A DNA stretch of 35,534 nucleotides, taken from assembly GCF_030732865.1 (NCBI RefSeq), contig NZ_JASHKB010000030.1:1-35534 (forward strand). The letters are read 5' to 3'. A model generated the notes under the pieces. That model had not been told where the DNA came from and made no database searches. It saw only the letters and a program-made list of their open reading frames with translations. The stretch comes from Roseitalea sp. MMSF_3546 (GTDB taxonomy: Bacteria; Pseudomonadota; Alphaproteobacteria; Rhizobiales; Rhizobiaceae). Both the position numbers and the translations under genes were made by a program. The first letter of the stretch is position 1. Every line of letters begins with the position of its first letter. Below are positions 1 to 35,534 of the stretch, piece after piece.

Positions 1-102
1 CCGCGGCTTCTGAAAGCGCCGCACATCGAGGCCTGAAAGAAGACCGCACTCGATCGCTCGTCAAAGGGATCAAAAACGTCTTGCATCACGGGCGGCAACC
101 AA

Positions 103-567
103 AGAAGCCAAAGCGTCAAGACCGTCGAGACCGGCGGCCCCCGAGGCTACGACGCCGGCAAGAAGATCAAGGGCCGCAAGCGCCACGCCATGGTCGATAC
201 CGATGGCCGCGCCCTGGTCATCCAGGCTCATTCGGGCGGCATCCAAGACCGCGACGGCGCCGTCCCGCTGCTCAAGGCGTCGCGCAAGTCCTTCCCCTTT
301 GTCGAAACCGCCTTCGCCGACGGCGCCTATGGCGCCCACAGGGTCGAGGACGCTACCTGCATTGCCATCGAGGTGGTCAAGAAAATCGCTGATCAGATCG
401 GCTTCCAAGTCCTGCCGCGCCGCTGGGTGGTGGAACGCACTTTCGCATGGATCAGTCGCAACCGACGGCTGGCCAAGGACTTCGAAAGCACCATCGCCTC
501 GGCCGAAGCCTTCCTCTACGCAGCATCCGTCATGCTGCTCACGCGACGACTGGCACGGTCAGCATGA
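103..567 (+). pseudogene. IS5-family transposase, 3' remnant
   Basis: This is the C-terminal part of an IS5-type DDE transposase. In one frame from about 103 it reads SQSVKT, then GGPRGYDAGKKIKGRKRH, VDTDG (first Asp), FADGAYG (second Asp) and RRWVVERTFAWISRNRR (Glu), and it stops at 567. The catalytic triad region is therefore present, but the N-terminal DNA-binding part is missing. Upstream of 103 the expected linker is absent and the first 100 bases give no recognisable transposase sequence, so I read a deletion there. An open frame from the ATG at 190 would give 125 residues but is unlikely to be functional. The element butts against the truncated polysaccharide deacetylase on the other strand, with the junction between about 568 and 600. 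The assignment to IS5 is firm; the subgroup is not determined. Confidence 0.85.
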
Positions 568-589
568 GTTTCGAGTCGGACTCTCAGGA

Positions 590-804
590 GGCGAAACCTC
601 CAGCAATTCATCCTTGTCGCGACAAAAAAGCAAGCCGACAATCGCCCATGTCGCGCGGATGTCGAACCGGTCAAACATGTCGAGCATACGCGGAATAGCG
701 GCACGCCCGCCCATTATGGCGTCGCCATAGCTTTTACGATCGGTTTGGTCGCGTAAGCCCCATAACAGTTCGAAGTCCAGCGAGATGACGAACGCGCCGC
801 TCAT
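590..804 (-). pseudogene. Polysaccharide deacetylase (NodB-type), N-terminal fragment
   Basis: About 70 residues match the start of polysaccharide deacetylases of the kind found in surface-polysaccharide clusters. The pieces are MSGAFVISLDFELLWG (with the metal-site SLDFE region), the GGRAAIPRMLDMFDRF stretch, ATWAIVGLLF and KDELL. The ATG at 804 is preferred over an upstream TTG at 819 because homology begins at MSGAF. A full enzyme would be around 300 residues. Here the reading frame runs into IS5-derived DNA and stops at 559, so the catalytic C-terminal half is lost. It is the last gene of the minus-strand polysaccharide locus, following the GT4 gene that ends at 898. The original role was presumably deacetylation of an amino sugar in the polymer, an activity this copy cannot now provide. 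Confidence 0.75.
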
Positions 805-897
805 GCGACGCTGACGCAATGGCGCTCAATGCCGCCGCCTCGAATTGGGAGCACTCGGATCGCGGCAACGGACCGGCAAAACTGCGGCAGCAACACT

Positions 898-2127
898 TTA
901 AGCGGCAGTTGGTTCATTCAACGGATGCTCGTCTGCGCCTTCCAGGATTCGACGATAGATCGCCCTGTAGGCTGCAACGCCGCGCTCGAGCGAAAACACC
1001 TCTTCGGCAGCGCGGCGGCAGCGGGTAGACAGATCGGGATCTGCCAGCAGGGAATCGAGCGCATCGAGCGTTGCGTCCATGGCGGCGGCCGAACCGTCCG
1101 TGGCCAGGATGCCGACATTGTAGCGTTCGACGATCCGCGCCACATCGCCGACGCCGACATTGGCGATGACCGGAACGCCGCAGCCGAGAACCTCGCCCAT
1201 CCGGGTGGGCGATCGACCCAACTCCGATATCTCGCCCCCCGCATAAAGCATCGCAGAAACCGCGTGGCCTTGCACCGTTGCCGGCATGTCGGCCGGCGTG
1301 CGCGCATACACCGCCAAACGCTCAGCCGTCAGCGCGCCGCCCTGCACGGCGGCGCGCACCCGGCCCGGGTTGTCGCGTGTGGCAATCTCGCACCGGGCAT
1401 CGGGGTCGCGCCGGGCGGCCTGTTGGAAAAGCGCAGCGAGCCAATCGACCCGGAACCAGCCGCTCAGCACCGTTCCAACACAACCGTAAACGCGCTCCTG
1501 CGGCAGCTCGGCAGGCGGCTTGAAATGGTCAAGGTCCGCGCAAGTGGGGATCACTGTGGTGCGCTTGCCGGCGAGTTCCTTTGGATACTGCGCCTGCAGG
1601 TGCTCGACCGCGGCCTCGGTCAGGGAAACGACGCCGGCGGCATCGCGCAGGCAGATGCGCTCCAGACGCTGCAAGGCTCGATGGAGCACGGAGCCCCGCT
1701 TGATCCGGCCGGCCGTGATCAGTTCCTCCGGCCAGAGCGCGCGCATGTCGAAGATGAAGGGCGTTCCCGTAAGTCGCCAAACGCCCCAGGCCACGGCCGC
1801 GGGCAGATAGGACCGCGCGTGGATCAGTTCGGCCTTACCGGACCGCGCCGACCACAGGGCCCCCGCCCCCATCTGAGCCAGGCTCCACGCCGGCGCGATC
1901 AGGCGCGGACGCCGACGGAACCGCCGCGGGCGCCAGTCGATGCCGTGCGCCGCACAGTCCTCCCGAGCGCGCACCATCGCGGCGCTGTCGGCCATGTCCT
2001 CCGGCTTCTCGAAGGTGACTAGGATGATTGTATGGTCCCGCGCCAACCCGCGCAGGTAGTTCATCACCTGGCTTTGACCGAGCGGCTCGAGCAGGCCGTT
2101 GCGGGTGAGGTAGAGGGTGCGGGGCAT
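898..2127 (-). CDS. Glycosyltransferase family 4
   Basis: A 409-residue GT4 (GT-B fold) glycosyltransferase, likely cytoplasmic and membrane-associated, adding a sugar to the lipid-linked repeat unit. The N-terminus, TLYLTRNGLLEPLGQSQV, is typical of EPS-cluster GT4 enzymes that begin with this acceptor-domain strand. The middle contains FDMRALWPEE and a linker to the donor domain beginning GCVGTVLSGWF. The C-terminal domain has SPTRMGEVLGCGVPVIAN, corresponding to the conserved donor-binding E-rich segment. A TTG at 2139 would add four residues, but the ATG at 2127 matches the family start better. The upstream TupA-like gene stops at 2140, so the two are consecutive in one transcript. Donor and linkage cannot be read from sequence. 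Confidence 0.85.
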   Translation of the reverse strand: MPRTLYLTRNGLLEPLGQSQVMNYLRGLARDHTIILVTFEKPEDMADSAAMVRAREDCAAHGIDWRPRRFRRRPRLIAPAWSLAQMGAGALWSARSGKAELIHARSYLPAAVAWGVWRLTGTPFIFDMRALWPEELITAGRIKRGSVLHRALQRLERICLRDAAGVVSLTEAAVEHLQAQYPKELAGKRTTVIPTCADLDHFKPPAELPQERVYGCVGTVLSGWFRVDWLAALFQQAARRDPDARCEIATRDNPGRVRAAVQGGALTAERLAVYARTPADMPATVQGHAVSAMLYAGGEISELGRSPTRMGEVLGCGVPVIANVGVGDVARIVERYNVGILATDGSAAAMDATLDALDSLLADPDLSTRCRRAAEEVFSLERGVAAYRAIYRRILEGADEHPLNEPTAA

Positions 2128-2139
2128 GCGGAAGCCCAA

Positions 2140-3006
2140 CTATCTGAAAATCAACGAACTGAACCGCCGCTCCGCTTCACGAGTTTCGAAGCGACCATGT
2201 GCAGACTCGGGGCAGTGCGTGAGCTCAGCAACATAGACCTTGACGCCGTCTATGAAAAAATCAACTCGAACAAACTCAAATTCTGACGAGAGCTTCCGTG
2301 CCATATCCAGCATAAGATGTAGATTGTCGGGTGCTGGCTCCCTTTCTCCAACTGGAAAATTGTATGAGATGTCTATCGGCTGCCATGTTGCTGTGTAGAT
2401 CTTTCTCTTATGGTCCGAATGCCGCTCCGAGTCAACTTGAATGGCTTTCGGCTCGCCTCGGTAGCAAAAAACCTTGTAATCTTTCGTTGCTGCTCCGCTC
2501 GACAGCATCGGTTCGCAAACGATACGCCGCCTCAGATGCTTGTAGTTGGCTTCGCGGGCTGTGGTGTAGGGCGAAGTCGCCAGAGCGATCTGCAGCTTGT
2601 TTACGTCTCCTTCGGTGAGATGACCTTGATCGGCATCTACAAAAACGACCGAGCCGCTGCCATGCGCTGGCTTCAAAACGCAGGGCTTCGGAAGTTCATC
2701 TATAGTTATCTGGCTAACGTCATCATAGACCTCCGAGTGTGGAAGGGTGGCGTCCTGCCCCAACCGCTCAGCGACAAAGGACTTTAGGTAAACCTTATCT
2801 GATGTATATTGACGTAAGATATCGAGTAATTCTCCTGATGTCTTGAGAAAATACAGGTAATCGTTGAAGAGACCGCTACCCTTGCTCGGAAGGCGCTTGT
2901 GTGCATACACGAAAATTGTCAATAAGAAGAATTTATCCGTCAGCCGCCCTGTGGGAATGAGTTTTAACAGGCGGCGTAGCGTGTTCGTGATTCTTGCTTT
3001 AGGCAT
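2140..3006 (-). CDS. TupA-like ATP-grasp protein
   Basis: A 288-residue protein resembling the ATP-grasp family named after TupA of teichuronopeptide synthesis, common in polysaccharide clusters. Visible features are PCVLKPAHGSGSVVFV (ATP-grasp lysine and glycine loop), RRIVCEPML, DYKVFCYRGEPKAIQVD and FEFVRVDFFIDGVKVYVAELT, the last holding the acidic metal-binding residues. Members probably ligate an amino acid or related group onto a sugar carboxylate, although many are annotated loosely as glycosyltransferases. Uronic-acid precursors are made elsewhere in this locus, which would supply a carboxylate acceptor. It overlaps the upstream GT4 gene by 8 nt. The gene is visibly richer in A and T than the enzymes around 11 to 29 kb, suggesting separate acquisition. 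Confidence 0.8.
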   Translation of the reverse strand: MPKARITNTLRRLLKLIPTGRLTDKFFLLTIFVYAHKRLPSKGSGLFNDYLYFLKTSGELLDILRQYTSDKVYLKSFVAERLGQDATLPHSEVYDDVSQITIDELPKPCVLKPAHGSGSVVFVDADQGHLTEGDVNKLQIALATSPYTTAREANYKHLRRRIVCEPMLSSGAATKDYKVFCYRGEPKAIQVDSERHSDHKRKIYTATWQPIDISYNFPVGEREPAPDNLHLMLDMARKLSSEFEFVRVDFFIDGVKVYVAELTHCPESAHGRFETREAERRFSSLIFR

Positions 3007-4087
3007 CTGCGAGGAGCCTTAAGTAGTGCGCCGCTTGCTCTTCTGCCGCGAAGTCGGCGGCGCGTGCTTTTAGATCGGTATTGCGCCATCTGTCACGTAA
3101 GGTTGCCGCGACCGCGCGTGCGATGGCCCCCGGATCGCCGACTGGCACCAGGCGGCCGTAGTCTCCGTCTGAGAGGATCTCCGCCGGGCCAGAGGGACAA
3201 TCGGTCGAGACGACCGGCACGCCGGCGGCGAGCGCTTCGACGATGACGTTGCCGAAGCCCTCCCAGTTGGAGGACAGGACGAAGACATGGGCCTGCTGCA
3301 GGAACGTCACCGGGTTGGGGCGGAAGCCGGGCATCCACAGGCTGTTGGCGACACCGAGATCGCGGGCGAGCGCCTCCAGGTCGTTGCGTAGGGAGCCTTC
3401 CCCAAGAATGAGCAGCCGTGCGTCATGGTGGCGACGCAGCTCGGCAAGAGCGTGGAGGAGGACGTCGTAGCCCTTCTGCCGCTTGAGCGTGCCGACGGCG
3501 ATCAGGCGCGTCTCACCCGCGAGCCAGCCGTTGAGGGCGCGGCGGTCCTCGTCGGTCATGGTGTCCGGCGCCATCAGGCGGACCGGGTTGTGTATGACTT
3601 CGATCTGATTGCGGGGCACGCCGGCGACCGCTCTCAGGCTCTCCGCGACACCATCGGAGACTGCAATGACACGATGGCAGGGCGCGTAGATACGGCGCCC
3701 GAACCGCTTCAGAGCCCGGCGTTCGAATGCTTTGAGCGAGGGCGTGATGCGAAAATCGACGTGCTCGCTCGCGACGAGGCGCCCGCGGTAGCCCGACAGG
3801 CGGGCAGCGAGGCCGGCGATTCCAGTGAGCGGCCACATGGCGGCGAGGAGGGCATCTGGCCGCTGTTCCCGCAGATAGCGTGTCAGCCGCAGAGGCGCTT
3901 GCCGCATCCGCGCGCAGCCGAGCGACCGGACAGGAAACCGCGCCTCCGCCTCTGCCAGTAGCTGCCCCCGCGCCTGCAGCAGCACGAAACTCACAGCGTA
4001 GCCCTGACGCACGAACTCCTCTGCGAGAACGAGCCGAATGCGTTCCACGCCTCCGCCGCGCAGGTCAGGCAGGAGGATGTCGATCAT
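2999..4087 (-). CDS. Glycosyltransferase family 4
   Basis: A 362-residue GT4 enzyme. It starts MIDILLPDLRGGGVERI, with the glycine-rich acceptor-side loop of GT-B enzymes. The donor domain has AVGTLKRQKGYDVLLHAL, ILGEGSLRNDLEALARDLG and SNWEGFGNVIVEALAAGVPVV, which contains the EX7E motif (E of WEGF and E of VEALA) that binds the nucleotide sugar. The ATG at 4087 overlaps the stop of the preceding GT2 gene in an ATGA arrangement, so translation is probably coupled. Length and domain order are complete. The sugar transferred is unknown. Confidence 0.9.
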   Translation of the reverse strand: MIDILLPDLRGGGVERIRLVLAEEFVRQGYAVSFVLLQARGQLLAEAEARFPVRSLGCARMRQAPLRLTRYLREQRPDALLAAMWPLTGIAGLAARLSGYRGRLVASEHVDFRITPSLKAFERRALKRFGRRIYAPCHRVIAVSDGVAESLRAVAGVPRNQIEVIHNPVRLMAPDTMTDEDRRALNGWLAGETRLIAVGTLKRQKGYDVLLHALAELRRHHDARLLILGEGSLRNDLEALARDLGVANSLWMPGFRPNPVTFLQQAHVFVLSSNWEGFGNVIVEALAAGVPVVSTDCPSGPAEILSDGDYGRLVPVGDPGAIARAVAATLRDRWRNTDLKARAADFAAEEQAAHYLRLLADA

Positions 4088-5136
4088 GTTCTTTTCATTG
4101 ACGAAAAGGCCGCTTTTCCGAAACGATATAGGCGCGTCTCTTTTTGACCAATGATTGCTAGCCCATCAGCAATCAAGTAGGGAGCCGGTGCGCTACTGGG
4201 GTAAATGGCCAGATACTTAATGAGAAATCGCAACTTCCATGTTGCGCCCTGCGCAGTAGAGGGGCTTATCAGGAATAATGCAAGTCGCCGAACTCTCTTT
4301 ATGAATTTTTTTTCAAGATACAACCTATCCGAAAGACTAATGTTGGCACGTGATGCGTCATGAATCTTATTCGTATATGAAGAAATTCTGCTCAGAATGA
4401 ATCTGTTCCATCGAACACTGCCTCGAGCAACATTTCCCGTTCCAGATGTTTCTCTCTGGCGTCGAATGTAAACAAGAGGCTCTTCCAATGATACTACGTC
4501 ACCGCTTAGAAGGCTGCGAAGCGCCAGCACTCCATCCTCAATAATGCCACCCCCCATGATTGAGTCAAATCTTAAGAAGATATCCTTCGCATATGCACAT
4601 GTTGGTGATAAGAACGGCAACCTGTCTCTTTTTGCAAACTCAATTCTATTCCGTTCCCCAAGAATAGATTTGAATCTTGGCTGGCGCAACACTTTTTCGG
4701 CTCTTTTCGATTCGTCGAATAGTATCGCGCCGCTATGTATGCACGCTGGCTTTTCTGAATGCTTTTTCCATGCATTAACTATTTTTTCAGTTCGAATTGC
4801 GACGGATATGTCATCTCCCGCTGCAACAACAACGATCGCCCCATTACTGCACAAAGCAACCGCTTGCAAGTGTAGCGCAGTGCCCAAATTCAGCTCACTT
4901 CGTCGCACCCTTACGTTATGGGGCCCCTGATACTCCGACGCCATCTCTTGCATCACTTCGAAGGTCCGGTCTGTCGAGCAATCGTCCGAGAGAATGATTT
5001 CCAGCGGCTCGTAGGTCTGGGCGAAGGCGCCCTCGATCGCATCACGGATATATCGCTCTTGGTTGTAAGCGAATAGGGCGAAGGTGACCAACGGGCGGTC
5101 GGAGGTCAATTCAACGTCAGTGAACATCTCTTTCAT
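4084..5136 (-). CDS. Glycosyltransferase family 2 (paralogue A)
   Basis: A 350-residue GT-A enzyme. Residues 14 to about 75 hold RPLVTFALFAYNQERYIRD, AQTYEPLEIILSDDCSTD and VMQEMASEYQGPH. AAGDD near residue 110 is the metal-binding DXD-like site. The first 75 residues are nearly the same as those of the GT2 encoded at 5389-6408, while the C-terminal two thirds differ completely. The 3' two thirds are also notably AT-rich compared with the 5' end. This pattern fits recombination that swapped the acceptor part onto a common donor-binding start. The gene is complete and precedes the GT4 gene with an ATGA overlap. An IS3 remnant lies just upstream. Confidence 0.88.
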   Translation of the reverse strand: MKEMFTDVELTSDRPLVTFALFAYNQERYIRDAIEGAFAQTYEPLEIILSDDCSTDRTFEVMQEMASEYQGPHNVRVRRSELNLGTALHLQAVALCSNGAIVVVAAGDDISVAIRTEKIVNAWKKHSEKPACIHSGAILFDESKRAEKVLRQPRFKSILGERNRIEFAKRDRLPFLSPTCAYAKDIFLRFDSIMGGGIIEDGVLALRSLLSGDVVSLEEPLVYIRRQRETSGTGNVARGSVRWNRFILSRISSYTNKIHDASRANISLSDRLYLEKKFIKRVRRLALFLISPSTAQGATWKLRFLIKYLAIYPSSAPAPYLIADGLAIIGQKETRLYRFGKAAFSSMKRT

Positions 5137-5285
5137 CGTGTCATCTCGCGCAGGGGAAGTTAAGCACGAAGCCGAGAACCTCTATCAATACTGTTTTGCG
5201 ACGACCTACGTAATGCGGACTTGCCTGAATTAGGCCCGCCAGCCGCCGATGCCTAAGCTGCCGTCAAGACAGTACTCTTGCAGGT
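5137..5285. other. Intergenic spacer between GT2 paralogue A and IS3 scar
   Basis: About 150 bases with no coding signal on either strand that I can support. It separates the ATG of GT2 paralogue A from the stop of the IS3 orfA fragment. It probably contains leftover IS or target DNA; no IS3 orfB sequence and no clear inverted repeat end can be recognised. Confidence 0.4.
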
Positions 5286-5449
5286 TCACTTAAGTGGACT
5301 GCCGTTTGGCGTCAAGATCGCCTTGACCAGCGTCAGATCGGCCACCGCGCGCCGAATCTGTTTATTCTCTATTTGCAGCTTCTTGAGCTCACACAACAGC
5401 TCGGTGCGCAAGCCGCCATACTGCTTTCGCCAGCGATAATAGGTCGTTC
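5286..5449 (-). pseudogene. IS3-family orfA remnant (C-terminal part)
   Basis: Reading the minus strand gives TYYRWRKQYGGLRTELL, then KKLQIENKQIRRAVADLTLVK, then AIL and a stop at 5286. This is the end of an IS3-family (IS407/IS511-like) OrfA: the YYRWRKxYGG start of the leucine-zipper region and the RRAVADLTLxK ending are characteristic. The N-terminal helix-turn-helix half and all of orfB are missing, so the element is dead. Its 5' boundary at about 5449 coincides with the 3' end of GT2 paralogue B, whose frame continues into the IS DNA in a different reading frame. Confidence 0.8.
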
Positions 5450-6408
5450 AAAAAAGACTTGAGATATTTAACAAAAAGCAAGAAATTTTTACCGGGGAGC
5501 CTGATGAGGACGGATCTCGCGTATCCGTGCCGCACCGATTTAGCAAGCAACAAAACCCTAGCTGGGAAGCTCAAATCCGGCCAACAGGCATACTCCCTCA
5601 TGAACTCGGACCTCTTGCATTGTTTGTCTGCGTTGCCGCCAAAATATGAAATGGCGTCTGCAGCGTAGCGGTAGGTCTCAGAGACAGATGCAATCATCTG
5701 TAGTGCTCTAGCTTCGTGTGCCCATTTGTCCTGTTGCTCGACTAGCCTAATCGGTCCGACATTCTCGGAGTGCGCGCGACGTAGGATGAGGGGACTTTCG
5801 ACCCGTAGTGAGACCTTGCCAAGATGCCGGAATATAGACATGAGCGCCAGGTCCTCAAACAGGACCCTGTAACTGGGGAACGGCAGCCGGCAAAGGTCAA
5901 CTGTCCGGAAACAAGCCGTCGCGCCAAGAAACCAAATGCGGTCATTCGCCCGGGACTTGCGCCGTCTCAAAACGTCCCTCTCAGAATCGAAAGTGTTTCC
6001 GAAATCGTCAAAGACAATATCATCCGCGGAGGCAACGACCACATCTGGTGGTGCCATTAGCATAGCCTGAGCCATAGTTTTGGTCCGCTCTGATAGCGAT
6101 ATGTCGTCACCGGAAGCAACGAGCATGAATTCTCCCCTAGCGAGGTGAGCGGCAGTGAGTATATGCGCGAGGGTGCCTTGATTATACTCATTCCGCCGTA
6201 CCTGCACCTCATGCGGTCCCTTGTACGCCGCCGCCAACTCCTTCATTATTTCGAAGGTTTGGTCCGTCGAGCAATCGTCCGAAAGGATAATCTCCAACGG
6301 CTCGTAGGTCTGGGCGAAGGCGCCCTCGACGGCCTCGCGGATGTATTGCTCCTGATTGTAGGCGAAGAGGGCGAAGGTGACGAGCGGGCGGTCGGTGGTC
6401 TCGGTCAA
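5389..6408 (-). CDS. Glycosyltransferase family 2 (paralogue B), 3' end replaced by IS DNA
   Basis: A GT-A family glycosyltransferase of about 339 residues. It contains RPLVTFALFAYNQEQYIRE, AQTYEPLEIILSDDCSTD and ASGDD (metal site), and a downstream FEDLALMSIF acceptor-side motif. The TTG at 6408 is my preferred start. An AGGA lies 9 nt before it, and homology to paralogue A begins right after it. The in-frame ATG at 6513 would add 35 residues of unlikely composition overlapping the aminotransferase gene. The last roughly 20 residues, from NDLLSLAKAVW onward, are translated from the IS3 orfA remnant in another frame, so the native C-terminus is lost. The catalytic domain is whole, and activity may survive. 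Upstream is the FdtB-like gene. Confidence 0.8.
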   Translation of the reverse strand: MTETTDRPLVTFALFAYNQEQYIREAVEGAFAQTYEPLEIILSDDCSTDQTFEIMKELAAAYKGPHEVQVRRNEYNQGTLAHILTAAHLARGEFMLVASGDDISLSERTKTMAQAMLMAPPDVVVASADDIVFDDFGNTFDSERDVLRRRKSRANDRIWFLGATACFRTVDLCRLPFPSYRVLFEDLALMSIFRHLGKVSLRVESPLILRRAHSENVGPIRLVEQQDKWAHEARALQMIASVSETYRYAADAISYFGGNADKQCKRSEFMREYACWPDLSFPARVLLLAKSVRHGYARSVLIRLPGKNFLLFVKYLKSFLNDLLSLAKAVWRLAHRAVV

Positions 6409-6499
6409 TCGGCGGTGTCCTGAGAGGGGATGCTGTCGCGCTCGGGCCAAGGATTGGGCGCAGAAAGCGGTGCGGTGCGCCACTCGCGCGCCGCGGACC

Positions 6500-7585
6500 T
6501 CACGCCAGCGCATCCCGCAGTCGCCACGAGGCTTCCGGCTCCAGGTGAGGCCCCATCGGCAGGCTCAGGACCTCTCCGGCGAGCTGCTTCGCCATGGGTA
6601 GTGAGTCCGGTGCGAGGCCCAGGTCGGCGTAGGCCTCCTGCATGTGCGGCGGGATCGGGTAGTGGATCAGCGTGCCGACCCCGGCCTCGGTGAGGCGAGC
6701 CTGCAGGGCGTCGCGCTCGGGGCTGCGCACGACGTAGAGGTGCCAGGCCGGCTCCGCCCACTTGGGCACCTGCGGCAGGGTCAGGCCGGTGCCCTCCAGC
6801 GCCTCCGCATAGGCGGCGGCGAGGGCGCGGCGGCGCTCGGTCCACTCGTCGAGGTGCGCAAGCTTGACGCGCAGGATGGCGGCCTGCAGCGGATCGAGGC
6901 GGGAGTTCACGCCGCGCTCGACATTCACGTATTTGCGGTCGGAACCGTAGTTGCCGAGCCGGCGGACGCGCGCGGCGATCTCCGGGTCGTCGGTGGTGAC
7001 CGCGCCCGCGTCGCCCATCGCGCCGAGGTTCTTGCCGGGGTAGAAGCTCCAGCAGACCGCGTCGCCATGCGCCCCAATCCGCCGCCCCTTGTAGCGCGCG
7101 CCGTGGGCCTGCGCCGCGTCCTCGATCACGCGGAGGTCGTGCGCGCGGGCGATCTCGAGGATCGGGTCAAGGTCGGCGGGCTGGCCGTAGAGGTGGACGG
7201 GCATGATCGCCCGCGTTTCGGGCGTGACGGCCGCGGCGATGCGGGCGGGGTCGATGTTGTGGGTCGCGGGGTCGGTCTCGACCGGTTGGAGCGTGGCGCC
7301 CACGGCGCTGACGGCTAGCCAGGTGGCGATGTAGGTGTTTGACGGCACGATCACCCCGTCGCCGGGCCCGATGCCGCAGGCCCTGAGCGATAGTATGAGC
7401 GCATCGAGGCCGTTGCCCGTGCCGACGCAGTGTGCGGCGCTGCAATAGGCCGCCCACTCAGCCTCGAAACCCGCCACATCCTCGCCGCCGATGTAGCAGC
7501 CGCTGTCGAGCACGCGGGCGACGGCCGCGTCAATCTCGGGCTGGAGTTCGGCGTAGCCGGCGTGGAGGTCGAGGAAGGGGATCAT
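6500..7585 (-). CDS. FdtB-like dTDP-3-oxo-6-deoxyhexose aminotransferase (DegT/DnrJ family)
   Basis: A 361-residue PLP-dependent sugar aminotransferase. Visible are GTGNGLDAL (phosphate-binding loop), EDAAQAHGA with the PLP-ring Asp156 and Gln159, and [16 protein letters not shown] with Schiff-base Lys185. [10 protein letters not shown] and [11 protein letters not shown] follow, then the C-terminal HLYVVR and [11 protein letters not shown]. The 3-amino-transferring members (FdtB/QdtB/TylB) share this pattern, and the presence of FdtA at 10373-10813 makes a 3-amino-3,6-dideoxyhexose product likely. The reaction would be glutamate plus dTDP-3-oxo-6-deoxyhexose to dTDP-Fuc3N or dTDP-Qui3N. Its ATG lies 9 nt after the stop of the glycosyltransferase gene before it. 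Whether the product is the galacto or gluco form depends on the FdtA/QdtA specificity and is not determined. Confidence 0.85.
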
Positions 7586-7594
7586 GGGTAGCGG

Positions 7595-8719
7595 TCAGAG
7601 TGTCGCTACGAAATCGCGAAACTTCTCATACTGGTTTTCTTTCCTGAAATTCTTGTGCAGCCGCTTCTTCGCGCTCGCCGCAAAATCACGTGCCGCAATA
7701 GGCTCGTCCTTAACAAATCGCATAATCTGAGCAACGTCGCGCTCATCCTCATACGCAAAGAAATCGTTGCCCTCTTGCAAGCCGTCGGGATATTGGCCTT
7801 TTTGTGAAATCAATATCGCCCCATTGCCAATTGCCTCAAATATTCGCATGTTGCTGAGGAAGGTGCCATTGAAGTCCCCAAATGTGTTAAGAACAGCCTT
7901 CGTATTTCTGATCTCGTCATATAGTTCGTACCCGTATAGATTGTTCGAGGTGCAATCTCTTAACGCGCCCTTCGGCCACTTTAATAGAAACGGAATGTGC
8001 ATTCCATAACGTGCAAGGCGTCCGCCTGGCCTGTGATATTGTTTGCTGTTTCCCACAAAGGCACGAAAACTGAAATCTTCTTGAAGTGTCACGTCTGCAA
8101 CACGTCGCAGCATATCACGCCTTCCGTTAAAGACACCGCCAGCCTGACCATAGGTCATCAGGTCGTTACGCCTTTCATCCCAATTCCTTGATGCAAATTC
8201 CCGCCACGAGGGATCAGGTGAAGGCTGAAGTTCCGCGGCCCGGTAGCCACTGCGTATCCACTCTTCGACAAACGGGCGATGTAGAGAGACGTATCCGTGA
8301 TAAGCACTGTTAAACTCCGGTAAGTCCTTTTTGATAAAGGCATTCCAGGCGACAGCTATTACTCCGAAATGTTGTCGCAGCTGTGTGCCAAAGCCTTGGG
8401 ACACAAAAGGAGAGTGGTCGTAAACCACATCTGGCTTAAATTTGTCGATCTGTGCGAGTCTAATCTCGTCCAAGTTAGCGCTGTCAACGCCGTTCTCTTG
8501 CGCCCAAGTGTACTGCAATCTCTCGTAGTTCCAGACCGTGAAGAATACCTCGTCGTTTGGTCGATCCGTTGGTGGGATGAGGCGGTAGACAGATGCGTAC
8601 CCATCACGCAGGAGGGCGTCATGTATATCGAAGAACGTCGAATGAGATCCGATGCCGCAGCGTCTTTCGAATGCGGGGATGTGCGGCGGGTACTTGTGTA
8701 TACACTGATAAATTCTCAC
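7595..8719 (-). CDS. Glycosyltransferase, group 1-like (CgeB/YkvP-type C-terminal domain)
   Basis: A 374-residue protein starting at GTG 8719 (MRIYQCIHKYPPH). The C-terminal part reads NTFGDFNGTFLSNMRIFEA, then IGNGAILISQKG, and LQEGNDFFAYEDERDVAQIM. This matches the nucleotide-sugar-binding half of group-1-like glycosyltransferases in which an RxFEAxxxGA segment precedes a bound-diphosphate loop. The N-terminal half shows PPHIPAFERRCGIGSHSTF and DVVYDHSPFV but is otherwise divergent. No signal peptide or membrane segment is seen. It lies between the sulfotransferase-like and aminotransferase genes with short gaps of 7 and 9 nt. The composition is more AT-rich than the core biosynthetic genes. 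Confidence 0.75.
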   Translation of the reverse strand: MRIYQCIHKYPPHIPAFERRCGIGSHSTFFDIHDALLRDGYASVYRLIPPTDRPNDEVFFTVWNYERLQYTWAQENGVDSANLDEIRLAQIDKFKPDVVYDHSPFVSQGFGTQLRQHFGVIAVAWNAFIKKDLPEFNSAYHGYVSLHRPFVEEWIRSGYRAAELQPSPDPSWREFASRNWDERRNDLMTYGQAGGVFNGRRDMLRRVADVTLQEDFSFRAFVGNSKQYHRPGGRLARYGMHIPFLLKWPKGALRDCTSNNLYGYELYDEIRNTKAVLNTFGDFNGTFLSNMRIFEAIGNGAILISQKGQYPDGLQEGNDFFAYEDERDVAQIMRFVKDEPIAARDFAASAKKRLHKNFRKENQYEKFRDFVATL

Positions 8720-8726
8720 AATCGTG

Positions 8727-9359
8727 CTATCTCAAAAACCGTCTTCCGAAACCTCTGGCTATATGGGAAATATTACTTCTACCGTAGCGCGACGACTGCC
8801 TCTTTCTCTCTTCCATTTCTTGGTTAGTATTGCTTTTTTTGTCGAACTCCTTAATCGCTCGATCAAATCGGCCCCGTGCACCAATACAACGCCAAAATAC
8901 TTCAAAATCGCTTCTCGCCTCCTCAAGGTGAAAACTCATTTTATGTGGCTTGTCGCGAAGAAACATTCTGATGTTTTCGTTCACGGTTTGGACAAAATCC
9001 AAACAAACATCGGCTTCAGGATCTTTGTTCAACATCAAAATGCCACATCGATATGCGCGCGTAATCGATCCCTGATACCAAGAGCGGCCGGAAAAGCTTT
9101 GAGCTACCTGTGCTTCGTTACGTTTAAGATGCACGAAAAAAGTATCACTTGCATCAAACCCGCTGTCAAGTCTTCCAAGAAACCAAGAAAGTCGATTGTC
9201 GGCCTCAATGTGTTCACTAGGATAATCTATCCGGTTAGCGCCCAATAGATGAACTCTAGTCTCGTGGCCAGACGTGTAGTTTTCGATATGTCTGCAGGCG
9301 CGGATAAATGCTTCGCTTCCACATCTTCCAGTGCACAGAATGAAGACATTGCGGTACAT
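8727..9359 (-). CDS. Sulfotransferase-like protein
   Basis: A 210-residue protein. Residues 9 to 18, CTGRCGSEAF, fit the 5'-phosphosulfate loop of PAPS-dependent sulfotransferases (usually TGRxGSxxF or PKxGTT). FVHLKRNEAQVAQSFSGRSW near residue 95 fits the 3'-phosphate-binding Arg/Ser segment. The C-terminus is basic (KKSNTNQEMEERKRQSSRYG). The length is short for the family but both cofactor motifs are present. Its place in the operon suggests sulfation of a sugar in the repeat unit. No genes for making PAPS are in the window. The start ATG at 9359 is followed closely by the conserved strand, so the N-terminus is probably correct. Confidence 0.7.
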   Translation of the reverse strand: MYRNVFILCTGRCGSEAFIRACRHIENYTSGHETRVHLLGANRIDYPSEHIEADNRLSWFLGRLDSGFDASDTFFVHLKRNEAQVAQSFSGRSWYQGSITRAYRCGILMLNKDPEADVCLDFVQTVNENIRMFLRDKPHKMSFHLEEARSDFEVFWRCIGARGRFDRAIKEFDKKSNTNQEMEERKRQSSRYGRSNISHIARGFGRRFLR

Positions 9360-9389
9360 GTTAACCGGTCAACTCTCGAAACTTTACCA

Positions 9390-9672
9390 TGATCCAAAAT
9401 GCAGTCCGCGTCACCATAGGGATGCGAAGCCAACACCGTGCAGAGCTCTTTGGCTGAACGTGTCCATCTCGCGCCAGATCAAGCGGCTGATGAAGAGGCC
9501 GACGCGCGGTTCACGTAGCCAGTAACACATCCCGTACATGAGGATGCTGCTCCCCATGGCGGATGAGAGCATCCGCTCTGATTGTCGAAGACCTTCGGAG
9601 AGCCGCGATGGCATATTACGTTGGATTGGATGTCAAGCTCAAGAGCACGCACGTGTTCGAGCTGTTGATGCG
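9390..9672 (-). pseudogene. Second fdtA-like gene, decayed
   Basis: Pieces of an FdtA-type cupin lie in the same orientation as the intact copy at 10373-10813. Around 9640-9672 the minus strand reads GHAHQQLEHV, matching GHAHHELEQV. Around 9425-9535 it reads YWLREPRVGLFISRLIWRE and MDTFSQ, matching YWLRDPRTGLYISRMIWRE and MDAFSQ. After a 1-nt frame change the other frame continues VLASHPYGDADCI, matching VLASQPYDEADYI. The segment between the two blocks (about 9540-9640) is foreign DNA. The gene therefore carries at least one insertion or replacement and one frameshift. It is a relic of a duplicated or exchanged sugar-biosynthesis cassette. Confidence 0.8.
9540..9640 (+). mobile_element. Possible IS110-family fragment inside the fdtA relic
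   Basis: On the plus strand an ATG at 9608 begins MAYYVGLDV, resembling the first residues of IS110-type transposases (the Asp of GLDV being the first catalytic residue). After that the frame runs into antisense fdtA sequence. Just upstream, GCGGATG and CATCCGC at 9559-9576 form a perfect 7-bp hairpin with a 4-nt loop. The evidence is only about nine codons plus position, so the family call is tentative; that this is inserted DNA is better supported. Confidence 0.35.
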
Positions 9673-9713
9673 CGTGCCCCAACTTTTCCATTGTGGGATT
9701 TTGTGGCTGGGGG

Positions 9714-10376
9714 TCAATTGAGGTTGCACCGAAAGGCGTCGATTGATAACTCTAAGGTCGCTCGATCAAAGTATTGCGTATCTGGAACCTCGAAGAAAGC
9801 TTGCCGACCAATTCTCTTTTTGGGCTTCACAAATTTCTCGACAAAGCTGTATTGAGGCCTATTGTTGTAATCGTCAAATATGATTCGGCATCCGGGTTTG
9901 GCATGAAGTAATGTTGTAAGGAGGCAGCACACCCTGAATCGCCCATCGATCAGGACAAGGTCTGGCTGATTGTCATGAATCCAGAGCCAGTCAGTATACT
10001 CTTGAAAACTTGCGATATTCGCGGCTCCAATCGGTACGCCCCAAGCGATGGTAGGCCCAATGTCGACATACTTAGCTTGAAGCCTCTCTGGATCAAAGTC
10101 GCCTCTGGTTGCGGCAGTAAGCCATGCCTCATCGCTGTCTACGCACGTGACCGTCGCATCGGTGGAACGGAGCACATATTGAGTAGATGCGCCTGTGCCA
10201 TATTCTCCGTAATGCGTGCAGTTTGATATCTCTGACAAAAGGAAATTTGCTTCGTTGTCGAATAGATCGGGCGCGAGGGATGCGCTGGAACTGGGCCTCT
10301 TTCCCGCACGACGCTTCGTAAGGGGCCAGAGGAGGATGGGCGGGATAAGTTGTTTTGCAGCATTTCTGATGCTCAA
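9714..10376 (-). CDS. SAM-methyltransferase-like protein of polysaccharide clusters
   Basis: A 220-residue protein with a Rossmann-like core. HYGEYGTGASTQYV at 55-68 is a candidate SAM-binding motif I, VTCVDSDEAW holds the acidic residue after the second strand, and DLVLIDGRFRVCC and IIFDDYNNRPQY follow. Proteins with this DGRFR pattern occur in surface-polysaccharide loci and are annotated as class I methyltransferase-like or hypothetical; I do not know of a proven substrate. The start is a TTG at 10376 that overlaps the TGA of fdtA, implying coupled translation. The N-terminal 20 residues are hydrophobic and basic, possibly a membrane-associating stretch. The gene is more AT-rich than fdtA. 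Confidence 0.6.
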   Translation of the reverse strand: MSIRNAAKQLIPPILLWPLTKRRAGKRPSSSASLAPDLFDNEANFLLSEISNCTHYGEYGTGASTQYVLRSTDATVTCVDSDEAWLTAATRGDFDPERLQAKYVDIGPTIAWGVPIGAANIASFQEYTDWLWIHDNQPDLVLIDGRFRVCCLLTTLLHAKPGCRIIFDDYNNRPQYSFVEKFVKPKKRIGRQAFFEVPDTQYFDRATLELSIDAFRCNLN

Positions 10377-10813
10377 GATGCTGTCTCCCTTTCTGTCTCC
10401 TGCACGAACGCGTTGTAGTCCCGTATATAGTCCGCCTCGTCGTAGGGCTGCGAGGCCAGCACCATGCAGACTGCCCCCTGGCTGAAGGCGTCCATTTCGC
10501 GCCAGATCATGCGGCTGATGTAGAGGCCGGTGCGTGGATCGCGGAGCCAGTATTCGCGGCGCTTGCGGCCGTCGTCCACGGCGATGCGGAAGCTGCCCGA
10601 CAGCGCGAAGATGACCTGTTCGAGCTCATGGTGCGCGTGGCCGCCGCGCTCGGAGTCGACGGGGACGTTGTAGAGGTAATAGACCCGCCGGATCTGGAAC
10701 GGCACGTGGTTGCCGCCCTCGACGAAGGTCAGGTCGCCGCGGGGGTCGCTGACCACGGGCAGCCCGATCAGGCGCACGCTGCCGTTGTGGGAGGAGAGGC
10801 TGTCGGCGGTCAT
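10373..10813 (-). CDS. fdtA: FdtA/QdtA-type dTDP-4-oxo-6-deoxyglucose 3,4-ketoisomerase
   Basis: A 146-residue cupin. SDPRGDLTFVEGG, IRRVYYLYNVP, GGHAHHELEQV (active-site His59 and His61), FRIAVDDG, YWLRDPRTGLYISRMIWRE and VLASQPYDEADYIRDY cover the whole family from end to end. The enzyme converts dTDP-4-oxo-6-deoxy-D-glucose to the 3-oxo isomer, the substrate of the FdtB-like aminotransferase. The ATG at 10813 is chosen because it overlaps the GNAT stop as ATGA; an in-frame ATG at 10822 would add three residues. The galacto (FdtA) versus gluco (QdtA) outcome cannot be decided here. dTDP-glucose synthase and 4,6-dehydratase genes are not in the window. Confidence 0.88.
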   Translation of the reverse strand: MTADSLSSHNGSVRLIGLPVVSDPRGDLTFVEGGNHVPFQIRRVYYLYNVPVDSERGGHAHHELEQVIFALSGSFRIAVDDGRKRREYWLRDPRTGLYISRMIWREMDAFSQGAVCMVLASQPYDEADYIRDYNAFVQETERETAS

Positions 10814-11370
10814 GCAGTGCATGCGGCGGACTGCACGACCGCCAGGTGCGTCGGCCGGTCCGCGATGAAGCGGTCGCGCGTGTAGGTGAAGTAGACGTTC
10901 AGGTCGTCGGTTCCGGTTTCGGTGGCGCCGAAGCGGCGATAGAAGCGCAGGGCCGTTTCGTTCTGCCGCCGCGCGTCGATGCTCGCGGTCCGAAGGCCAA
11001 GCGGGCCGAAGGCGATGTCGAACGACAGGATGGCGCTTTCCAGCGCCGCCTTGGGCGGCTTGTTGGCATCGAGGATCCAGCTACCCCAGGTGAAGCGATC
11101 GCCGTGGATGTCGTAGAGCCGGACGGTGCCGCAGTGCGTGCCGTCGCGCCGCTCGATGATGTAGTAGGCCTCGAGCCCCTCGGCCTCGCGCCGCTTGTAG
11201 CGCTCGATCCAGGCGCGCTGATCCGCGACCGTGCCGGAGACGGGCGACAGATGCGTGTTGTGGCGCGGGTCCGTCCGCAAGCCGTGCAGATAGGCGGCGT
11301 CCTCCGGCGTTACCAGGCGCAGGCGGAGCTGTAATCCTTCAGCACAGGCGGGGATCTGCCTGGCGCTCAT
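10810..11370 (-). CDS. GNAT-family acetyltransferase, probable amino-sugar N-acetyltransferase
   Basis: A 186-residue protein of the GNAT fold. LRLRLVTPEDAAYLHGLR is the first strand and helix, the central part has CGTVRLYDIHGDRFTWGSWI, and NETALRFYRRFGATETG is the typical C-terminal helix-strand unit that contacts acetyl-CoA. It sits directly before fdtA with an ATGA overlap and after the ABC flippase with another, so it very likely acts on the dTDP-3-amino-3,6-dideoxyhexose made by FdtA and the aminotransferase. Known FdtC/QdtC enzymes are hexapeptide-repeat acetyltransferases, so this would be a non-homologous replacement, in the manner of WecD for the 4-amino sugar. The substrate is inferred from context only. 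Confidence 0.8.
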   Translation of the reverse strand: MSARQIPACAEGLQLRLRLVTPEDAAYLHGLRTDPRHNTHLSPVSGTVADQRAWIERYKRREAEGLEAYYIIERRDGTHCGTVRLYDIHGDRFTWGSWILDANKPPKAALESAILSFDIAFGPLGLRTASIDARRQNETALRFYRRFGATETGTDDLNVYFTYTRDRFIADRPTHLAVVQSAACTA

Positions 11371-13190
11371 GCTGCCTCCGCCAGCCGCGCGATGCTCTGA
11401 AAGTGTGCATTGCCCTCCATCAGCGCAGACCAGGTGTCGCAGCCGACGAGGCGGCCCTTGACCAGCACGGCGATCCTGTCGCAGCGCTGAACCGTGCTCA
11501 GGCGGTGCGCGATCATCACCACCGTCTTGTCGCCGGGCAGGGCGTCGATGGCGGCTATAACCTCGGCCTCGGTGAGGTTGTCGAGCGCGCTGGTGGCCTC
11601 GTCGAACACGATGAGATCGGCGTCGTGGTAGAGCGCACGGGCGATGCCGATGCGCTGGCGCTGGCCGCCAGAGAGTCGAATACCGCGCTCGCCGACATGG
11701 GTCTGATAGCCTTGCGGCAACTCATCTTCGATGAATCGATCGATCCGCGCGATCCGCGCGGCCTTCAGGACGCGGTCATGGTCAATCGAAGCTGGCGGCA
11801 CACCGAGCGCGATGTTCTCCGCGACCGGGGCATCGGTCAATAAGATGTCCTGCGGGACGTAGCCGACCCCCTGCATCCACGACCGCACATTCTCGGACGT
11901 GATCTCGACGTCGTCCGCAACCAGACGGCCCTGATCCGGCTCCAGAAGGCCCAGGATGACATCTGCCAGCGTGGTCTTGCCGGCCCCTGTGCTTCCCACG
12001 ATCCCGATCTTTTCGCCGGCACGGATGGACAGGCAGATATCACGCACGCCCGCCTGATCGGCGTTGGGATAGCTGTAGGAAATCCCGTCCAGAACAAGCG
12101 ACGACTTCAGTCCAAGGCCCTCGCTGCAGATCCTGGGAAGCCGGGCTGCCGCCTTGCGGAGCACGAGGTCTTCGTACACCGCATCGACAGCGGCCGAACC
12201 CGCCTGAATCTGCGCGAGGGACTGGTAGAGCTTGGACAGTTCCGGCATCAGGCGCTGTCCGGCAAAGGCGAAAACGCCAAGAACGGGTAACAGTCCGCCA
12301 AGCGCTGCCCCTGAGGCCAGACCGGCAGGGTCGATCAGGACCAGACAAAGGACGATGATTCCACCGAAGGCCACGGCCTGAAGGGCGAGTTGCGGCACTT
12401 GCGAAAACACGGCCACCCTGACCTGCGTTCTGGCCATCCGCGTGGACGGGGTGGCAAAACGATCCAGATAGGCCGTCTCGCGGCCCAGCAGCCTGATGTC
12501 CTTGATGCCCGTGAGTGCCTCATTGGCCAGCCGGAACCTCTGCCGATTGGTCTCGACCCGAATCTGACCAAGCCGCTTCAGAACTCGGCGCGTGCCAATG
12601 TAGATCAGGCCGTAGATCGCTCCGAGAACCGCAAAGGCGGTCACGGCAATCAAGGGCTCGACCCAAAGCAGCAGACCGACGATGGCAAGAGTCGTTAGGC
12701 AGGCCGCGATGAACTGAGCAGCAGGCCGCAAGAACTGTCCCACGACCTGACCGGACTCGGCGAGCACACGCGGCCCCATCTCGCCTGAGTGGCGATTGAG
12801 GAAGAATTCATAGGGCTGGGCGAGATAGCTCGCGAGCAGGCGGTGGCTGATCGAGTGGACACGCATCATCGCAAAGCGCGCCACGGCCCAGGTCTTGGTG
12901 ATCTGGATCGCGCTTGACAGCACGATGACGGCAAAGGACGCGACCCCCAGCCCGACCAGAAACCAGTAGACCGACGTGAAACCGAACATGTCGTAGGCCC
13001 AGGCCAGGGAACGCGTCGTCTCGATGCGCGATGGATCGGCCAGCACGGCAAGAAAGGGCATGACCGATGCTACCATCACGGCCGACGCAAGGGCGCCGAC
13101 AATGATGACCCCGAGCACGATCCATGCATTGCGCCGTTCCCTGCCGTCGAGGAGCGCCCAGGCTTTCTTCCATGTCGACAGGTCAATCAT
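11367..13190 (-). CDS. ABC transporter, fused permease/ATPase (PglK/MsbA-like lipid-oligosaccharide flippase)
   Basis: A 607-residue half-transporter, the usual length for MsbA/PglK. The first 330 residues contain about six hydrophobic segments (the first at about 23-48, then 70-95, 160-178, 182-200, 265-285 and 297-312). The nucleotide-binding domain has Walker A GSTGAGKT at 399-406, signature LSGGQ at 506-510, Walker B LIVFDE at 526-531 and switch His562. The FFLNRHSGEMGPRVLAE segment is like that of PglK-type exporters. It presumably flips the undecaprenyl-diphosphate-linked repeat unit across the inner membrane. No Wzx-type flippase is visible in the locus. It is followed by GNAT through an ATGA overlap; 58 nt separate it from the epimerase gene upstream. 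Confidence 0.87.
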   Translation of the reverse strand: MIDLSTWKKAWALLDGRERRNAWIVLGVIIVGALASAVMVASVMPFLAVLADPSRIETTRSLAWAYDMFGFTSVYWFLVGLGVASFAVIVLSSAIQITKTWAVARFAMMRVHSISHRLLASYLAQPYEFFLNRHSGEMGPRVLAESGQVVGQFLRPAAQFIAACLTTLAIVGLLLWVEPLIAVTAFAVLGAIYGLIYIGTRRVLKRLGQIRVETNRQRFRLANEALTGIKDIRLLGRETAYLDRFATPSTRMARTQVRVAVFSQVPQLALQAVAFGGIIVLCLVLIDPAGLASGAALGGLLPVLGVFAFAGQRLMPELSKLYQSLAQIQAGSAAVDAVYEDLVLRKAAARLPRICSEGLGLKSSLVLDGISYSYPNADQAGVRDICLSIRAGEKIGIVGSTGAGKTTLADVILGLLEPDQGRLVADDVEITSENVRSWMQGVGYVPQDILLTDAPVAENIALGVPPASIDHDRVLKAARIARIDRFIEDELPQGYQTHVGERGIRLSGGQRQRIGIARALYHDADLIVFDEATSALDNLTEAEVIAAIDALPGDKTVVMIAHRLSTVQRCDRIAVLVKGRLVGCDTWSALMEGNAHFQSIARLAEAA

Positions 13191-13248
13191 GTCAGACGCT
13201 CAAAGCGCGGGGAGCAATCGATTCTCACTGGGAGCGCTCCTGGCAAAG

Positions 13249-14268
13249 TCACGCCATCGCTCCGTACATCGTGCGATGCCAGCGCACGAACTTCGCAACG
13301 CCTTGCCTGACCGGAGTCTCGGGCTTGTACCCTGTCAGCCTCATCAGCAGCGATGCATCGGCCCATGTCGCGGGCACGTCGCCCGGCTGGATCTCCATGA
13401 AGTTTTTTTCGGCCTCGATCCCAAGTTCGGCCTCGATCGCCTCGATGAAGTCGAGAAGCCTCACCTTTTCGGAATTGCCGATATTCACGATTCTGAACGG
13501 GGCGACGGGCGACAGGCTGTCGCCGTCTTCGATCGCCTCGGGCGAGGACGGCCGCTCCGGCACCACGTCGATCAGCAGCCTGATGGCGCGGGCGAGATCG
13601 TCGACATAGGTGAAGTCGCGATACATCTCACCGTGATTGTAGACATCGATCGGTTGGCCCCTGAGCATGGCTTCGGTGAACCTGAACAGCGCCATGTCCG
13701 GCCGGCCCCACGGCCCATAGACCGTGAAGAACCGGAACAGGGTCGTCGGCAGATCCCACAGATGCGCATAGGAATGGGCCATCGCCTCATTGGCCTTCTT
13801 CGTCGCCGCATAGATCGTCAGCTGCGTGTCGGCCTTCTGCGTTTCGGTAAAGGGCATGTCCTCATTGGCCCCATAGACCGAAGACGTCGAGGCCATCAGC
13901 AGGTGGCCGACCTTCAGCTTGCGCGCGGCCTCCATCACGTTGAACGTGCCGACGATGTTGCTGTCGACATAGGCACGCGGGTTTTCGAGCGAATAACGCA
14001 CGCCAGCCTGGGCGGCGAGATGGACGATCACTTCCGGGGCAAAGCCCTCGGACACCGACCACAGCGTCTCGTCGTCCTCGAGCATGGCTTCGGTCGCCGT
14101 GAAATTCGGCGTCTGATGGAGCATCTGGTGCCGGCGCCGCTTGAGGGCGACGTCATAATAATCGGTCATCCCGTCATAGCCGTGCACGCGAAACCCGTCC
14201 TCGAGCAGGCGCCTTGCCAGGTGGAACCCGATGAAGCCGGCCGTGCCGGTGACGAGAACCCGTCTCAC
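13249..14268 (-). CDS. UDP-glucuronate 4-epimerase
   Basis: A 339-residue extended SDR enzyme. TGTAGFIGFHLARRLL at 7-22 binds NAD, and DYYDVALK follows. HLAAQAGVRYSLENP, STSSVYGAN and Y153-AAT-K157 give the catalytic pair, and RFFTVYGPWGRPDMALFRFT is the diagnostic block of UDP-GlcA 4-epimerases. The product is UDP-galacturonate from the UDP-glucuronate made by Ugd. The start is a GTG whose last bases overlap the TGA of the upstream dehydrogenase (GTGA). The neighbouring TviB-like enzyme makes a HexNAc uronate, so activity on that substrate (as TviC) is an alternative, but the sequence matches the GlcA class better. Confidence 0.88.
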   Translation of the reverse strand: MRRVLVTGTAGFIGFHLARRLLEDGFRVHGYDGMTDYYDVALKRRRHQMLHQTPNFTATEAMLEDDETLWSVSEGFAPEVIVHLAAQAGVRYSLENPRAYVDSNIVGTFNVMEAARKLKVGHLLMASTSSVYGANEDMPFTETQKADTQLTIYAATKKANEAMAHSYAHLWDLPTTLFRFFTVYGPWGRPDMALFRFTEAMLRGQPIDVYNHGEMYRDFTYVDDLARAIRLLIDVVPERPSSPEAIEDGDSLSPVAPFRIVNIGNSEKVRLLDFIEAIEAELGIEAEKNFMEIQPGDVPATWADASLLMRLTGYKPETPVRQGVAKFVRWHRTMYGAMA

Positions 14269-15605
14269 AACCGGCCATCGCTTTCATCGCGCGCAAAAAG
14301 GCCCTTGACGTCGAACAGCACGGCCCCCGGCTTGCCCAGTTCGCGGATGCCGGCGGCGCCCAGCTCGGCGAACTCGCGATGACCGACGGCGACGATCATC
14401 GCGTCATAGCTCTGCGCGTCGGGCCGGCCCTCGACAAGTTGCACGCCGAACTCGGCCCGCGCCTCGGCCGCGTCGACCCACGGATCCCAGACATCGACCC
14501 TGGCATTGGCGTCTTGCAGACCCCTGATGATGTCGATCACCCGCGAATTGCGCAGGTCGGGGCAGTTCTCCTTGAAGGTCAGCCCCATCACCAGGACCCG
14601 GCTTCCGACAACCGGAAACCCGCGGCGCATCATCAGCCGCGCGACGCGATCGGCGATGTGCTCGCCCATGCCGTCATTGATCCGCCGCCCGGCCAGGATG
14701 ACCTGCGGATGATAGCCCGCCTCCTCGGCGCGATGGGTCAGATAATAGGGATCGACGCCGACGCAGTGTCCGCCGACCAGGCCGGGGCGAAAGGGCAGGA
14801 AGTTCCACTTCGTCGAGGCCGCCTGCAGAACATCGAGCGTATCGAGCCCCAGCCGGTGGAAGATGACGGCCAGTTCGTTCATCAGCGCGATGTTGAGATC
14901 GCGCTGGGTGTTCTCGATCACCTTGGCCGCCTCGGCCACCTCGATCGACGGCGCCTTGTGCGTGCCCGAGGGCACGATCGCCGCATAGAGCGCGTCGACG
15001 GCATCGGCGACCGCCGGGGTCGAACCGGCCGTCACCTTGACGATCGTCGTCAGACGATGCTCGCGATCGCCGGGATTGGCGCGCTCGGGGCTGTAGCCGA
15101 CAAAGAAATCCCGATTAAAGATGAGCCCGGAGGCGCGCTCGAGGATCGGCACGCAGACCTCGCGCGTGCATCCGGGAAACACCGTCGATTCGAAGATCAC
15201 CAGCGCGCCCTCGCCCATCGCCCGGCCGACCGTCTCGGTCGCGGCCTTGAGAACGGACAGATCCGGCCGCTTGGCCCTGTCGATGGGCGTGGGCACCGAG
15301 ACGATGAAGATGCCGCACGAGGCCAGATCGGCTTCATTTGAGGTGAAATCGATCCGTTCGGCTGCGGCCAGTTCGTCGGTGTCCACCTCGCGGGTCGCGT
15401 CATGGCCGGCCCGAAGCTGCACGACGCGTTCGGGCTTGATGTCAAAGCCGAGCACGGGGCGCTGCCTGGCAAATTCGACCGCCAGAGGTAGCCCGACATA
15501 GCCAAGCCCGATCACCGCAATGCGCCTGCCCTCGAGCGACAGGCCCGCGCCCGGATCGGGCGCGTCGTCCGGCCGGCTCACAACGGCGATTTCGGTCACC
15601 TGGTC
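14265..15605 (-). CDS. UDP-N-acetylhexosamine 6-dehydrogenase (TviB/WbpA/WbpO-like)
   Basis: A 446-residue member of the UDP-sugar dehydrogenase family. RIAVIGLGYVGLPLAVEFA forms the NAD-binding loop. Then come VSVPTPID, ESTVFPGCTREV, GYSPERANPGD and AEAAKVIENTQRDLNIALMN. LVGGHCVGVDPYYLTH holds the catalytic cysteine, and VLVMGLTFKENCPDLRNS is in the UDP-binding C-terminal domain. The SPER-NPGD and GHCVGVDPYYL forms mark the UDP-HexNAc subgroup rather than UDP-glucose dehydrogenases. It oxidises UDP-GlcNAc or UDP-GalNAc at C6 to the uronate. The ATG at 15605, 5 nt after the VanZ-like stop, is preferred to one at 15653 that would overlap that gene by 43 nt. Confidence 0.88.
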   Translation of the reverse strand, partial: DQVTEIAVVSRPDDAPDPGAGLSLEGRRIAVIGLGYVGLPLAVEFARQRPVLGFDIKPERVVQLRAGHDATREVDTDELAAAERIDFTSNEADLASCGIFIVSVPTPIDRAKRPDLSVLKAATETVGRAMGEGALVIFESTVFPGCTREVCVPILERASGLIFNRDFFVGYSPERANPGDREHRLTTIVKVTAGSTPAVADAVDALYAAIVPSGTHKAPSIEVAEAAKVIENTQRDLNIALMNELAVIFHRLGLDTLDVLQAASTKWNFLPFRPGLVGGHCVGVDPYYLTHRAEEAGYHPQVILAGRRINDGMGEHIADRVARLMMRRGFPVVGSRVLVMGLTFKENCPDLRNSRVIDIIRGLQDANARVDVWDPWVDAAEARAEFGVQLVEGRPDAQSYDAMIVAVGHREFAELGAAGIRELGKPGAVLFDVKGLFARDESDGRL

Positions 15606-15610
15606 CATGG

Positions 15611-16012
15611 TCAAGGTGTCGTCCAGGTCCGCGGCGGCCGCAGCCCACGCCATGCGAGTTCAAGCATCAGCGCGAACAGCCAGCCAAGGCCGATCCCGGC
15701 AAGGCTTGCGCCAAGGTCCGTGAGGCTGGCGGTGCGTTCGGCGTCAAGGATCTGCGCCAGTTCGATGCCGGCCGCCAGAGCGACGAGCCCTCCAAGGCGG
15801 ACGCGGTTCCCGCGCGCGCCGACCAGCGCCACACAAGTGACAAGCGCGAAGCTGGCGGCATGCAGAACGAGGTCGTTATAGCCGACGATCAGGCGATGAT
15901 CGGGCAGTTGCCCCCGATAGACGACGCCATAATAAACGAGCGGGGCGAGCACCGCGACCAGCAGGGCAAGGCGCGCTGCCGCCACCGGGCCTGCTATCTC
16001 CGTTTGGCGCAC
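15611..16012 (-). CDS. VanZ-like small membrane protein (copy 1)
   Basis: A 133-residue protein with four predicted hydrophobic helices (about 10-30, 46-65, 70-88, 98-118). YNDLVLHAASFALVT and GIELAQILDAERTASLTDLG are the two conserved VanZ blocks. The family is widespread, includes the teicoplanin-resistance VanZ, and has no settled biochemical role in polysaccharide loci. A paralogue lies on the far side of ugd. It overlaps the ugd stop by one base and is followed 5 nt later by the TviB-like dehydrogenase, so it is firmly inside the operon. Confidence 0.75.
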   Translation of the reverse strand: MRQTEIAGPVAAARLALLVAVLAPLVYYGVVYRGQLPDHRLIVGYNDLVLHAASFALVTCVALVGARGNRVRLGGLVALAAGIELAQILDAERTASLTDLGASLAGIGLGWLFALMLELAWRGLRPPRTWTTP

Positions 16013-17355
16013 TACTCGGCCGCCTCGGCGCTTGCGGTCATCTCAAACCCGTTCGGCCGGCCCACGCCGGCATAGGCGAACCCGGCGGCCTCGACGCGCG
16101 CGGCCTCGTAGATATTGCGCAGATCGACCAGCACCGGTGTCGCCATTACCGATCTCAGCCGCTCGAGATCGAGCGACCGGAACGCCTCCCATTCGGTGAC
16201 GATGACCAGCGCATCGCAGCCCTTGCCCAGATCGTAAGGGTCTTCGGCAAAACCCACATCGCGCACCGACAGCGCGGCCTGATCCATCCCCGCCGGATCA
16301 TAGGCCCTGACGGTCGCCCCATGATCCTGCAGCGCCTGGATGATGTTGACCGAGGGCGCCTCGCGCATGTCGTCGGTGTTGGGCTTGAAGGTCAGGCCCA
16401 GAATGCCGATCGTCTTGCCGCGCACCGACCCGCCGCAGGCCTTGACGATCTTCCTTGCCATCGCCCGCTTGCGCTGGTCGTTGATGGCAACGGTCGTCTC
16501 GACGAGCCGCACCGGGCTTTCGGCGTCCTGTGCGGTCTTGACCAGCGCCACCGTGTCCTTGGGAAAACACGATCCGCCATAGCCGGGGCCGGCATGGAGG
16601 AATTTCGGGCCGATGCGCTTGTCCATACCGATGCCGCGGGCGACCTGCTGGACATCGGCGCCGACCTTCTCGCACAGATCGGCGATCTCGTTGATGAAAG
16701 TCACCTTCATGGCGAGGAACGCATTGCCGGCATACTTGGTCAGTTCGGCGGTGCGCCGGTCCATCGACAGCATCGGTGCGGCGTTCAGGAACAAGGGCCG
16801 GTAGACCTCCTTCATCACCGCAATGGCGCGCTCGTCAAGCGCGCCGATGACGATGCGGTCGGGCCGCTTGAAATCCTCGATCGCCGAGCCCTCGCGCAGG
16901 AACTCGGGGTTGGAGACCACCGCGACGTCGGCGCCAGGGTTGACCTCACCCAGGATGCGCTCGACCGCATCGCCGGTGCCGACCGGCACGGTCGATTTGG
17001 TGACGACCACCGTGAACCCGTCGAGCGCCCTTGCGATCTCGCGCGCGGCGCCTTCGACATGGCTCAGATCCGCATAGCCATCGCCGCGCCGCGAGGGCGT
17101 GCCAACCGCGATGAAGACGACGTCGGCCCGGGCGACGCTGTGGGCCAGATCGTCGGTGAAATGAAGGCGCTTTTGGGCCGCATTGGCCGCGACCATCGGT
17201 TCGAGCCCCGGCTCGTAGATCGGGATCCGGCCGGCCTTGAGCGCATCGAGCCTGGCCGGGTCGCGATCGACGACGGTCACGTCATGGCCGAAATCGGCAA
17301 AGCAGGCCCCCGAGACAAGGCCGACATAGCCCGCCCCGATCATGGCGATCTTCAT
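16012..17355 (-). CDS. ugd: UDP-glucose 6-dehydrogenase
   Basis: A 447-residue enzyme that oxidises UDP-glucose to UDP-glucuronate with two NAD+. IGAGYVGLVSGACFADFGH is the N-terminal dinucleotide loop, IPIYEPGLE and AVGTPSRRGDG follow, and STVPVGTGD and SNPEFLREGSAIEDF are diagnostic. GPGYGGSCFPKDT carries the catalytic Cys263, and LGLTFKPNTDDMREAPS starts the UDP-binding domain. Length and motifs are complete. UDP-GlcA can feed the polymer directly or the 4-epimerase encoded downstream. It lies between the two VanZ-like genes with overlaps of 1 and 4 nt. Confidence 0.95.
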   Translation of the reverse strand: MKIAMIGAGYVGLVSGACFADFGHDVTVVDRDPARLDALKAGRIPIYEPGLEPMVAANAAQKRLHFTDDLAHSVARADVVFIAVGTPSRRGDGYADLSHVEGAAREIARALDGFTVVVTKSTVPVGTGDAVERILGEVNPGADVAVVSNPEFLREGSAIEDFKRPDRIVIGALDERAIAVMKEVYRPLFLNAAPMLSMDRRTAELTKYAGNAFLAMKVTFINEIADLCEKVGADVQQVARGIGMDKRIGPKFLHAGPGYGGSCFPKDTVALVKTAQDAESPVRLVETTVAINDQRKRAMARKIVKACGGSVRGKTIGILGLTFKPNTDDMREAPSVNIIQALQDHGATVRAYDPAGMDQAALSVRDVGFAEDPYDLGKGCDALVIVTEWEAFRSLDLERLRSVMATPVLVDLRNIYEAARVEAAGFAYAGVGRPNGFEMTASAEAAE

Positions 17356-17765
17356 GGCCGGCCTTTGTCGGGCGCCTGGGCCGCCGTGCGCAGCGCCAGG
17401 ACCGACGCGATGACGACAAAGGCGATCGTGCCGACCAGTACGCCCGCCGACCCGGCGATCCAGTCGGTGACATCGGTCTGTCGGCCCACCGGTCCCTGAA
17501 CGAGTTCCAAAAGCCCCCCTGCCCCGACCATCACGCCGGACAGGACAGGGAGCGGTGCCCAGAGCAGATGGCCCAGAAGGGTGAGCGCGGCAAAGCTGGC
17601 TGCGTGCATGAGATGGTCACCGCGCAATGGAAGCGGGCCGGGGGTGCCGAGGCGCCACTCGACGATCAGCGCGAACCACAGCGTCGCGATGGCGCCCAGC
17701 ACGAACAGCGTCGTCAGCGCCCAGCGGCGCAGTTCCGACATGGGGCGGGCCTGCAGCACGCTCAT
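17352..17765 (-). CDS. VanZ-like small membrane protein (copy 2)
   Basis: A 137-residue membrane protein with four hydrophobic stretches. GDHLMHAASFAALTLLG and GLLELVQGPVGRQTDVTDW repeat the two VanZ blocks of copy 1: HAASFA-x2-T, and a Glu/Gln helix followed by Arg and Asp. The ATG at 17765 overlaps the fcl stop as ATGA and is preferred to an ATG 51 nt upstream. Its position between fcl and ugd, with the paralogue right after ugd, suggests a duplication. The function is unknown; a role in handling lipid-linked or lipid-anchored polysaccharide is a guess. Confidence 0.72.
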   Translation of the reverse strand: MSVLQARPMSELRRWALTTLFVLGAIATLWFALIVEWRLGTPGPLPLRGDHLMHAASFAALTLLGHLLWAPLPVLSGVMVGAGGLLELVQGPVGRQTDVTDWIAGSAGVLVGTIAFVVIASVLALRTAAQAPDKGRP

Positions 17766-18745
17766 GCGCGGGCCGCCATCGGCTCGCCTTGCGGGGCCTC
17801 GTGCGCCCGGTACCAATCGTAAGTCGCGGCAAGGCCGTCCTTGAGGGCGATCGCGTGGCGCCAGCCGAGCGCATGAAGGCGCGACGTATCAGCCAGCTTG
17901 CGCGGCGTGCCGTCCGGGCGGCTTTTGTCGAACACCAGTTCTCCATCATAGCCGACCGTGGCGGCGATCATTTCCGCCATTTGGCGGATCGTGACTTCCT
18001 CGCCCGTGCCCAGATTGATCGGTGTCTCGCCCGAATAGTGCCCGGCCAGAAACACCAGCGCATCGGCGCAATCGTCGACATGAAGGAATTCGCGTCGGGG
18101 CGTGCCCGATCCCCAGACCGTCATGGTCGGCGCGCCCGTCATTGTCGCTTCATGCGCCTTGCGCATCAGCGCCGGCAGGACATGGCTGGTCTCAAGATCG
18201 AAATTGTCGCCGGGCCCGTAGAGATTGGTCGGCTGGGCCGAAATGAAGTCGCAGCCATATTGCCGGCGATAGGCCTGGCACAGCTTGATGCCGGCGATCT
18301 TGGCGATCGCATACCACTCATTGGTGGGCTCGAGCGGGCCGGTCAGCAGTGCCTCTTCGGGCATGGGTTGCGGGGCATGCTTGGGATAGATGCAGGTCGA
18401 GCCCAATAAAACCAGCTTCTGCGTGCCGACGCGCCGCGCCGCCTCGATGACGTTGGCCTCGATCATCAGATTGTCATAGAGAAATTCGGCCGGGAACGCG
18501 TCGTTGGCCGCGATCCCGCCCACCCTGGCAGCAGCGATGAAGACGACATCGGGGCGCTGGTCGTCCATGACGGCTTCGACCGCGGCCTGCCGGCGCAGAT
18601 CGACGCTCCAGCGATCGGCGGTGACGATCTCGACGTCTTCGGAGGAAAGCCGGCGAACAAGCGCCGAGCCCACCATGCCGCGATGGCCGGCGACGAAGAC
18701 GCGCGTTCCGGTCAACTCAAAGATCGGTCTTGCCGTGTCGGTCAT
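17762..18745 (-). CDS. fcl: GDP-L-fucose synthase
   Basis: A 327-residue extended SDR enzyme (GDP-4-keto-6-deoxymannose 3,5-epimerase/4-reductase). VFVAGHRGMVGSALVRRL is the NADPH loop, AARVGGIAAND and LLGSTCIYPK are characteristic of the GDP-fucose synthase family, NEWYAIAKIAGIK contains the catalytic Tyr/Lys, and GSGTPRREFLHVDD is the C-terminal signature. The ATG at 18745 (MTDTARPIF) is preferred; one at 18769 would lengthen the overlap with the GT2 gene. Together with gmd it makes GDP-L-fucose. The intervening GT2 between gmd and fcl may transfer that sugar. Confidence 0.93.
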   Translation of the reverse strand: MTDTARPIFELTGTRVFVAGHRGMVGSALVRRLSSEDVEIVTADRWSVDLRRQAAVEAVMDDQRPDVVFIAAARVGGIAANDAFPAEFLYDNLMIEANVIEAARRVGTQKLVLLGSTCIYPKHAPQPMPEEALLTGPLEPTNEWYAIAKIAGIKLCQAYRRQYGCDFISAQPTNLYGPGDNFDLETSHVLPALMRKAHEATMTGAPTMTVWGSGTPRREFLHVDDCADALVFLAGHYSGETPINLGTGEEVTIRQMAEMIAATVGYDGELVFDKSRPDGTPRKLADTSRLHALGWRHAIALKDGLAATYDWYRAHEAPQGEPMAARA

Positions 18746-19502
18746 CGTCGATCTGCTTGCGCGTGACATATTGGCCGATCTTGCGCGCCGGCTTGGCGAT
18801 CAGCGCATAGTCGACCATGCCGGCATCGAGCCAGCGCCGGCGCGCGCGCAGCACTTCCCAATTGTTCGCCCAATGGGCGCGCAGGCTGGCCGTGCTGGTC
18901 CCGCCAAGCTGCATGTCGACCATGACGTGGTCGATCGTGGCAAGGCTGAAGCCATGAACGTCGATGGCGCGTATCATCCAGTCATAGTCCGACGAGGTGG
19001 GCAGCGTCAGGTCGAATGCACCGACGGCCTCGGCCACGTAACGCCGGGCATAGAAGGTCGGATGGGCCGGCATCCAGCCCGAGCGGAACCCGGTCTCGGG
19101 CCTTGGCTCGGCACGCCAGCGGCGGGTGACGGTTTTCGTGTCGTGATTGTCGACATAGTTCAGATCGCCATGGACCATGTCGGTGTCTTCGAGCGCTTCG
19201 GCGATGCGCGAGAGGATCGTGTCGTCATGATAGGTGTCATCGGCATTCAGAACGCCCACCGCGTCGCCCGAAAACCGCTCCAGGCCCTTGTTGAGCGCGT
19301 CATACATGCCGCGATCGGGTTCGGAGAGGAGACGGATCCGGTCGCCCACATATTCGCCGACGGTCGCGGTCGTGCCGTCCGTCGAGGCGCCGTCGATGAC
19401 CCACATCTCCTTGTCGCGATGATCCTGCGCCAGAAAGCTCTCCAGCGTATGCCGGATCGTCGCCTCGGCGTTGTAACAGACGGTCAGGACCGAGATTTTC
19501 AT
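18717..19502 (-). CDS. Glycosyltransferase family 2 (WcaA-like)
   Basis: A 261-residue GT-A enzyme. It starts MKISVLTVCYNAEATIRHTL. VIDGASTDGT binds the nucleotide, SEPDRGMYDALNKGL and NADDTYHDD hold the metal site, and MPAHPTFYARR followed by SSDYDWMIRA is the acceptor-side block typical of small EPS GT2 enzymes. The ATG at 19502 begins one base after the gmd stop and is better than the in-frame ATG 33 nt upstream. It is located between gmd and fcl, so GDP-fucose transfer is a reasonable guess but not shown by the sequence. Confidence 0.9.
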   Translation of the reverse strand: MKISVLTVCYNAEATIRHTLESFLAQDHRDKEMWVIDGASTDGTTATVGEYVGDRIRLLSEPDRGMYDALNKGLERFSGDAVGVLNADDTYHDDTILSRIAEALEDTDMVHGDLNYVDNHDTKTVTRRWRAEPRPETGFRSGWMPAHPTFYARRYVAEAVGAFDLTLPTSSDYDWMIRAIDVHGFSLATIDHVMVDMQLGGTSTASLRAHWANNWEVLRARRRWLDAGMVDYALIAKPARKIGQYVTRKQIDDDRHGKTDL

Positions 19503-19503
19503 G

Positions 19504-20595
19504 TCACTGCGCCGCGCGCGCCGCGTGCTCTTCATCGAGGCGCCGATAGGCGGTCTCGGTGCGCACAGTGTCGAGATCGGCGCGGACCATTTCGCGGATC
19601 ATCGCGTCAAAGGGCGTCGCCGGCTGCCAGCCGAGTGCGCGCCGGGCCTTGGACGCGTCGCCGACCAGGAGATCGACCTCGGTCGGCCGGAAATAGCGCG
19701 GATCGACGCTGACCAGCACCCGGCCGTCTTGAGCATCGCGGCCGACCTCACCGACGCCTTCGCCCTCCCAGGCGATCTTGATGCCGACCGCATCGAACGC
19801 CGTCTCGACGCATTGGCGAACGGAATGCTTCTGCCCGGTCGCCAGTACATAGTCGTCCGGCATCTCCTGCTGCAGCATGCGCCACATACCCTCGACATAG
19901 TCGCGGGCATGGCCCCAGTCGCGCTCGGCATCGAGATTGCCGAGATAAAGCCGCGTCTGAAGCCCCAGCGAGATCGCCGCCGCCGCGCGGGTGATCTTGC
20001 GGGTGACGAAGGTCTCGCCGCGCAGCGGGCTTTCATGGTTGAACAGGATGCCGTTGGAGGCATGAAGCCCATAGGCCTCGCGATAGTTGACCGTGATCCA
20101 GTAGGCATAGAGCTTGGCGGCGCCATAGGGCGAACGCGGATAAAACGGCGTCGTTTCGGTCTGCGGGGTCTCGCGCACCTTGCCGTAAAGCTCCGATGTC
20201 GAGGCCTGATAGAACCGCGTGGTGTCGGACAACCCCAAAAGCCGGATGGCCTCGAGCAGCCGCAAGGTCCCCAGCGCATCGGCATTGGCGGTGTATTCGG
20301 CGGTCTCGAAGCTGACCTGGACATGGGACTGGGCGGCCAGATTGTAGATCTCGTCGGGCCGGACCTCCTGGACGATGCGGATCAGGTTCGTCGCATCGGT
20401 CAGATCGCCATAATGCAGGATGAGGTTGCGGTCCGCCTCATGCGGGTCCTGGTAGAGGTGGTCGATCCGGCCGGTGTTGAACGATGACGACCGGCGCTTG
20501 ATGCCGTGGACCTCATAGCCCTTGGCCAGCAGCAATTCGGCCAGATACGCCCCGTCCTGGCCGGTAATGCCTGTGATCAGTGCCTTCTTTGTCAT
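19504..20595 (-). CDS. gmd: GDP-mannose 4,6-dehydratase
   Basis: A 363-residue SDR enzyme, the normal family length. [20 protein letters not shown] binds NADP, and [16 protein letters not shown] and [13 protein letters not shown] follow. [11 protein letters not shown] supplies the active-site Thr/Ser, [12 protein letters not shown] the Tyr/Lys pair, and [16 protein letters not shown] and [17 protein letters not shown] are diagnostic. The ATG at 20595 (MTKKALI) is the family start; an upstream ATG adds 25 implausible residues. It makes GDP-4-keto-6-deoxy-D-mannose for Fcl. GDP-mannose synthesis (manB, manC) is not encoded nearby. A 140-nt structured leader separates it from the antiterminator gene. 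Confidence 0.95.
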
Positions 20596-20644
20596 CGATC
20601 CATGCTGAGCGCGCCCCGATGGGCGAAGCCACGTTCTGCCGAGA

Positions 20645-20717
20645 CAGGGCGCGCAACGCCCTGCCGCCATTCGCCCACGCTACCGCACTCCGGGTGACTC
20701 GGGGTCACGCGGAGTGC
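20645..20717 (-). promoter_or_regulatory. Hairpin-rich leader between antiterminator gene and gmd
   Basis: Two strong stem-loops lie in the 140-nt gap. GCACTCCGGGTGAC (20685-20698) and GTCACGCGGAGTGC (20704-20717) pair over 14 bp with one mismatch around a 5-nt loop. CAGGGCG (20645-20651) and CGCCCTG (20657-20663) form a perfect 7-bp stem. A smaller hairpin (CGCCC/GGGCG) lies closer to gmd. None is followed by a long U-run on the minus strand, so they are not standard intrinsic terminators. Their position right after a NusG-like gene suggests an attenuation, pausing or RNA-stability site at the entrance to the sugar-nucleotide block. Confidence 0.5.
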
Positions 20718-20736
20718 ACCGTTTCGGGTGGCACGC

Positions 20737-21252
20737 TCAGACCGCGTGCGCAAGCTCCGAACGGTCGATCCACACACGATGCGCGCCGCCCATGATCTCG
20801 AGCAGCACGCGCACGCGGCCCGCCGAGGACATCGTGTCGACCTCGGCGAGCATGTCACGGAACGGCCCGCCCAGCATCCGCACACGGTCGCCCTTTTCGA
20901 ACGCGTTTTCGGGCGCGAAGAACCCGTCCTCGCCGGTCATGGCCTGCAGCGTCTCGACGAGCCCTTGCGGAGCCGGCAGCGGCATCTCGCCTTCCATGAC
21001 CAGGCTCCGGACGCCATGGGTGCCGTTGACCGAGCGCCAGCGATCGCGGTTCGGGTCGAAGCGGACGAACACATAGCCGGGAAAAAAGGACAGGATCTGG
21101 GTCGACGTCCGGCGCGCATGGCGCACCGTCACCCGGCGCCTTGGGATGAAGGTCACGAAACCCTGCCGCTCGAGATGACCGATCGCGTAGGTCTCGCGGC
21201 GCGGCTGGGTGGCCGCGGCGTACCAGCGGGGATTTGAAGGCGCCGAATTCAC
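20737..21252 (-). CDS. NusG/RfaH-like transcription antiterminator
   Basis: A 171-residue NusG paralogue. The NGN domain is seen in PRWYAAATQPRRETYAIGHL, GFVTFIPRRRVTVRHAR and FFPGYVFVRFD. The C-terminal KOW domain starts at KGDRVRMLGGPFRDM. Specialised NusG proteins such as RfaH, UpxY and LoaP bind RNA polymerase at one operon and let it read through long polysaccharide gene clusters. The chosen start is GTG 21252, just before the conserved PRWYAA; the open frame continues upstream, so the start is not certain. It lies 50 nt after the initiating transferase gene and 140 nt before gmd, within the operon it probably controls. Confidence 0.85.
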   Translation of the reverse strand: MNSAPSNPRWYAAATQPRRETYAIGHLERQGFVTFIPRRRVTVRHARRTSTQILSFFPGYVFVRFDPNRDRWRSVNGTHGVRSLVMEGEMPLPAPQGLVETLQAMTGEDGFFAPENAFEKGDRVRMLGGPFRDMLAEVDTMSSAGRVRVLLEIMGGAHRVWIDRSELAHAV

Positions 21253-21302
21253 GGTGAGAACATCCGGTTCGTGATGCAAGGCAAGCTGACTGTCGTTTTG
21301 TC

Positions 21303-22610
21303 CTACCTGGCCCCAACCCCCCAGAGCACGATACGGATGGTCTTGATGGCGATCAAGAGATCGAGCCAGGGTGAAATGTTTTTGACATAATAGAAGTCGT
21401 AGCGCAGCTTGACCCTGATATCGGCATCGTCGACGACGTGGCCCTGATTGACCTGCGCCCAGCCCGTGATGCCCGGCCGGACGGCATAGCGGTAGCGGTA
21501 GAAGGGAAAGGCGCTCTCGTAACGCTCGCCGAGAACCGACGCCTCCGGGCGCGGGCCGATCCATGTCATCTCGCCCAAGACGATGTTGATCACCTGGGGA
21601 ATCTCGTCGAGCCGGGTCTTGCGCAGGACGTTGCCCAGCGGCGTGACGCGCTTGTCGTTGTCCTTGGTGCGCGCGGCCTCGAACGGGTCGATGCCCGCCT
21701 CCGGCACGTCGCGCATGGTGCGGAACTTGTAGACGGTGAAGCACCGCCCGCCCATGCCCTTGCGCTTTTGCCTGAAGAGCGGCTCGGGACCATCGACGAG
21801 CCGGATCGCCAGCCACAGCGCGGCGAAGACCGGCACCAGCAGCGGCAAAAGCACGGCGACCAGGGCAAGATCGATGAGCCGCTTGGCGGCGACATAATTG
21901 AGGTTCGGCAGGACCGAACCGAAATTGTTCTCCGACAGGTGCTCGATCGAGACCTGGCCGGTCAGGTGCTCGAGGACCTGCTTGCTGTGATAGACCGGCA
22001 CGCCGTCGAGCGTGCGGTCGGCGATGAACTCCTCCCAGGCCGGCGAATGGTCGTAACGCAGATCGGCGACATAGGCGTCGACGCCCGGCGCGCGCCCGGG
22101 CTCGACGAGCGGCACCCATTCGACGCGGCGCGATCGCGGCAGGCTGCCCACCGCACCACCGGGCACGACGCCGATCCGCACCCCGGCGGCGCGCGTCATC
22201 ACGAAGGCGATCACGACCAGCCACAGCGCGGTCATGACGGGCGCGGCGACCAGCAATGTCCGGTTATAGTCGAGCCGCAGCAGGAGAAGAAGGGCGATGG
22301 CGGCACCAAAGGCGAGGCCGACCGACCACAATGCGGAGGCGGCGAGCTGGACGCCGGGGAACTGGTGCAGCCGGCGCCAGCCGAAATAGGCGGCGATCAC
22401 GGCGAGCGTGCACACGGCGATCGAATTGATCGTGCCTTCATTGACATAGATGTTGGGGGCAAAACCGCCCCGGACGAAAAGCGGAAGACCGACACCGAGA
22501 AGCAGAGCCATGGGAAGCTGGAACCGGATCCGGAGCACCAGCGGATGGGCCTGCGGCCGCACCCGCCCCGCCAAGGCATAGGAATTCATGCCAAGCGCGA
22601 CGTTGTTCAT
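21303..22610 (-). CDS. Polyprenyl-phosphate sugar-1-phosphate transferase (WbaP type)
   Basis: A 435-residue integral membrane enzyme that starts the repeat unit by moving a sugar-1-phosphate onto undecaprenyl phosphate. Four hydrophobic helices lie within residues 28-140, followed by a soluble region. A further membrane hairpin (KRLIDLALVAVLLPLL, from 243) opens the catalytic domain. That domain has FRQKRKGMGGRCFTVYKFRT, KTRLDEIPQVINIVLGEM (catalytic Asp-Glu), WIGPRPEA and YRYAVRPGITGWAQVNQG. The five-helix WbaP/WcaJ layout is complete. The sugar (Glc, Gal or HexNAc) cannot be told from the sequence. It is the first gene after an intergenic palindrome and probably opens the second half of the operon. 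Confidence 0.92.
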   Translation of the reverse strand: MNNVALGMNSYALAGRVRPQAHPLVLRIRFQLPMALLLGVGLPLFVRGGFAPNIYVNEGTINSIAVCTLAVIAAYFGWRRLHQFPGVQLAASALWSVGLAFGAAIALLLLLRLDYNRTLLVAAPVMTALWLVVIAFVMTRAAGVRIGVVPGGAVGSLPRSRRVEWVPLVEPGRAPGVDAYVADLRYDHSPAWEEFIADRTLDGVPVYHSKQVLEHLTGQVSIEHLSENNFGSVLPNLNYVAAKRLIDLALVAVLLPLLVPVFAALWLAIRLVDGPEPLFRQKRKGMGGRCFTVYKFRTMRDVPEAGIDPFEAARTKDNDKRVTPLGNVLRKTRLDEIPQVINIVLGEMTWIGPRPEASVLGERYESAFPFYRYRYAVRPGITGWAQVNQGHVVDDADIRVKLRYDFYYVKNISPWLDLLIAIKTIRIVLWGVGAR

Positions 22611-22653
22611 CTAGCTGTCTCCGCCCGAAACAGTGTCATGTTGCGCAAAATTC

Positions 22654-22728
22654 ACGCTTGTTTAACAAGCGTTACATTGCTCTTGCCCCTGCCGAATCGA
22701 AACTAGCCAAGTAAAACGACCGGTGCAA
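22654..22728 (-). promoter_or_regulatory. 19-bp palindrome and weak promoter before the WbaP-type gene
   Basis: ACGCTTGTTTAACAAGCGT at 22654-22672 is a perfect inverted repeat with 9-bp arms and a one-base centre, and TTGCGCAA at 22641-22648 is a second short palindrome. On the minus strand, TTGCAC (22723-22728), a 17-nt spacer and TAGTTT (22700-22705) make a weak sigma-70-like promoter whose start would fall just upstream of the palindrome. The 164-nt gap is AT-richer than its flanks. An operator site for a repressor is the simplest reading; there is no U-run to suggest a terminator. Confidence 0.45.
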
Positions 22729-22774
22729 CCGGCAATGTCCTTACGGCAGGAGATGGGGTTTTGCAGCGCAAGAA

Positions 22775-23992
22775 TCACCGTATCCGGGCGGGTTTGGCCC
22801 GGGCCTCGGTCATCACCACCGCGCAGAAAAAGGCAAACACGAGCCCGATCGCATAGGTGCGCAGGGGATAGTCGACGATCGAGTGGGCCAGAATCGCCAG
22901 CGCCCCCATGCCGAACGCCAGGCTGCGCGCGCTGATGAGCAGATTGGCGGCGATGATGGCGATCAACCCGACAATGAGCGCTAGGCCGGGCAGGCCCAGT
23001 TCGAGGATGAGTTCGAGATAGTCGTTATGGGCGTGGTTGGCGTAGACGCGCTCGATGCCGGTCTGCGGCTCGTAGCGCGGATAGATGTCGACGAAGCTGC
23101 CCAGCCCGCTGCCCAAGGGCAGGAAATCGACGATGGCGGTCATCGTGTTGGCATTGAACTTGACGCGCAGATCCTCGCCGAATTCGCCGACGAACCGGCC
23201 GAAGACGACGGCGACGATCACGAGCGCCAGGGCGCTGGCGCCGAGAAGCGTCGCAACGCGCCCGCGCGCCAGTCCCGCGCCGCGGTTTGAGAAAACGACG
23301 AGCGAGACGATCGACAGGCCCACGGATATGGCGATGGCGGCGCGGGCGTTGGCGGCCAGAAGAACGAGCACGGCAATGGCGACGATGGTGATGTAGGCGG
23401 CGATCTGCCGGCGCTCATGGATCAGAAGGAACGCAAAGACCGGCACGAGCGCGTAGATCAGGCTGGAAAAATGGTTCTGGTTCTGGAACGCGCCCTGGGC
23501 GAACGGATAGAAGGGCGAGGAAAACGGCCCCTGATTGCCGACAAAGGACAGCTGCACCGCCGCCATGGTCAGATTGATGAAATACCCCAGGATGAAGACC
23601 AGAAGAATGCGCCGCTGGCCCACCTCCGTCAGCGTCGTCACATAGACCGCAAAGCCTGACAGCGTCAGCGCGAAGATCGCATAATCGAGCGCCTTGCCCG
23701 GACTGGCCGACACGAAGCCATGTGCGGCGCCGCCTGGCCACCAGGCCAGCGGAAAAAGCTGCCAGGCAAGGACGATCGCGAGCGCCAACAACCAGGCCGC
23801 GGCATAGGACGGCAGTTGCGCCGCGCGGATCCGCAAGGCCCCGATGACGATCAGCGGCAACAGCGCGATCTGGATGATCCGGTCGGAGAAAAGCCCGTTC
23901 GTCGTTCCCCCGCCGATCAGCATGGCGACAAGCACGACAAGGGCCGCCCAATAGGTGCTCGGCCCGTCGCGCGGTTCGGCGGGCCCGGTCAT
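22775..23992 (-). CDS. O-antigen ligase/Wzy-like polymerase
   Basis: A 405-residue polytopic membrane protein with about ten to twelve hydrophobic segments. The C-terminal periplasmic loop reads PLGSGLGSFVDIYPRYEP and then VYANHAHNDYLELILELG, followed by LPGL; the HNDYLE motif is characteristic of the Wzy_C/WaaL domain. A second motif, GAFQNQNHFSSLIY, lies in the middle. In a Wza/Wzc locus this is most likely the repeat-unit polymerase acting at the periplasmic face, although the domain alone does not separate a polymerase from a ligase. Its start overlaps the upstream TPR gene stop by 4 nt. Confidence 0.85.
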   Translation of the reverse strand: MTGPAEPRDGPSTYWAALVVLVAMLIGGGTTNGLFSDRIIQIALLPLIVIGALRIRAAQLPSYAAAWLLALAIVLAWQLFPLAWWPGGAAHGFVSASPGKALDYAIFALTLSGFAVYVTTLTEVGQRRILLVFILGYFINLTMAAVQLSFVGNQGPFSSPFYPFAQGAFQNQNHFSSLIYALVPVFAFLLIHERRQIAAYITIVAIAVLVLLAANARAAIAISVGLSIVSLVVFSNRGAGLARGRVATLLGASALALVIVAVVFGRFVGEFGEDLRVKFNANTMTAIVDFLPLGSGLGSFVDIYPRYEPQTGIERVYANHAHNDYLELILELGLPGLALIVGLIAIIAANLLISARSLAFGMGALAILAHSIVDYPLRTYAIGLVFAFFCAVVMTEARAKPARIR

Positions 23993-25227
23993 CGGGTGCG
24001 GACGATCTGGATGCGGGCGATGTCGAGCGCACCGGAATAGCGCGCCGACCAGCTCAGGGGCACAAAGCCGTTGGTCAGATGGATGCGCTGCGCCGCGCAG
24101 CCGGTTTCGGGAACCTCGAAATCAGTTTCGAAGCGCTGCCATTGGCTGGCGATGGGATCGAGGGGTATCGTGGCCAGTTCGGTGCCGTTGGTGCAGCCCA
24201 AAATGACCGAGATCGGCGCGGGTCCGCTCAGATCCTGCGACCGGGCCATGACTTCGAGGCGATGGGCGCCGGGGCGCATGACCAGCATCTGCGTGAGATT
24301 GTCGAGCCGGAGCGGCGTGTTCAGAAACCCGATGCGCACAAAGCTCGCCGTGACCTCGGGCGGTTCGGCGTCGGGCGCGCGCTGGCCGACCCAGTCAAGG
24401 GCGACGCCGCGCTGGCCCTGCGTGCGCCAGTCAAAGGCCGAACCGGTCGGCCGATAGGCAAAGGTGTCATTGTTGACAAATCCCGTCGGTGCCGGCCGGT
24501 CCCGGGCGAGCGTGACCCGGTCAAGGATGAGCGCGGCCTCCAGTTGGCCTTCGCGGATCAGGCGCCTCGAGATCGCGCCGATCGAACCGCCAAGGCCGTC
24601 GACGCCCTTTTCGTGGAAGGCCAGCACCATCTCGGAGGCGACCATCGGACCCTTCTCGCGCATCACCGCCGAAATGAGCCCCGATCGTGCACGATCATCG
24701 CTGGCGAACGCTTCGATCAGCGCGCGTCGGCCCTCGTCAATGGCGGCCATGGCAAGAACGGCCTGGCGCTGATCGCCCCAGCCGCCCGACCGGACCGTCA
24801 GGCGCCGGGCATGGCGGGCCGCGCGCTCGTAATCGCCGCTGGTCACGTCATAGACGAGAAGATGGCGCAGTGCCTGGCGTTCGGCGGGCTGCTTGGCAAG
24901 GGCCGTTTCGAAATGCGCACGCGCCGCCTCGACCGCGCCGCGCTCATGGGCAAGGATGCCCAGAATGCTGTCGAACCGGCCATCGGCGCGATGCAGTTCG
25001 GTGCCGCGTTCGGCAAGACGGGCGACCCGATCGAGATGTGCGGCCTGTGCTTGGGAAAGCTCGGAGACGATCGCGCGTATGCGCGTGTCGGCATTGAGCG
25101 GTGCGTAGGCCAGAGCGCCCCGCGGATCGTCGCCGTGCGTGACGATCCGGCCCAGATCAGCCAAGACGGCGGCGCAGATCGCGAACGAAGCGCCCAACAA
25201 CGTTATTTGAAGCAGACGTTTGAACAC
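23989..25227 (-). CDS. TPR protein of polysaccharide locus, function unknown
   Basis: A 412-residue protein if started at GTG 25227, which follows AGGGA and gives a compact signal-anchor (FKRLLQITLLGASFAICAAV). An in-frame ATG at 25284 would overlap the wzc-like gene by 128 nt. After the anchor come TPR-like helices in about residues 75-150 (GILAHERGAVEAARAHFETA, LLVYDVTSGDYERAARHAR). The C-terminal 150 residues read like a beta-sandwich, including MLVMRPGAHRLEVMARSQ, ISVILGCTNG and QRFETDFEVPETGCAAQRI, similar in feel to carbohydrate-binding modules. It is probably periplasmic and membrane-anchored. Between Wzc and Wzy it may organise the export machinery or bind polymer; no function is assigned. 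Confidence 0.6.
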   Translation of the reverse strand: MFKRLLQITLLGASFAICAAVLADLGRIVTHGDDPRGALAYAPLNADTRIRAIVSELSQAQAAHLDRVARLAERGTELHRADGRFDSILGILAHERGAVEAARAHFETALAKQPAERQALRHLLVYDVTSGDYERAARHARRLTVRSGGWGDQRQAVLAMAAIDEGRRALIEAFASDDRARSGLISAVMREKGPMVASEMVLAFHEKGVDGLGGSIGAISRRLIREGQLEAALILDRVTLARDRPAPTGFVNNDTFAYRPTGSAFDWRTQGQRGVALDWVGQRAPDAEPPEVTASFVRIGFLNTPLRLDNLTQMLVMRPGAHRLEVMARSQDLSGPAPISVILGCTNGTELATIPLDPIASQWQRFETDFEVPETGCAAQRIHLTNGFVPLSWSARYSGALDIARIQIVRTR

Positions 25228-27505
25228 GGCGCGTTGTTTCCCTGCGGTGGTCTTCGAGCTGGGCGCCGTCGGAGCCGTAGGCATAATAGTTGTAATTCAT
25301 GTAGCGATACGCATAGTTGTAGTCGAGCCGGTCGATCTCGAACTTGGTCATCGCGGCACCGATGATATGCCCGCCCACCGCCCGCAGGCGCTTGACGGCG
25401 TTCTGCGCGGACTTGCGCTTGACCTGCTTGGCCGCGACCACCATCAGCGTCGCATCGGCCGAGCGCGACAGGATCGGCGCGTCCGACAGACCCATCACCG
25501 GCGGGGCGTCGATGATGACCAGATCGTAGCGGTTCTTGCAGAAATGCAGCACCATGCCCATCCGGTCCGAGGCCAGAAGATCGGCCGGGCTGGGCGGCAG
25601 GGTGCCCGCGGTCATGAAATCGACATTGCCGACCGCGCTCTTGCGGAAGATCGGCGTCTGCACATTGTTCTTCAGAACGTTGGTCAGGATGTTGGACAGG
25701 CCGATCGCATTGTCGGTCTTGAACATGCGGTGCATGCGCGGCCGGCGCATGTCCGCGTCGATGATCAGGACCTTTCTTCCAAGCGAGGCAAATTCCTGGG
25801 CGAGCTTGAAGGCGACCGTGGTCTTGCCCTCGCCCGGCTCGGCGCTGGTGATCAGCAGCGTGCGTGTCTCTTCATAGGCCGTCGTGAACTGCAGCGACGT
25901 GCGCAGTGTTCGGTGCGCTTCGGACAGGTTCGAATTGGTGTCGACCATGGCGTCATCGAACCCGTCGCCTGCGACCTTCGGAATGATGCCGAGCACCGGC
26001 AGTTTGAGGTCGGATTCGATCTGGTCGGGCACCGCGAAGGTGTTGTTGAGCAGCTCGAGGATATAGATGATCCCGGCCGCCAGCATCGCCGACAGCGCAA
26101 AGGCGAAACCCAGATTGCGCATGGGCTGGGGCGCAAAGGGCACGCCGGGCACGCTCGCCTCGTCGATGATCGATGCGTTGCCGCTCTGGATCTCGGCGGC
26201 GACGTCGAGATCGTTGAGCTTGGTGATCAGCGACGCGTATTGCGCGCGGTTGGTGTCGACCTCGCGCTCGAGGATCGTATAGCGGATGTTCTTGCGTTGC
26301 AGGTCGGCCTGCCGGTTTTCCAGATTGGCCAGTTCGGCCTGCAGGGCCGCGATGCGGATATTGGTCTGCTCGAGCCGGGCCCTGACCGAATCGACAATCG
26401 CGCCCACCTGAGCATCGATCTGGTCGTCGATCTGATTGATCTGGATCTGGAGCCGCTGCATTTCCGGAAAACCGGGCTTGAGCGTGGCGAGCTTGACCTG
26501 GTATTCGGCCTGCAGTTCGCCAAGACGCTCCTGCAGGGCCCGGATCGATTCGCTTTCGAAGATCTGGGGCAAGAGGATCGCTTCGCCGGCCGCGCTCTGC
26601 TCGACGACGCGTTGGAGTTCGCCGCGTTCCTTGGTCGCCTCAATCAGCTGTCCGTTGACCGCCGAAATGCTCGAGGCGATCAGCGAGATCTCATCGGCCT
26701 CAAGCGTGATGCCTTCGGTTTCGGCATAGTCGACCAGCGCGATCTCGGAGGCCTCCAGCCGGTCCTTGACCTCGATGATCCGTTCCTGAAGGAATTCACG
26801 CGCCAGCGTTGAAGTCTGGGCGCGCTGGTCGACCGACTGATCGACATAGCTGGCCGCGACCTGGTTGACGACGCGGGCCGCCATTTGCGGGTTGGCGTGT
26901 TCGTAATCGACGCGAATGACCGCGGTGTTGCGGATCAGATCGGCCGACAGCCCGCCCCGGACAAGGCGGGTTGCCAGATCCTCGCGCTCTTGCGGTGTCA
27001 ATGCGTCAAGGTCGACCGTGCCCGTGGTGCCAAATGCACGCCGGACGATGTTCATCAGCGAGAATTCCGGCGCGGGCGCCAGAAACGCGGCATCATTGGA
27101 CAGGCCCAGTTCGAACGAGACCCGGCGCGCCAGATCCTTGGACAGGATCTTGCGCCGTGCCGTCTCGAAGACCCGCGCATCCGATCCGGTCGAGATGCTG
27201 TCGAGATCCTGCAGGATCTTGATGCTCGGCGTCTGGATCTCCAGCGTCGTCGCCGCCCGGTACATCGGCGTCTGCATCCAGGTGTAGACGATGCCGGCGA
27301 CCAGCCCGCAGGCAATGCAGGCGACCACGACCCACCGATAGTGAACGACAAACCAGAACAGCTTGACCGGATCGAAGTCAAAGCCCTCATCGTCCTCGGC
27401 GAACTGGTCGAGATCGGCATAGCGGCGCCGGCGCAGCTCTTCTTCGTGCGCCATGGCCCGACCCGATGTGTGCATCTCGCTCAAGGCGTATTCGGGTTTG
27501 TTCAT
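25157..27505 (-). CDS. Wzc-type polysaccharide co-polymerase/tyrosine autokinase
   Basis: A 782-residue fused protein. A cytoplasmic start leads to a first membrane helix at about 56-76. A long periplasmic coiled-coil region (about 220-430, with repeated Leu/Glu helices) follows, then a PFAPQPMRNLGFAFALS proline motif and a second helix at 466-486. The BY-kinase domain has Walker A AEPGEGKTT at 555-563, Walker A' IIDADMRRP and Walker B DLVIIDAPP at 661-669. A cluster of eight tyrosines at 729-743 (Y-rich DYNYAYRYMNYNYYAY) is the autophosphorylation tail. It controls chain length and contacts the Wza channel. Unusually, about 40 residues including VQTSASNNVVGRFVRDLRRR follow the tyrosine tail. 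Confidence 0.93.
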   Translation of the reverse strand: MNKPEYALSEMHTSGRAMAHEEELRRRRYADLDQFAEDDEGFDFDPVKLFWFVVHYRWVVVACIACGLVAGIVYTWMQTPMYRAATTLEIQTPSIKILQDLDSISTGSDARVFETARRKILSKDLARRVSFELGLSNDAAFLAPAPEFSLMNIVRRAFGTTGTVDLDALTPQEREDLATRLVRGGLSADLIRNTAVIRVDYEHANPQMAARVVNQVAASYVDQSVDQRAQTSTLAREFLQERIIEVKDRLEASEIALVDYAETEGITLEADEISLIASSISAVNGQLIEATKERGELQRVVEQSAAGEAILLPQIFESESIRALQERLGELQAEYQVKLATLKPGFPEMQRLQIQINQIDDQIDAQVGAIVDSVRARLEQTNIRIAALQAELANLENRQADLQRKNIRYTILEREVDTNRAQYASLITKLNDLDVAAEIQSGNASIIDEASVPGVPFAPQPMRNLGFAFALSAMLAAGIIYILELLNNTFAVPDQIESDLKLPVLGIIPKVAGDGFDDAMVDTNSNLSEAHRTLRTSLQFTTAYEETRTLLITSAEPGEGKTTVAFKLAQEFASLGRKVLIIDADMRRPRMHRMFKTDNAIGLSNILTNVLKNNVQTPIFRKSAVGNVDFMTAGTLPPSPADLLASDRMGMVLHFCKNRYDLVIIDAPPVMGLSDAPILSRSADATLMVVAAKQVKRKSAQNAVKRLRAVGGHIIGAAMTKFEIDRLDYNYAYRYMNYNYYAYGSDGAQLEDHRRETTRRVQTSASNNVVGRFVRDLRRRLG

Positions 27506-27519
27506 CGCAGCTATACGCC

Positions 27520-28287
27520 CTAATTGACCGGCCCGGTCACGACAGTTGGAACCGCCCGGACGGTCGTGGCGATGCCCAGGGCCTCGCGCAGGTTCTTGAC
27601 GGCGACACGAAAGCCCGATTCGAAGGCGACGACAACATCGCCGCCGTAAATTCGCGGATCCTCGGCCTGGCCCCGCTGGATGGCGGGCAGCGAATATTGT
27701 GCGACGAGCCTTTCGCCGCCGATCTCGCGGAAGATCCAGATGGCGCGATCATTGGCGACCTGGGTCACCCCGCCCGATTGGGCGACCAGTTGCTGCAGGG
27801 TCGTACCACTCGTGACCTGCTTGCTGCCGATCCGGCCGAACTCGCCGTCGACCAGCACGCGCTGACCGAAGGACTCCTTCACCGTCACCGTGATCGCCGG
27901 TGCCTGCAGGTAGTCGGCACCGTAGCGCTGTTCGAGGCGCTGCTCGAGTTCGGGTACGGTCAGGCCGGTCACCTGGACCTCGCCGATCAGCGGCATGGAA
28001 ATCTGCCCGCGCGCATTGACGCGGACGGTGCGGTTGAGTTCGCTGACATCGAAGAAGTCGATCTCAAGAAGATCGTTGGCCGCGATGCGGACCTCGGCGA
28101 CCCCGAAGGTGTCGGTCGGCTCGGGCAAGCGTTCGACGACGCGGATCTCGCCATCGGTATCGCCGACGCGGGCAAAGGCCTGTGTCGGGGCCTGATCGAG
28201 TGCGCCCGTCGTGCCGCCCTGGCAGGCGGCCGCGCTCAACGCCACGAGCGCCATCAGCAATGCTTTCAATGGCCCGCGGCGTTGCAC
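27520..28287 (-). CDS. Wza-type polysaccharide export lipoprotein
   Basis: A 255-residue outer-membrane export protein. The GTG at 28287 is preferred because GAGGGG lies about 9 nt before it and it yields a clean signal peptide, RRGPLKALLMALVALSAAAC. Cys22 would be the acylated residue (lipobox AAAC, weak at -3). An in-frame ATG at 28404 gives an implausible leader. The poly-export domain spans about 50-140 (VRIAANDLLEIDFFDVSELN, GQISMPLIGEVQV, PAITVTVKE), followed by one SLBB-like domain (VLVDGEFGRIGSKQV to VTQVAND). It lacks the second SLBB and long amphipathic tail of E. coli Wza, as is common outside enterics. It is 14 nt before the wzc-like gene. Confidence 0.88.
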   Translation of the reverse strand: MQRRGPLKALLMALVALSAAACQGGTTGALDQAPTQAFARVGDTDGEIRVVERLPEPTDTFGVAEVRIAANDLLEIDFFDVSELNRTVRVNARGQISMPLIGEVQVTGLTVPELEQRLEQRYGADYLQAPAITVTVKESFGQRVLVDGEFGRIGSKQVTSGTTLQQLVAQSGGVTQVANDRAIWIFREIGGERLVAQYSLPAIQRGQAEDPRIYGGDVVVAFESGFRVAVKNLREALGIATTVRAVPTVVTGPVN

Positions 28288-28587
28288 CTGTCCGATCCCC
28301 TCAGTCTTGACCAGCCCTTCACCTAGGGCAAGGGTGTAGCACCGGTGAGGCCGAATTGCGGCCATGCCACTGCCACACCGCCCGGGGCAAAGCGCCTCTT
28401 TCACCGCTCCCGTCCAGCCATTGCCATGAACAGCCGGTGTTGCAAAGACCGCAGCCGGGGTTTTCAGGCAAAAGATCGCAGCGGCGTATGCGGCAATCAG
28501 ACCTCTGTGATGAAGGCAAGGCGGGCCGGGTTCATCGATCCGCCAGAGGTTCGACCCGCGCGCCGCTGCGACCGATCAGCTACGCGA
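28288..28587. other. Gap upstream of the wza-like gene
   Basis: A 300-base stretch between the wza-like start and the stop of the small secreted protein, both on the minus strand. Open frames here are low-quality GC-rich shadows. I see no convincing -35/-10 pair, no U-tailed hairpin and no repeat. If the wza-like gene has its own promoter it must be here. Confidence 0.4.
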
Positions 28588-29193
28588 TCACGGGCTCGCC
28601 GGATCGTCGCCATCGCCGAAATCATCATCATCACCGCCACCGACGGCAAAGGCCAGCCCGCCAATGCCGATCAGGCCAAGAAGGCCGAGCATCGCGACCA
28701 CATTGCCGTCGGCGTCGACAACGGGCACTTCGGTCGGTTCCACGGCGGCCTGCTCGACCTGCGGGGCGGTGTTGCCGGTTCTCACGCAGATATTGCCGTC
28801 CGGGCCGGCCGGGGTCGAAAGGCGCACGAACTGGTTCGACTGCAGCTGGACCAGGCATTCCTGGGAGATCGCGATCTCGGCAAAGCTCGACGGGCCGGTG
28901 ACGACCTCGCCATCGGGGCCAAGCTCCTGACCCGGCACGGTGATCTGGAAGCCAAGGCTGGTCAGCTGAAGAACGCCACCCTCGGCCTGGGTGACGATCG
29001 CCGCGGGCTCGCCCTCGGGCACCGGCGTTGCGATGCAATCGCAATCGGCGAACGGGTCGACGGGCACTTCATCGAGGCCGTTCGGGTTTACCGCGCCGTT
29101 CTGGGCCAAGGCGGTCTGGCTGACGATCAGCGCAAGCGTGGCCACCGTGGCGAATACCGAGCCACTGCGCTTGTGACGAAGTGCGTCAAGCAT
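28588..29193 (-). CDS. Secreted protein with C-terminal helix and acidic tail, function unknown
   Basis: A 201-residue protein. The ATG at 29193 follows AGGGGAAATCG, a good ribosome-binding site, and opens a signal peptide (RHKRSGSVFATVATLALIVS, then QTALA before Gln). The mature part has scattered cysteines (DCDCIATP, QECLVQLQ, NICVRTG) and short glycine-proline loops. The end is VVDADGNVVAMLGLLGLIG, then IGGLAFAVGGG and a DDDDFGDGDD tail. It thus has a hydrophobic helix followed by acidic rather than basic residues, the opposite of PEP-CTERM or LPXTG-type sorting signals. No domain is recognised. It stands first in the minus-strand polysaccharide locus, preceded by a plausible promoter. Confidence 0.65.
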   Translation of the reverse strand: MLDALRHKRSGSVFATVATLALIVSQTALAQNGAVNPNGLDEVPVDPFADCDCIATPVPEGEPAAIVTQAEGGVLQLTSLGFQITVPGQELGPDGEVVTGPSSFAEIAISQECLVQLQSNQFVRLSTPAGPDGNICVRTGNTAPQVEQAAVEPTEVPVVDADGNVVAMLGLLGLIGIGGLAFAVGGGDDDDFGDGDDPASP

Positions 29194-29218
29194 CGATTTC
29201 CCCTGCTGCAACACTTGC

Positions 29219-29246
29219 GATATACCATAGGGCTGACCGATTTCAA
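29219..29246 (-). promoter_or_regulatory. Sigma-70-like promoter for the polysaccharide locus
   Basis: On the minus strand TTGAAA (29241-29246), 16 nt and TATATC (29219-29224) lie about 25 nt before the ATG of the secreted-protein gene, leaving a short 5' UTR containing its AGGGG site. The -35 is five of six to consensus and the -10 four of six. It is the best promoter-like sequence upstream of the 28-kb gene string. Confidence 0.45.
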
Positions 29247-29542
29247 TGAAGATTTGGTTGCAATTGCTGTCTGTGACACCCTGGGCGGGCTGCCGTGCGC
29301 CCCGCAACGGCCGTTTGGGCGGCGTTTTTGGCCGGTTTGGGGCAGGATTGGTGGTCCGCCGCGCCCAGGTCACGTTTTGCAACGCACATGTGATCACCGC
29401 CGCGCGTCGGCTTTCGGCGCCCGGTCCGGCTGATTCGGACCCCGTCCGATCGAGAGCTGCCATCGCGTGAGCGCGGACGCTTGCACGCGCCGGCGGCGCA
29501 TTGTACGCCCAGCCCGATCACAACGAACCGAGATGACCGCAA
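29247..29542. other. Divergent intergenic region, polysaccharide locus / LOV gene
   Basis: Together with the promoter above, about 350 bases separate the divergent starts at 29193 and 29543. TCGGAC and GTCCGA at 29435-29449 form a perfect 6-bp inverted repeat with a 3-nt centre, a possible operator about 95 nt before the LOV gene. No strong plus-strand promoter is evident. Confidence 0.4.
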
Positions 29543-29920
29543 GTGACCATCACGCCCCTTCAAAAGGCCGACCTGCGCGCGCTTTTGGAAGACGACGAGG
29601 CCGAGATGAGCGTCGTCTTCTCCGATCCGACCCTGCCGGACAATCCGATGATCTTCGTCAGCGAGGCGTTCGAACGCCAGACCGGCTACACGGCCGAGGA
29701 GGCGGTGGGACGCAACTGCCGGTTCCTGCAGGGCCCGCAGACCAGTCCCGATGCCGTCGAGGCGATCCGCTGTGCGCTCAGGGCGCATACGCGCTTTACC
29801 ATCGACATCGTCAATTACCGCAAGGACGGCACACCCTTTTTGAACCGGCTGCGGATCCGCCCGATCTTCGATTCAGAGGGTCGGCTGCAGTTTTTCGCGG
29901 GCGCGCAGAACCCGGTCTGA
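29543..29920 (+). CDS. Short LOV blue-light photoreceptor
   Basis: A 125-residue protein that is almost entirely a LOV/PAS domain. GRNCRFLQGPQT at 56-67 carries the photoactive Cys59 that forms the flavin adduct. Asn91 (IVNYRKDG), Asn101 (FLNRLRI) and Gln122 (AGAQ) match the conserved FMN-contacting residues. No effector domain follows; the chain ends three residues after Gln122, making it a minimal short-LOV protein of the DsLOV/PpSB1 kind. The start is GTG 29543; an ATG ten bases upstream is in another frame. It diverges from the polysaccharide locus, which makes light control of surface polymer worth testing, though the output partner is unknown. It is followed by a strong bidirectional hairpin. 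Confidence 0.88.
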   Translation: MTITPLQKADLRALLEDDEAEMSVVFSDPTLPDNPMIFVSEAFERQTGYTAEEAVGRNCRFLQGPQTSPDAVEAIRCALRAHTRFTIDIVNYRKDGTPFLNRLRIRPIFDSEGRLQFFAGAQNPV

Positions 29921-29922
29921 GC

Positions 29923-29968
29923 GCGCTCGCCGCCAGGCTCACCGGGTGGGCAGAACGGCGGCGAGCGC
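29923..29968. terminator. Bidirectional terminator-like hairpin
   Basis: GCGCTCGCCGCC (29923-29934) and GGCGGCGAGCGC (29957-29968) are a perfect 12-bp inverted repeat with a 22-nt loop. It lies in the 55-base gap between the LOV stop and the stop of the convergent secreted-protein gene. There is no U-run, but the position and stability suit a shared terminator or mRNA-end stabiliser. Confidence 0.6.
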
Positions 29969-29975
29969 CCGGCGA

Positions 29976-30329
29976 TCAGCCGCGACAGGGTCGGGCGCGC
30001 AGAACGCAGGTCAGCGGCCGCCCCGAACAGTTGAACGAGACGATCTGGGCGTTCTTGAAGCTCGAATAGTCCGTGCCGTAGACCGGCAGCGCAACGCCCT
30101 TGGCGCCCATCGAGCGGCCTTCGACGGCGCGGACCCAGCGCCGGATCGCCCGCCGCTTGGCGCGTTTCTCGCGGGCCTTGGCGCGCGGCGCCGCCGATTG
30201 GCCCATCGTGGTGTAGATGTGCGATGCGCACATGCGCTCTTGTGCGCTGGCCGCAGGTGCGCCCAGCGGAGAAAGGGCAGCGCCGGTTCCGGCAATGATG
30301 ACGGCGCATGTGAGAAGGAACCTGGTCAT
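29976..30329 (-). CDS. Small secreted basic protein, function unknown
   Basis: A 117-residue protein. The ATG at 30329 follows AAAGGATCACGCC and opens a signal peptide (TRFLLTCAVIIAGTGAALSP ending near ASAQ). The middle is very basic (RAKAREKRAKRRAIRRWVRA). The end has GTDYSSFKNAQIVSFNCSG, LTCVLRARPC, with a cysteine pair and a terminal RPC. This resembles a common alphaproteobacterial family of small exported proteins with a W..V...YG..Y....A....C....C.A.PC ending. That family has no function known to me. It is convergent with the LOV gene and separate from the polysaccharide locus. Confidence 0.7.
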   Translation of the reverse strand: MTRFLLTCAVIIAGTGAALSPLGAPAASAQERMCASHIYTTMGQSAAPRAKAREKRAKRRAIRRWVRAVEGRSMGAKGVALPVYGTDYSSFKNAQIVSFNCSGRPLTCVLRARPCRG

Positions 30330-30747
30330 GGCGTGATCCTTTGGCTTGCGGCCGATGACGGGCACCCCATCGGGCCCGTCGCCGGCACGTTGCGATTGCA
30401 TGCAAGGCTAATTGGCCAGCGGGCGCGCCACTGTGCCGATGCGCACAGGCCGCAGGCCGCTCAAGATGCCGGGAAAAAGCCACCGGTCAGATCTGTGGTC
30501 GCCAGGGCCGATTGCGCACAAGATGATAAGACGGCACGCGCGATGGCAACCAGCTGCGGTGACGGCCTGGCACGCGCCGGTTGCGGCATGCGCCAGCCCG
30601 ATCGTCGGCGGCCTTCACAACGCCCATGCAACACCCGGATGAGGCCCGGCCCATGACCGGCACAATCGCGTTGCACGGCCGCGCCCGCAGCGATAATCTG
30701 TGCATCTTCAGATGGGGACATGCCAGACCAGCCCTCGGGGGCCCGCC
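30330..30747. other. Divergent gap with possible promoter for DUF1801 gene
   Basis: About 420 bases between divergent starts. On the plus strand TTGCAC (30671-30676), 15 nt and GATAAT (30692-30697) lie about 50 nt before the DUF1801 start; the -10 is good but the -35 and spacing are poor. Open frames here have no coding character that I can support. No repeats are seen apart from an imperfect 12-bp hairpin near 30570-30600. Confidence 0.35.
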
Positions 30748-31167
30748 ATGCGCAAGGACAGGACCCGGCCGGACAACGCCGATCTTGAGGGCGTCATCGG
30801 CGCGATCGCAAGCGACAAACGGCGCGCCCATGCCGAACGGCTGATCGCCATGATGCAAGACGTCACCGGCGAACCGCCAACCGTGTGGAACGGCCGCATC
30901 ATCGGGTTCGGGCACTACCATTACCGCTACGACAGCGGGCGCGAGGGCGACACGTTTCGCACGGGTTTTGCCGCCCGGAAGAACGATTTGTCCATCCATG
31001 TCATGGCCGGGCTCGACGAGATGGCCGATGCGCTCGATGCGCTGGGACCGCACAAGCGTGGTGTGTCCTGCCTCTACGTGAAATCGCTCGACGCCATCGA
31101 CTTTGCCGTACTGCGCCAGATCATCGCCAGGAACATGGCGATCATGGCCGCGCGCTACCCGACCTGA
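30748..31167 (+). CDS. DUF1801 (YdhG-like) protein
   Basis: A 139-residue protein of the DUF1801 fold. Visible features are ASDKRRAHAERLIAMMQDVT, a Trp-Asn/Gly segment (PPTVWNGRIIGFGHYHYRYD) that corresponds to the family's small-ligand pocket, FAARKNDLSIHVM and KRGVSCLYVKSLDAIDFAVL. The ATG at 30748 is preferred over 30700 because the added residues do not fit the family. Members are small cytoplasmic proteins of unsettled function, often linked to metal or stress responses. It stands alone here. Confidence 0.8.
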   Translation: MRKDRTRPDNADLEGVIGAIASDKRRAHAERLIAMMQDVTGEPPTVWNGRIIGFGHYHYRYDSGREGDTFRTGFAARKNDLSIHVMAGLDEMADALDALGPHKRGVSCLYVKSLDAIDFAVLRQIIARNMAIMAARYPT

Positions 31168-31642
31168 GAGCCGATTCTGCGGCCATGCCTGCCGTGCGCG
31201 CCGTCAGTTCGGCGCGCTGGTGCGGCCGGCCAATCCGAAATCGCGTGTCGCCGCCTCGTCGATGCCCGCGGGGCTATGTGTGCCAACACCGCTTCGGATT
31301 TCGGCACCGCCGATGCCGTGTGGCGCGTTCGGTGCACCCCCATCCGCGGATCGAAGAGCGATCGTCTTTTCCTGCGTACAATGTGATTTTCATTGTGCAT
31401 CATGGACTTCTATATTTGTATATGGAACAATTCCCCTTGTACAGGAAATCCGAACCGGAAAGTGTCTCGGTCCGATTGCTTCGAAACGGGCATCCCTTTG
31501 CCGGTTCGATCACCGTCATAGCATGTGGCGGCTGGCGCTTGACCTCTCGGATTCTCTCGATTACACAGACACTCATTGCGCCTGATCGATCCGCTGGCTC
31601 GACGGGATTTGATACTTGATTTTGTACTTATGGAGTTTGACC
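31168..31642. other. Gap before the Pro/Ala-repeat gene
   Basis: A 475-base stretch without a gene I can support. The second half (about 31370-31470) is clearly AT-richer than its surroundings. It holds a 6-bp inverted repeat, ACAATG (31378-31383) and CATTGT (31391-31396), and a TATATTTGTATATG run near 31411-31426 that could include a -10 element. This is the likely promoter area for the downstream ATGA-linked cassette; no -35/-10 pair is convincing. Confidence 0.35.
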
Positions 31643-32515
31643 ATGGCCCAGCCAGCCCCTCCCGCACCGCCTGCCAACAAGCCCGCCGCGCCGCAGGCAA
31701 AGGGTGCCGCGCCGCCTGCGAAAAATGTGGCGCCGCCTGCCAAGCCCACGCCGCCGGCAAAGGGTGCCGCGCCGCCTGCGAAGAACGTCGCGCCGCCTGC
31801 CAAGGCCACGCCGCCGGCAAAGAGTGCCGCGCCGCCTGCCGAAAAAACCGCCGCGCCGCCTGCCGACAAGCCCGCGCCGCCGGCAAAGAGCGCTGCGCCG
31901 CCGGCAGAGAGTGTCGCGCCGCCCGCCGAAAAAACCGCCGCGCCGCCTGCCGACAAGCCCGCCGCGCGGCCCGCCGGCGAGATCGTCACCGACCTTCTGC
32001 CACCGCTCGACCTGCTGCCCGACGAGGATCCCGAGCAATACGCGCTGTTGCGCGAGGCGGTCGTGTCCGAACTGTCGCCGAGCACACCCTACCAGCGCAT
32101 CTACGCGGACCAGCTGGTCATGTTGGAATGGGAACTTTGGCGGTATCGGCGTTTTCGCGACGGTTTCATACGGGAGAAGTTCCGACAATGGTGCCTGGAC
32201 AACATGAGAACGGGCATCCCGGACGGTGAGCCGCGGTTCTCAGCCAACCAGGACGATCGGCAGTTTGCGCGCGACTGCGTGAGTGCAGACACCAAGCTCA
32301 GGGCCATGGCCCTGGCGGCCCTCGAGAGAGCCGGCTATCCGCCCTCGCAGATCGTCAACGAGATCTATTCGCTTCATGGCGGGCGGCTCGAGCGCTGCGA
32401 TGCCCTGATCGCGGAGATCGAGAACCGGCGGCGTCGATTGCGCGAGGATTTCGACCGCCTCAAATCGGCGAAGGCAAGGCAGATCGAGGATGCCGAAGTC
32501 CTGGAGGTCCGATGA
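31643..32515 (+). CDS. Pro/Ala-repeat protein with conserved alpha-helical C-terminus
   Basis: A 290-residue protein with a good GGAG site 7 nt before the ATG at 31643. Residues 1 to about 110 are built of PPAK/PPAE/PPAD units joined by short spacers (for example KGAAPPAKNVAPPAKPT), low-complexity and without a signal peptide. From about 115 to 290 it is charged and helical: LLPDEDPEQYALLREAVVSE, LVMLEWELWRYRRFRD, AALERAGYPPSQIVNEIYSL and ENRRRRLREDF. The helical part is of a kind often found immediately before RRANAR-type proteins. Its stop overlaps the next start as ATGA. No function is known; repeats of this sort can act as flexible linkers or bind nucleic acid or peptidoglycan. Confidence 0.7.
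   Translation: MAQPAPPAPPANKPAAPQAKGAAPPAKNVAPPAKPTPPAKGAAPPAKNVAPPAKATPPAKSAAPPAEKTAAPPADKPAPPAKSAAPPAESVAPPAEKTAAPPADKPAARPAGEIVTDLLPPLDLLPDEDPEQYALLREAVVSELSPSTPYQRIYADQLVMLEWELWRYRRFRDGFIREKFRQWCLDNMRTGIPDGEPRFSANQDDRQFARDCVSADTKLRAMALAALERAGYPPSQIVNEIYSLHGGRLERCDALIAEIENRRRRLREDFDRLKSAKARQIEDAEVLEVR
31685..31970 (+). repeat. In-frame GC-rich tandem repeats coding PPA-K/E/D units
   Basis: A run of related units around a GCGCCGCCTGC(C/G) core recurs about every 15 to 30 bases, and a longer unit (AAGGGTGCCGCGCCGCCTGC, then GAAGAA/GAAAAA and AAGCCCACGCCGCCGGCA) is repeated with few changes near 31698 and 31758. The run codes the Pro/Ala part of the protein above. It is expected to vary in copy number between strains. 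Confidence 0.8.
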
Positions 32516-33096
32516 CCACCGATCGCCAGCGCCGGGCGAACGCACGCAACGCCCAGAAGAGCTCGGGCCCCAAGACCGAGGCCGGCCAGGCACGTTCTGC
32601 GCAAAACGCCCGCAAGCACGGTCTTTCCAGCGCCGCGCCGGTCGAGGCCACGCTTGCCTGGTTCCGCCTGATCATCGATGAGCCGACCGCGTCGCTCGAT
32701 CCGTTCGACGGTTCACCGCGCAAACAGGCGGCGATCAAGCTGGCGGCCGCCGAGGTCCAGCTTGCACGGGCCCTGAAAGCCGAACGCGACCACATCGCCG
32801 AATTCAACGCCCGTGTCATAGGGCACTCCGAGGCCGACTTTGCGGTCGTGAACGATCGCGACCTCGACCCGATGGAGCAGCTGATGCGGTTGGTCAATTT
32901 CGACTGGGCCAGCCACTATCGCGCGCAGGCCGAGCGCTTGCAGAACGAACAGGCCTGGCCGCTATCGCGCGAAGGGCGGCTCTTGCGGCGCTATCGCCGC
33001 GAGGCCGAATCGCGCCGGCGACGCGCCCTCAGGGACTGGATCGCGCTCAATGGCGAAATCCCGAAACGAACCCGAACACAACCGGAGGCCGCATGA
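32512..33096 (+). CDS. RRANARNAQ-type small basic protein, function unknown
   Basis: A 194-residue protein whose start, RRANARNAQKSSGPKTEAGQ followed by ARSAQNARKHGLSS, is a widespread N-terminal signature (R-x-N-A-x(2)-S-T/S-GP-x-T-x-GK/GQ-x(2)-S-x(2)-N-A-x(2)-HGLS) seen in proteobacterial and planctomycete proteins of unknown function. The rest is helical with conserved MRLVNFDWASHYRAQAERLQ and LRRYRREAESRRRRALRDW. It begins ATGA-overlapped with the Pro/Ala gene, and its own stop overlaps the next ATG the same way at 33093-33096. The last residues, GEIPKRTRTQPEAA, come from the first copy of the AATCCCGAAACGAACCC repeat. The function is unknown; the N-terminus is basic enough to bind nucleic acid. 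Confidence 0.75.
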   Translation: MTTDRQRRANARNAQKSSGPKTEAGQARSAQNARKHGLSSAAPVEATLAWFRLIIDEPTASLDPFDGSPRKQAAIKLAAAEVQLARALKAERDHIAEFNARVIGHSEADFAVVNDRDLDPMEQLMRLVNFDWASHYRAQAERLQNEQAWPLSREGRLLRRYRREAESRRRRALRDWIALNGEIPKRTRTQPEAA

Positions 33097-33340
33097 ACCG
33101 GCTCGCATATCATGCCGACAACGACCGGCAGGGTCGGCACCGCGGCGCGGCCCTGCCGCGGCAGGCACGTCCGGCCGACATCGGGGTAGGCGCCCGGAAT
33201 CCCGAAACGAACCCAATCCGACGCCGGGCCTGCGTCACATGAAGGACCAGGACAATGATCGGCAACCGATCAAATCCCTGAAAAGGCGCTTCGCCGTGCC
33301 GAACGCCAGCCAGGACACCGAAATCCCGAAACGAACCCGA
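33055..33340 (+). repeat. Three-copy AATCCCGAAACGAACCC repeat
   Basis: GAAATCCCGAAACGAACCC at 33055-33073, GGAATCCCGAAACGAACCC at 33196-33214 and GAAATCCCGAAACGAACCC at 33320-33338 share 18 or 19 bases with spacings of 141 and 124. Each copy sits close to the stop of one of three ATGA-linked ORFs. It is read as EIPKRTR in copies 1 and 3 and as NPETNP in copy 2. Between copies 1 and 2 are two hairpins: TGCCGAC/GTCGGCA at 33113-33139 and CCGCGGC/GCCGCGG at 33140-33161. Between copies 2 and 3 is GATCGG/CCGATC at 33257-33271. The same motif, read KRTQ, NEPN or ETNP, is one I associate with ends of such proteins in other genomes, from memory only. Confidence 0.8.
33093..33242 (+). CDS. Mini-ORF 1 of ATGA-linked cassette (49 aa)
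   Basis: A 49-residue ORF whose ATG overlaps the stop of the RRANARNAQ gene (ATGA, 33093-33096) and whose TGA overlaps the next ATG (33239-33242). It reads MNRLAYHADNDRQGRHRG, continues through a basic middle, and ends ARNPETNPIRRRACVT, with the repeat coding NPETNP. It has no signal peptide or known domain. The double ATGA link argues for real translation by re-initiation; the high GC and hairpins within it leave room for a purely regulatory role. Another frame (33050-33364) is also open here. Confidence 0.45.
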   Translation: MNRLAYHADNDRQGRHRGAALPRQARPADIGVGARNPETNPIRRRACVT

Positions 33341-33364
33341 TTTTTGGCTTTGAGCTGTGTTTAA
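33239..33364 (+). CDS. Mini-ORF 2 of ATGA-linked cassette (41 aa)
   Basis: A 41-residue ORF starting MKDQDNDRQPIKSLKRRF at the ATGA overlap 33239-33242 and ending DTEIPKRTRFLALSCV at 33364. DNDRQ is shared with mini-ORF 1 (ADNDRQ), and EIPKRTR with the end of the RRANARNAQ protein. It is basic, with no known domain. A longer frame opening at 33050 contains it as its C-terminal part, so the start is uncertain. It is the last member of the linked series. Confidence 0.4.
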   Translation: MKDQDNDRQPIKSLKRRFAVPNASQDTEIPKRTRFLALSCV

Positions 33365-33564
33365 TTCATTCTTCGCCATTTCGTTTTGTCGCCTGCAGAT
33401 CGTCCGCGCCGGACCGCACGGCCAATCCGACGCAGGCCATGGACACGGGGCCCGCGCACCATATTTCCTTATGCAAGACGGGATGAGGCACGGCCGTGGC
33501 CGGCCTTCATGCCGATAGTGCCTGGTCGTGAACCGACCGGCGATTTTCTGGAGACACGGACGCA

Positions 33565-34251
33565 ATGGCGCTGCTGGGCCTTCTTGGGCTGCTTGTTCTG
33601 GCCGCCGCGGTGCTCTTGCCGCAAATGTGGGTGCGCCGCGTCATGGCGCGCCACGGGGCGGCGCGCGCCGACTTTCCCGGCACGGGCGGAGAACTGGCCG
33701 AACACCTGATCGACCGGTTCGGGCTCGACGGCGTCGGCGTCGAGACGACCGATGGCGGCGACCATTACGATCCCGAAAGCCGCACCGTGCGCCTTTCGGC
33801 GTCAACCCATGGCGGCGCCAGCCTGACCGCGGTGGCGATCGCCGCGCACGAGGTCGGCCACGCCATCCAGCACGCCCGCGGGGAGACCGGGCTCCGGCTG
33901 CGCCAGGCGCTGGTGCGCCTTGCCCGCGTCAGCGACCGTTTCGCCGCGCTGTTCTTCATCGCCGCCCCGATCCTGACCGTCATCGTGCGCTCGCCCGGCG
34001 CGTTTGTCGGCCTGGCCGCGATCGGCATCGCGCTGCTGTCAGTGCGCGTGCTGGTGCATCTGGTCACCCTGCCGGTCGAATATGACGCAAGCTTCTCAAA
34101 GGCCCTGCCGATCCTGAAGGACGGCGGCTATCTGCGCGAGAAGGATCTGGGTGGCGCCCGCCAGGTGCTGAAGGCCGCGGCATTGACCTATGTCGCCGGC
34201 GCGCTGGTCAGCCTGATCGATCTTGCGCGCTGGGCACGGCTGCTGCGCTAG
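33565..34251 (+). CDS. YugP-type zinc metallopeptidase (neutral zinc metallopeptidase family)
   Basis: A 228-residue membrane protein. A first helix ([20 protein letters not shown]) leads to a soluble part with [32 protein letters not shown] and [15 protein letters not shown]95-EVGH-99 is the zinc-binding HExxH. Two or three more hydrophobic segments follow (about 125-160 and 205-222), separated by [18 protein letters not shown], which holds the E-x2-AS block of the family. It fits the YugP/PF04298 class of membrane zinc peptidases, whose substrates are poorly known. GGAG lies 10 nt before the ATG. It stands alone, upstream of a convergent tRNA gene. Confidence 0.88.
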
Positions 34252-34339
34252 CGCTGCCGGCCCGCCTGCACGCACAGAGCTCGGGTCTTGCCGGAAAGAC
34301 CCATTGCCGAAAACGCGTCTTGCGGAAAGGGCGCTTGGG

Positions 34340-34416
34340 TGGTCGGAGTGGCAGGATTTGAACCTGCGACCCCCTCGTCCCGAACGAGGTGCGCTACCAG
34401 GCTGCGCTACACTCCG
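34340..34416 (-). tRNA. tRNA-Pro (anticodon CGG)
   Basis: A complete 77-nt tRNA on the minus strand. The acceptor arm CGGAGTG/CACTCCG is followed by discriminator A and an encoded CCA. The D-arm contains AGCCTGGTAGCGC, the anticodon stem CCTCG/CGAGG encloses TTCGGGA with anticodon CGG, and the T-arm has GCAGGTTCAAATCCTGC. All stems pair. It decodes CCG, as expected in a GC-rich genome. tRNA genes are frequent integration sites, and an IS3 remnant lies about 220 bases away. Confidence 0.97.
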
Positions 34417-34444
34417 ACCCTTGAAACACAAGGGTTTCGGGCGC

Positions 34445-34473
34445 CTTCTAGCGGAGTCATTTCGAAACAGCAA
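34445..34473 (-). promoter_or_regulatory. Promoter of tRNA-Pro
   Basis: On the minus strand TTGCTG (34468-34473), a 17-nt spacer and TAGAAG (34445-34450) are followed by a GC-rich discriminator (GGCGCCC), typical of stable-RNA promoters. Transcription would begin about 20 nt before the tRNA. A 6-bp hairpin (CCCTTG/CAAGGG, 34418-34434) lies between, possibly a processing site. Confidence 0.5.
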
Positions 34474-34513
34474 GTGAGCAAACGGCCCCAAGTGCCACGG
34501 AAATGCGCAAAAG

Positions 34514-34553
34514 TCCCACGAGAATTCCCACGAGAGTTCCGGTGATGTTCCGG
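34514..34553. repeat. Short tandem direct repeats beside the tRNA gene
   Basis: TCCCACGAGAATT at 34514-34526 is followed directly by CCCACGAGAGTTCC, a near copy, and then GTTCCGG is repeated at 34536-34542 and 34547-34553. This lies in the roughly 160-base gene-free interval between the tRNA promoter and the IS3 remnant. The function is unknown; it could be an old recombination junction or a protein-binding array. Confidence 0.4.
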
Positions 34554-34634
34554 CAAGATGAAGCCGAGGTGGAATGATGGTGGTGGGGCGTGTGCGCGTC
34601 TCGACGGGCGGTGGAGTTGCTGTTACCCCGATCT

Positions 34635-35534
34635 TCATCCACCTGAAGCTAGAGTGCGGCGGTTAGCATGGCGCTTGCGCGCCGACGTAGCAATGGGCGA
34701 TCCGCTCGGCGGTTCGGGTGCGCAGAGCGGGGGGCCCATTGCGGTGAGTTGGGCGGCGTAGGCCGCGGGTGTTGTGTATCCCAGGGCTGAGTGGGGACGG
34801 TGCTGATTGTAGTCGGCGACCCAACGCGCCACCGCCTCTCTTGCCTGATCCAGGTCGAAGAACAGCGTCTCGTTCAATAGCTCGTCCCGCATCCGGCCGT
34901 TGAACGCTTCGCAGATTCCGTTCTGCATTGGCTTGCCCGGGGCAATGAAATGCCAGGCGACGCCGGTCACCTGGGTCCATTCGAGCATGGCGTTCGACGT
35001 GAACTCGGTGCCGTGATCGCTGACGATGAGCCCGGGCTTTCCGCGCCGCGTCCCAAGGGCACCGAGCTCCCGCGCCACCCTTTTGCCGGAGATCGAGGTA
35101 CCGACCACGGCCGTGAGGCATTGCTTGGTCACATCATCCACCACGTTCAGGATGCGCAGGCGCCGGCCGGTGACGAGCTGGTCGTGCACGAAGTCGACAG
35201 ACCAGCGCGCGTTCGGCAGGGCCTCGACGAGGATCGGCGCCCTGGTCCCCGTCGCCTTCTTGCGGCCCCGCCTTCGTCGCACCGTCAGCTTCTCCTCGCG
35301 GTAGAGCCGCTCGGCCTTCGACTTGACCACCTCACACTGTGGCCGGCGCGCCTCGTCATCGGCTGGCGTCATCTGCCCCTTGCCGGGAAACGCTCCGACA
35401 GGATCTTTCCCAAATTGCTTGATCCTGCGACGAAGTACTGTCCATGAACATCAAGGTCGCGGGCGGCATGCGCCACGCTCACGCCGCACATCGTCACCAA
35501 GTGAAGCGCTTCCGTCTTGAATTGTAAGCGGTGT
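34635..35534 (-). pseudogene. IS3-family element, frameshifted and deletion-fused orfA-orfB
   Basis: From the window edge the minus strand reads the start of an IS3 OrfA: QFKTEALHLVTMCGVSVAHA followed by ARDLDVH, its helix-turn-helix. A frameshift near 35446 moves the frame to [34 protein letters not shown] and VVKSKAER. The chain then jumps directly into OrfB at [20 protein letters not shown], so the zipper end of OrfA and the start of OrfB are deleted. OrfB then continues with all DDE residues: [22 protein letters not shown] and [20 protein letters not shown], ending at 34635. The single open frame from 35372 would give 245 residues, but normal transposition needs OrfAB, so it is probably dead. 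The element continues past the window. Confidence 0.85.

Follow-up and report, generated by a model that had tools for sequence, protein, structure and literature searches.

The question raised by this locus is why a short DNA sequence should recur, unchanged, after a two-gene operon. The window, by which we mean the whole 35,534-nucleotide stretch of Roseitalea sp. MMSF_3546 DNA analysed, contains exactly three copies of AATCCCGAAACGAACCC. These are at positions 33057-33073, 33198-33214 and 33322-33338, all on the forward strand and without mismatches. In 100 dinucleotide shuffles of the window, the mean number of matches was 0.16, and three were never obtained. Three copies are far more than chance would give. 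The direct repeat extends over 22 nucleotides (33054-33075, 33195-33216 and 33319-33340), with spacings of 141 and 124, and the form of the motif here is AATCCCGAAACGAACCCGA. The copies come after two forward-strand genes. The first, gene A (31643-32515), has a Pro/Ala-rich N-terminus (encoded at about 31650-31980) and then a helical domain. The second, gene B (32512-33096), encodes 194 amino acids with the N-terminal sequence RRANARNAQKSSGPKTEAGQARSAQNARKHGL (RRANARNAQ). Copy 1 is within the 3' end of gene B. Copies 2 and 3 are within two forward-strand mini-ORFs, numbered 3 (33093-33242, 49 amino acids) and 4 (33239-33364, 41 amino acids). As originally described, and confirmed in the ORF list, the four ORFs are joined by ATGA at 32512, 33093 and 33239, and the last three end shortly after a repeat copy, with stops 23, 28 and 26 nucleotides downstream. 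ORFs 2 and 4 read the repeat as EIPKRTR, and ORF 3 reads it as NPETNP.

Gene B is a member of a large family, here called RANA, that has no name in Pfam or NCBIfam; searches of both with gene B found no family. For ten RANA relatives, Pfam gave nothing at the curated cut-off, the best being an unrelated match (E 0.00095). Profile and structure searches found neither a catalytic domain nor a solved fold matching RANA, and PADLOC returned no match for five proteins. Searches of open-licence papers found no description of the family or its repeat. The original claim that this layout has no known name is borne out, in that something unnamed occurs here. RANA proteins share a conserved N-terminal segment, RANA..STGP.T..GK...NA..HGL, followed by helices. 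Structure models are helical, with a predicted helix-turn-helix-like pair at the N-terminus. We take the segment to resemble the NUMOD3-type DNA-binding motif; at E values as high as 10, and within HMMER's filters, no NUMOD3 profile match was listed for either gene B or the ten relatives. Gene A lacks the N-terminal RANA motif. Its helical domain shares homology with the one in the middle of RANA proteins: a profile of gene A without its Pro/Ala part matches RANA proteins that are single chains, from other phyla (L153, E 5e-9; L127, E 1.8e-8).

The original prediction explained the layout by successive tandem duplication of a 3'-end unit, carrying stop, repeat and start, to give coupled mini-genes. 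Consistent with this, ATGA is found at both extra junctions, and the peptide DNDRQ is common to mini-ORFs 3 and 4, with 12 of 14 bases alike. Yet, compared outside the 22-nucleotide repeat, the units have no significant similarity (score 10, P = 0.13). Note that ATGA is common among stops in the window (77 of 329, or 23%, for frames of at least 60 codons on both strands). Two further ATGA overlaps in a row are therefore a roughly 5% event, and those at 33093 and 33239 are compatible with chance. Across nine loci with an A-B pair, ATGA at the gene B stop occurs in just three (the window, L045 and L026, in the last about 900 nucleotides beyond the motifs), close to the 23% chance rate, in a count where the L038 frame runs off its locus. 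We give tandem duplication hardly any credence, and mini-ORFs 3 and 4 are probably not conserved genes. The overlap of the gene A stop with the gene B start (ATGA, 32512-32515, forward strand) is a separate matter. Of the stop/start overlaps sought at homologous loci, this one is kept, overlapping or touching in 9 of 9 (offsets -2 to +8); that at the gene B stop is not. At the A/B overlap, two related genes are joined in a conserved coupling, and translation of B may be coupled to that of A through ATGA. Overall, the original interpretation is partly supported.

The repeat in the window is a local form of a motif, approximately CGAAACRAASCCAATT, that RANA genes of several phyla have near their 3' ends. 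A survey of RANA relatives, as the original prediction suggested, used the best 80 of 387 confirmed relatives, from at least 596 stretches; since only the best were kept, the sample is not random. Words were counted with no prior motif, leaving out nine viral loci. The top 10-mer past the gene was AACGAAGCCA, at 18 loci downstream and none upstream, followed by AACGAACCCA (15 downstream, 3 upstream) and AAACGAACCC (14 downstream, 3 upstream). For the core count, 7 of the 80 loci were dropped, having too little sequence beyond the gene start. The exact core AAACRAASCC was found downstream of RANA in 39 of 73 loci (57 sites in 76 kb), compared with 3 upstream, 0 farther downstream and, in shuffles, a mean of 0.83 loci and a maximum of 4. 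A looser pattern, counted without shuffles, matched 51 of the 73: Planctomycetota 14/14, Acidobacteriota 21/33, Chloroflexota 3/3, Alphaproteobacteria 6/10 and remaining groups 7/13. Even this was missing from 22. The motif is present, within 2 mismatches, at all nine A-B loci; in eight of them, the first copy is 471-669 nucleotides after the gene B start, and that of L046 is weak and is at 965. The claim that DNA, rather than peptide, is kept also held: elsewhere, copies are found on either strand and, where they fall within ORFs, in every reading frame, and array spacings in genomes G488 and G548, divided by three, leave remainders of 0, 1 and 2. Public hypothetical proteins often contain peptides such as KRTQF, NEPNF and TNPI.

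In several carriers the motif is also dispersed. Among 20 RANA-carrying genomes, five have 473, 300, 142, 107 and 100 copies, compared with 0-3 for a reversed-pattern control; two have no motif match. All these counts are complete. In one class, of 61 genomes, multiple copies are restricted to carriers. The five genomes with RANA have 306, 33, 13, 3 and 1 exact copies. The 56 without RANA have 1 in three cases and 0 in 53, and reversed-pattern controls gave 3 in all. RANA match counts in this class treat pieces of one gene separately: the 20 matches in G488 fall at 18 places, some with internal stops, and the two in G528 at one. In G548, a carrier with 1 exact copy, a variant of its own, GCCGAACGAACCCGAG, is found at 25 sites across 10 of 11 RANA loci. 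The same variant occurs at 29 sites in a 400-kb sample of the G548 chromosome away from RANA loci (20 of about 360 possible 20-kb stretches), where the reversed control gave 0. In this genome, gene-linked and dispersed sites share a lineage-specific form. The parallel analysis of G329 omitted one of nine places (L073, almost the same as L072). To be set against this, the common position of G548 sites inside paralogous genes is partly common descent.

Such motifs might be regulatory elements, in DNA or RNA, of RANA and other genes (autoregulatory, 3'-end or terminator-like), spread by ordinary duplication, with RANA as the regulator. The motif is close to the RANA gene end, and the only array compared between species, which follows argB, has one shared position in G019, G121 and G191, three species that differ in copy number there. 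Since its place is shared, this array does not support recent jumping. Regulation is harder to reconcile with 100-473 copies in five genomes, arrays of up to 10 copies, either orientation to the RANA gene (39 plus and 19 minus) and 18 RANA places in one genome. Furthermore, an Rfam covariance-model search of the window detected tRNA only, the repeats matching no known RNA family, and pairing of the motif flanks is weak. The latter was assessed after removing near-identical instances (265 reduced to 196); a hairpin from ATTG/CAAT pairing around the core was dropped, the signal being confounded by family relations. We regard a regulatory element as unlikely.

Alternatively, the motifs could be attachment or recombination sites for a tyrosine recombinase, with RANA as an accessory factor and the small ORFs between motifs as cassettes. 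One tyrosine recombinase family is near RANA in L046, L047, L258 and L049 (upstream and divergent) and in L075/L054 and L076 (downstream, same strand), and L045 has a remnant. Like integron cassette arrays, RANA loci can have arrays of sites in the same orientation at the 3' ends of short ORFs. Unlike in integrons, array spacing is irregular and the recombinase is not general: three of the RANA-linked recombinases, used as tblastn queries, had no match in the window or, at E 1e-4, in the other RANA loci (flanks 1.5-5 kb). Integron attC sites have a consensus, and the RANA site is unlike it. Recombinase sites are, in our judgement, a distinctly unlikely explanation.

Viral sequences raise a further alternative, that RANA is related to the small terminase subunits of phages, the motif being a relict packaging signal (pac or cos-like). 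A viral collection had 9 contigs with RANA relatives. L158-L160, L162 and L163 encode proteins with the N-terminal segment, and the next gene in L160 matches terminase large subunit phrog_2 (E 2.8e-11). L158, L162 and L163 match small-terminase families weakly (E 0.01-0.07). The helical models of RANA are a further likeness and, for the L132 model, a small terminase gave the best viral fold match, at E 0.12. Contigs L155-L157 carry fuller RANA relatives, and the motif is present in two of the three. Against this, L158-L163 have in common with RANA only the approximately 35-residue N-terminal segment, and fold comparison gave no match below E 0.1 (PDB for both models; viral library for the L132 model). 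No more than a mismatched site is found beside L158/L159, and none beside L160-L163. A 100-residue RANA query had no match in 50,697 phage records, no large terminase was recognised among the window ORFs, and bacterial genomes have hundreds of motif copies. The chance that a packaging system is the answer is very small.

The motif beside RANA genes, and dispersed by tens to hundreds in several carriers, points to an unrecognised gene-and-repeat system. The closest comparison is with REP elements and their RAYT/TnpA-REP transposases, as set out for GTAG REPs by Di Nocera et al. (2013, PMC3733652). Both systems have short, high-copy repeats at the cognate gene, clustering, a patchy distribution across phyla and, in the class tested here, motif multiplicity restricted to gene carriers. 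High copy number is seen in several RANA carriers but not in the window's own genome. REPs are palindromic repeats of 20-40 bp with a GTAG or CGTC end tag, and their cognate gene encodes a tyrosine HUH transposase. By contrast, the RANA site is approximately 16 bp and its consensus is not a palindrome; the base composition of motif and flanks reveals neither tag; the core is alike between phyla; and the protein has no such transposase match.

In the window's own class, the gene-motif link is at chance level. Of 16 genomes with a match to the RANA profile, some of these matches being only partial, 2 have the exact 15-mer, compared with 13 of 273 without. In all there were 18 sites, and 17 for the reversed pattern. 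With one mismatch allowed, G227 had 25 (control 3), G358 had 17 (control 1) and G329 had 0. Dispersed copies were looked for in the window's own genome and none was found: the only array is at this locus. Other exact 12- or 13-mer matches were rejected as further arrays, being single sites. Two are in stretches read as coding, and three, at or near contig ends, are in one common sequence, presumably transposon-like. An empty site at the window was also sought, and this reading was rejected when comparison with congeners gave no clean boundaries. Four congeners have a small gene, which we take to be lipoprotein-like, in place of A-B upstream of the same Zn-peptidase gene. The latter is not in the window, so the region differs from that of the congeners. 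Gene B was searched for in two of these four congeners, G099 and G173, and is absent from both. Similarly, neither G019 nor G191 (79% complete) yielded the downstream neighbour of L026, so L026 provides no empty site. A plasmid DNA search with the operon gave weak or short matches, with 0 of 179 matching records covering 80%.

On balance, we think it probable that the operon is a two-subunit form of RANA and the repeats its cognate DNA site, in a gene-plus-repeat system comparable to RAYT-REP. Gene B would contribute the conserved helix-turn-helix-like segment and following helices, and gene A the related helical domain. Since A is coupled to B by the stop-start overlap, the products probably form one complex, which may recognise the approximately 16-bp site. 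One to several sites would be kept near the 3' end of the RANA gene itself and, in many carriers, multiplied to tens or hundreds, single or arrayed. The pair would spread or maintain the site, as RAYT does REPs; DNA binding, the A-B complex and a role in spreading or mobilising the site are all inferred. More tentatively, in a generalisation that we rate somewhat below even odds, RANA and its site may be a new class of gene-and-repeat element, in which a small non-transposase family, single-chain or, as in this operon, split between two coupled subunits, recognises a short non-palindromic site and drives multiplication and array growth of it across many bacterial phyla, with protein and site changing in step by lineage.

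RANA and its DNA signal are common to Planctomycetota, Acidobacteriota, Chloroflexota and Proteobacteria, and may explain puzzling hypothetical ORFs in which the motif is read in different frames. Should the pairing prove causal, bacteria would have another way, besides RAYT-REP and unrelated to it, of coming to have hundreds of dispersed short repeats, and binding proteins with their matched sites could be drawn from nature.

The original prediction of four ORFs joined by three ATGA overlaps, with three exact copies of AATCCCGAAACGAACCC, holds at every position. These ORFs are gene A (31643-32515, + strand), which is Pro/Ala-rich, gene B (32512-33096, + strand), encoding 194 residues, and two mini-ORFs (33093-33242 and 33239-33364). 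Allowing up to 3 mismatches, shuffled windows have a mean of 0.16 matches to AATCCCGAAACGAACCC, and three was not reached in any of 100 shuffles. Within its own genome, the array is found at this one place; the remaining exact 12- or 13-mer matches are single sites. Three of these lie at or near contig ends, within a common sequence that we take to be transposon-like. Note that this sequence, at or near the ends of contigs C26, C36 and C41 (loci L041-L043), contains the motif look-alike GAAACGAACCCGATCC, adjoined at L043 by a transposase-like frame. To the right of the array, the window has a tRNA gene (34343-34416, - strand) and, past it at the contig end, a transposase-like frame (34635-35372, - strand). 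Comparison of 33565-34251 with four congeners (L245-L248) shows that these have a small gene, presumably lipoprotein-like, upstream of a Zn_peptidase_2 gene, whereas genes A and B with the repeats occupy that place in the window. Hence, the region varies within the genus.

It had been proposed that a unit of stop, repeat and start was duplicated in tandem. We do not accept this. Among frames of at least 60 codons, on both strands of the window, 77 of 329 stops are ATGA, so a run of two would arise by chance in roughly 5% of cases. Around DNDRQ, 12 of 14 bases are identical between the mini-ORFs, and 13% of shuffles reach that alignment score. Of the nine loci where gene A directly precedes gene B (A-B loci), three have ATGA at the gene B stop (the window, L045 and L026), which is about the chance rate, and in L026 it lies far beyond the motifs. 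A weak trace of duplication may nonetheless be present.

The junction between genes A and B is another matter. Stop and start overlap or touch in all nine A-B loci (offsets -2 to +8), four of which (L025, L026, L037 and L038) belong to one genus, and the junction takes the forms ATGA, GTGA, TGATG and longer. We take this overlap to be the probable real coupling in the operon. Gene B matched no Pfam or NCBIfam family and no PADLOC model, and matches to PHROG were at chance level only (E 0.046 and up). We refer to the family of this protein, which has an RRANARNAQ-type N-terminal segment, as RANA; some other members are single chains. With the Pro/Ala-rich part removed, a gene A profile finds single-chain RANA proteins from other phyla, aligning with their central helical domain (for instance, E 5e-9 for L153 and 1.8e-8 for L127, covering 57-76 profile positions). 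By these matches, gene A is a RANA relative without the N-terminal segment. Judged by the coupling, the products of genes A and B would form a two-subunit complex. Directly upstream of the RANA gene in L025, a 493-codon open frame (1775-3254, - strand) has two gene A domains in tandem.

In the window's taxonomic family, 8 of 199 genomes match gene B at E 0.01; the strong matches are in the window's genome and in three genomes of another genus, g20 (4-5 matches each). All 11 near-full g20 copies read are followed by TCCCGAAACRAAGCCAGAT, or a close form, once or twice. The first repeat reads FPKQSQ or close, and the second SRNEAR or SRNKAR. No repeat follows the short g20 fragment L040. Against 72,556 plasmid records, gene B found Sulfitobacter (two records) and Gemmobacter, and a 100-residue query from another RANA added Marivivens, Planctomyces and Picosynechococcus. 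With a broader profile, 16 genomes matched, some partially, out of 289 in the window's class, which to judge by the relatives is probably Alphaproteobacteria. A RANA profile, run over 84,980 species genomes, gave at least 596 candidate stretches and at least 387 confirmed relatives. The best 80 of these, analysed below, span Planctomycetota, Acidobacteriota, Chloroflexota, Alpha-, Gamma- and Deltaproteobacteria, Rubrobacteraceae, Armatimonadota and others.

Words were counted, with no prior motif, in the stretch that starts 200 bases ahead of each stop and runs to 400 past it. The commonest 10-mer was AACGAAGCCA (18 of 80 loci, none upstream), followed by AACGAACCCA (15 loci, 3 upstream) and AAACGAACCC (14 loci, 3 upstream). 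The core AAACRAASCC, shortened from a pattern used before the 80 loci were fetched, occurs exactly downstream of RANA at 39 of 73 loci (57 sites in 76 kb). Upstream there are 3 sites at 3 loci (70 kb) and, farther downstream, none at any of the 73 (67 kb). When these sequences were shuffled, the mean was 0.83 loci and the maximum 4. The core lies on both strands (39 and 19 sites) and, inside ORFs, in all three frames (13, 6 and 4). A looser pattern, run without a shuffle control, is present at 51 of 73 loci: 14/14 in Planctomycetota, 21/33 in Acidobacteriota, 6/10 in Alphaproteobacteria, 3/3 in Chloroflexota and 7/13 in the rest.

The motif is also dispersed. Copies with at most one mismatch were counted in 20 RANA-carrying genomes. 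Five have 100-473 (controls 0-3). In the three g20 genomes the number is 44-62 (controls 8-11), and in ten others 6-50 (controls 0-3); two, G500 and G329, which has its own variant, have none. By pattern scan, 26 of 30 sampled sites have no RANA segment within their own locus of up to 3 kb, and some of these, being in ordinary coding sequence, may be chance matches. Clear examples of arrays are 8 copies spaced 44 or 56-57 bases in G121, and 10 spaced 83-93 bases in G488. In G528, a unit of about 140-200 bases with two motifs has 12 copies in differing surroundings; likeness stops at CAATTCAAAGCCAA in about half, and the rest share some 30 bases beyond. In and around these units (L224-L234, L243) are degenerate 7-8 nt tandem repeats, ACTGATAACTGACAACTGATG, CTCCTGACTCCTGACTCC and AACTAAGAACTACGAACTA. 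After argB, three g20 species have an array at a common position, and its copy number differs among them. Hence, inheritance also plays a part, with arrays changing in copy number.

Does the motif follow the gene? In the class of G488, 5 of 61 genomes have RANA: G488, G548, G512, G528 and G555, with 20, 11, 2, 2 and 1 matches at 18, 11, 2, 1 and 1 places, respectively. These have 306, 1, 3, 33 and 13 exact copies of AAACRAASCCAATT. Of the 56 genomes without RANA, three have a single copy and the other 53 none; for the reversed pattern, the total over all 61 is 3. G548 has its own variant, GCCGAACGAACCCGAG, at 10 of 11 RANA loci (up to 3 changes; 25 sites, all minus strand). Samples taken along the chromosome, 400 kb in total and including none of the 11 RANA places, have 29 sites within one change of CCGAACGAACCCGAG (reversed control 0). 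Common descent of paralogues may partly account for the gene-linked sites, but does not explain the dispersed ones. In G548, therefore, gene-end motifs and dispersed copies are one set of sites with a common within-genome variant. Other variants, AAACGAACCCGAGC in G329 (5 of 8 given RANA loci) and AACAGACCCA at 5 of 5 acidobacterial loci (four from one genome), could be products of shared coding sequence. The test fails within the class of the window itself: genomes with the exact 15-mer number 2 of 16 where RANA matches and 13 of 273 where it does not, and there are 18 sites versus 17 of the reversed pattern.

Some loci have a member of one tyrosine-recombinase family at most 3 kb from RANA, either upstream and divergent (L046, L047, L258, L049), downstream on the same strand (L075/L054, L076), or as a remnant (L045). 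For that subset alone, the recombinase is a candidate partner. A small helix-turn-helix-like gene accompanies some of these loci.

Predicted structures of gene B (mean pLDDT 74.5, pTM 0.41) and of the relative L132 (78.5, 0.59) are helical. In both, an STGP.T turn joins two short N-terminal helices and longer helices come next, with two long ones in succession in L132. Neither model matched PDB folds below E 0.1, nor did L132 match a viral fold library below that value; PDB sequences contained no RANA match. Viral-collection contigs L155 and L157 have fuller relatives, with the motif. The N-terminal segment is present in viral contigs L158-L160, L162 and L163, and the gene that follows it in L160 encodes a large terminase (phrog_2, E 2.8e-11), which hints that the segment binds DNA. 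From this gene order, the viral proteins are perhaps an unrecognised small-terminase family.

We found no description of the motif or of RANA in open-licence literature; since sequences are seldom printed in article text, this is weak evidence of novelty. RANA and the motif show the pattern of REP and RAYT as described in PMC3733652. However, compared with that description, the motif has no palindrome or tag and the protein no transposase match. Assignment to REP-RAYT was rejected for this reason. We suggest that gene B, with gene A, would bind the motif. The complex might help to copy and spread the site, together with some further enzyme. Alternatively, it may hold or regulate sites whose spread occurs otherwise.
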